Origin: a virus
Strand: one strand, 5' to 3'
Length of the DNA: 38,092 nt
Virus record (IMG/VR): IMGVR_UViG_3300009074_000008
Location: 1-38,092 of that record
Shown here in pieces: positions 1 through 38,092 of the stretch (its first letter is position 1; each line of letters starts with the position of its first letter). The translations under genes and the position numbers were made by a program. Below the pieces are notes generated by a model. It made no database searches, was not told the DNA's origin, and worked only from the letters and a program-made list of their open reading frames with translations.

Positions 1-629
1 CCCCTTAAAAGTCCTTGGTTATCGGCGCTACCCCAGTTATTAGTAATTGTAGGAGGGTTTTCAAAGTAAGGTAAGCAGTACTTAAACCCGGTATCTTTTG
101 TTAGATATAGTCCGATTAAAGAACGTAGATAGTTTTGGGTGAGTCTTTTCGCTTCAGCATCAGATGCTCCGGCTAAATTTTGACTTAAAAAGTCAGCGCC
201 CCTGTTTATTAAAGACAGACCTGAACCAATACCGTCAAGTCCATTCGCAGCTAGCTGACTTAGTATACCATTATCTTCACCATCGCCCAATAACCATTGT
301 TTCATCTGGCTTGTAACTTCCTGAGCGTTTTCAATATCCTTCTGTGCAGCTTTAAAGTAATATAAAGCTTGAGATAGTTGCGAGTTAAGAATTTGCTCTT
401 TCTCGACCATAAAAAGGTTTGGTATTTTTGCAATTGCAGCTTGTGTAAGGGCACTCGAAGTACCACCTGCAAACCAACTAAAATCGCGTATAACATCGAT
501 ACATGTTGATTTAGGTATAGGTTTTCTATATACGTCGTCATTAGGAATAGTAGTATCTTGACTACCACTCTTTAAAAAGGTGGCTAACCTAGCTTCCTTT
601 ACATCTTCAAATTTATCTATATAATACAT
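1..629 (-). CDS. Baseplate protein, possibly tail-tube cap (gp48-like), cut off by the window edge
   Basis: A minus-strand frame is open from an ATG at 629 to the window edge, giving 209 residues without a stop, so the C-terminus is missing. The visible part begins MYYIDKFEDV, is largely helical in the middle (about residues 60-110), and then has a segment reading LRSLIGLYLT followed by FKYCLPYF. That arrangement, and the position directly after the tape-measure-like gene, resembles T4 gp48, the cap that ends the tail tube at the baseplate. The start lies 5 nt after the stop of the upstream gene, so translation is probably coupled; no late promoter octamer is visible in front of it. Membership of the baseplate block is fairly safe; the gp48 assignment is a guess from order and a weak sequence resemblance. 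Confidence 0.5.
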   Translation of the reverse strand, partial: MYYIDKFEDVKEARLATFLKSGSQDTTIPNDDVYRKPIPKSTCIDVIRDFSWFAGGTSSALTQAAIAKIPNLFMVEKEQILNSQLSQALYYFKAAQKDIENAQEVTSQMKQWLLGDGEDNGILSQLAANGLDGIGSGLSLINRGADFLSQNLAGASDAEAKRLTQNYLRSLIGLYLTKDTGFKYCLPYFENPPTITNNWGSADNQGLLR

Positions 630-634
630 AATTA

Positions 635-2152
635 TTATGCGGGTTGCTCAGAGAAAGTCTTCCTGATACTTGATGTTGTATTTTGAGCAGCTCTACCAGA
701 CTGAGAAACTTGCACAACTGAGCCCTTCGTCTGATTTATACTCGTATTGGTAGCAATGACTCTTAAGAGCTCCGTCTGATCTTGCGCTATTTGCGCGATC
801 CTCTTATTAATGCTTACTTCTTGTTGTAATAGAGTATCACTAAGCTTGTTACCACCACTCTTAATAGCGCTATCGATAAGCCTATCAACAGCACCACCTT
901 TCTTCATTCCTAGCAGATCATCCTGATTATCAAGACGTGTAATGGAGCCGTCACTGTGTTTAACAAAATCAGTAAAGGGTTGATTAAAGATTATATCATC
1001 TCGGTTCCATTCCTGATCAACCTCACCCTCATTCTGTTGGTCTTTCTGTTTAAGGTTAACCTTAAATATGTCTAACACTGTTGAACCTACCCCTGACAAG
1101 TCAGCACCTAAAGTATCTAAAAATTTATTCATAACCCACCTGCCTGCAAAATCACCACCAACAGCACCAACGAAAGTACCAAATCCCGGTCCGAGAAGTG
1201 CAGAACCAATAGCAGCACCAATAGTGATACCTCCAATAGCACCTACCCCCTCTAGTACTCTTCTACCGATTATTTGGTCTAGCTCTGCCTTATCTATCTG
1301 CCTGTTCTTATGCATATCTATTGCACTCTTAATATCATAAGTGGCAAATAATCCCTCTATTATTGTACTCAACCCCGGTACCCTTTTTAGTATGCCACCC
1401 ATTTTTGATAGAGAAATATGTTTTGAAATTACACCACCCATAGCCGCTAATGGCGCCCTTACTGCTGCAGGTATCATAGCACCTGCACGGGTAGCCACAT
1501 TCCTAGCGGCTGTCTTAGTCTTATCCCACCATGTAGGTCCCTTTGATCGTGGTTGTGTCATTGTTGTACCGGCAGCTCCCATTGCACCGGGGGCTGTTCT
1601 CCCGGCAGTTGCAGTAGTTCGTGGAACCGGTCGTCTAGCCGCACCTGCCGCTGCTGCTCCACTAGATAATAAACCTAATTTTACTAGCATTCTAGTCACA
1701 GCGCGCATCATATCATCTAAAAGAGTTTTTAGTGGTGAAAGCAGCTTAGTTAACTTTTCTTGTAAGAAGGTAGCCGCGGTGCCTAACACGCTACCTATTA
1801 ACATCAGCAGTTTAGATAAGAAACCGTCTTTACTCTTTTCTTTAAGTGTAACGTCTTTCTCTGAGCCACTAATACGCATCTTTTCTGATACTTTAGCAGC
1901 TTGTAGTTTTTCCGCCTCAGGTCCAGCAAAAACAACGTCTTTAAATATACCAAAAACTTGTTTAAATCTAGATGTTTCATTACTAGATAGAGATGAGTCA
2001 ACCTTGAGAATCTCCTTAAGATCGTCTCCCTCGTTGTCTTTTATGACTGCATTAGTCCCTTTAACAACCCCACGTTCACCACTTATACCCATGAGACCGC
2101 TTATCATCTCACGAGCGTCTGAGCTAATTATACCAGTGTCGTTACTTTCCAC
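635..2152 (-). CDS. Tape-measure / tail-length protein (gp29-like)
   Basis: A 505-residue protein. Residues about 110-160 are hydrophobic and helical, followed by an Ala/Pro/Thr-rich linker (about 165-205), and about 295-350 form a glycine-zipper-like hydrophobic stretch (GVGAIGGITIGAAIGSALLG, then more glycines). Long helices plus a central glycine-rich membrane-active segment are typical of tape-measure proteins, and T4 gp29 (590 aa) occupies this position between hub and tube-cap genes. The start is a GTG: the ATG two bases upstream, in another frame, runs into a stop after eight codons, and an ATTAAATA late octamer sits exactly 5 nt before the GTG, as in its neighbours. The promoter overlaps the stop codon of the preceding gene. 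The role is inferred from composition and position, not from a diagnostic motif. Confidence 0.6.
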   Translation of the reverse strand: MESNDTGIISSDAREMISGLMGISGERGVVKGTNAVIKDNEGDDLKEILKVDSSLSSNETSRFKQVFGIFKDVVFAGPEAEKLQAAKVSEKMRISGSEKDVTLKEKSKDGFLSKLLMLIGSVLGTAATFLQEKLTKLLSPLKTLLDDMMRAVTRMLVKLGLLSSGAAAAGAARRPVPRTTATAGRTAPGAMGAAGTTMTQPRSKGPTWWDKTKTAARNVATRAGAMIPAAVRAPLAAMGGVISKHISLSKMGGILKRVPGLSTIIEGLFATYDIKSAIDMHKNRQIDKAELDQIIGRRVLEGVGAIGGITIGAAIGSALLGPGFGTFVGAVGGDFAGRWVMNKFLDTLGADLSGVGSTVLDIFKVNLKQKDQQNEGEVDQEWNRDDIIFNQPFTDFVKHSDGSITRLDNQDDLLGMKKGGAVDRLIDSAIKSGGNKLSDTLLQQEVSINKRIAQIAQDQTELLRVIATNTSINQTKGSVVQVSQSGRAAQNTTSSIRKTFSEQPA

Positions 2153-2157
2153 ATATT

Positions 2158-2165
2158 TATTTAAT
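2158..2165 (-). promoter_or_regulatory. T4-type late promoter octamer (ATTAAATA)
   Basis: ATTAAATA on the minus strand, exactly 5 nt before the GTG start of the tape-measure gene; it overlaps the stop codon of the gene upstream. Confidence 0.65.
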
Positions 2166-2898
2166 CACTAGCCAGGAAACTCGCGTCAATTTCTACAATA
2201 GTTCCATCTTCTAGCGTTAAATTCTTCTCTTCTTTTTTCTTAAACTCACCAATCCATAGCAGTACCTCGTTGTTAAGCTTAAGGGGTAATGATTCGACTA
2301 ACTTCTTACTCTCATATATATTAAAATCATCAAATACAAATATATTGTCACCGAGTTTTACACTCTTAATAAACTTAACTACTTCATGAGTAACTGCCAT
2401 ATTCAGGGTCTCCTTTTCCTTTTTATTATCAGTTAGTTTAGATAGTTCCGATATTAACTTTTTATTAATAGCAGTATCTCTAGCTAATGTAGGTATAACT
2501 ACCTCAACTGTAATACCGTTATACTCCAGTACATCTTCATACTTAAAGTCGAAGGATGGCTCTGGTAACTTATTAAGATCGTGTCGCTCATCATCAACAA
2601 TATAATTATTACTAAGTGACTCTTTTCTAAGACCAAGAAGAACATAAGACCTATCCGCTAAGGAGAACTCTACAGGCTCTTCACAATTATCCTTCAGGAT
2701 ATCATTATATATGTTATTACTTTTGATTACCCCGGTAAACCCTTCAAATGCTGTTTTAAGTACACTCTTATGCTGCTGCACATTAAACAAACTAAAATTA
2801 TAACTCTTACCCTGTGAAGGTACTGTTAATTCAGTCTTGTTTTTCTCGCTTAAACTATCTAAATCCTTAATGAAGTTGCTTAAAGCTTCGTTGCTCAT
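2161..2898 (-). CDS. Baseplate hub protein, gp26/gp51-like (T4_baseplate family)
   Basis: A 245-residue acidic protein with no catalytic motif. An early segment (PSQGKSYNFSLFNVQQHKSV) has the look of the T4 baseplate-hub family that includes gp26 and gp51, where a PSxGK element precedes a helical region. It lies between another member of this family and the tape-measure gene, as expected for hub components. The frame is open 33 nt further upstream to a TTG that overlaps the previous stop codon. I choose the internal ATG at 2898 because a perfect TATAAATA octamer ends exactly 5 nt before it, the same spacing as at other late genes here. Which of gp26 or gp51 it corresponds to cannot be decided by eye. 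Confidence 0.6.
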   Translation of the reverse strand: MSNEALSNFIKDLDSLSEKNKTELTVPSQGKSYNFSLFNVQQHKSVLKTAFEGFTGVIKSNNIYNDILKDNCEEPVEFSLADRSYVLLGLRKESLSNNYIVDDERHDLNKLPEPSFDFKYEDVLEYNGITVEVVIPTLARDTAINKKLISELSKLTDNKKEKETLNMAVTHEVVKFIKSVKLGDNIFVFDDFNIYESKKLVESLPLKLNNEVLLWIGEFKKKEEKNLTLEDGTIVEIDASFLASD

Positions 2899-2903
2899 GG
2901 CTT

Positions 2904-2911
2904 TATTTATA
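2904..2911 (-). promoter_or_regulatory. T4-type late promoter octamer (TATAAATA)
   Basis: Perfect TATAAATA, 5 nt (AAGCC), ATG of the hub gene at 2898. It decides the start of that gene. Confidence 0.8.
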
Positions 2912-2927
2912 CCAAGTATTGCAATAC

Positions 2928-3746
2928 TCAACCCATTAGTCGTTCCTTTTTCTCTATCTCTTCATTTTCTTTTTGAACACGCTCAGCATGTATCTTTAGT
3001 AATAACTTAACTTCATTAAACGTTAAATTGAAAAAATCACCAGACCCGTTACTTATAAACTGATTATAATTATAAAGAGTCTCATAAAAATATAAAAGAT
3101 CTAGTTTGAATATAGAGGTCATAAAGTATATAACACCATTACCTATAACGTTAATGTTTATTTCAGATATATCAAAATCCTTATTTTCTTCTATTATTGT
3201 CAAGTCAAACAGAGAGTTTGATAAATCAGTTAGATACTCTTGTATGAGTACAAACATGGCTGTAGGTAACCTATCTAGTATTTGATTTTTTTCGTCATAA
3301 CTAATAGATGTAAAGTCTATGATATTATCTTTATATCTAACCTGGCGTATTGTGTATTGGTATAAATCATCAATACTTTGAAAATACGAACCTACAGGTA
3401 TATCTACTAATACGGTTAAACCATCTACAGATAATTCCTTCTCAACGCTAGTATGGTTATCTAATAGTTTTTCAAGTATATCATCTATACTATAAGATAT
3501 ATCAACATCATCCTTACCTACGAATGCTAATTTACTACCAACGAATAGCTTCCTTACATACAACAGAACAAAGAATCTATCAAATATATCTAAGTCAGGT
3601 GTTAGGTATAATTTCTCAAAATATAAGTTTAGACCTTTAAAGTCACTGTTATGACAAAACTTAAGAATAGGTAAATAATCCTCATTATTCAATTCATTTA
3701 CCCTCATGGTCTTACCACTAGGTAAGTCTAGCTCTATACTGAACAC
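2928..3746 (-). CDS. Baseplate hub protein, gp26-like (T4_baseplate family)
   Basis: A 272-residue protein that starts with GTG and carries DLPSGKTMRVNEL near its N-terminus, the pattern with which T4 gp26-type hub proteins begin. The rest is mostly helical with several short aromatic stretches, and the C-terminus is a charged helix rich in Glu and Lys. GTG is preferred over the in-frame ATG 13 codons in because the later start would remove the LPSGK element. The sequence AGAGGAG lies about 20 nt upstream, too far for a normal ribosome binding site, and no late octamer is evident, so the gene is probably read from the tube/gp54-like transcript. It is likely a paralogue of the next gene downstream. 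Confidence 0.6.
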   Translation of the reverse strand: MFSIELDLPSGKTMRVNELNNEDYLPILKFCHNSDFKGLNLYFEKLYLTPDLDIFDRFFVLLYVRKLFVGSKLAFVGKDDVDISYSIDDILEKLLDNHTSVEKELSVDGLTVLVDIPVGSYFQSIDDLYQYTIRQVRYKDNIIDFTSISYDEKNQILDRLPTAMFVLIQEYLTDLSNSLFDLTIIEENKDFDISEININVIGNGVIYFMTSIFKLDLLYFYETLYNYNQFISNGSGDFFNLTFNEVKLLLKIHAERVQKENEEIEKKERLMG

Positions 3747-3782
3747 AATATAGTTAGTTGCAACTCCTCTAAAATCAACGGG

Positions 3783-4481
3783 CTAGTGTAGTAACTTATA
3801 CTTAGAGAAGGTAAAGGATGTTGTTCTCTCTAAGTCGTCTTGTGTAAGCTCATTGTAGCTTAATTGATCACCCTCGATATTAATAGGAGCACAATCTTCA
3901 AACAGATAAGATTTTCGTTTATTGTAGTGACTACCGAACTTAATAAATTGTGATTGTCCTTCATAACCGCTAGGGTTACGTGAGTGTAAGTTAATTTGTA
4001 TATCACACTTTAAGTCACGTGCATCAAATTCATCTTCAATTAGACCATAGTATGATGTCGCAACTAACCATGGTCTAATAAACATATCAACAATATCCTT
4101 ATTCTGTTCTAAAAACGTTATATCTAGTTTATTACCGCTACCGTAATCAACTCTACGGTCACCATAATAGCCAGCTACAAAACCACCTGAGCCTTTAACT
4201 GGAAGTGTACCTACTGTCACTTGCTCACTCGGAAGAGCTACTGACTGTGCAAAGATAAATCCAATATTATCGTCTGATCGTTTATCGAATAGGTTAGGTA
4301 TAACAGCAAACCTCTTATCGTCATAATCCTGTAGTACCCGTGCAACAGATACACCAACACTCTCCATTAATGCTCCCATACGGCCTGTAAAGTTAACAGT
4401 CCATAAAAATTTAGTCGGTATATCATTATCCCAAGACCGGGAAAGTGAATCGAGCCGACTGCCTATAGGGTCAACAGACAT
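3783..4481 (-). CDS. Tail-tube initiator / baseplate protein (gp54-like)
   Basis: A 232-residue protein. Its C-terminal half contains DIQINLHSRN, followed by a CAPINIEGDQLSY element and a beta-strand ending in FTFSKYKLL. T4 gp54, the protein that starts tail-tube polymerisation on the baseplate, has a matching segment (DIQVNLHSRNG, then CIPISVSAPELSY). The protein therefore probably has the tail-tube fold and sits between baseplate and first tube ring. It follows the tail-tube gene with only a 3-nt gap between stop and start, suggesting coupled expression. T4 gp54 is longer (320 aa), with an extra C-terminal helical region absent here. A gp48-like cap is the main alternative. Confidence 0.65.
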   Translation of the reverse strand: MSVDPIGSRLDSLSRSWDNDIPTKFLWTVNFTGRMGALMESVGVSVARVLQDYDDKRFAVIPNLFDKRSDDNIGFIFAQSVALPSEQVTVGTLPVKGSGGFVAGYYGDRRVDYGSGNKLDITFLEQNKDIVDMFIRPWLVATSYYGLIEDEFDARDLKCDIQINLHSRNPSGYEGQSQFIKFGSHYNKRKSYLFEDCAPINIEGDQLSYNELTQDDLERTTSFTFSKYKLLH

Positions 4482-4484
4482 ATA

Positions 4485-5045
4485 TTAGGATTGAGCAGCG
4501 CCAGTCTGTTTGTAGAAGTGATATGACATAGTTACATCCATCTCAACTGTAGTACCAGTACCTGTAGCCATTTGATACTCAATAGCGCCAATATCACGAA
4601 TTGAAGCACCATATAACATGTAATCAGAAATAGGCTCTAGCTTCTTATTGAGCTGCTGTAAGTGAATATAGTGCTCTTGAGTAGGTGTAGAATACTGACC
4701 GGTTGATGTTGAATCATCAAAGACGATACGTGATGCAGCTTCCATTTTGTTTCTTAGTTCAGAATTTGCATCTAAGTAAAACTTAAGATTAAATGCCTCA
4801 GATCCTGGATAAGTAACACTACCTGGAATATTAAAGTTCAATCCCATATAAGGTGTTTGAATGTTACTAATATTTCTTGCAGGTAAACTTGCAGCCTTGG
4901 CGTAAACTAACTCACTAGGCTCTAGTCCTACACCACCCGCTAATACGATATCGTGTACCCTAAAAAGAAAGTCACGAGCAAAATCTCTCGATTGAGCGCG
5001 ATCGTAGAAGGTCTCTATGTTCTGATTTGATCTGAAGTTTGACAT
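4485..5045 (-). CDS. 19: Tail tube protein (gp19)
   Basis: A 186-residue protein that should form the inner tube of the contractile tail. The N-terminus FARDFLFRVHDI, the middle LPARNISNIQTPYMGLNFNI with a following PGS, and the terminal beta-strand are the hallmarks of T4-type gp19; T4 gp19 is of similar length (about 163 aa). It lies immediately downstream of the sheath gene but is separated from it by a strong terminator, and has its own perfect TATAAATA promoter with 5 nt to the ATG. That arrangement would let tube and sheath be made in independently set amounts. Confidence 0.9.
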   Translation of the reverse strand: MSNFRSNQNIETFYDRAQSRDFARDFLFRVHDIVLAGGVGLEPSELVYAKAASLPARNISNIQTPYMGLNFNIPGSVTYPGSEAFNLKFYLDANSELRNKMEAASRIVFDDSTSTGQYSTPTQEHYIHLQQLNKKLEPISDYMLYGASIRDIGAIEYQMATGTGTTVEMDVTMSYHFYKQTGAAQS

Positions 5046-5050
5046 ATAAT

Positions 5051-5058
5051 TATTTATA
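5051..5058 (-). promoter_or_regulatory. T4-type late promoter octamer (TATAAATA)
   Basis: Perfect TATAAATA, 5 nt (ATTAT), ATG of the tail tube gene, downstream of the sheath terminator. Confidence 0.85.
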
Positions 5059-5089
5059 GCATTAAACAGCTTTTATTACATTTTAACAC

Positions 5090-5117
5090 AAAAAAAGCCG
5101 GCCCAACGGACCGGCTC
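5090..5117 (-). terminator. Rho-independent terminator after the tail sheath gene
   Basis: On the minus strand AGCCGGTCC, loop GTT, GGGCCGGCT forms a 9-bp GC-rich stem (one G-U pair) followed by a run of seven T. It lies between the sheath stop and the promoter of the tail tube gene, so sheath transcripts should end here. Confidence 0.93.
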
Positions 5118-5132
5118 TTGTTATTAAGTATA

Positions 5133-7652
5133 TTAACCTCCTGCTAACTCCTGGAAGTTTGCGTCTGTTCTTGTTGCATAGAAGTTGACTAATATAAATT
5201 CAGCTGTCTTAACTGGCTTAAGATAAATATCAACTACCATCTCGTTTTGGTCAATAACCTCTGGAGTGTTGTTTCTTTCATCACATACAATCAAGTAATC
5301 GTATAAACCATCATCAACCTTAATTCTTTCGAACGTAGGTGTAAGAGTGTTAACAACTCGTGATCTTGTAAACAGTGTATTGTTCTCAAACAAGAAGAAC
5401 TTCATAGTAGACTTTGTAATCTTCTCAAGATATAAGAACGTTCTTCTTACGTTAATTCTGTCAAACGCACTTGGCTTCTTAAGCAGTGTCTTCTGCCCAA
5501 AGAATACATTACCTCTATCTTGGAATGTAGCAATCGGGTTAAGATTAACGCTATATAAGTCATCACGTTGTCTCTGGTTAGGTGTTACAGCAATGTCAAC
5601 CGCATCATTAATAATACCGCGATTGAATCCAGCAGGTGCACCCCATGGTCCGATTTGAGCATCTACAGAAGCCATCTTAGCAGAAGCAAATCCAGAAGAT
5701 GGTACGTAGATAAACAATCCGGAGTAACTATCGTATACCTTCATGAAGTTTGCAAACACTGTAGCATACGAGGTATTAGCTAATTCAAACTGATGTCTTA
5801 GTGCCCAGTATACGTCTGTGTAGAAGTTCTTTGACTTATCATCAAGAATCTTACTATCCTTACCAGATACTATCACTTGGCGAATTGGGTCAGCAATGTA
5901 TAGTACATCACCTCTTCCACCGTCCTTAGTAGGTCCGCAGAATGTATTAAATCTATTGAAGATTGCCATGTAGTTGTCTCTAGCATCTCTACCTAACGCC
6001 TCTAAGTCTCTAGATGTTCTTAGCGCTTCGATAGCAGGAGTTGTTCTTGTATCATCAAACCCTAGCTCCTTAAGACCAGCCTCAGCAGTCTCGGAGTAAG
6101 TGTTAATGGTACCCAATCCAGCCTCAGCAATAATATCGATGTTAAACTTCTCATCGTTCTTAACACGCTCTAGAGCTCTGTCTAATTTAGCAGGAACTTT
6201 ACCAATCTTCTTATCAGCGAGATTAGTCTCACCATATACACCAATCGGGAATAGTGAATCTGCTAGCCCTAACGTACTAGTTAGATATGCTAGGTCATCA
6301 GTTGTACCTACACCGGCAATGTCTAGCGATACATCACCAGAACTAACTGCATCAACAAGTGACTGTGTAAGAACACGGATCTTTTTCTTAGGAGTACCAT
6401 CGTCATTAAGCTGAATACCTGCAATCTTATCAGATAAGAAAGGGTTAACTAAAATATCAATGTTTCGTGAGCTGTTTTCCTCTGTCTCAAGGAAGAAGTT
6501 AACAGGTGCACCACCATTCTCGGCATTTCTCTGCCTGTACTGACCAATTGAACCGTTGTATCCTTCTTCAAGTAGGTAATCCAATCCATAAGCGTCCTTT
6601 GAGAATACTGATTGTCTTATTTTAAATACTCCTACGTTGAGAGTATCATCAAACTCACGTGGAGAAATATCATAAGAAGCGATTCTGTCCTCCATTACTT
6701 GCGAGACGGAGTTAGTAGCAGGGTTATCACCAAATTCTGGAGTAGCTGTTAGAGAGAATTCAAATCTTGTATCTGGGATTGTAGTAAAGTTAGTACTACC
6801 AGCATCACCTGCACTTCTTGTAGTGGTTTGAATACTGTTAATTGCATCAAAGTTACTAGCAGGGTTAATGTTTGTATTATCAGCTAAGCCGATGTAGTAG
6901 CCATTAAATTGACCATCCACAATAGTTTGTCCCTTGTTTATAACAATAACAGCTGCACTTGAAAGAGTTTGTAGAGAAGTGAAATCTTCAGCTGAACCTG
7001 CAATATTAGACCACCCACCTGTAAACAAATCACCACTTGAGAGTCTTAAGTATTGCTCTTGTGTAATTTCGAATTGCTTAGGCTTACCAATGTAAAATGC
7101 TTCATTCCTACTAAAGTCATTAACTGTCTCTTGAGTAGCATCAAAATCAGAAAGATAAGCAGTAGTAGACTCGTAACGAGGATTCTGACCTACACCGTTA
7201 TCAATCCACTGATCAAATTCATCAGTTAAGTCTGTATACAAAACATCAGCAGAAGAAAGGCCGTTAGTCTCAGCATCACCATCAATTGGTCCAAATACTG
7301 TGATCTCAGCAGTATCTCTTTTACCAATAGCTGCTGGATACGCAAGAACGCCTACCTTGGATCCAAATCCCTGACCTTCTTCTTCACCGTAAGGTAGTCT
7401 ATTAACTAGTACCCGTCCGGTAGAGTTAAGAGCAGCTTTTACCGTATGGTAAAAATATCTCTCAGCCGGTGTTCTTGGCATTCCGTAAATCTGCTCAAAG
7501 TCTGTAATACCAGTTACACCAACCACTTCATCGGTTGGTCCTTGATTCGAAAAGCCTGTAATATATGTTGTTGTTCCTTGTGAAACTGTCCGTAGTGATA
7601 AATCACTCTCTCTGATTTCAACTCCTGGAGATTGTATTGTCCTTCTAGCCAT
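5133..7652 (-). CDS. 18: Contractile tail sheath protein (gp18)
   Basis: An 839-residue protein. The N-terminus (SPGVEIRESDLS, then TTTYITGFSNQGPTDE) is the conserved beginning of T4-type sheath proteins, and the C-terminal region (about 640-830) has the conserved sheath core with PWGAPAGFNRG and a terminal beta-rich part reading VDIYLKPVKTAEFILVNF. T4 gp18 has 659 residues; the extra length lies in the middle (about 100-450), the surface-exposed insertion domains that vary most in this family. A CATAAATA late octamer stands 5 nt before the ATG, and transcription should end at the hairpin right after the stop. Confidence 0.95.
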   Translation of the reverse strand: MARRTIQSPGVEIRESDLSLRTVSQGTTTYITGFSNQGPTDEVVGVTGITDFEQIYGMPRTPAERYFYHTVKAALNSTGRVLVNRLPYGEEEGQGFGSKVGVLAYPAAIGKRDTAEITVFGPIDGDAETNGLSSADVLYTDLTDEFDQWIDNGVGQNPRYESTTAYLSDFDATQETVNDFSRNEAFYIGKPKQFEITQEQYLRLSSGDLFTGGWSNIAGSAEDFTSLQTLSSAAVIVINKGQTIVDGQFNGYYIGLADNTNINPASNFDAINSIQTTTRSAGDAGSTNFTTIPDTRFEFSLTATPEFGDNPATNSVSQVMEDRIASYDISPREFDDTLNVGVFKIRQSVFSKDAYGLDYLLEEGYNGSIGQYRQRNAENGGAPVNFFLETEENSSRNIDILVNPFLSDKIAGIQLNDDGTPKKKIRVLTQSLVDAVSSGDVSLDIAGVGTTDDLAYLTSTLGLADSLFPIGVYGETNLADKKIGKVPAKLDRALERVKNDEKFNIDIIAEAGLGTINTYSETAEAGLKELGFDDTRTTPAIEALRTSRDLEALGRDARDNYMAIFNRFNTFCGPTKDGGRGDVLYIADPIRQVIVSGKDSKILDDKSKNFYTDVYWALRHQFELANTSYATVFANFMKVYDSYSGLFIYVPSSGFASAKMASVDAQIGPWGAPAGFNRGIINDAVDIAVTPNQRQRDDLYSVNLNPIATFQDRGNVFFGQKTLLKKPSAFDRINVRRTFLYLEKITKSTMKFFLFENNTLFTRSRVVNTLTPTFERIKVDDGLYDYLIVCDERNNTPEVIDQNEMVVDIYLKPVKTAEFILVNFYATRTDANFQELAGG

Positions 7653-7657
7653 AAAAT

Positions 7658-7665
7658 TATTTATG
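7658..7665 (-). promoter_or_regulatory. T4-type late promoter octamer (CATAAATA)
   Basis: CATAAATA, 5 nt (ATTTT), ATG of the sheath gene. Confidence 0.8.
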
Positions 7666-7684
7666 CCTATTCAGTTAAAAGTTG

Positions 7685-8293
7685 CTATATATTTAGCAGT
7701 TTAGTGTGTATTTGGGAATAAACAAACGTCATACTACTCTCCATTTGATCTGACTCTCTATAATTGTAGTTTATGCCACCTATTGTAATGGGAAATGCAT
7801 TTTTATAAGTAAATTCAACCTTTTTATTATTGAACTCATCTAACCCAAATAAGGTTATATCTGTCTGATAGTCTGAATATTTAAACGGACCTGCTACTGC
7901 ACCATCTGTTATATTCTTCTCAGCTAGATCGTCCTCATCATATAAACCAGTTTTATCATCATGCATTAAATCTAACCACTTATAGATCGTCCAATAGTTG
8001 TTAAATTCATTATCAACTGTAAAGTCAACAGTTACAGGTGGATATGGCTCACGTGAATGTGATGAATTGTATAGGTTACTACCACCATACGGTATTTGTA
8101 TAGCAGGAACTGTTAGTTCTGGTACAACAACCCCATAAACAGATACCTGAAAAGAATCTTCATTAACATTATAAGTGGATCTTTGACTATTTTTATTTAC
8201 TTTTCTTAAAGCTGGTGGAAGCTGAAAAACAAGTATAAATTTATCTAACCTATTTTTATTGAGGTGAGATTGCGGATTTTTGTTTGTAGCCAT
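7685..8293 (-). CDS. Second tail-tube-fold protein (gp19-like paralogue)
   Basis: A 202-residue protein between terminase and sheath. It has the N-terminal DKFILVFQLP strand, a central VPELTVPAIQIPYGGSN segment, a helix reading YWTIYKWLDLM, and a C-terminal set of strands ending GINYNYRESDQMESSMTFVY. This order (strand, VPxxxVP loop, helix, terminal strands) matches the tail-tube fold, and the loop is equivalent to the one in the gp19 gene of this window, so I read it as a diverged tube protein. It could make a terminal ring or neck-side tube piece, but that is inference. An AATAAATA octamer 5 nt before the ATG overlaps the terminase stop codon. Confidence 0.55.
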   Translation of the reverse strand: MATNKNPQSHLNKNRLDKFILVFQLPPALRKVNKNSQRSTYNVNEDSFQVSVYGVVVPELTVPAIQIPYGGSNLYNSSHSREPYPPVTVDFTVDNEFNNYWTIYKWLDLMHDDKTGLYDEDDLAEKNITDGAVAGPFKYSDYQTDITLFGLDEFNNKKVEFTYKNAFPITIGGINYNYRESDQMESSMTFVYSQIHTKLLNI

Positions 8294-8298
8294 ATTAT

Positions 8299-8306
8299 TA
8301 TTTATT
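8299..8306 (-). promoter_or_regulatory. T4-type late promoter octamer (AATAAATA)
   Basis: AATAAATA, 5 nt (ATAAT), ATG of the tube-like gene. The octamer overlaps the terminase stop codon. Confidence 0.7.
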
Positions 8307-9999
8307 GTAAAGGTTCATAACCAAACATAGATAACTCATCCATATCCATCTCTGCTTGATTTTCACCCATTCCGAACACCATTGGTGGTAGCGCGTTATT
8401 ATTATCTCCAACTATTTCATTATCTAAATATATTGAGGTAGCATCTTCGAAGTACTGAATACCGAAATCCATCTGATCAATAACACACGGTTTACCCATA
8501 CTATCAAGCTCTGCTATTTCGAAGAAGCGTTCTGTTATTTCCCTCTCCAATATAAAGAGAGCATATAACAGAGACATTACCATATCATCATGCTTACTCT
8601 GCCTTGCTTTCCATGTACCGTTTGGATATCTAATAAAGTTCTTAAGCTCCATTAATGTCTGCTCATCTTTAATTGTAACAGCACGCGCCTCGTTAATATA
8701 ATAACGCATATTTAATACACCTTTGTACTTTGTATTAGTATGTGCAATCATGCCCTGCATAACGTTCTTACGGTTAGCTGCTTTATTACCATAAGATACT
8801 ATCTTCTCATACCCTAAATCATTATATAGTCTATCAACAACTTGCGCACCACAATTGTTACGCTCAATTAAAGCTAACGGTGATCCGTAGTTTTTTAATA
8901 TAGAATGTACCTTAGCAGTAAACTCAAGTGGAGGTATTTGGTTATTATTATAGCATGCTACCTGTCTAATGTCTCTGAGATCGGTTATATCTAGTATTTG
9001 TACGCATGATGAGTCAGCGCCCACTCCTTCAGCTGTATCAACACCAGCTACATATAGTCTAGATGGATCAGCTTCTTCCCATATCTTATACGCACCGTCA
9101 TCAAGCACGATTTTAGGATCACAAATTTCAGTCGCCATCTTCTCAAATAGCTCTGCATCAATAGTTGATTCACCAGTTTCAATCCACTCACACTCAAACT
9201 CCTGTCGCCAAGCATCTACTGATCCGATTGCCTGTCTTGTATTCTCAGCCCATGCTTCATCTCTGCCAGGTACCTCATTCCAGAGTATCTTATCATATCC
9301 CCATCCGTTAGTGCCTTCTTCAGCACCAGTATATAATGTATGAAAAAGGTTACCTGTACCATTTGCAGTAGAACATACAAATACTTTAGATTTCTTCGAT
9401 GATGTAATAACAGGAAAGACTGATTTCCAGAACTCTTCAACCAAGTGAGGTTCAATGAAAGCCATTTCGTCAATTACAAGACAGTTTACAGATTGACCCC
9501 GAGCAGCTGTACCAGTTGTAGTTGTAATACCTATACGACTGCCATTCTCAAGTGTCATAGATGTCTTTGCATACTCTTTAACAGGCGGCTTAAGCCAGTT
9601 AGGTAACTCCTCATATGCCATTCTAACCCTCTGAAAAATCTCAATAGCAGTAGCCTCTTTGTTCGCTACTAATAGAATCCTCTGATCCTTCGTAAAGCAT
9701 GCCTGCCATAATAGGAAGATAGTCATCATTGTCGACTTACCTATCTGTCTAGATGCTAATAATACAAAAAACCTATTATCACGCATCTTTCTAATAGCGC
9801 GCTTTTGACATGGGTGTAGCTGAATTTTTTCCTTACCTCTATCTAGGTTAATAATATGAAAGAAGTTCTCAGCAAAGTATAGTATGTTCTTACTAGCCTT
9901 TTTAAGGTCTCGTATTTTGTCCTTGGTCCACTCACCCTTCCAATTCGAGTTTGGAAGGTTGGTATTACCCATGTAGAACATATTATTTTCTTTTCCCAT
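8302..9999 (-). CDS. 17: Terminase large subunit (gp17), DNA packaging ATPase/nuclease
   Basis: A 565-residue protein. It powers DNA translocation into the prohead and cuts the concatemer. The ATPase domain shows Walker A SRQIGKST (83-90), Walker B LVIDEMAFIE (174-183) and the coupling motif STANG (about 210-214). The C-terminal RNase H-like nuclease has GVDTAEG (Asp 321), LIERNN (about 377-382) and KHDDMVMSLLYAL (about 465-477), which supply the acidic metal ligands. T4 gp17 has 610 residues. Two other Met codons follow within ten residues; the first ATG is chosen because a TATAAATA octamer stands 6 nt before it. No small terminase gene is visible next to it. Confidence 0.96.
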   Translation of the reverse strand: MGKENNMFYMGNTNLPNSNWKGEWTKDKIRDLKKASKNILYFAENFFHIINLDRGKEKIQLHPCQKRAIRKMRDNRFFVLLASRQIGKSTMMTIFLLWQACFTKDQRILLVANKEATAIEIFQRVRMAYEELPNWLKPPVKEYAKTSMTLENGSRIGITTTTGTAARGQSVNCLVIDEMAFIEPHLVEEFWKSVFPVITSSKKSKVFVCSTANGTGNLFHTLYTGAEEGTNGWGYDKILWNEVPGRDEAWAENTRQAIGSVDAWRQEFECEWIETGESTIDAELFEKMATEICDPKIVLDDGAYKIWEEADPSRLYVAGVDTAEGVGADSSCVQILDITDLRDIRQVACYNNNQIPPLEFTAKVHSILKNYGSPLALIERNNCGAQVVDRLYNDLGYEKIVSYGNKAANRKNVMQGMIAHTNTKYKGVLNMRYYINEARAVTIKDEQTLMELKNFIRYPNGTWKARQSKHDDMVMSLLYALFILEREITERFFEIAELDSMGKPCVIDQMDFGIQYFEDATSIYLDNEIVGDNNNALPPMVFGMGENQAEMDMDELSMFGYEPLQ

Positions 10000-10005
10000 T
10001 GAAAA

Positions 10006-10013
10006 TATTTATA
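10006..10013 (-). promoter_or_regulatory. T4-type late promoter octamer of the terminase gene (TATAAATA)
   Basis: Perfect TATAAATA, 6 nt, ATG of the terminase gene. Only 6 bp separate it from the divergent octamer at 10020. Confidence 0.8.
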
Positions 10014-10019
10014 CCTAGA

Positions 10020-10027
10020 CATAAATA
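10020..10027 (+). promoter_or_regulatory. T4-type late promoter octamer of the acidic gene (CATAAATA)
   Basis: CATAAATA, 5 nt (AATAT), ATG at 10033. Confidence 0.75.
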
Positions 10028-10032
10028 AATAT

Positions 10033-11130
10033 ATGTCTAAAGATGATATTAATAGCTTAGGTTCAGTATACGGGGGTATGTTGAACGGATTGAAGAAGGA
10101 TCTTATTAAGGAAGGTAAGATAGGTCCTAGTGAGATAGGTGATGCTGCTTTACAAACCGGAGGTCCAACTAAAGAAGGTGGTTTTGCAGAAGCTGAGGTA
10201 GATATCGAAAAACTTACTGATAAGGAAAAAGAAGATAACTTATATAATATTAACAAGTTGTCGTATACTAGTAGTTATATGCCTGAAGAGGATGAGGAAG
10301 GTAAGCATGATGACAAAGATGGTAAGAAAGAGAAATGCGACTATGTTGACTGTGAAGAAGACAAAGAAGATGAAGAGGATGCTGAAGAGAAGATTGATCT
10401 TATGAATGCTTTTGATAAGGGAACAGATCCAGAGGATAAGGATACTGATGAAGATAAGCTTATTGATAAGAAGCTTTTTGGTGATGAAGAGGATGCTGAA
10501 GAACGGAGCGATGGTACTGATGACGGTGAATGTGAAGAGTGTGGTGGCTTAGGATGTGAGCCATGCAATGGTACAGGTGAAAAAAGCGAAGAAGATGAAG
10601 AAAGTTCACAAATATCAGAGAAAATCGCACAAGATGGCTTAAATAATTTTATGAAACAAAAATCACAGTTTGATAGTCTCTACAATAAGGTCATGGTTTC
10701 AGAAAACTTTGACGAGATGGAATCCGAAGATTTTGATGCTCTTGGTATTGATACCGAGGCACAAGATGAAGTAGAAGGTGGTGATGAAATCACCGTTACA
10801 CTTTCAAAAGACGTTGCACAAGCACTTTGCGATGTTCTCCAAGCTGCCATGGGTGAGTCAGACAGTGAAGACGGTGACGAAGCTGAAGCTGCTACTGAAG
10901 GCGCATTTGGCGAAGAAGACGAAGAAGGTATTGATACTGGTTCAACACACAGTGGAAAATACGATGACGGTAAGAATAACAAGGTAGGTGATCTTAAGAC
11001 CGCTGCTGCAGCTACTGCTAAAGGTGCTGATAGTAAGCTTGATAGCGGATCTAACCTCAACACTTCATACAACGACGGTAAAAACAATAAAGTCGGTAGC
11101 CTTTCAACAGGTACCCGCGCTGTAGATTAA
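10033..11130 (+). CDS. Acidic, probably disordered protein with a minimal DnaJ-like zinc motif
   Basis: A 365-residue protein of unknown function. About residues 82-200 are dominated by Asp and Glu, with many Lys. Within this stretch lie two adjacent CxxCxGxG motifs (Cys 167, 170, 175 and 178), the repeat that builds the DnaJ zinc centres; two such repeats suffice for one zinc site. The C-terminal 60 residues contain a repeated element, YDDGKNNKVGDL and YNDGKNNKVGSL, separated by an Ala-rich linker. The N-terminal 80 residues are more ordinary and may fold. It is divergent from the terminase, has a CATAAATA late octamer 5 nt before the ATG and ends at a clear terminator, so it is a late, single-gene message. 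A head scaffold or internal protein is possible, but nothing in the sequence proves it. Confidence 0.8.
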   Translation: MSKDDINSLGSVYGGMLNGLKKDLIKEGKIGPSEIGDAALQTGGPTKEGGFAEAEVDIEKLTDKEKEDNLYNINKLSYTSSYMPEEDEEGKHDDKDGKKEKCDYVDCEEDKEDEEDAEEKIDLMNAFDKGTDPEDKDTDEDKLIDKKLFGDEEDAEERSDGTDDGECEECGGLGCEPCNGTGEKSEEDEESSQISEKIAQDGLNNFMKQKSQFDSLYNKVMVSENFDEMESEDFDALGIDTEAQDEVEGGDEITVTLSKDVAQALCDVLQAAMGESDSEDGDEAEAATEGAFGEEDEEGIDTGSTHSGKYDDGKNNKVGDLKTAAAATAKGADSKLDSGSNLNTSYNDGKNNKVGSLSTGTRAVD

Positions 11131-11151
11131 TTTGAAATAAAAACATAAATT

Positions 11152-11187
11152 AAAACCTGTTGAGTCGTATGATTCAACAGGTTTTTT
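11152..11187 (+). terminator. Rho-independent terminator after the acidic zinc-motif gene
   Basis: AACCTGTTGA and TCAACAGGTT form a 10-bp stem around a 10-nt loop, followed by six T. The late octamer of the next gene begins at the very next base, so terminator and promoter are fused. Confidence 0.92.
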
Positions 11188-11195
11188 ATTAAATA
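11188..11195 (+). promoter_or_regulatory. T4-type late promoter octamer (ATTAAATA)
   Basis: ATTAAATA, 5 nt (CTATT), ATG at 11201, directly after the terminator. Confidence 0.7.
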
Positions 11196-11200
11196 CTATT

Positions 11201-11530
11201 ATGATTACCTTTAAGGAGTACTATCAAGGAGACAAATATAGTGTTGCTCTTGCATCTCCTAATAATGGCAAGAGTATGATGAGGGGTGATAGGAAGCATC
11301 AGAACCTGATGAAGAAGGACCACCTACATAAAAGCCCGTATATTAACAACCTTGTTAACGGTGGAGCTGCTCAAATTAAGTTAATGGGTCAACCTCTGCT
11401 TAATACACTATCACAGTATGGAATGGACTTCCAACCCGGTAAAACTAAATCACTTGGTAACTCTCATGTTGAGGTGAAGATGTTTGAAGACGAGGAGGGT
11501 AATCAGTGCGGAATGTTAACTAAAAAGTAA
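11201..11530 (+). CDS. Small conserved-looking protein of unknown function
   Basis: A 109-residue basic protein starting MITFKEYYQG. I do not recognise it. The N-terminus resembles the short FKEY leader seen at the start of several head or prohead-associated proteins of T4-like phages, a weak hint. It contains a Gly/Asn-rich stretch and ends in a short beta-like segment with EDEEGNQCG. It is read from its own late promoter (ATTAAATA, 5 nt, ATG), placed directly after the terminator of the acidic gene, and is followed after a single base by the gp14-like gene. It therefore probably serves head completion, by association only. Confidence 0.75.
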   Translation: MITFKEYYQGDKYSVALASPNNGKSMMRGDRKHQNLMKKDHLHKSPYINNLVNGGAAQIKLMGQPLLNTLSQYGMDFQPGKTKSLGNSHVEVKMFEDEEGNQCGMLTKK

Positions 11531-11531
11531 A

Positions 11532-12491
11532 ATGGCAGAGTGTAATCAATCTAGACTAAACTGCACACCAGACGAGATTATGTCTGTTGCTAATGCAGCC
11601 TGTAGTAGTATAGTTAGTCCTGATGGTTATAACGCAGAACAGTTGGTCTTTGATCAATCCTTTAATGATTTAATTAACAATTTTGGAGTTGAGGTGGACT
11701 ACTATATACATACGTTTAACTTTAGGAGCGCTGACACTCTCTACGGGGAAGAGCCTACTGCAGTACTTTACGGTCCAATACCTGTTAAAATGTACATAGA
11801 GCTCAGCAATGAAGGACTAAGCTTACAAAAATTCGGTTTTGATACTCAAGATGACTTTACCGGGTATGTACATATTAAGACATTTGAAGATACATTATCT
11901 GCTAGAGACTTATTCATCCGTACTGAACGTGGTGATATACTACCACTATCAGATTATGTAGATGAGCTTGAGACAGAAAATGGTTCAATTGATATAGTAA
12001 CTGAGAATGGCTCAGAGCAGCTTATTATAAATGATACATTATCGGATTCTTTGACCGCGTTATATGGTCAAACAGAGTATGAAATTATCGATAAGTTTAT
12101 TGAGACTAATCATAAGTTAGAACCTAAGTCTGGTGATCTCATAGACTTCGTACAGCTAGGTTGCGATAGACCTGGTGATAGGTGCTCAAAAATATTTGAA
12201 GTAACTGAGAGAATGGATCAAGATATTGCTGGAGGGCTTAACCCAGCTCTTGGTCATTATGTATGGAGGTTAAGAGCTAAGAGATACGAGAGCTCGTTTG
12301 AGCCAGGCGCGCCTACAGAATGTGAAAACGAACAAGTTCACGATAATCTGTTTAATGGAGTAACTGATACAGATATTGCTACAGATGATGTTTCTGAAGC
12401 TAAGTCGTATCCAGGAGATATAGACGTTAAGTCAAAGGATATATTTGATATGGATGTTAATGATACCGATATTTACGGATCGTATTATTAA
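11532..12491 (+). CDS. Neck / head completion protein (gp14-like)
   Basis: A 319-residue protein. Its middle reads VDYYIHTFNF, then DTLYGEEPTAVLYGPIPVKM, then LSLQKFGFDTQDD, and later EPKSGDLIDF and LGHYVWRLRAKRYE. The same order (YG or FGE element, a strand, QFGL-like element, PxxGDL element, final strand) is found in T4-type gp14, which joins the finished head to the tail. T4 gp14 has 256 residues; the extra length here is an insert around 140-180 and an acidic tail after about residue 260. It starts one base after the preceding stop and shows no promoter of its own. Its last codons overlap the end of the convergent collar-fibre gene by 4 nt. Confidence 0.7.
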   Translation: MAECNQSRLNCTPDEIMSVANAACSSIVSPDGYNAEQLVFDQSFNDLINNFGVEVDYYIHTFNFRSADTLYGEEPTAVLYGPIPVKMYIELSNEGLSLQKFGFDTQDDFTGYVHIKTFEDTLSARDLFIRTERGDILPLSDYVDELETENGSIDIVTENGSEQLIINDTLSDSLTALYGQTEYEIIDKFIETNHKLEPKSGDLIDFVQLGCDRPGDRCSKIFEVTERMDQDIAGGLNPALGHYVWRLRAKRYESSFEPGAPTECENEQVHDNLFNGVTDTDIATDDVSEAKSYPGDIDVKSKDIFDMDVNDTDIYGSYY

Positions 12492-13366
12492 CTAACTCTC
12501 ATCCATACATATACACCATACTCCGGTGGGACGTTATTGTGGGATTTGCTACCACCTGCATCCAATATACCTCTATTACCTGTGTTATAACTTGAACCGG
12601 GTAGATGTCTCTGCTCTGGATCATCGTTAACCAGCTCAAAAGGTGACGGGCTCTGACTGTTGACATTACCATTGGCTCCAGTAAATCCATGCCTATGTAC
12701 AGGCATTTCTTGTTGTGTTAGAGTGTGTTTGTATGCACCTCTGTTGCCGTTACCTGCATTAAATGTAGGGTCACCTTGATCACCCCTGTTACCTTGACCA
12801 ACTAAAAATCTACCTTGTGATGTCTTTTGCCAAGTTCCAATACCTAAGAAGGAACCTGGATTATTGTTATTCACAGTCATGTATACAGCACCGATTGGAT
12901 ACAGACCACCTAAAATCTCATTCTTAATAGCCTGAACATCTGTAAACCAGTCTGCGCTATTACTCTTAACTGTAGTATATGTACTATCCCATGTATCGCT
13001 ATCGTCTTGTACTCTCTGATATGTATCATTCCAGTTACCACTTACAGCCGCTATAGGTGAATCATCGTATTGAGTTGCCCATACTCCACTCAAGCTACTA
13101 ACTTTATCATAAGCAATATCCCAAAATGTTTGCGCACCATCAACTCTTTGATAAGTTGTCTCCCAGTTAGCACTATTAGATTCAACTGTCGTATAAGTAT
13201 ATGTCCAGTTAGGATCTATGATAACAGGCTCTATGCTGTTAATAATATACTCTGTAATACCACTTACCGGTGTAACGTAGTTTGTGTTATCCTCTACTAT
13301 AGGTATTAGGGATTGCTGATTAGGCTCACTAATTACTCCAAGATCTGTGAATTTAAGAATGTTCAT
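12488..13366 (-). CDS. Short tail fibre with phage tail-collar C-terminal domain
   Basis: A 292-residue protein. Residues about 152-292 are a tail-collar (gp12-like) domain: GGLYPIGAVYMTVNNNNPGS, GTWQKTSQGRFLVG, then LTQQEMPVHRHG with the HxH pair (His 224, 226) that binds metal in gp12-type trimers, and the end VPPEYGVYVWMRV. The N-terminal part (about 52-145) consists of repeats of the type W-x-x-T-Y-x-x-V with a Trp about every 15 residues, also present in neighbouring fibres. It is probably a trimeric receptor-binding tip with a repeat shaft. A CATAAATA octamer lies 7 nt before the ATG. It is the last gene of the fibre block and converges on the neck gene. Confidence 0.85.
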   Translation of the reverse strand: MNILKFTDLGVISEPNQQSLIPIVEDNTNYVTPVSGITEYIINSIEPVIIDPNWTYTYTTVESNSANWETTYQRVDGAQTFWDIAYDKVSSLSGVWATQYDDSPIAAVSGNWNDTYQRVQDDSDTWDSTYTTVKSNSADWFTDVQAIKNEILGGLYPIGAVYMTVNNNNPGSFLGIGTWQKTSQGRFLVGQGNRGDQGDPTFNAGNGNRGAYKHTLTQQEMPVHRHGFTGANGNVNSQSPSPFELVNDDPEQRHLPGSSYNTGNRGILDAGGSKSHNNVPPEYGVYVWMRVS

Positions 13367-13373
13367 ATGTTTA

Positions 13374-13381
13374 TATTTATG
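13374..13381 (-). promoter_or_regulatory. T4-type late promoter octamer (CATAAATA)
   Basis: CATAAATA, 7 nt, ATG of the collar-type fibre. Confidence 0.7.
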
Positions 13382-13394
13382 TGTCTAATGTAAA

Positions 13395-16300
13395 TTAACC
13401 CAACAACACCCAAGTAGTTCCGTCCCAGCCTCTAAATTCCTTAGTAACATTGTCAAAGTATATAGTACCTTCGTCCGGAGTTATCGGTTGAGCATTACCC
13501 TTTAATACTAGCGCATTTCTAACAACTGACTTACCGGTATCAGTGACATAGAAGTCTGCTCCAACACCACCATTATCAGCTAACCGGTTTTGATTACCAA
13601 CTAATCCTATACCCTTATTTTCAAAGCCACCGGGTGAACCAGTACCGTTAGCTGTTATAAAGCCGCCATCACCACCAGCAATTGTAGATGCAACATATAT
13701 GTTACCCTCCGTAGTCAATATACCATTGGACTGAGGGGTCTCGTTACCAATACCAACACGACCGTCAGCATCAATAATAAATCTATTAGTGAAAATACCA
13801 TTAGTTAAGACCTCATCCGGAGTCATGCCGTCGGTGATACCAGAATCACCAATAGTATCAAATCTAAATTCACCTGATGCTATCCGAACCCGGTCAGGGC
13901 CGGTGGAGGGAGCCAAAATACCGTTATCATTACCGTTGAATATGATTAATTCACTTTTCTGTACTGTACCATCATATCTACGTTCACCTATAAATGCGCC
14001 AGTATCAGCATACGTACCAGCGAAACGAATGTAGTTATGATTAGGTAGTAGTCCAGTCGCATCGGCAACCTTTTCACCAACCATTATATTACCTTTAACG
14101 TGTAGCTGTTCTAGTGGGTCTAGTACATTAATACCAACTTCACCACTATCTGATATTATCATCCTCTGAGTTGCTACAGGATCACCACCAGTAACGAAGG
14201 CTAAGCCGTTATCTTTCTGTATGATTCGTGTATCATGTCCCTCACTACGTGAAGTTTTAAAGTCAATATATGGATTATCAGTGCCTTGGCCGTCGATTAT
14301 TTCTAAACCACCAACATTTGAATTAAGGTTAAATCCTGACGCTGGAGTAGATCCACCTGAAAGGCTCATATTACCAGTACCAATAATATTACCGCCTACA
14401 GTTAAGCTACCTCTTGTATAAGTAGCACCACCATCAGTAACATATAAATCTGCACCAACTCCACCACTTTTAATTAGTCTACTACTATTACCACATATAC
14501 CAATACCACCTATTGTACCATCTTGTGTAATAAATCCAGCACCACCTATAGTAGCACCAAGTAAGGCAATATCACCATCTTGTATCTGTAGCTTATTCTG
14601 TGGATTGAGCTCACCTATACCAATATTACCATTACTAGAAATTACAAGAGCATTACTAATAATGCTACCATCACCTCCAACATCGAAGGCTAATTTACCA
14701 GTTGTAGTAGACTTAATGCGTGTATCATAATTATTAGCTGAGCTTTTAAAATCAATGACTGGTGTACCACCATCTTTTCTAAGTTCTATCCTACCATCTG
14801 GAAGAAGTCTTGTTGATGTTCCAGTGCCTCTAGTACTGATAGATGCATTTGAGTCTACGTGACCATCAACATTAACAGTACCTTCAATGAACATTTCACC
14901 ATTACAAGCACTAACCTGATTTAGGAATAATGTTGTATCACAGTAGACACTTCCTGCACCTCCTAGGGCGTTAATATCTACCCACTGACTTGAGCTTTCA
15001 TCCTCGTCAACATAGTACATGAATAAGTCACCGTTAGTTGAATCGAACCATAGGTCACCGTTAGTTAAATCTTCTTGAGCTGGTGCAGTCGCTGAAACAT
15101 TTACACTTGTGGACTTTTCCCATACAGCACTTGACGTTTGTACTACTGTTGTTGTGTCACACCACTCTTCACTATTACCACAACTAGCAGATAATACACC
15201 AGTAACTATCGCATCACCATCTGGAGTTATGCGAAGTGACCGTTGCGTATTACCATCACCACCGGTAAAGAAGTCAAGGTTATTGTTAGCATTACTCATT
15301 ATACGTGAGTCAAAATCTGTACCTAGAGCAGCCTTAAAATCTATTAATGCTCCACCACCATCTTTAGCTAATTCAATTGTTCCAACGTCTCTGATGGATG
15401 CAGCAGAGGTTCCAGGATCATCAGTTATTTTAATAGTACCACCCTTTATAAAGAGTTTGGTACTAGGTGTCTCAGTACCTATTCCAACGTTACCTCCCTG
15501 AGCTACATACAGGTGTGACTCAGTAAGAGAGCTAGCTCCAGCACCACGCAAACCAATACCACTACCGGCTGGTCCCTGCCCAATATACCCCCAGTTATTA
15601 TTACCATTTGTATCAATCGCAATATCACCACCTTTAACGGTTACTTTGCTTATTGTTTGATCCGTATTAACTGATAAGTTTCCTCTAGTTACAGCATCAC
15701 CAGCACTATTAACATACAAATCAGCCCCGTCTCCATCATTTTCAATTAGCTTGTTTGAAGCACCAGCCAGTCCAATACCACCAGCCGTTCCATCCCGAGT
15801 TAGGAATCCTAATCCACCGTTTTCAACACCGGATAAGCCAACCCAACCTACATCAACCTGAACGTTACCCTGTACATTTAATGCTTCTGCACCTCTTTGC
15901 AGTGATCCTACTGTAACCTTTTCTGCTACCTCAACAGAACCACCAACTTCAAACCCACTCAATTCTGATATAAGTATGTCTTGATAGTGAGTAAATGACG
16001 ATAAACTATGTATCTCGGTAGCAGTAAGAGAATTAATATTACCTATACTGCTGTTAGACATGTCAATAGGTGCACCATTACAAGCACTAACGGTACTTAA
16101 ATATACTGTTTCATTACAAAAATCACCGTCCCAGAAGTCGCTTAGAGTATTAACTGTACTATATACGGAATCCCATTGACTAGATGTAGCAGCTACTGAA
16201 CTATAAACACTATCCCAAAAGAATGATCTATTAGATACTGTTATGAACGTGTCTTGCCATCCACCTGAGAGCGCTGCAAGATTATCTATACCAAGACTGA

Positions 16301-16451
16301 CGTAGTAATAATCACCAACCTCTTGTATGTCTGTCTTGTATGTAATAGTATCGCGAGCTATAGCAAGCTGCTCTGACCCGTTTAACTCAAGACTAAGGTT
16401 TGTGTTATTTGTTATCTGTGGTAGTTGTGAAATAGGAATTCCTGGGACCAT
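13395..16451 (-). CDS. Large tail fibre with repeated VGIGTxxP beta modules
   Basis: A 1,018-residue fibre. After a unique N-terminus (MVPGIPISQLPQI) come W-x-S-V-Y repeats (about 70-120) and then a long beta-rich shaft. Four elements of the kind NVGIGTETPSTKLFIKGG recur, the module usual in long fibres and S74-peptidase fibres. Three longer units contain IGLAG or GICGN, a Leu-Tyr-Val-x-x-x-G element and a GGDG element. One GDLWF module lies near the middle. The C-terminus, GTIYFDNVTKEFRGWDGTTW, is a common fibre tip; no S74 protease domain is visible. The frame is open to a TTG 21 nt further upstream, but the ATG at 16451 has an ATTAAATA octamer exactly 5 nt before it and is preferred. Confidence 0.85.
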   Translation of the reverse strand: MVPGIPISQLPQITNNTNLSLELNGSEQLAIARDTITYKTDIQEVGDYYYVSLGIDNLAALSGGWQDTFITVSNRSFFWDSVYSSVAATSSQWDSVYSTVNTLSDFWDGDFCNETVYLSTVSACNGAPIDMSNSSIGNINSLTATEIHSLSSFTHYQDILISELSGFEVGGSVEVAEKVTVGSLQRGAEALNVQGNVQVDVGWVGLSGVENGGLGFLTRDGTAGGIGLAGASNKLIENDGDGADLYVNSAGDAVTRGNLSVNTDQTISKVTVKGGDIAIDTNGNNNWGYIGQGPAGSGIGLRGAGASSLTESHLYVAQGGNVGIGTETPSTKLFIKGGTIKITDDPGTSAASIRDVGTIELAKDGGGALIDFKAALGTDFDSRIMSNANNNLDFFTGGDGNTQRSLRITPDGDAIVTGVLSASCGNSEEWCDTTTVVQTSSAVWEKSTSVNVSATAPAQEDLTNGDLWFDSTNGDLFMYYVDEDESSSQWVDINALGGAGSVYCDTTLFLNQVSACNGEMFIEGTVNVDGHVDSNASISTRGTGTSTRLLPDGRIELRKDGGTPVIDFKSSANNYDTRIKSTTTGKLAFDVGGDGSIISNALVISSNGNIGIGELNPQNKLQIQDGDIALLGATIGGAGFITQDGTIGGIGICGNSSRLIKSGGVGADLYVTDGGATYTRGSLTVGGNIIGTGNMSLSGGSTPASGFNLNSNVGGLEIIDGQGTDNPYIDFKTSRSEGHDTRIIQKDNGLAFVTGGDPVATQRMIISDSGEVGINVLDPLEQLHVKGNIMVGEKVADATGLLPNHNYIRFAGTYADTGAFIGERRYDGTVQKSELIIFNGNDNGILAPSTGPDRVRIASGEFRFDTIGDSGITDGMTPDEVLTNGIFTNRFIIDADGRVGIGNETPQSNGILTTEGNIYVASTIAGGDGGFITANGTGSPGGFENKGIGLVGNQNRLADNGGVGADFYVTDTGKSVVRNALVLKGNAQPITPDEGTIYFDNVTKEFRGWDGTTWVLLG

Positions 16452-16456
16452 ACCAT

Positions 16457-16464
16457 TATTTAAT
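16457..16464 (-). promoter_or_regulatory. T4-type late promoter octamer (ATTAAATA)
   Basis: ATTAAATA, 5 nt (ATGGT), ATG at 16451. It selects this ATG over the upstream TTG. Confidence 0.65.
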
Positions 16465-16522
16465 AGATACAATAATATTTGCCGAGATAATTAACCATAA
16501 AACTACCATATTACATATCAAA

Positions 16523-18892
16523 TTAGGTGATTAATATTGAACCATATACTCCACCATCGTAACTATAGTCATTACCAACACCGGTTGCAGTTGGTGTCAC
16601 CGTATTACCGGCGACAAGTATGGGAGTAAAATCCGTCGCGAAGTCAGCCGGTGTACCGTAGTTGGTATCTATCGTACCGAAAGAAGCCATCTCTATCGCT
16701 CCAGACGTTCCATCAGATGGTGTACTAATTACCGCCGGTGAAGGCATGTATATATGCCCATTACCGTAAACCCTAACCCCAGCTGTTATGTTGTTTGTAA
16801 TATTCACATTCGAAATCTTAGCGTAGCTATTACGTCTTACAGATATTACAGCATCAGTGGTACCGTCCATGCCACAGAAGTCAGCAGTAACGTTAATCGA
16901 ATCATTTTCACCAAAGGATGAATGATGCCTTATCTCTATTCCATGGTTTTGAATCTTAAATAAATCAATATTATTAATCTCACAAAATGAATTATAAATA
17001 TCTACTCCCTCATTACACCACACGATAGTCGCACCAGGATTCGTACTAGATCTAAATAGGGATCTACCACTTGCATAGAAACCAATGCGTGAGCACCAGG
17101 CTGCAGCTACTTGAGGACATCTAATATCAGAACCAGACTCAGCAGCGATACCGTCCCTAAATCTAAAGAACGTGCAGCCCTGACAGTCAATATGAGCACC
17201 TTCGTCTGCGAATGCACCGTCTTGATTAGTACCAGCGGATCCAATAAACAGGCAGTTTCTAAAAATTAATGTTTTACCACTACCGGCTCTTAATCCTGGA
17301 TCGATAGTGTTCGTTTCTATTACCACTGGATATTTACTCCGTAACATAGCCTCATCAGCAACTATATCACCGGTACCTGTTGAAAAGTCAGAAGTAATTG
17401 GGAAGCTACTAGGCTCAGCAGCAGCATCAAACGGCTTATAGAAAATTCTTTCACCGTGAGGATGTCCAAATATAGAGAATTGATTCGTATAAGTACCTGG
17501 CCTAATTAGAACTTGTACTGTAATATTATGAGCAATATCAAAATGTGAAAGATAACGGTTAGCATCTGCAGGAGTAGCAAAATCATCACCGACACCACCT
17601 ACGGTAATTGTAAGATTGTCATTAATAATCTCCTTAACGTGCCATATTTTGGTAGAGTCTTTAAAAGATAACTGCCTATAGGCATCAGGATCAGCCTCTG
17701 TCCAAGTATAGAAGCCATTAGTAATCATGGCACTTTCTGCTGCGTTAGTATCAGCCTGTACTCCTAAATCTGTTACTGCAGTTTGATTCTCTTGCCATGT
17801 ACCAACACCATTTGCATCAGTAGTAAGAACATAGCCATTAGTTGCGCCAGTTGACATTTTAAAGCCGGCTTCAATATCGAGAGTAGGTACATATACAGTA
17901 TTTGCATCAAATGATGACAATCCAACACCTCCGAGAATTACCGATCTATTATGGCCTACGCTCATGACAGCATTAGTTGCTCCTACTATAGCGGAGTAGT
18001 TACTATTATTAACACTACCACTACCACCAATTATTGATGAATATTGGCCGTTAGATAAATTACCACTACCACCAGCTGCTAATGCTGCAGTATTAGTGGC
18101 GGATAGGTTGCCACCGCCAACGACTGTAGAGAAGGATGCTAGTGCTTTACTATTACTACCTCCTAAGATCTCACTATCATCTCCAGTAGCTTCATTATTA
18201 CTACCTCCTAAAACAATCGATCGTTTACCAGAAGCGAGGCCATTTAAACCGCCGATTGATACAGCATAGTTATTTGTAGCTGAAAGGCTAAGACCACCTA
18301 TGGCAACAGAACCAGCCGCAGTCGCAACAGGGCCAAGTGTATTACCAGCAGTAACGATCCTACCTACACTAATATCGTTGAGAGTTGCTGATCCGTTGTC
18401 TGTGACTGACTCGACAGCATTAGCTGTATTATCCCAGTTAGTGGCGCTGTTTGATTGTACAACACTAGATGTATCATCCCATGTAGCACTAGTAGACTGT
18501 AGTGTAGTTACAGGTGTATCATCATATGGATCTGTATGTGCATCCCAAGAAGCGCTATTAGCAGTTACAGTTGTAAACGTACTAGTCCAGTTAGCACTGC
18601 TTGAGTTAAGGGTTGTTAGAGTTTCAAAGTCACCACTACCTGCAGATACGTCAACCCACTGTTGCGTGTTATCCTCATCATTAAGATAGTAAAACAATAC
18701 ACCTGTACTAGTATCAAACCACAAGTCACCGATACGAGGATTGTTCGGTGGTGTATCTTGACCTGGAATTATTTCTGTACCGCCTTTTACAGCTTCCCAT
18801 GCTTGTTTGACATCGTTCCACCGCCACGTCTTTGAGCCTGTTACAAACTGTTCACCTGGTTGCGGGTTGTCTGGAAAATTAATTGCTGCCAT
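16523..18892 (-). CDS. Tail fibre/tailspike: anchor, YadA-like beta-roll and beta-helix
   Basis: A 789-residue protein built of modules. Residues 1-35 are the shared anchor (INFPDNPQPGE, then TWRW). Residues 46-82 form a GDLWFDTSTGVLFYY module ending in QQWV. Residues 95-160 hold W-repeats. Residues about 194-325 contain repeated SIIGGSG or SIVLGGS units spaced 12-16 residues, the head-type beta-roll of YadA-family trimeric adhesins. From about 380 onward there is a parallel beta-helix, with LIRPGTYTNQF and many short Cys-rich turns, closely similar in order to the neighbouring fibre at 22207-23985. The C-terminus is short and has no recognised tip. A TATAAATA octamer 5 nt before the ATG lies in a duplicated intergenic segment. 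Confidence 0.85.
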   Translation of the reverse strand: MAAINFPDNPQPGEQFVTGSKTWRWNDVKQAWEAVKGGTEIIPGQDTPPNNPRIGDLWFDTSTGVLFYYLNDEDNTQQWVDVSAGSGDFETLTTLNSSSANWTSTFTTVTANSASWDAHTDPYDDTPVTTLQSTSATWDDTSSVVQSNSATNWDNTANAVESVTDNGSATLNDISVGRIVTAGNTLGPVATAAGSVAIGGLSLSATNNYAVSIGGLNGLASGKRSIVLGGSNNEATGDDSEILGGSNSKALASFSTVVGGGNLSATNTAALAAGGSGNLSNGQYSSIIGGSGSVNNSNYSAIVGATNAVMSVGHNRSVILGGVGLSSFDANTVYVPTLDIEAGFKMSTGATNGYVLTTDANGVGTWQENQTAVTDLGVQADTNAAESAMITNGFYTWTEADPDAYRQLSFKDSTKIWHVKEIINDNLTITVGGVGDDFATPADANRYLSHFDIAHNITVQVLIRPGTYTNQFSIFGHPHGERIFYKPFDAAAEPSSFPITSDFSTGTGDIVADEAMLRSKYPVVIETNTIDPGLRAGSGKTLIFRNCLFIGSAGTNQDGAFADEGAHIDCQGCTFFRFRDGIAAESGSDIRCPQVAAAWCSRIGFYASGRSLFRSSTNPGATIVWCNEGVDIYNSFCEINNIDLFKIQNHGIEIRHHSSFGENDSINVTADFCGMDGTTDAVISVRRNSYAKISNVNITNNITAGVRVYGNGHIYMPSPAVISTPSDGTSGAIEMASFGTIDTNYGTPADFATDFTPILVAGNTVTPTATGVGNDYSYDGGVYGSILIT

Positions 18893-18945
18893 ACCTATAT
18901 TTATACTATGTAGATAGTATTTTAATCTCTTTTATATAGAAATTA
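18889..18945 (-). repeat. Duplicated intergenic segment, copy 1
   Basis: 57 bp from the start codon of one fibre gene to the stop codon of the gene upstream, matching 22109-22165 with two mismatches. It includes the late octamer and a small inverted repeat, ATACTA, 6 nt, TAGTAT. Confidence 0.9.
18898..18905 (-). promoter_or_regulatory. T4-type late promoter octamer (TATAAATA)
   Basis: Perfect TATAAATA, 5 nt (TAGGT), ATG of the beta-roll/beta-helix fibre; part of a duplicated intergenic segment. Confidence 0.8.
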
Positions 18946-21348
18946 ATATTCCGTAATTTCTATACGAGCAGTAACATCACGCTCAGCGCCGGCCACCTCA
19001 GTATATGGAAATGCAGTAATCTTACGAAGGTTTGTATCTATTTTTATAACCGGCTTTGTTGAGCTACTGTTTGCGTCGCTAGGTATCTTAGTAAAGTTAT
19101 AAACATTATCACCAGTGAGTAGCGTCTCACTCATACCAAACATCTGATTATATTGAGGTGTTTGACCGGAGTTCTGCATGCCAGTACCTATTATAATACC
19201 ATTCACCCAATCTATTGAAAAGGTAAAATCAAAAAATCCTTCCTCGGTAGTGCTACTACCATTTTCTGAACCAACTGTGACAAGTACCTTCAATTCTGTT
19301 TTGATAGACGTTGAACCAGCAGCCTTAAAATTAGCATATGCAGTAAATACTCCTCCCCAGTTGTTGAAGTGTGTATTTCCACTGTAACTATCCCAACAAG
19401 CATCTAACACATTATTACTCGAGACCTCTGTGGTTGGAGTAATTGAGGTAGACTCAGATTCAGATGAGCCACTATCCTCTACACTACCAATAGCTAAGAA
19501 TGTTCTAGGTATACTACTAGAAGCAGCCGTCCCGTTAATAGTATCACACGTAATATTACCACCAGATATTTGAACTCTAGCGCCAAACTTAGCTCCATAC
19601 CATACCTCCGTGCCTAACTCATTAACATTTCCAAACCATTGAATCTCTTTATCAATATCATCAGCGTATGTACCGGTACCAGTAAAGTTAATATAGCTAC
19701 CAGTAGTTTCAAAGTCAGAGTCAAAAAAGCAACTGGTAACTGTGAGTCCCTTGACTGTTACATCAACACCGGAAGCGTTTTCAACATCAATAGCATCACT
19801 GTTTTGTACTTGATTCCAAGTACAGGCTGTAAAGGTGTTTTGATATTTAGTATCTGCAATAGTAACAGTAGTACCAGTGAAGATACAACCGATAAATGTT
19901 GTCCGTACATTTCCTACTCTAACATAACCTTCTCCAGATCCGGGGTTAGTAATACCCTGACTTAAAAAGTTACACCCTGTAAATACGTTGTCAATAGATC
20001 CGCTATAAATATTAGCAGTAAATCCTCCCTCCCGTAAAAGACAGTTTGTTATATTATTGTAATCTGAATTACCTTCTATTTGAATGCAATTACCAGTACG
20101 GGATGTATCTAGTTCATAACTAGCTTCCCCTATTCCCCATTTTGAAACTGTACAGTTAGAGACTACTTGATAATTACCAGTCCAAAGTTTTATACCATAG
20201 TTCTCACCGCCTGCATTCTCACCAAAATGATGTATCTTGCAATTAATAATTGTATTTCCATAACCTCGTGAGAGTATGCCACAAGTTAAACCATCTGCTA
20301 AGTCAGCAGACAGTCCTCCGTCAATGTGAACGCTGTCAACAACTGCACCGTCAGAAGCGGTATTTAAAGTTAGTACGGCATTGTTCCATGTAGCATCTAC
20401 AGATTCGATAGCTTTTAAAGTTCCGTTCTGAAATCGTATTGATTTCGATATATTAAGTCCTCCACCAATACCAATCTCTGGCTTAATTGCGTAATAACCA
20501 CCCGCAAGGTCAACCGTTACTTTACTTGCGCCAAGTACCTTACCAGACTCATTATCATCTACAATTAAACTACTAGCAGCGTCAATAGCGGCTTGAATAG
20601 CAGCGCGATCATCAGTAGCACCATCACCTATAGTACCATAGTCACGAACATCGATTATTGTTTTCGCACCAACATAATCTTCGACGTAATCTTCAATGCT
20701 TTGTGATGTAGCTAAAGAAGTAACACTAGCGTTGTTAGCAATATCATCGATGATCTCGGTAGCGGATAGTGTTGGCTGGCTATTAAACTGTAGAGCCGTT
20801 CCCGTCGCAACACCGTTTAAAATTTGGTAACTATCATTAAACTTAGCATCCATCCAAGCGAGATTGCCTTCTCCAGATGTATTACCAATCCATTGAATTT
20901 TCTTTTCTACATCCGAAACATAACTACCAGCACCGTTTACTAGAAACTCTATAATTTCAGATCGTCGTCCGTTAAATCTATTTGAAGAAACAATAAGACC
21001 ACCGCAATTATAGTCTGGTTGATTGGTATTAATCTCAATAAAATTATTAGCAGGATCTGCAGTCACGTCAGTATAGTTTTTAAACAGACAGCTATTAATA
21101 GTTAGTGACTCAACCGGGTCATATAACTGGTCATCGTTAAGAGTAACATTACCACCTACAAACGTACAACCGTTTAGGTTATTATCACTCCCACCTTCGA
21201 TATATACATTAACCTTTCCAGCTGTATCATCCGAACCACCTTGGTTGAATGTGCAATTAGATACGACATGCTCTGCTCCGTTAATATATAGTGGATATAG
21301 AGCCGTATCACCTTTACAGTCAATTAACTTATTCTGAAAGCCTTCCAT
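18943..21348 (-). CDS. Body of a frameshifted tailspike (second beta-helix and C-terminal tip)
   Basis: This 801-residue reading frame is the distal part of a tailspike gene that begins at 22112. Its first ATG at 21348 is not a real start: the same frame stays open upstream to 21726 and continues the beta-helix without a break, and there is no promoter or ribosome binding site at 21348. The protein has the end of one beta-helix, then a second pectate-lyase-type helix starting with DVRDYGTIGDGATDDRAAIQ (about 230 residues in). Each helix ends in a similar segment (KKIQWIGNTSGEGN and KEIQWFGNVNELGT). The last 190 residues are a beta-rich tip starting RTFLAIGSV. Polysaccharide binding or cleavage is the likely role of such tailspikes. 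Confidence 0.8.
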   Translation of the reverse strand: MEGFQNKLIDCKGDTALYPLYINGAEHVVSNCTFNQGGSDDTAGKVNVYIEGGSDNNLNGCTFVGGNVTLNDDQLYDPVESLTINSCLFKNYTDVTADPANNFIEINTNQPDYNCGGLIVSSNRFNGRRSEIIEFLVNGAGSYVSDVEKKIQWIGNTSGEGNLAWMDAKFNDSYQILNGVATGTALQFNSQPTLSATEIIDDIANNASVTSLATSQSIEDYVEDYVGAKTIIDVRDYGTIGDGATDDRAAIQAAIDAASSLIVDDNESGKVLGASKVTVDLAGGYYAIKPEIGIGGGLNISKSIRFQNGTLKAIESVDATWNNAVLTLNTASDGAVVDSVHIDGGLSADLADGLTCGILSRGYGNTIINCKIHHFGENAGGENYGIKLWTGNYQVVSNCTVSKWGIGEASYELDTSRTGNCIQIEGNSDYNNITNCLLREGGFTANIYSGSIDNVFTGCNFLSQGITNPGSGEGYVRVGNVRTTFIGCIFTGTTVTIADTKYQNTFTACTWNQVQNSDAIDVENASGVDVTVKGLTVTSCFFDSDFETTGSYINFTGTGTYADDIDKEIQWFGNVNELGTEVWYGAKFGARVQISGGNITCDTINGTAASSSIPRTFLAIGSVEDSGSSESESTSITPTTEVSSNNVLDACWDSYSGNTHFNNWGGVFTAYANFKAAGSTSIKTELKVLVTVGSENGSSTTEEGFFDFTFSIDWVNGIIIGTGMQNSGQTPQYNQMFGMSETLLTGDNVYNFTKIPSDANSSSTKPVIKIDTNLRKITAFPYTEVAGAERDVTARIEITEY

Positions 21349-21695
21349 TGAAAAGGATCGGGCTGTTCGTAAACTACTATACTCTCTACCCTGCTCAGTA
21401 AACAGCCATTCGTCAAAATCACACTTCTTTATAACACAACCCTTATTGGACTGTGGTGATGGTGCTGATTCGTCACCAATCCTGAGACCGTAAAGGGAAA
21501 AGTGGATACCTCTACAATTCGTTACGGTAACACGATTACATAAAATATGTACAAGGTTAGCATGACGTGTAAATGATCCTGGTGTACCTACAACGTCTTC
21601 CGTAATACCACCGTCAAAATTAATATCTATAACTTCACTCTCTTCAGCACCGGTGGTAAGTGTTAGTATAAAGTCACCTGTAAAACCAGGTAAGG

Positions 21696-22112
21696 CTAAT
21701 AATCTACCATTAGTAAATCTAAGTTTTTATTTATATTGAGTGTTGAGCCGACAGCGTACGTTTTACCGTCTAGATTAACTTCAATTGGCCGGTCATCAAA
21801 ATATACAGTTGGGTCTGTGTCTAGAGTACCAGCATGGGTGATTGCGGCTTGTATCTCTGCTTGATCGTCTTGTACTCCGTCACCAGCAGCTCCAAAATCT
21901 AATACACTAATAACCGTACGTAATTTGTCTTGTAATGTAGTATCAACCGCTCCAACACCATCAGGTGTATAAGCTATAGAAGCTGCATCAATATCTACGT
22001 TAGACAGAGATACACTATTCCAGGTACCGCTGGTACTATCATATCTCCAGCTCCTGTTATTTTGTGTATATATATATCCTGGTGTTGGTGAACTTGGAAA
22101 ATTGATAGCCAT
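21696..22112 (-). CDS. N-terminal part of the frameshifted tailspike (anchor and start of beta-helix)
   Basis: A 138-residue frame that ends early. Residues 1-35 are the shared anchor (INFPSSPTPGYIYTQ, then SWRY). A pectate-lyase-type opening follows (VLDFGAAGDGVQDDQAEIQ, about 70-88). Codons 123-130 (GSTLNINKN) lead into the hydrophobic strand that in paralogues continues as RFxNG. Here the frame instead reads LDLLMVDY and stops. One base before or in codon 131 is missing relative to the frame used by the rest of the gene. The real gene runs 22112 to 18943 and would encode 1,056 residues. A TATAAATA octamer stands 5 nt before the ATG. Confidence 0.8.
   Translation of the reverse strand: MAINFPSSPTPGYIYTQNNRSWRYDSTSGTWNSVSLSNVDIDAASIAYTPDGVGAVDTTLQDKLRTVISVLDFGAAGDGVQDDQAEIQAAITHAGTLDTDPTVYFDDRPIEVNLDGKTYAVGSTLNINKNLDLLMVDY
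21720..21730 (-). other. Frameshift junction in the tailspike gene (A5 run)
   Basis: On the minus strand the coding sequence reads AAT AAA AAC TTA GAT. Adding one A to the run of five gives AAT AAA AAA CTT AGA TTT, that is N-K-K-L-R-F, followed by TNGRLLALPGF. The paralogous helices have SKSIRFQNG (same gene, second copy) and NRKIKFGNG (gene at 24036-26381) at this place, so the continuation is clearly the ancestral frame. Either the run lost one A or the shift is made good during expression. The body frame has a TAA at 21729-21727 and is open from 21726 on. Confidence 0.85.
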
Positions 22113-22165
22113 ACATATATTTATACTACGTAGATAGTATTTTAATCTCTTTTATATAGAAATTA
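22109..22165 (-). repeat. Duplicated intergenic segment, copy 2
   Basis: Second copy of the segment at 18889-18945. The TAA that is the stop codon of the upstream gene in copy 1 is kept here at 22163-22165, but now ends a 14-codon remnant instead of the annotated upstream gene. Confidence 0.9.
22118..22125 (-). promoter_or_regulatory. T4-type late promoter octamer (TATAAATA)
   Basis: Perfect TATAAATA, 5 nt (TATGT), ATG of the frameshifted tailspike; in the second copy of the duplicated intergenic segment. Confidence 0.8.
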
Positions 22166-22206
22166 TCTACATATACCACTAGCACCAAAGACTGGATAGT
22201 TAGAGA

Positions 22207-23985
22207 TCAGTATCCGAATGCCGTCCAGCTATAAACCCCAGCAGCGTTCGTATTCATCGTCCAACCAGTTTCACTTAGTGCAGTATATGACAGATTACTC
22301 CCTGAATCATTTATGAGAGATCTTTGTCCTTGTAAATTTAAACAAGCATTAGGGAATGCTGTAGGGAAGGTAAAACTCTGGGTACTGGTAGTGGCAGTTA
22401 CTTGTCCAAACTTCATAATGAAACCATTAGGAAACGTTATGCTTTCTTCACCAGCGTAAGTTGCTGGAGTAAAGTCTCCTGAACCTATCCAACTAGCACT
22501 ATTAGCACTTACAGTTGTATATGTGCTATCCCAATTTTCAATACTTTGAATAGGTTGACTGTTATCTTTAATAATTGATCCATCAGTATCAATAACATTT
22601 AGTGGAGAACTATAGGTTGTTGATCCTAAAATATTATTTACATCATTAGTAAAACTAACAGCTCCACCATCCTCAACCTCTATATCTTCAAAACCAACAC
22701 CTGACCCACTAAGTGAAATAGGATCAAATAAGTATAAATTACTATCAGCATATGATCTAATATTCCACCTGTCATTATCTATACAAGTTAAATCACCTAT
22801 TCTTGCTACACTAGATTGTGAGAGAAAAATACCAGCGTCACAGTTTTTAATTATATTACCAGATAAGGTACCTGCTCTAGGTGATAACAGAGTACCATGA
22901 TCGGTTATACTTATTGCTTCACTCAGTGTTGCAAGAGGTCCTTTACCACACTCTTCTATGACGGATTCATACCATGTTCCCATACTATTTGTAGCTACTT
23001 GAAGACCATGATTATCACACTTATAAATTGTATTACGCCTTCCTAGTAATTGTGATGTTGAATTCACTTTTATACCAGCTCCACCTGACCCGTCGACGGC
23101 ATCTTCAGTTATATATGAAACACTGGTATCAAATATACGTAAATAACTACCATTAATTGCTTGAATACCGTTTCCAAAGCCAAAAAAGCTACAACCTATG
23201 CTGTAAAATTTACCTTGATCGTTTACATTAACAGCTCTAGTAATTGATTCTGTGTCTTTATAGATCAAAATATCCTCTATTCTGGCTGTACCAAATGGTA
23301 GACTTAATGCATTAATTTGGTTAGAAGGACTAGTAAACTTGAACTTAACTGAATATTTACCTTTAAGCATGTTTAGATCATCTGCTGACACACCAGTAAA
23401 ATCTGTACTTTTAGGATATGTAACACTCGGTGAACCATCAAAAGGTCCGATAAATATATTGTCTCCATTATCGTGCGAAATATCTAAAGAACTATTAAAT
23501 TCATATTCACCAGGCCTAATTTGAATATTAATTACTGCACTATCTCTCATCTTAAGATATTGCACATATTGAATTGCAGTTTTAAAACTAGTAAAATGAT
23601 CACCAGGCTGATCACCAACAATAAATGTCTCTCCATGAGAAAATTGTGATACATGAAATATTACAGTATCTCTCTTACATGACAGCATACTGCATGCTGG
23701 GTTTCCATCCAAAGTTTTACACCATGTATAGAAGCCATCGTAAGTCATAGCTGCTTCAGCACTACTATCATTGTTAAATGTACCTAGATCCTTTACCGTC
23801 CAATCACCGCTAGCACTCTGAACTGTTGTATACGCTGAGTTCCAGTCAGCTGATGAAGTCGCGACAATAGTATCACCACCATCACCTGCACTTTCCCATG
23901 AAACTCCTGTCCACCTCCAACTCTTATCGTTTTGTGTATGTATTTCACCAACTGTAGTTGGTACTGGGAAATCTAACTTAGCCAT
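22207..23985 (-). CDS. Tailspike with beta-helix and gp53-like C-terminal knob
   Basis: A 592-residue protein. Residues 1-35 are the shared anchor (LDFPVPTTVGE, then SWRW). W-repeats follow (about 45-65: ADWNSAYTTVQSASGDW). A right-handed beta-helix covers about 120-450 and contains IQIRPGEYEF and repeated short turns; its layout matches the helix of the gene at 16523-18892. A second W-repeat (ENWDSTYTTVSANSASW) links to the last 75 residues, which carry ITFPNGFIMKFGQV and end VYSWTAFGY, the pattern of the gp53-like C-terminal knob of many tail fibres (NG, a strand, FPxAFPN, final W-x-A-x-GY). A CATAAATA octamer lies 5 nt before the ATG. The 41 bases after the stop hold what may be the end of an older gene. 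Confidence 0.85.
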   Translation of the reverse strand: MAKLDFPVPTTVGEIHTQNDKSWRWTGVSWESAGDGGDTIVATSSADWNSAYTTVQSASGDWTVKDLGTFNNDSSAEAAMTYDGFYTWCKTLDGNPACSMLSCKRDTVIFHVSQFSHGETFIVGDQPGDHFTSFKTAIQYVQYLKMRDSAVINIQIRPGEYEFNSSLDISHDNGDNIFIGPFDGSPSVTYPKSTDFTGVSADDLNMLKGKYSVKFKFTSPSNQINALSLPFGTARIEDILIYKDTESITRAVNVNDQGKFYSIGCSFFGFGNGIQAINGSYLRIFDTSVSYITEDAVDGSGGAGIKVNSTSQLLGRRNTIYKCDNHGLQVATNSMGTWYESVIEECGKGPLATLSEAISITDHGTLLSPRAGTLSGNIIKNCDAGIFLSQSSVARIGDLTCIDNDRWNIRSYADSNLYLFDPISLSGSGVGFEDIEVEDGGAVSFTNDVNNILGSTTYSSPLNVIDTDGSIIKDNSQPIQSIENWDSTYTTVSANSASWIGSGDFTPATYAGEESITFPNGFIMKFGQVTATTSTQSFTFPTAFPNACLNLQGQRSLINDSGSNLSYTALSETGWTMNTNAAGVYSWTAFGY

Positions 23986-23990
23986 ACATA

Positions 23991-23998
23991 TATTTATG
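23991..23998 (-). promoter_or_regulatory. T4-type late promoter octamer (CATAAATA)
   Basis: CATAAATA, 5 nt (TATGT), ATG of the gp53-knob tailspike. Confidence 0.75.
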
Positions 23999-24035
23999 CT
24001 ACCCGTTCAGAATTATTACGATAGATTTTATAATA

Positions 24036-26381
24036 CTATACTGGTGTTACAGATGATGATCCGTCTGCGATATACCAAACATCGGTTGCTGACGCTCCAG
24101 CTGCAACCATGATCCTGTTGTTAGTAGTATCAAACACCATAAGTCCTTGACGCTTACGTGTGGTATTAATATCTGCTGTAGCGTCTAGAAGGTTAACTTC
24201 AGTGTCCATTACCAGTGTGATCTCTTGCTGCCCATTATTACGTACACGCGCAACTTCACTAGCGTTTGCCGCACTACCATCTGGCGTGAGGTAAGTAACC
24301 ATACGGAATGGTGTATCAAAGGATGCATGATCACCATCAGCTTCAAACTGAATATATCCACCAGAGTTGGATGCTGCATTGTTTCCGAAGTCATTACCTC
24401 TATCTGCAACACCTCCGAATCTGACAACACTATCACCTTCAACTAAGTAGTCATCACCGAACGTGCCAATAGTTGTGCCTCTGGACTTAGCACCAACAAA
24501 CATTACAGGGTCGGTACCTGTACCCCATCGCGACGCTGTAAATCCAGTTGATCTATCATCGTGAGCGGAGTAGGTTGTTAATCTATTGGCAATTTCTATG
24601 GCGTAGTCGTTTGTATTAGGAGATACAACCAGTTTATCACCATCCCAATATAAACCTTCTGTAATCTGGTAGTTGTCTGGTAGCTCACCCCCATCTCGTA
24701 GACTACCGGTAACCGCAATACTATCTACACCAGTCCATGAGCCAACACCTTCTGCTGTCTTGGTAAACTGTGGTGATACATTTTCAAAGATGCACCCGAC
24801 AACTACAACACCCTCAACAGTCTTGCCTGCCTCTGTTGCTTTGAAGCGGATAGCAGTATCAACACTAGTCGATGGTAACCCCTGCTGAACTGAGCTATCA
24901 ACGAACTTGCATCCAGTAAATGAGTTCTTGAAACCGTTCTCAATTAACACTTCACCATTATCGAAGTAGCAACCTGTAAACATATTGCCTACTGCGTAAG
25001 TGCCTGCCACTGTGTCCGTCTTTAACCAGACACATACATGACCCACGCCCTCGGTAGGTGCAGTTACAAAATGGCAGTTGTGCCAAAGATTAGCAGATCC
25101 TTTATCACTCTTCATCGGATACAAACCATGTGAACAATTAATGTTTGAGAATAAGCAGTCGTTAGTATCAACACTTAAACAAGTTGATGTCCTGTAGGTA
25201 TAATCCTCAATACCATTATTGGTTGGAACTGCATTTGTATCTGCATTTGTCCACTCGTTAAGGATCATGTTTTCAAACCTACCACCTTGAACGCTCACAA
25301 TGTAGAGACCGAACTCCCTCATGTGGATCATGTTGATGTTGGTGAACAAGCATCGCTGACACTGAGTAGCGTAGATACCATTTGATCTCTTGCTGCTGTC
25401 AGAGACATCTAATCCGCAGTCGATGTCGAGGTCGTGAATGATTAAGCGTTCAGTAGCGAAGCTGGAGACATAGATAACACATGAGTCTGTGCCGTCACCA
25501 ACAGGAAAGTCAGTAGTAACAATTAAGTTACCGTTGCCGAACTTGATCTTGCGGTTGATGGTAAGTGTTGATGTCACCCTGTAAAGTAATCCACCCAAGT
25601 CTACTTGGACGTATCCAGCACCAACATCAGAAAATTCAGTATCACACAGTGACTCGGCGTGATCAATGGCTGCTTGTATTGCTGCTGTGTCGTCCGTAGT
25701 TCCGTCACCCACTGCACCAAAGTCTGCTGGCGTAATACGCTCACGTAGCTTGGCTCGGACTGTGGTTACTTGCGCGCCAGTACCAGCCGGAGTGTATGAT
25801 ACAGCGGATGCATCCGCAGCAGTTGCAACTGTTGATACCCATTGGCTCGAGCCACCGACTTCAACGTAATAAACATACAAATTACCGTCACCAGTATTAA
25901 ACCACAAATCACCGTCTGATGGGGTAGATGGTACAGTCTCGGAAGTTGTTACACTGGCACCACTACCTATAGATGCGATAGATGGTGTAACCGTTACCCA
26001 TTGCAGCGTAGTATTATCTGCGTAATATATATACAATACAGCTGTATTAGTATTAAACCAAAGATCACCTGCACTTGGATCTGCTGGTGCAGTTTCTTGA
26101 GATACAACATTAGCTCCTCCACCCTCAGCATTCGAACTAGTTGATACTGTTACCCACTGATCAGTATTACCATCACCATAGAAAACTGACAATACAGCAG
26201 TATTATCATTGAACCAAAGATCACCAATACTCGGATTTAGAGGAGGAGTTTCAGAAGTCGCAATAACAGTACCTTCACCTACACCTAAAGTAGTCCATGA
26301 ATTGCCAGACCACTTCCATGTTTTTAATCCCGTATTATAAACTTGACCTACTGATGGGTTTGCTGGAAAATTTAAAGCCAT
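24036..26381 (-). CDS. Tailspike with three GDLWF modules and a pectate-lyase-type beta-helix
   Basis: A 781-residue protein. The anchor (LNFPANPSVGQVY, then TWKW) occupies 1-32. Three GDLWF modules in tandem (about 40-80, 90-135, 145-185) each end in QWV. A pectate-lyase-type helix opens at about 213 with TPADFGAVGDGTTDDTAAIQ and runs to about 560, with many short Cys- and Asn-rich turns (for example LFSNINCSHG, MFTGCYFDNG). The C-terminal 150 residues have mixed beta content and a common fibre ending (GLMVFDTTNNRIMVA, then WYIADGSS). The role is probably host-surface glycan recognition or degradation; the active-site residues cannot be placed by eye. The octamer ACTAAATA is 7 nt before the ATG, slightly further than at most genes. 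Confidence 0.85.
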   Translation of the reverse strand: MALNFPANPSVGQVYNTGLKTWKWSGNSWTTLGVGEGTVIATSETPPLNPSIGDLWFNDNTAVLSVFYGDGNTDQWVTVSTSSNAEGGGANVVSQETAPADPSAGDLWFNTNTAVLYIYYADNTTLQWVTVTPSIASIGSGASVTTSETVPSTPSDGDLWFNTGDGNLYVYYVEVGGSSQWVSTVATAADASAVSYTPAGTGAQVTTVRAKLRERITPADFGAVGDGTTDDTAAIQAAIDHAESLCDTEFSDVGAGYVQVDLGGLLYRVTSTLTINRKIKFGNGNLIVTTDFPVGDGTDSCVIYVSSFATERLIIHDLDIDCGLDVSDSSKRSNGIYATQCQRCLFTNINMIHMREFGLYIVSVQGGRFENMILNEWTNADTNAVPTNNGIEDYTYRTSTCLSVDTNDCLFSNINCSHGLYPMKSDKGSANLWHNCHFVTAPTEGVGHVCVWLKTDTVAGTYAVGNMFTGCYFDNGEVLIENGFKNSFTGCKFVDSSVQQGLPSTSVDTAIRFKATEAGKTVEGVVVVGCIFENVSPQFTKTAEGVGSWTGVDSIAVTGSLRDGGELPDNYQITEGLYWDGDKLVVSPNTNDYAIEIANRLTTYSAHDDRSTGFTASRWGTGTDPVMFVGAKSRGTTIGTFGDDYLVEGDSVVRFGGVADRGNDFGNNAASNSGGYIQFEADGDHASFDTPFRMVTYLTPDGSAANASEVARVRNNGQQEITLVMDTEVNLLDATADINTTRKRQGLMVFDTTNNRIMVAAGASATDVWYIADGSSSVTPV

Positions 26382-26388
26382 ATACAGT

Positions 26389-26396
26389 TATTTAGT
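26389..26396 (-). promoter_or_regulatory. T4-type late promoter octamer (ACTAAATA)
   Basis: ACTAAATA, 7 nt, ATG of the tailspike at 24036-26381. The rest of the gap up to the stub gene (26397-26487) is AT-rich and shows nothing I can name. Confidence 0.6.
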
Positions 26397-26487
26397 CACA
26401 ATTACTATAAACAGTCGAAAATAAAAACCAAAACTTTATAAAAAACTCTAACGAATTAATTGCAATAGTTATGTTGTTGGATCCATT

Positions 26488-26628
26488 TCACCAGTCAATA
26501 TCACAGTCGAATCCACCACCTGCTACAGGAATGCTTATAGTGTAGTTATCTGAAGGTACAAGCCACTCCGACCTAAACCGCGTATCTCCTCCACTATGCT
26601 GACCTGGGGCTGTATCAATACCACTCAT
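26488..26628 (-). CDS. 46-residue stub resembling the N-terminus of BspA-type surface proteins
   Basis: A short minus-strand frame starting 1 nt after the stop of the large coiled-coil fibre. It reads RFRSEWLVPSDNYTISIPVA and then GGGFDCDIDW before a TGA. In BspA-like and related phage or surface proteins a segment of the form W-x-T, ITIP, Y-x-x-DVDWGDG opens a longer repeat protein; here the chain stops exactly after the conserved DW. It may be the remains of a larger gene cut short by a stop or indel, or a real small protein translated by coupling to the fibre upstream. Confidence 0.45.
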   Translation of the reverse strand: MSGIDTAPGQHSGGDTRFRSEWLVPSDNYTISIPVAGGGFDCDIDW

Positions 26629-26629
26629 A

Positions 26630-29431
26630 TTAAACTGTTGACCATATATAGAAGTTTACACTATCATGAGTAAACCAAGATAGTTGAGCTAGCTCGTTGG
26701 GACCCATATCAACCGTTGCTGCAACATCACCCGCTGCTGTATTATAACCTGCGTCAAGTGTCAATAAATGACCTCCGACTGCATCTTGAATGACTGTTAA
26801 AGTACCACTACTTCCCGACGGGGCGTTCGTTATTGTGCTCAGTGTTCGATCCGCTGTAAGAGTAAGTAAGGCATTTATACCCGAACTGGCATCGTAAGTT
26901 ACTGTCGCTTGATCTATTAAGGTCTGCGGTACAAGATAATCGTGAATAATCTCTTTATAATCCGTATTATCCCATGAGCTTAACGCAGCGTTAAACACCA
27001 AAATATCACCCTCCTGTGGATTGGTAATCCTAACATCGTGTAATTCATCAATGTGGTAACCGTGTTCTTGTCTTATAAATAATGTTCTTTTATTACCCTC
27101 TACACCTATAACCATAGCTGTAGGAATAATTTTGTTTGGTGATAGTGGTGGGTTGTTCGTTAACTTACCAGCCTCTGTGCTTATATATAGAACAGTTCCT
27201 TGTTCCCAATCAGGATCCTCATCCTCAAATCCAGGCTTATCAATATTTTCTACACCAACAATATCTGTAACTATCGACTGACCATTCTCAACTACAACAT
27301 CTCTTACTTTACCAAAGGTAGTAATATAACCAAATCCATTCTGAGCAAAATCTTGTGTTGCGACTCCAACAAAAAACAACTCGTCAGCTGCCCCGGGTAC
27401 TACACCCTCAGCTGAACTAGCGCTATATAATGAGACCTCTATCTTACCACTACCCCCACCTACAGCTCCAGATGCATAAACAACTTGACCGTTCAGAATT
27501 GCTTCAGATGCTTTAACATTAATAACCTGCTCTTCACCAACCTGTAAGACCACATTATTATCTAGGCTCAAGTCTAATGTAGACTCATCTACATTCCAAC
27601 TCAGATTACCAGCTACTGATGTTTCAGGGTCAGTATTAAAGTGTATTATATCAGCAGTTAGTGCAGTCGTAACCATATTACTTGCTGATAGTAAACCATC
27701 AACTGACATAGTACCACCACAAGCACTGACTTCATTTAAAAGAACCGTTGTATTACAAAAATCACCAGCGCCAGCACTACCCCATGAAGCACTATTAGCA
27801 CTTACAGTAGTATAAGTAGACTCCCAGTTACCGGTTAACGGATACAGCCAACTATCATCGTATATTAATCCATCACCACCGTCCCACTGGCTACTTAAAC
27901 TCTGAACAGTATTATATGTACTACACCATTCGTCACTATCGCCACAGTTTGATGTTATAACACCATTGACTTGCAAATTACCATCCATTGTACCACCGAG
28001 AGCAAATTGTGTAGCCACACTACCACCACCACTTGACATCTCAATAAGTCTTTTAAGGGAAGATATCTCATTAGTGAACCTCTCAGATATATCTTGTTGA
28101 AGTTCTGTTTTTAACTTTTTAACGCTCTTGTTAAAAGCTTTAGTACCTTTTTGCGGATTTAAGCTCTCTGCTATAATTGTAGAGTTAGTATTTGTATCTA
28201 TTTGATTAAGTAGCTTATCCTTACTCTCCTCTATTACATTAGTAAAGTAATGTCTCTGTTCGGTAGTAAGTTCTTCCATTTGATTGGAGACCTTATCAAT
28301 CTTATCATCGTAATAGCTACGTATATTAGAATCTATACTCTGTAGTTCCTCTAATACCCTCTCTTCTAATAAAGTCACATCTCTAGATGTCGTTGTAACT
28401 TTATCTTTAATCTCTTTTTCTAATTGTAATACAGATGTTTTAATATTACCAACCCTACCAAGAGCCTTATCTACTCCTTTTTTAATCAGATCGTTTAGCT
28501 CTACATTTTGTGATGTAATAGTATTCTCTAAACTATCGATATATGATTTACTCTCGCTAAGCTCTAACTTAACCTGTTCAACTACTCGCTGCTCAGTTTC
28601 GCTTAACGTATTGTTAATATCCTCTGTAATAGAAAACAGCTTATCTTTACTACTACCAATTATATCATATAAGGCAGGATTAATCTTTTCCTCAACCAAC
28701 TTATCAGTAATCTGATTAACTCTATCGCTGAGAGAAGCAGTTAATTCCTTAATACGCTCGTTATTGTTTTCGAAGAAAACATTAAAATTGCTTTCAATTC
28801 TAGCTGTTAGGTATTTTTCTAACTGACTATATTGTTGCTCGTTATGTACCTCCTGATCAGACCTGCTATTAATAAGGGCACTATTAAATTCGTCTAATAA
28901 GTCGTCCTTTGCTATATCTAAAAACTGTTTAATAGCTAGCTGCTTCTCCTCTATAGTATCATTAGCTTCTTCTATCTTTTGAAGCTTTATTCTTTCTGCA
29001 TACTCACCAGCTAGCTTTCTTGTGTTTTCAATCTCCTCAAATATGTCCTCTTTATACTGACCCTCTATATCAATAATTGCCTCTTCCTCCTCAATGAGCG
29101 GTTGAAGACTATGTAACTCTTCTTCAATTACAGACTCCTCTACTACATTACCCTCAATACAGGAAGCTACGTCCTTATTGTATAATACTTCGAATCTGTC
29201 TCCTTCAGTTAAAATAAAGGAGATACTTCTACTAACGCCATCCTCTACTACTGGTATAGATATTACAGGACTACCCTTAAAGGTAGAATCTTTTTCTGCA
29301 ATATACTTTGTACCGTTTATCTCAAATTCAAACACATCGAAGAAAACCTCTTCATAGCTTTCAACTGTTAGGATGTTATGAACTGAGTTAGTAAAGGTCG
29401 GATTAACCTCTTCGCTAAACAGTTTGATCAT
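26630..29431 (-). CDS. Coiled-coil tail fibre with beta-rich C-terminal tip
   Basis: A 933-residue protein. Residues 1-95 form a small beta-rich N-terminal domain that differs from the anchor of the tailspikes. About 100-460 is a long charged coiled coil (repeating Leu/Ile heptads with Glu and Lys, for example RVVEQVKLELSESKSYIDSL), probably a trimeric rod. It is followed by a Gly/Ser linker, two W-repeats (about 490-560, including NWESTYTTVSANSASW) and a beta-rich region. The final 90 residues share a layout with the end of the fibre at 29988-31349 (strand, SGxLTVIQD, a second strand, then WF or WYYDG and Tyr). An ACTAAATA octamer is 9 nt before the ATG. Confidence 0.8.
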   Translation of the reverse strand: MIKLFSEEVNPTFTNSVHNILTVESYEEVFFDVFEFEINGTKYIAEKDSTFKGSPVISIPVVEDGVSRSISFILTEGDRFEVLYNKDVASCIEGNVVEESVIEEELHSLQPLIEEEEAIIDIEGQYKEDIFEEIENTRKLAGEYAERIKLQKIEEANDTIEEKQLAIKQFLDIAKDDLLDEFNSALINSRSDQEVHNEQQYSQLEKYLTARIESNFNVFFENNNERIKELTASLSDRVNQITDKLVEEKINPALYDIIGSSKDKLFSITEDINNTLSETEQRVVEQVKLELSESKSYIDSLENTITSQNVELNDLIKKGVDKALGRVGNIKTSVLQLEKEIKDKVTTTSRDVTLLEERVLEELQSIDSNIRSYYDDKIDKVSNQMEELTTEQRHYFTNVIEESKDKLLNQIDTNTNSTIIAESLNPQKGTKAFNKSVKKLKTELQQDISERFTNEISSLKRLIEMSSGGGSVATQFALGGTMDGNLQVNGVITSNCGDSDEWCSTYNTVQSLSSQWDGGDGLIYDDSWLYPLTGNWESTYTTVSANSASWGSAGAGDFCNTTVLLNEVSACGGTMSVDGLLSASNMVTTALTADIIHFNTDPETSVAGNLSWNVDESTLDLSLDNNVVLQVGEEQVINVKASEAILNGQVVYASGAVGGGSGKIEVSLYSASSAEGVVPGAADELFFVGVATQDFAQNGFGYITTFGKVRDVVVENGQSIVTDIVGVENIDKPGFEDEDPDWEQGTVLYISTEAGKLTNNPPLSPNKIIPTAMVIGVEGNKRTLFIRQEHGYHIDELHDVRITNPQEGDILVFNAALSSWDNTDYKEIIHDYLVPQTLIDQATVTYDASSGINALLTLTADRTLSTITNAPSGSSGTLTVIQDAVGGHLLTLDAGYNTAAGDVAATVDMGPNELAQLSWFTHDSVNFYIWSTV

Positions 29432-29440
29432 ATGTAATTA

Positions 29441-29448
29441 TATTTAGT
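29441..29448 (-). promoter_or_regulatory. T4-type late promoter octamer (ACTAAATA)
   Basis: ACTAAATA, 9 nt, ATG of the coiled-coil fibre. Confidence 0.55.
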
Positions 29449-29475
29449 CTAAGTCGATCAAAAGACTACTAATAT

Positions 29476-29979
29476 TTACACCTCAATAGATGCAGCCTGC
29501 TGGAAGATAGTATCAAGTGCTGTGTCATCTAATCCAAGACCGGCTGCCATACCAACGAGCAGGGCTGAATCTCTCTCTAGAGTATTACCACCGTAAAATA
29601 CTTCTTCTGCTACAGCCTTTTGTACAGGATCACTAGATAAGCTCTCAACTATTGTATTAATACCATCCATAAGCATACCATCACCGTAAGGTGTTACCTT
29701 TGCTATAGCACGAATACGCCAAGCTGGTTGAACATACCATCTCGGGTTAGGAGCTGGTGGAGCTTCTACTTGTTTCCAACCATATGCTTCTGTAGTAAGC
29801 TCACGCGACCAAACAAATCCTTCTGCAGGTGCTTCTTCAGGCCTTACTAAGTCCTCTACATAATTATAACCAGCAGGTGTAGGTGGGAGGCTGTTAGTAG
29901 TTAAAGATATAGGTAACCCACCTAGACTTTTACTATAAAAAGCTAACGGGTTTGTTGTAATGAGTTTATATGTTTTCAT
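29476..29979 (-). CDS. Unknown protein of the fibre block
   Basis: A 167-residue protein. The N-terminal half is proline-rich (PPTPAGYNYV, EEAPAEGFVW, VEAPPAPNPRWYVQPAWR). The C-terminal half is helical and ends LGLDDTALDTIFQQAASIEV. I do not recognise it. It starts 8 nt after the stop of the beta-roll fibre upstream, shows no late octamer and is probably co-transcribed with that gene. A fibre accessory, adaptor or assembly function is plausible from position only. Confidence 0.7.
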   Translation of the reverse strand: MKTYKLITTNPLAFYSKSLGGLPISLTTNSLPPTPAGYNYVEDLVRPEEAPAEGFVWSRELTTEAYGWKQVEAPPAPNPRWYVQPAWRIRAIAKVTPYGDGMLMDGINTIVESLSSDPVQKAVAEEVFYGGNTLERDSALLVGMAAGLGLDDTALDTIFQQAASIEV

Positions 29980-29987
29980 ATATTAAA

Positions 29988-31349
29988 TTAAGCTATTGCG
30001 TTACTTACATAGAGGTAATTAAATTCGCCATCATAATACCAGCCTATTGTTATTCTACTTGAGATGCTATTTGTTAATGTTGCTATATCAGCAAGATCAC
30101 CAGCCATAACAAGTGATGGATATACATCGGCTGGAAAGGTCCACCCACCGCCATCAGAAGATACTATAACCATACCAGATTCTCCTGGTACCGCGTTGGA
30201 TATAGTGAATGATGTTACGTGACTTGTTAGTGTTGTTAATGCGCTTTCACCTAAGCCTACATCTAAATCTAGTGCACTATTTGAGGTTACTATTGTCTGT
30301 TGAGTATTATCCCAAGATGCACTATTAGCACTTACCGTACTATATGTTGAATCCCATGTAGCGCTAGTTGATTGTAAAAGCGTATCATCATAACCTATGA
30401 CCCCTTCTGGTAAGTTCCAATGCCCAGTACCGTCTGCATCTGTACATGTTAGGACTTTTCCAACTGCTTCGTTACCATCTACTAGTCTAAGACCGCCTAG
30501 AGCTTTAAAGTTTATCGAGTTAGCTTGTACTGATGAGAAGGCAGTTGTGGTAGTACTATCACTAAAGATGAAGACACCATCGTGCGATGCGCTAGCGGTT
30601 GAACCAACAGCAAAGGATTTATTAGCTCGTATACTATTATTAGTACCACCGGGGATAGTGTTAGCATATCCTATAATACTATTACTATCACCACCACCTA
30701 TACTATTAGTATAGCCTATAATATAACTATTGCTGCCGCCGCCTATAACATTATTAAATCCCATAGGGTCGAACGTAGCGTTATTATATCCCCCACCTAT
30801 TGCATCTTGAGCACCGTTTGCCAGATTACTATTACCACCAGCAATAACAGAATTAGATCCGCTTGCTACTTGTGTTTCTGTCTCTCTACTAGTTTGTAGA
30901 TCTACACTACCTTCACCACGACTCAATCCAGCAACCTGACCCTCGTCTGTAGCTCTTATATTAAGAGTATTTCCTAGTAATGAATCATCTTCGACCCAAA
31001 TAACTCCGGAACCCTGTATAGTGCCACCTATACTATCATTAAACCAATCAGCACTATTAGCGCTTACGGTTGTGTATGTTGACTCCCAGTTAGCACTAGG
31101 CGTTATAAGCCATGTATCATCATAATCTACACCAAACCAATCAGCACTATTAGCGCTTACGGTTGTGTATGTTGACTCCCAGTCACCTGATAGTTCAGCT
31201 AATTCACTATCAGCTAATAACGCACCAGATAAATAATTAGCGAGTAGATCTAAAGAGCCGGCTTTAGTAGTACCATCTTGTACCATTACTATTGTTTCGT
31301 CTCCGGTATAAAAATTACTACCAGGTAGTTCAGAAATCTTTTTCGCCAT
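29988..31349 (-). CDS. Tail fibre with YadA-like beta-roll and W-repeats
   Basis: A 453-residue protein. The N-terminus (KKISELPGSNFYTGDETIVM) is a type seen at the start of several phage fibres and differs from the tailspike anchor. Two identical W-repeats (56-71 and 88-102) are encoded by a perfect 50-bp direct duplication. Residues 163-250 contain SVIAGGNSNLANG-type units about 12-15 residues apart, the YadA-like head fold. A third W-repeat precedes the last 85 residues, a beta-rich tip ending WYYDGEFNYLYVSNAIA that matches the tip of the coiled-coil fibre. An ACTAAATA octamer lies 5 nt before the ATG. It is the first gene of the fibre block. Confidence 0.8.
   Translation of the reverse strand: MAKKISELPGSNFYTGDETIVMVQDGTTKAGSLDLLANYLSGALLADSELAELSGDWESTYTTVSANSADWFGVDYDDTWLITPSANWESTYTTVSANSADWFNDSIGGTIQGSGVIWVEDDSLLGNTLNIRATDEGQVAGLSRGEGSVDLQTSRETETQVASGSNSVIAGGNSNLANGAQDAIGGGYNNATFDPMGFNNVIGGGSNSYIIGYTNSIGGGDSNSIIGYANTIPGGTNNSIRANKSFAVGSTASASHDGVFIFSDSTTTTAFSSVQANSINFKALGGLRLVDGNEAVGKVLTCTDADGTGHWNLPEGVIGYDDTLLQSTSATWDSTYSTVSANSASWDNTQQTIVTSNSALDLDVGLGESALTTLTSHVTSFTISNAVPGESGMVIVSSDGGGWTFPADVYPSLVMAGDLADIATLTNSISSRITIGWYYDGEFNYLYVSNAIA
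31041..31090 (-). repeat. Perfect 50-bp direct repeat in a fibre gene, copy 1
   Basis: Identical over 50 bp to 31134-31183. On the coding strand it encodes the W-repeat WESTYTTVSANSADWF. Confidence 0.95.
31134..31183 (-). repeat. Perfect 50-bp direct repeat in a fibre gene, copy 2
   Basis: Identical over 50 bp to 31041-31090. The 43 bp between the copies encode the DYDD-type linker. Confidence 0.95.
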
Positions 31350-31354
31350 ACTAT

Positions 31355-31362
31355 TATTTAGT
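31355..31362 (-). promoter_or_regulatory. T4-type late promoter octamer (ACTAAATA)
   Basis: ACTAAATA, 5 nt (ATAGT), ATG of the first fibre gene of the block. Confidence 0.65.
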
Positions 31363-31389
31363 TGATAAAGATAAATTTTAACATATAAT
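31362..31389 (+). promoter_or_regulatory. Sigma70-like promoter of the plus-strand auxiliary block
   Basis: TTGATA, 16 nt, TATAAT, then 6 nt to the ATG at 31396. Transcription would be expected to start at about the A of the ATG. It lies back to back with the late octamer of the fibre gene on the other strand. Confidence 0.6.
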
Positions 31390-31395
31390 AGTGAT

Positions 31396-32100
31396 ATGAC
31401 TTCGAATATTCCTGTTAAGTTTGATGAAGAATCACATACTTACACACATAAAACTCTAGATAAGTTAATATCTGTTACTACCTTACTAGGTAAATATAAA
31501 AAACCCTTCGATAGTAACTATCATGCAGAGCGGGTTGCTAAAAGAGAGGGTGTTTCAAAAGATATAGTACTTGAGATGTGGGAGGCGGAAAAGAATAAGG
31601 CTTGCGATAAAGGTACTAAGATACATAAGCTGCTAGAAGATTATATTTCGTATGGTGATATCAAAAATGATTACGGTTGGCTGTATAAGTCGTATGATAA
31701 AAGTGTAGAGTATTATATCGATAGGTTCAGTAAAGTTTACTGTGAGAAGCTACTATATAACGAAGAGTATAAAGTAGCAGGCACTGCTGATCTAATTTAT
31801 GAGCATAGTAAAGATGAATTTACTTTAGGAGACTTTAAGACTAATAAGAAGTTTAGATTTAGCTCTCCGTTTGGAGAGAGGTTATTAGAACCAGTTGATC
31901 ATTTACATAATTGTGAGAATAATATATACGCTTTACAGTTATCCATGTACGCTTACTTTTACGAGCAGCTCACAGGTAAGCGTTGTAGAAAGTTAGTTAT
32001 ATTTTATCTGAGTGGTGATAGATTTAAGGCCTATCACTGCAATTATCTTAAGAGTGATGTAGAAAAAGTATTAGAAAACTACAAACGACTGACTAAATAG
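31396..32100 (+). CDS. PD-(D/E)XK nuclease, RecB/Cas4-like
   Basis: A 234-residue protein. It has the RecB-family nuclease motifs in order: GTKIHKLLE (His 77), GTADLIYE (Asp 132), LGDFKTNKK (Asp 146, Lys 148) and ALQLSMYAYFYEQLTG (Gln 181). These residues bind the metal and cleave DNA in Cas4, RecB and lambda-exonuclease-like enzymes. A single-strand or end-processing role in phage replication and recombination is likely. It is the first gene of the plus-strand block and has a sigma70-like promoter with TATAAT 6 nt before the ATG and no ribosome binding site. Confidence 0.8.
   Translation: MTSNIPVKFDEESHTYTHKTLDKLISVTTLLGKYKKPFDSNYHAERVAKREGVSKDIVLEMWEAEKNKACDKGTKIHKLLEDYISYGDIKNDYGWLYKSYDKSVEYYIDRFSKVYCEKLLYNEEYKVAGTADLIYEHSKDEFTLGDFKTNKKFRFSSPFGERLLEPVDHLHNCENNIYALQLSMYAYFYEQLTGKRCRKLVIFYLSGDRFKAYHCNYLKSDVEKVLENYKRLTK
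32092..32099 (+). promoter_or_regulatory. Possible late promoter octamer (ACTAAATA)
   Basis: ACTAAATA, 7 nt, ATG at 32107. It overlaps the end of the nuclease gene, so chance is possible. Confidence 0.4.
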
Positions 32101-32106
32101 CTTGAG

Positions 32107-32322
32107 ATGAAGGTTGGAAAACTAATCAAAAAATTTGAAACGAAGCTAGATGAACTCTATGAATCTCTTTATGAGTTGAGAGATTCTCTCGATATGGTTG
32201 AGGATGAACAGGTTGACTATCTCGTCAATGGATTCGTTGATCAAATAGAGCTAGTCGTTGACGAAGGTAAAATAACACCTGACGATATTAAAGATCAGCT
32301 CTTATCATTAGAAGAGGAATAA
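32107..32322 (+). CDS. Small acidic helical protein, unknown function
   Basis: A 71-residue protein with 20-25% Asp and Glu, predicted helical, with a heptad-like pattern in its first 30 residues (KKFETKLDELYESLYELRDS). I do not recognise it. The previous gene ends 6 nt upstream, and the octamer ACTAAATA that overlaps that stop codon is 7 nt from the ATG, so the gene may also be read late. Confidence 0.65.
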   Translation: MKVGKLIKKFETKLDELYESLYELRDSLDMVEDEQVDYLVNGFVDQIELVVDEGKITPDDIKDQLLSLEEE

Positions 32323-32325
32323 ATA
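32318..32325 (+). promoter_or_regulatory. Possible late promoter octamer (AATAAATA)
   Basis: AATAAATA, 5 nt (AAAGT), ATG at 32331, overlapping the previous stop codon. Confidence 0.5.
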
Positions 32326-32330
32326 AAAGT

Positions 32331-32537
32331 ATGAATGAGTTTGATAACCTTTGTGAAGGTATTTTAAGATCAGTAGATGACACTATTGACTATAATCCTG
32401 AGGAGTTAGCTAAAGGTATTAAAGTTGAGATGGAGCATACAACCGACAAAGCAACCGCTGAAGTAATTGCAAAGCAGCACATTGCTGAGGTATCCGATTA
32501 CTATACAAGACTAGAAACAATAGATCCACATAAGTAG
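32331..32537 (+). CDS. Small protein of unknown function
   Basis: A 68-residue protein starting MNEFDNLCEGILRS, mixed helical, with a charged middle and the sequence AEVIAKQHIAEVSDYYTRLE. No family recognised. An AATAAATA octamer overlaps the stop codon of the upstream gene and lies exactly 5 nt before the ATG, which supports both the start and the gene. Confidence 0.65.
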   Translation: MNEFDNLCEGILRSVDDTIDYNPEELAKGIKVEMEHTTDKATAEVIAKQHIAEVSDYYTRLETIDPHK

Positions 32538-32576
32538 TTGATTTTAATAATTCATATATTAAAATAATATATATAT

Positions 32577-33425
32577 ATGAAAAAAGTTTTAATTTTAGGC
32601 TACGGCTATACTGGAGGGTATTTGTATAATAGACTTAAGAAGGATCATGATGTAGAGATTGTCTCAAAAGCCTCTCTAAACTATACCGACTCTGATATTC
32701 TCGAGACGTATCTATTTGAGTATAAGCCTGATTACGTAGTTAATTGTTCTGGCTACACAGGCAGACCTAACGTAGATGGATGTGAAGATAATAAAGAGGA
32801 TTGCTGGAAGTTAAATGTAACAGCTCCTGCAATGGTCAACAACGCTTGTAGGGTGCATAATATTCCTTACATTCACATCTCTTCTGGTTGTGTTTACTCG
32901 GGTTATGAAAAAGCATGGACTGAAAAAGACCCAGCAAACTATGGAGTGTTTAGTAACGAGTCGTCATTCTACTCAAAGTCGAAGCATGCTTATGAATTAG
33001 CGAGTAGTGATTATGGGCTGACTATCAGAATCAGAATGCCATTTGATGATGATAATACTGATAGGTCTATTGTTGCAAAGCTTCTTAGATATGATAAGCT
33101 AATTGACCCGGGTAAAAACTCAAAGACATACATGAATGATCTTACTAAGTTTATTAACAAATACATCTCAGAAGGTCATAATGATAATGAAATTATTAAC
33201 TTTGTTAACCCAGAACCTCTTTCTACTCTTGAAGTTACAGAGATTATGAAGGTGAATGGTATGGTTAATGAAAACTGGGAAGTGGTTGAGTTTGAAGAGC
33301 TAGGAACAAAGTGTGGAAGAAGTAATTGTACACTTGACATTACTAAGCTTAAGAATAAATATGGTTTTGAGCCTCTAACTGAACAAAAGGCTCTTCTTCA
33401 AGCACTATACTGGAATGCAAAATAA
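32577..33425 (+). CDS. NAD(P)-dependent sugar reductase/epimerase (extended SDR, RmlD-like)
   Basis: A 282-residue protein. The nucleotide-binding loop is GYGYTG (8-13, GxGxxG), and the catalytic region shows SSGCVYSG (102-109) and YSKSK (132-136, the SDR YxxxK). That is the layout of dTDP-4-dehydrorhamnose reductase and related nucleotide-sugar enzymes. It probably changes an activated sugar. It stands beside a cytidylyltransferase-like gene, so the pair may build or alter an activated sugar or polyol. A string of AT repeats lies in front of the ATG and no clear ribosome binding site is visible. Confidence 0.8.
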   Translation: MKKVLILGYGYTGGYLYNRLKKDHDVEIVSKASLNYTDSDILETYLFEYKPDYVVNCSGYTGRPNVDGCEDNKEDCWKLNVTAPAMVNNACRVHNIPYIHISSGCVYSGYEKAWTEKDPANYGVFSNESSFYSKSKHAYELASSDYGLTIRIRMPFDDDNTDRSIVAKLLRYDKLIDPGKNSKTYMNDLTKFINKYISEGHNDNEIINFVNPEPLSTLEVTEIMKVNGMVNENWEVVEFEELGTKCGRSNCTLDITKLKNKYGFEPLTEQKALLQALYWNAK

Positions 33426-33639
33426 AAAAAAGAAATGGCTAATTTGTGATAGCGAAAAAGAAGTAATTATCGAAGCATTGACCATGTGGGGTGCATTAGG
33501 TATTCATCTACATGGGGATCGTTTTGGTCTCAGTAATGATTGGCAGTATACAACTACAAAGACAGGTTGGATACTTGCAGTAGATGGAGCTGAGCGTAAG
33601 TTTGGTAGGAAGAAGATTAAACTAAAGGAGATTGAGTAA
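33415..33639 (+). CDS. Small basic protein, unknown function, coupled to the sugar genes
   Basis: A 74-residue protein with a Lys-rich start (MQNKKKKW) and end, and a middle containing MWGALGIHLHGDRFGLSND. No family recognised. It overlaps the end of the reductase gene by 11 nt and shares one base with the start of the next gene, so it is translated as part of the same operon and may belong to the same pathway. Confidence 0.6.
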   Translation: MQNKKKKWLICDSEKEVIIEALTMWGALGIHLHGDRFGLSNDWQYTTTKTGWILAVDGAERKFGRKKIKLKEIE

Positions 33640-34178
33640 TGCAACATAACTGTGACTATAGTCTAGAGTATAGAGAGCTTAAGGCTGCGAACCCTGACAG
33701 ACCTATTGTAGGATTTACGGCAGGTAATTTTGACATTTTACATTACGGATACACAGTTACGTTTGAGGAAGCGAAAAGGCATTGTGATAGGTTTATTGTG
33801 TTCTTACAACAGGATCCATCTGCAACTAGAAACACAAAGTATAAACCAATCGTGCCGTATTATGAGAGGTATAAGAACTTAATGGCTGTGAAGTATATTG
33901 ATGAGATCTATATGTATCAGACTGAAGAAGAACTGATAGACTTGATACAATTCTTTAAGCCAGATATTAGAATACTCGGTGAGGATTATATTAGCATGCC
34001 CTTTACAGGTGACGATCTACCACCAAAGGTAGTTTATACAACAAGGTCACATGAGCGCTCTACTACAATGATTAAGAATAGAATCACTGCTATGACAATA
34101 GCTCAGAATCCTGAGCTGTTAGAGAAGATGAACACAACACAGATCAAGAAGGGTAACTTTTCTAGTATAGAGGGCTAG
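33639..34178 (+). CDS. Cytidylyltransferase-like nucleotidyltransferase
   Basis: A 179-residue protein of the HIGH-motif nucleotidyltransferase family that includes TagD, RfaE C-terminal domain and related enzymes. It shows GFTAGNFDILHYGYTVTFEE, in which the family motif HxGH appears as HYGY (35-38), PIVPYYERYKNL (the substrate loop Arg), FFKPDIRILGEDY, and RSHERSTTMIKNRI (the ISTT-type motif). It should join a phosphorylated polyol or sugar to CTP or ATP. Replacement of the last catalytic His by Tyr may lower or alter activity. A ribosome binding site (AAGGAG) lies 8 nt before the ATG. The stop overlaps that of the convergent gene at 34175 by 4 nt. Confidence 0.75.
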   Translation: MQHNCDYSLEYRELKAANPDRPIVGFTAGNFDILHYGYTVTFEEAKRHCDRFIVFLQQDPSATRNTKYKPIVPYYERYKNLMAVKYIDEIYMYQTEEELIDLIQFFKPDIRILGEDYISMPFTGDDLPPKVVYTTRSHERSTTMIKNRITAMTIAQNPELLEKMNTTQIKKGNFSSIEG

Positions 34179-34678
34179 AGTAGGTACTTTCTTATAAGAC
34201 CATCATCAGATAAAATCTCCGCTGTAGGTGTTACAGGTGCCTTTACTTCCTCATCATCGTCATACCCTTCGTAGTAACCATACAAGTCATCACTGTCACT
34301 ACTCTCCTCGAACGACATACTACTGGCTTGAGCAGGTGCTGGTGATGGTTCGGCATAAATATGCTTTATCTTTATATCTGCTAGAATAACTTTCTTTAAC
34401 GCTTTGGTTTCTGGCTCACTGTTCGAGCGATTTAAAAAATCCTCTACATCCACTTTAGTAAACTTACCCTTTAAACTTGTGACAGGGTCATCATATAACT
34501 CCCAAACATGTATAGGTAGGTACAATCTTGCTACTTTAGCGCAGTCCCTAATAACATAGTAAGCTGACTTCTTTAAGACCTCAATTCCAGTATCAGGACT
34601 ATCATGCGCCTTGCCGGCTGGTCCCCAAAGCTTAGCAATTTGCTCTGGATTATTATTTAGTATTGCCTCTTCAAACAT
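34175..34678 (-). CDS. Acidic-tailed protein of unknown function
   Basis: A 167-residue protein on the minus strand in a region where its neighbours are on the plus strand. The first 110 residues are mixed helical with LWGPAGKAHDSPDTG and a KVARLYLPIHVWEL segment; the rest is a Ser/Asp/Glu-rich tail (ESSDSDDLYGYYEGYDDDEE) ending in a short basic stretch. I do not recognise it. An ACTAAATA octamer lies 12 nt before the ATG, pointing to late expression and hence a possible virion or assembly role. Confidence 0.6.
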   Translation of the reverse strand: MFEEAILNNNPEQIAKLWGPAGKAHDSPDTGIEVLKKSAYYVIRDCAKVARLYLPIHVWELYDDPVTSLKGKFTKVDVEDFLNRSNSEPETKALKKVILADIKIKHIYAEPSPAPAQASSMSFEESSDSDDLYGYYEGYDDDEEVKAPVTPTAEILSDDGLIRKYLL

Positions 34679-34690
34679 ATTGATTAATTA

Positions 34691-34698
34691 TATTTAGT
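34691..34698 (-). promoter_or_regulatory. T4-type late promoter octamer (ACTAAATA)
   Basis: ACTAAATA, 12 nt, ATG of the minus-strand gene at 34175-34678. Confidence 0.5.
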
Positions 34699-34753
34699 TG
34701 CCATATAGAAAAGAGCTACTATAATTAGGAACACTGATATAATAATAAGGACA

Positions 34754-34957
34754 ATGAAATCGAAAAGTACAAAAGGAAAAAGTTTTCCTAAGAAGCCTGT
34801 TGAATTCGGAACATTTCTCATTGAGTATAGAGACTCAAAGGATGGAATGCTTCACTTTCTAAAGGAACGTATCGATACTATTGATGAGGCGCAAGCGGCT
34901 ATAGATAAGTTACTACAGCAAGGCGCGTACGAACCTACTATTAGAAAGATTGGATGA
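34754..34957 (+). CDS. Small protein of unknown function
   Basis: A 67-residue protein with a Lys/Ser-rich N-terminus and a helical C-terminal half (IDTIDEAQAAIDKLLQQGAY). No family recognised. A good ribosome binding site (AAGGA) is 4 nt before the ATG, one of few in this window, and a TATAAT lies 10 nt before the ATG. Its end overlaps the next start by 4 nt, so the two are coupled. Confidence 0.65.
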   Translation: MKSKSTKGKSFPKKPVEFGTFLIEYRDSKDGMLHFLKERIDTIDEAQAAIDKLLQQGAYEPTIRKIG

Positions 34958-35403
34958 TAACATTACTACCGTCAACTGGAGTTAAGAAGTTAACAGGTAT
35001 CAACTATGATACATTAGAATGGGTAATAGACAAAGTACTAACTGCAAACTTAGGGCAGAGCTTTAACTATAATATTACGATTCATAAGAGCCGTATTAAA
35101 GAGACTTCGTATGTGTGGCTTGAGAATAGGTCACGTAACTTTAAGATATACCTAGACTGCTCTGGTGACATTAGATATTCTATTAGCACAATTCTCCATG
35201 AGATTAGACATATTCTACAGCACAATTTCTTTAAGTTTAGTATGGCTTGTGCATACAGTACGTATAAAGAGTACTATAATTCTGCAGAGGAAAAGGATGC
35301 ACGTAAGTTTGAGAAGCTAACTACTTCAGTACTACATACATACAAAGCACTTGAGCAGTCTAAGGTAGTTTTTAAGAAGAACAACTTAGGAACTACTATA
35401 TAA
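34954..35403 (+). CDS. HExxH metallopeptidase-like protein
   Basis: A 149-residue protein with ILHEIRHILQHNFF (His 82, Glu 83, His 86), the zinc-binding HExxH helix, followed about 25 residues later by NSAEEKDARKFE, which supplies a plausible third Glu ligand as in SprT- and ImmA-like proteins. It has no signal peptide, so it would act inside the cell. The target is unknown. It overlaps the preceding small gene by 4 nt. Confidence 0.65.
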   Translation: MITLLPSTGVKKLTGINYDTLEWVIDKVLTANLGQSFNYNITIHKSRIKETSYVWLENRSRNFKIYLDCSGDIRYSISTILHEIRHILQHNFFKFSMACAYSTYKEYYNSAEEKDARKFEKLTTSVLHTYKALEQSKVVFKKNNLGTTI

Positions 35404-35449
35404 TAAGAGTATACAAAAAAAGAGCCTAACGTTTTAAGTGAGCGCCTTC

Positions 35450-35469
35450 AAAAGGAACTACCTTATAAT
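35450..35469 (+). promoter_or_regulatory. Early-type promoter motif before the DUF932 gene
   Basis: AAAAGGAACTACCTTATAAT matches the motif at 37879-37898 in 18 of 20 bases. It contains the inverted repeat AAGG, 5 nt, CCTT, and ends in a perfect TATAAT. A CAA-rich leader of about 40 nt follows. Confidence 0.65.
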
Positions 35470-35514
35470 TAATAAGACAACAAACAACAACAATAAACAG
35501 TAGAAAATAATAAT

Positions 35515-36348
35515 ATGGGATTCATAACCGAAATTAAAAGCCTCAATGAGGTACCGCAATTCGAAGTCGAAAAAGTACAAGTATTCGATGGTAATAAAAG
35601 GTGCATTGATGGTGTTTATTCACTCCAACGTTCTGATACAAATCAGCATTTAGGAATGGTTAAGGATAAGTATCGCCCTATTCAGATGAACGAGATGATT
35701 GATATCATTTCAGAAGCATCTGATAAGGTTGGTGATATTGATCACATTGGTTACACTACCTCTAAAGGTGGTCGTAAGGTCGTTATTCAATCGAAGTACC
35801 GTGACACGCTTGATGTAGGTGGTGATAAGATTGATCCATATATCTATACTGTTATTGATAATACAGGTATGGGTAGTAATAAGATGATTCCAAGCTCTGT
35901 TCGAATTGCTTGTGATAATGCTTTCCACTTGATTGCTCAAAATGAGGAAGCTAGTGATCGTGCTCGTCACTCTGCATCATTCGATACGCATGTAGATGGT
36001 ATGATTAACAATATCGTAAGTGCTATTTCTACTACTAAGAACTTTACTCAGATTGTTGAGAAGCTTAAGAATGAGAAGTTCAACCGTGATCAGATGGTTC
36101 AGTTTACTCAGAAGCTTATCCCGGTTGAGAAGGAAGAATCAACACGCCGTCAGAACAAGCGTGAGAAGCTTGTAGAGCTCTACGAAGGCGGTCGTGGTAA
36201 TGTTGGTGAGAGTCGTTGGGATGCATTCAATGCTATTACTGAGTTTGAGACTCATAGTGGTAAGCAGTCGCCAGAGAAGCTCATTCGTACTTTCTCTGCA
36301 AATACTTTATCACGCCAGGCTCTTAATCTCCTCACAATTGCGGGTTAG
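35515..36348 (+). CDS. DUF932 protein (phage/plasmid-like)
   Basis: A 277-residue protein. It shows the DUF932 pattern: KDKYRPIQMNEMIDII near residue 50, KGGRKVVIQSKYRDTL near 85, PSSVRIACDNAFHLIAQ near 130 and ARHSASFDTHV near 150, then a helical C-terminal half with GNVGESRWDAFNAIT. The function of this family is unknown; it is common in phages and plasmids, and a role in early host takeover or recombination has not been proven. It is preceded by a conserved promoter motif and a CAA-rich leader, which suggests strong early expression. Unlike most of its neighbours it has a real 5' leader. Confidence 0.75.
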   Translation: MGFITEIKSLNEVPQFEVEKVQVFDGNKRCIDGVYSLQRSDTNQHLGMVKDKYRPIQMNEMIDIISEASDKVGDIDHIGYTTSKGGRKVVIQSKYRDTLDVGGDKIDPYIYTVIDNTGMGSNKMIPSSVRIACDNAFHLIAQNEEASDRARHSASFDTHVDGMINNIVSAISTTKNFTQIVEKLKNEKFNRDQMVQFTQKLIPVEKEESTRRQNKREKLVELYEGGRGNVGESRWDAFNAITEFETHSGKQSPEKLIRTFSANTLSRQALNLLTIAG

Positions 36349-36352
36349 TTCT

Positions 36353-36360
36353 AATAAATA
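36353..36360 (+). promoter_or_regulatory. Possible late promoter octamer (AATAAATA)
   Basis: AATAAATA, 6 nt, ATG at 36367. It could bring late transcription into the membrane-protein and lipoprotein genes. Confidence 0.5.
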
Positions 36361-36366
36361 ACTATA

Positions 36367-36543
36367 ATGTATAAAGATAAAATTGGAAGATTTGAATTTG
36401 TATTTGAGGAAGCAACAGCTCGTATCATCGTCTATAGAAGCGGTGATGCGGCCCCTGTTCGCCACATCAATGTAAGTAAGGAGCTATCTGAGAAGGACTT
36501 CCATTATGAGATAATGGACTTTGCTGCAAAGATGGGTGATTAA
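36367..36543 (+). CDS. Small protein of unknown function
   Basis: A 58-residue protein starting MYKDKIGRFEFVFEEATARI, with two or three likely strands and a helical C-terminus ending MDFAAKMGD. No family recognised. The gene is supported by an AATAAATA octamer 6 nt before the ATG, by its position in a tight row of genes, and by an intact frame that ends 6 nt before the next gene. Confidence 0.6.
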   Translation: MYKDKIGRFEFVFEEATARIIVYRSGDAAPVRHINVSKELSEKDFHYEIMDFAAKMGD

Positions 36544-36549
36544 ACTAGA

Positions 36550-36840
36550 ATGAATATACGAAGACGCATAAAGAGGTTTTGCTTGCATAGCTATGAGACT
36601 GATCGTACTGCATTTGTATGTGAGCTAATCAGTCTTGTGTTTGCAGTTATAGCTAGCTTAATGTTAGCTGTGACAGCTGAATCACCGGACATGAGGCATA
36701 TATATCCAGGCTTCTTTATAAGCTGTACAGCGGCAACGTACGGATACTATAGACGCAAGCTAGCCTGGCCGATGATATTGACCTCATATTATATGATTGT
36801 AAACATATTCGGAATGGGAGTAGTATATAAATTATGGTAA
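36550..36840 (+). CDS. Small membrane protein, possible holin
   Basis: A 96-residue protein with a basic N-terminus (NIRRRIKRF) and three likely membrane segments: about 25-41 (ELISLVFAVIASLMLAV), 52-67 and 75-95. No family recognised. It lies directly before a lipoprotein with a cell-wall enzyme-like domain, overlapping its start, which is how holin and endolysin or accessory lysis genes are often paired. A general inner-membrane protein is equally possible. Confidence 0.55.
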   Translation: MNIRRRIKRFCLHSYETDRTAFVCELISLVFAVIASLMLAVTAESPDMRHIYPGFFISCTAATYGYYRRKLAWPMILTSYYMIVNIFGMGVVYKLW

Positions 36841-37283
36841 CAATGAAACTTAAACTAGCCTTAATAATACTGCTTTGTGTATCATGTAGCACACAAAACC
36901 TATCTCAGAACTCTTTATTTGTAGACAGTCTAAATGCAAAGAAATATAATGCACGTATAACATACTACAGCGTCGGTCAAGACAAGTGGGGTGATAAGGT
37001 AGCATGTCCAAAGACACCTAGAGCAAAGGAGGGTATTACAGTTGCTGCACATCCTGACTTTAAGTTTGGTACACAGGTCTTTATTCCTGAGCTTAAAAAT
37101 AAGATAGGTGATGGTAAGTTCGTTATACAGGATAGAGGGAGCGCAGTTAAGAGCAAGAAGGCAGCTAACGGCAAAGCGTATGTCTTTGATGTGTTTGTAA
37201 AAACACAAAAGGAATTATGGCGGCATGCATATAATAAACCGATGTATATGGACGTGTACATTTTAACAACAGAGAGTAAATAA
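36834..37283 (+). CDS. Lipoprotein-like 3D/RlpA-type (double-psi beta-barrel) protein
   Basis: A 149-residue protein; with the second ATG (36843) it begins MKLKLALIILLCVSCSTQN, a hydrophobic signal followed by a Cys that could carry lipid (the preceding residues CVS fit a lipobox only loosely). The rest, ITYYSVGQDKWGDKVACPKT, then VAAHPDFKFGTQVFIPEL, then FVIQDRGSAVKS and DVFV, follows the 3D-domain pattern of lytic transglycosylases and RlpA, where Asp residues in the DRG and DVF elements are active. It probably attacks peptidoglycan from the outer side. The first ATG overlaps the stop of the membrane-protein gene. Confidence 0.65.
   Translation: MVTMKLKLALIILLCVSCSTQNLSQNSLFVDSLNAKKYNARITYYSVGQDKWGDKVACPKTPRAKEGITVAAHPDFKFGTQVFIPELKNKIGDGKFVIQDRGSAVKSKKAANGKAYVFDVFVKTQKELWRHAYNKPMYMDVYILTTESK
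37275..37282 (+). promoter_or_regulatory. Possible late promoter octamer (AGTAAATA)
   Basis: AGTAAATA, 5 nt (ACAAT), ATG at 37288, overlapping the previous stop codon. Confidence 0.4.
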
Positions 37284-37287
37284 CAAT

Positions 37288-37527
37288 ATGAGAATAAGAG
37301 GCAATACAGCAACAAACGACATCACCGGCAATGTTATTAAAACAAAACCACCGACAACATTGTATGCAAATAACCATGATAAAATCTTCGCCAAGAAGCC
37401 TGCTACTGAGTGGATTACTTTTGCTGATCATAAGGAGCATAGTCTAGATAATTTTTTAGAAGATGTTGATGTAGTAACTACTACACCTATTAAGTATAAA
37501 GAATTTAAAGAGAGGCTGGGACTATAA
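37288..37527 (+). CDS. Small protein of unknown function
   Basis: A 79-residue protein starting MRIRGNTATNDITGNVIKTK, with an acidic C-terminal third. No family recognised. An AGTAAATA octamer, which overlaps the stop codon of the preceding gene, stands exactly 5 nt before the ATG. Its last base is shared with the nuclease gene that follows. Confidence 0.6.
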   Translation: MRIRGNTATNDITGNVIKTKPPTTLYANNHDKIFAKKPATEWITFADHKEHSLDNFLEDVDVVTTTPIKYKEFKERLGL

Positions 37528-37880
37528 TGGATAACCAGCTTTTTAATTACCGGGCGATTGTAACAGGTGTCTATGATGGTGACTCTATTACAATTGACAT
37601 TGACTTAGGTTTTAACAACTGGAAGAAGAATCAAAAAGTCAGGTTGCTTGGAATTAACACTCCCGAGATTCGTGGAGAGGAGAGACCGGATGGTTTGGTA
37701 GCACGTGATCGCTTACGTGAACTAATTCTAGATAAAGAAATCATCATTACATCATATAAAGATAAGTCCGGTAAATATGGTAGGTGGTTAGCTACTGTAT
37801 TTTTAAAACAAGATGGTATGTTTGAGAATATAAACACATTACTACTTGCTGAAGGTCTTGCAGAAGTGTATGGATCTTAA
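37527..37880 (+). CDS. Staphylococcal-type nuclease (thermonuclease family)
   Basis: A 117-residue protein with the SNase core: VTGVYDGDSITIDID (Asp 17, 19), VRLLGINTPEIRG (Arg 39, Glu 47) and SGKYGRWLATVF (Arg 86). These match the catalytic Arg, Glu and Arg and two of the calcium-binding Asp residues of micrococcal nuclease; the third (Asp 40 there) is Asn 44 here. No signal peptide, so it would act in the cell, possibly on host DNA. It starts inside the stop of the preceding gene (TAATG), so it is translationally coupled. Confidence 0.85.
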   Translation: MDNQLFNYRAIVTGVYDGDSITIDIDLGFNNWKKNQKVRLLGINTPEIRGEERPDGLVARDRLRELILDKEIIITSYKDKSGKYGRWLATVFLKQDGMFENINTLLLAEGLAEVYGS

Positions 37881-37898
37881 AAGGAACATCCTTATAAT
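37879..37898 (+). promoter_or_regulatory. Early-type promoter motif before the last gene
   Basis: AAAAGGAACATCCTTATAAT, the second copy of the motif at 35450. Six bases separate TATAAT from the ATG at 37905. Confidence 0.65.
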
Positions 37899-37904
37899 AT
37901 TATT

Positions 37905-38092
37905 ATGATTGAAGTTGATTTTGTAAGAGTGTCTACGATGACTGGTGTGCAGCGTACTAAAACATTAATGGTAGATGCGGATAAGCTCAGAGCGTATGGT
38001 CGTGGAGAGATCTATATTCAGGAAGCGTTTCCACACCTATCAGCAGATGATAGGGAGTATATTATTTCAGGATGTACTCCAGAAGAGTTTGA
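37905..38092 (+). CDS. Unknown protein, cut off by the window edge
   Basis: A plus-strand frame open to the window end, giving 62 residues beginning MIEVDFVRVSTMTGVQRTKT and including RGEIYIQEAFPHL and EYIISGCTPEEF. I do not recognise it. A conserved early promoter motif ends in TATAAT exactly 6 nt before the ATG, so the message may be leaderless. Confidence 0.65.
   Translation, partial: MIEVDFVRVSTMTGVQRTKTLMVDADKLRAYGRGEIYIQEAFPHLSADDREYIISGCTPEEF

Follow-up and report, generated by a model that had tools for sequence, protein, structure and literature searches.

The tailspike gene at 22112-18943, on the minus strand, cannot be read from end to end. Its frame is broken at a run of five A's (A5; 21724-21728), and the question is whether this break is a phase switch in a host-range gene, the decay of that gene, or an error in the sequence. 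The gene lies in a 38,092-base IMG/VR virus record, which was analyzed over its whole length and is called the window here. The window carries genes for a T4-type terminase and tail sheath and, on its minus strand, several long tail genes in a row. The best match of the tail sheath was Pelagibacter phage HTVC008M, at 42.5% identity, and marine T4-like phages (cyanomyoviruses and HTVC008M) have gp17- and gp18-type genes as are found here. In this uncultured T4-like phage, the split gene is one of at least four adjacent spike or fiber genes that bear an anchor motif.

The frame that starts at 22112 ends after 138 residues at a stop at 21696, with NINKNLDLLMVDY as its C-terminal end. This 138-amino-acid open reading frame (ORF; 21696 to 22112, minus strand) contains a virion-anchor-like N terminus (MAINFPSSPTPG...W) and the start of a first pectate-lyase-like helix (helix 1). 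An early strand of helix 1 is interrupted at its start by the break, which leaves a stub with the anchor and almost none of the helix. In the other frame, the sequence from 21726 reads KLRFTNG and stays open for 927 codons, without a stop until the one at 18943. This body (18943 to 21726, minus strand) holds the remainder of helix 1, helix 2, and a C-terminal domain. The earliest ATG, GTG, or TTG in the body frame is the ATG at 21348, which comes 125 open codons after the break (21349 to 21723, minus strand). Given the stop density of the wrong frames of the split gene, the probability that 125 codons would be open by accident is ~1e-6, and a chance open frame was rejected on that basis. An earlier note, made from the letters of this DNA, had placed the break at the A5 run, described these 125 codons as fully open, and matched the rejoined peptide both to SKSIRFQNG, in the gene's second helix, and to NRKIKFGNG, in the paralogue at 24036. 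We confirmed the position of the break and the open codons, and the peptide match is real. Thus, the split-gene observation is correct in all of the details that could be checked.

The sole close relative covering the break locus is a sister contig, IMGVR_UViG_3300025876_000020 (66,844 bases). Its match across the break extends for 2,637 bases at 98.8% identity and has a single gap, at the A-run, which is A6 in the sister and A5 in the window. The sister's spike gene is whole, forming one uninterrupted ORF of 1,009 amino acids, which bears out the proposal that one extra A rejoins the frame. The window has a disabling change where its close relative is intact. In the alignment of the whole window with the sister, ~35 kb was compared, mostly at 98 to 99.9% identity, and the A-run slip was the only frame-changing indel in coding sequence. 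Homopolymer errors are therefore not widespread in the window. All of its other long genes, also claimed in the earlier note to be intact, are in frame against the sister contig. Of the remaining length differences, those clustered near 1546-1587 and the repeat-unit difference within the gene at 29988 are in frame, and two others are intergenic gaps (one at 16511 and one in an AT repeat at 32567); a gap pair at 24422-24428 is an alignment artifact of an equal-length replacement. The repeat-unit difference (gene 29988-31349; 453 versus 484 amino acids, a difference of 31 residues) apparently corresponds to a single in-frame unit of a repeat of the WESTYTTVSANSADW type, which several more of the window's tail genes contain. 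When viral contigs were searched for further copies of the break locus, only the sister contig was found, and two more relatives (L013 and L014) do not extend to that locus. The spike region had no nucleotide matches in a collection of 50,697 phage records, the spike body had only weak protein matches and no clear homologues in the characterized-phage collection, and an Rfam search found nothing.

The 138-amino-acid part matched PF12708 (pectate-lyase-like) above the cutoff (E 2.9e-9), as well as several PHROG tail spike families, and within the body, helix 2 matched PF12708 again, more weakly and below the cutoff. With a start of the form DFGAxGDGxxDD and a beta-helix body, the two halves are one pectate-lyase-like spike. 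The structure model of helix 1 was of low confidence (mean pLDDT 52, pTM 0.59). With this model, foldseek returned tailspikes and polysaccharide lyases or epimerases, including Sf6 and CBA120 TSP2 and TSP3, at identities of only ~10 to 17%. Like the multi-spike tails of Sf6 and CBA120 (PMC3184105), the locus has several adjacent spike genes whose products share an N-terminal anchor, have right-handed beta-helix bodies, and diverge in their distal parts, a likeness limited by the low identity and the low-confidence model. Unlike those spikes, the ones here have a short FPxxPxxG...W motif as their anchor, and the split gene has two helices in tandem. When the two beta-helix domains of the split spike (18943-22112) were compared in the sister's gene, the part that aligned was ~32% identical, and each domain was also similar to the paralogue at 24036. 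Judged by this likeness, the tandem helices appear to be an internal duplication. The anchor-like motif, MAxxFPxxPxxG...W, is common to the genes starting at 26381, 23985, 22112, and 18892, so that the split gene shares it with at least three other genes (24036, 22207, and 16523). We infer that the motif anchors the spike to the virion.

Our best reading of the break, which we hold to be slightly better than an even bet, is a recent and isolated one-base deletion, an ordinary loss-of-function allele by which one of several spikes was lost. Replication slippage would have taken one A from the short A6 run, either in the phage lineage or in the assembled variant. The product would be a stub of 138 residues, with the virion anchor still present but the receptor-binding beta-helix nearly gone, and the large body, without a usable start of its own, would not be made. 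We infer that the virus itself carries the deletion, that the stub is nonfunctional, and that the phage withstands the loss since sister spikes remain. Redundancy of the spikes is plausible because at least three other genes carry the same anchor motif. The loss of a spike would be expected to narrow or shift the host range. Any real loss must be very recent because the body is otherwise stop-free over its 927 codons. Of the note's suggestion of decay, then, the part that stands is a recent loss, given that the 5' part of the gene is nearly identical to that of the sister and that selection on the body may be mildly relaxed (in an unpolarized comparison); the otherwise undamaged body argues against old decay.

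A body free of other stops is also the appearance expected from an error. In that case, the virus would carry the longer run, its spike would be intact, and one base would have been dropped from the contig in consensus calling or assembly; we regard this as a substantial, albeit lesser, possibility. The record is an environmental assembly, single-base homopolymer differences are a classic type of error, and the gene is undamaged elsewhere, with 927 open codons, and is intact in the relative. Additionally, the sister has an 8-nucleotide (nt) oddity of its own in a spike gene, which may be mutation or may be assembly noise reaching these genes. However, no other frame-changing indel was found in ~35 kb, including at A6, A7, A8, and T7 runs, and A6 is short for most short-read chemistries. 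General assembly noise was rejected because the window has no other coding frame break. On balance, we judge an error to be somewhat less likely than a real and recent deletion. If the slip is real, it is a small natural case in which one of two sister T4-like phages with multiple spikes has lost a receptor-binding protein that the other retains, and it would be useful for linking spikes to hosts. If it is an error, it is a caution against calling single homopolymer indels in metagenome contigs phase variation.

Phase variation itself, in which spike production in the phage population would be switched by toggling of the A-run between 5 and 6, had been put forward in the earlier note; it was not supported, and we consider it very unlikely. 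In its favor, the spike is a host-range gene product, and each of the two states is seen in one of two close relatives. The Campylobacter poly-G and poly-A contingency loci offer a likeness, a one-base homopolymer change in a surface-recognition gene, but the tract here is shorter, is made of ordinary Asn-Lys-Lys codons, and is matched by runs of equal length that are stable, and nothing in the contigs points to a mixture of run lengths in a population. Among the 15 aligned coding A/T runs of at least 6, 13 had the same length in the two contigs, 1 contained a substitution and was not scored for length, and 1, the run at the break, had changed. All 13 of the other scored runs (6 to 8) were thus length stable, which argues that runs of such length are not hypermutable in these phages. 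The run at the break, of 5 to 6 only, is accordingly not a hypermutable simple-sequence tract; the intact relative has only A6, and the viral collection searched contained no second copy with A5. In published discussion, variable A-tracts have at least 7 A's (PMC10877375).

Two further readings would keep the body in use. A minority of full-length spike could arise if, at AATAAAAAC, the ribosome shifted to the -1 frame or RNA polymerase slipped, and here the needed direction is indeed -1, the site is A rich, and a weak downstream hairpin is possible. However, the zero frame AAT AAA AAC presents U AAA AAC, which breaks the X XXY YYZ rule. On such a heptamer there is no tandem re-pairing, and the P-site tRNA would need to re-pair on UAA. 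The downstream fold was ordinary (z of -1.28, with 26 of 200 shuffles as good), and no special signal for ribosomal or transcriptional slippage was seen at the break. Moreover, recoding is not a conserved feature because the sister encodes the spike in one frame. A programmed -1 ribosomal frameshift was rejected, there being no valid heptamer and no strong downstream structure, and recoding as a whole appears highly improbable. It is barely credible that the body is made as its own protein from the ATG at 21348 (21346 to 21348, minus strand) to form a split, two-protein spike. An 801-amino-acid ORF does begin there, but the 125 codons that precede it are conserved helix 1 coding sequence, and the product would be without the virion anchor. 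This first ATG of the body frame is also a poor candidate start because it is preceded neither by a Shine-Dalgarno-like motif nor by the TAAATA motif that marks many starts of the phage group.

We compared substitutions in the spike body with those in other genes. The pN/pS of the body was 0.56, versus 0.17 for the other genes pooled (nonsynonymous-to-synonymous Fisher p 0.005; unpolarized, with no outgroup), and was not different from that of the neighboring tail genes (0.37, p 0.41). The 125 codons between the break and the ATG at 21348 had 8 nonsynonymous differences from the sister and no synonymous ones. Beyond the A-run slip, the body has no further disabling change. Selection on the spike body may thus be mildly relaxed, in the lineage of the window or in that of the sister. 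In spike gene 22207-23985 (window 22489-23985), there were 15 nonsynonymous and 2 synonymous differences from the sister, for a pN/pS of ~2 on small numbers; positive selection or local recombination in that gene is possible.

The sister has a broken spike as well. The intact paralogous tailspike of the window, of 781 amino acids (24036 to 26381, minus strand), has a sister homologue in which 8 bases, GTTGTCAG, are replaced by AAGTAACC at equal length, with a stop at codon 653 (L010 11598-13556 of the sister contig, G001). Both contigs have the letters of AAGTAACC ~125 nt away on the opposite strand (window 24293-24300), a pattern that fits an inverted template switch, and an assembly chimera is possible. 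The two sister phages therefore have one broken spike each, and not the same one. That the sister lost another spike by a different event suggests that such losses occur in this group.

Segments of three adjacent spike or fiber genes were too divergent to align with the sister: 18946-19531 in the split spike, 22168-22488 at the end of the gene at 22207, and 17902-18350 in the middle of the gene at 16523. Their flanks are ~95 to 99% identical to the sister. The first of these (minus strand) is a C-terminal part of the tailspike that is wholly different from that of the sister, as in a domain swap. Near-identical promoter-and-anchor repeats precede 22112 and 18892 (~91% identical), and two of the block ends lie there. 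These ends are the trace expected from exchange through the repeats, which suggests a modular swap of spike tips. It is conceivable, and in our judgment unlikely, that the sister phages repeatedly switch hosts by breaking different spikes (here the one starting at 22112, in the sister the paralogue starting at 26381) and that recombination through the promoter-and-anchor repeats later restores them. If so, loss and gene conversion, and not a tract switch, would make up a reversible system for host range. With a different spike broken in the sister and with C termini swapped, the spike cluster stands out as a host-range locus that changes fast.

The start codon of the split gene is preceded, at a distance of 5 nt, by the T4-late-promoter-like sequence TATAAATA (22118 to 22125, minus strand). 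Late-promoter-like motifs stand 5 nt before many start codons, and in the window such motifs precede the starts 22112, 18892, 23985, 26381, 29431, 31349, and 13366. Motifs of this kind, NATAAATA, are common to the window and marine T4-like phages (PMC2984593). Across the sister contig, TAAATA was found within 30 nt before the ATG in 23 of 50 ORFs (~1 expected), mostly with exactly 5 nt between, and a Shine-Dalgarno-like motif was found in only 3 of the 50. Were these motifs to act as T4-type late promoters, transcription would begin (+1) at the start codon or beside it, which would suggest leaderless late mRNAs or a Shine-Dalgarno-poor host.
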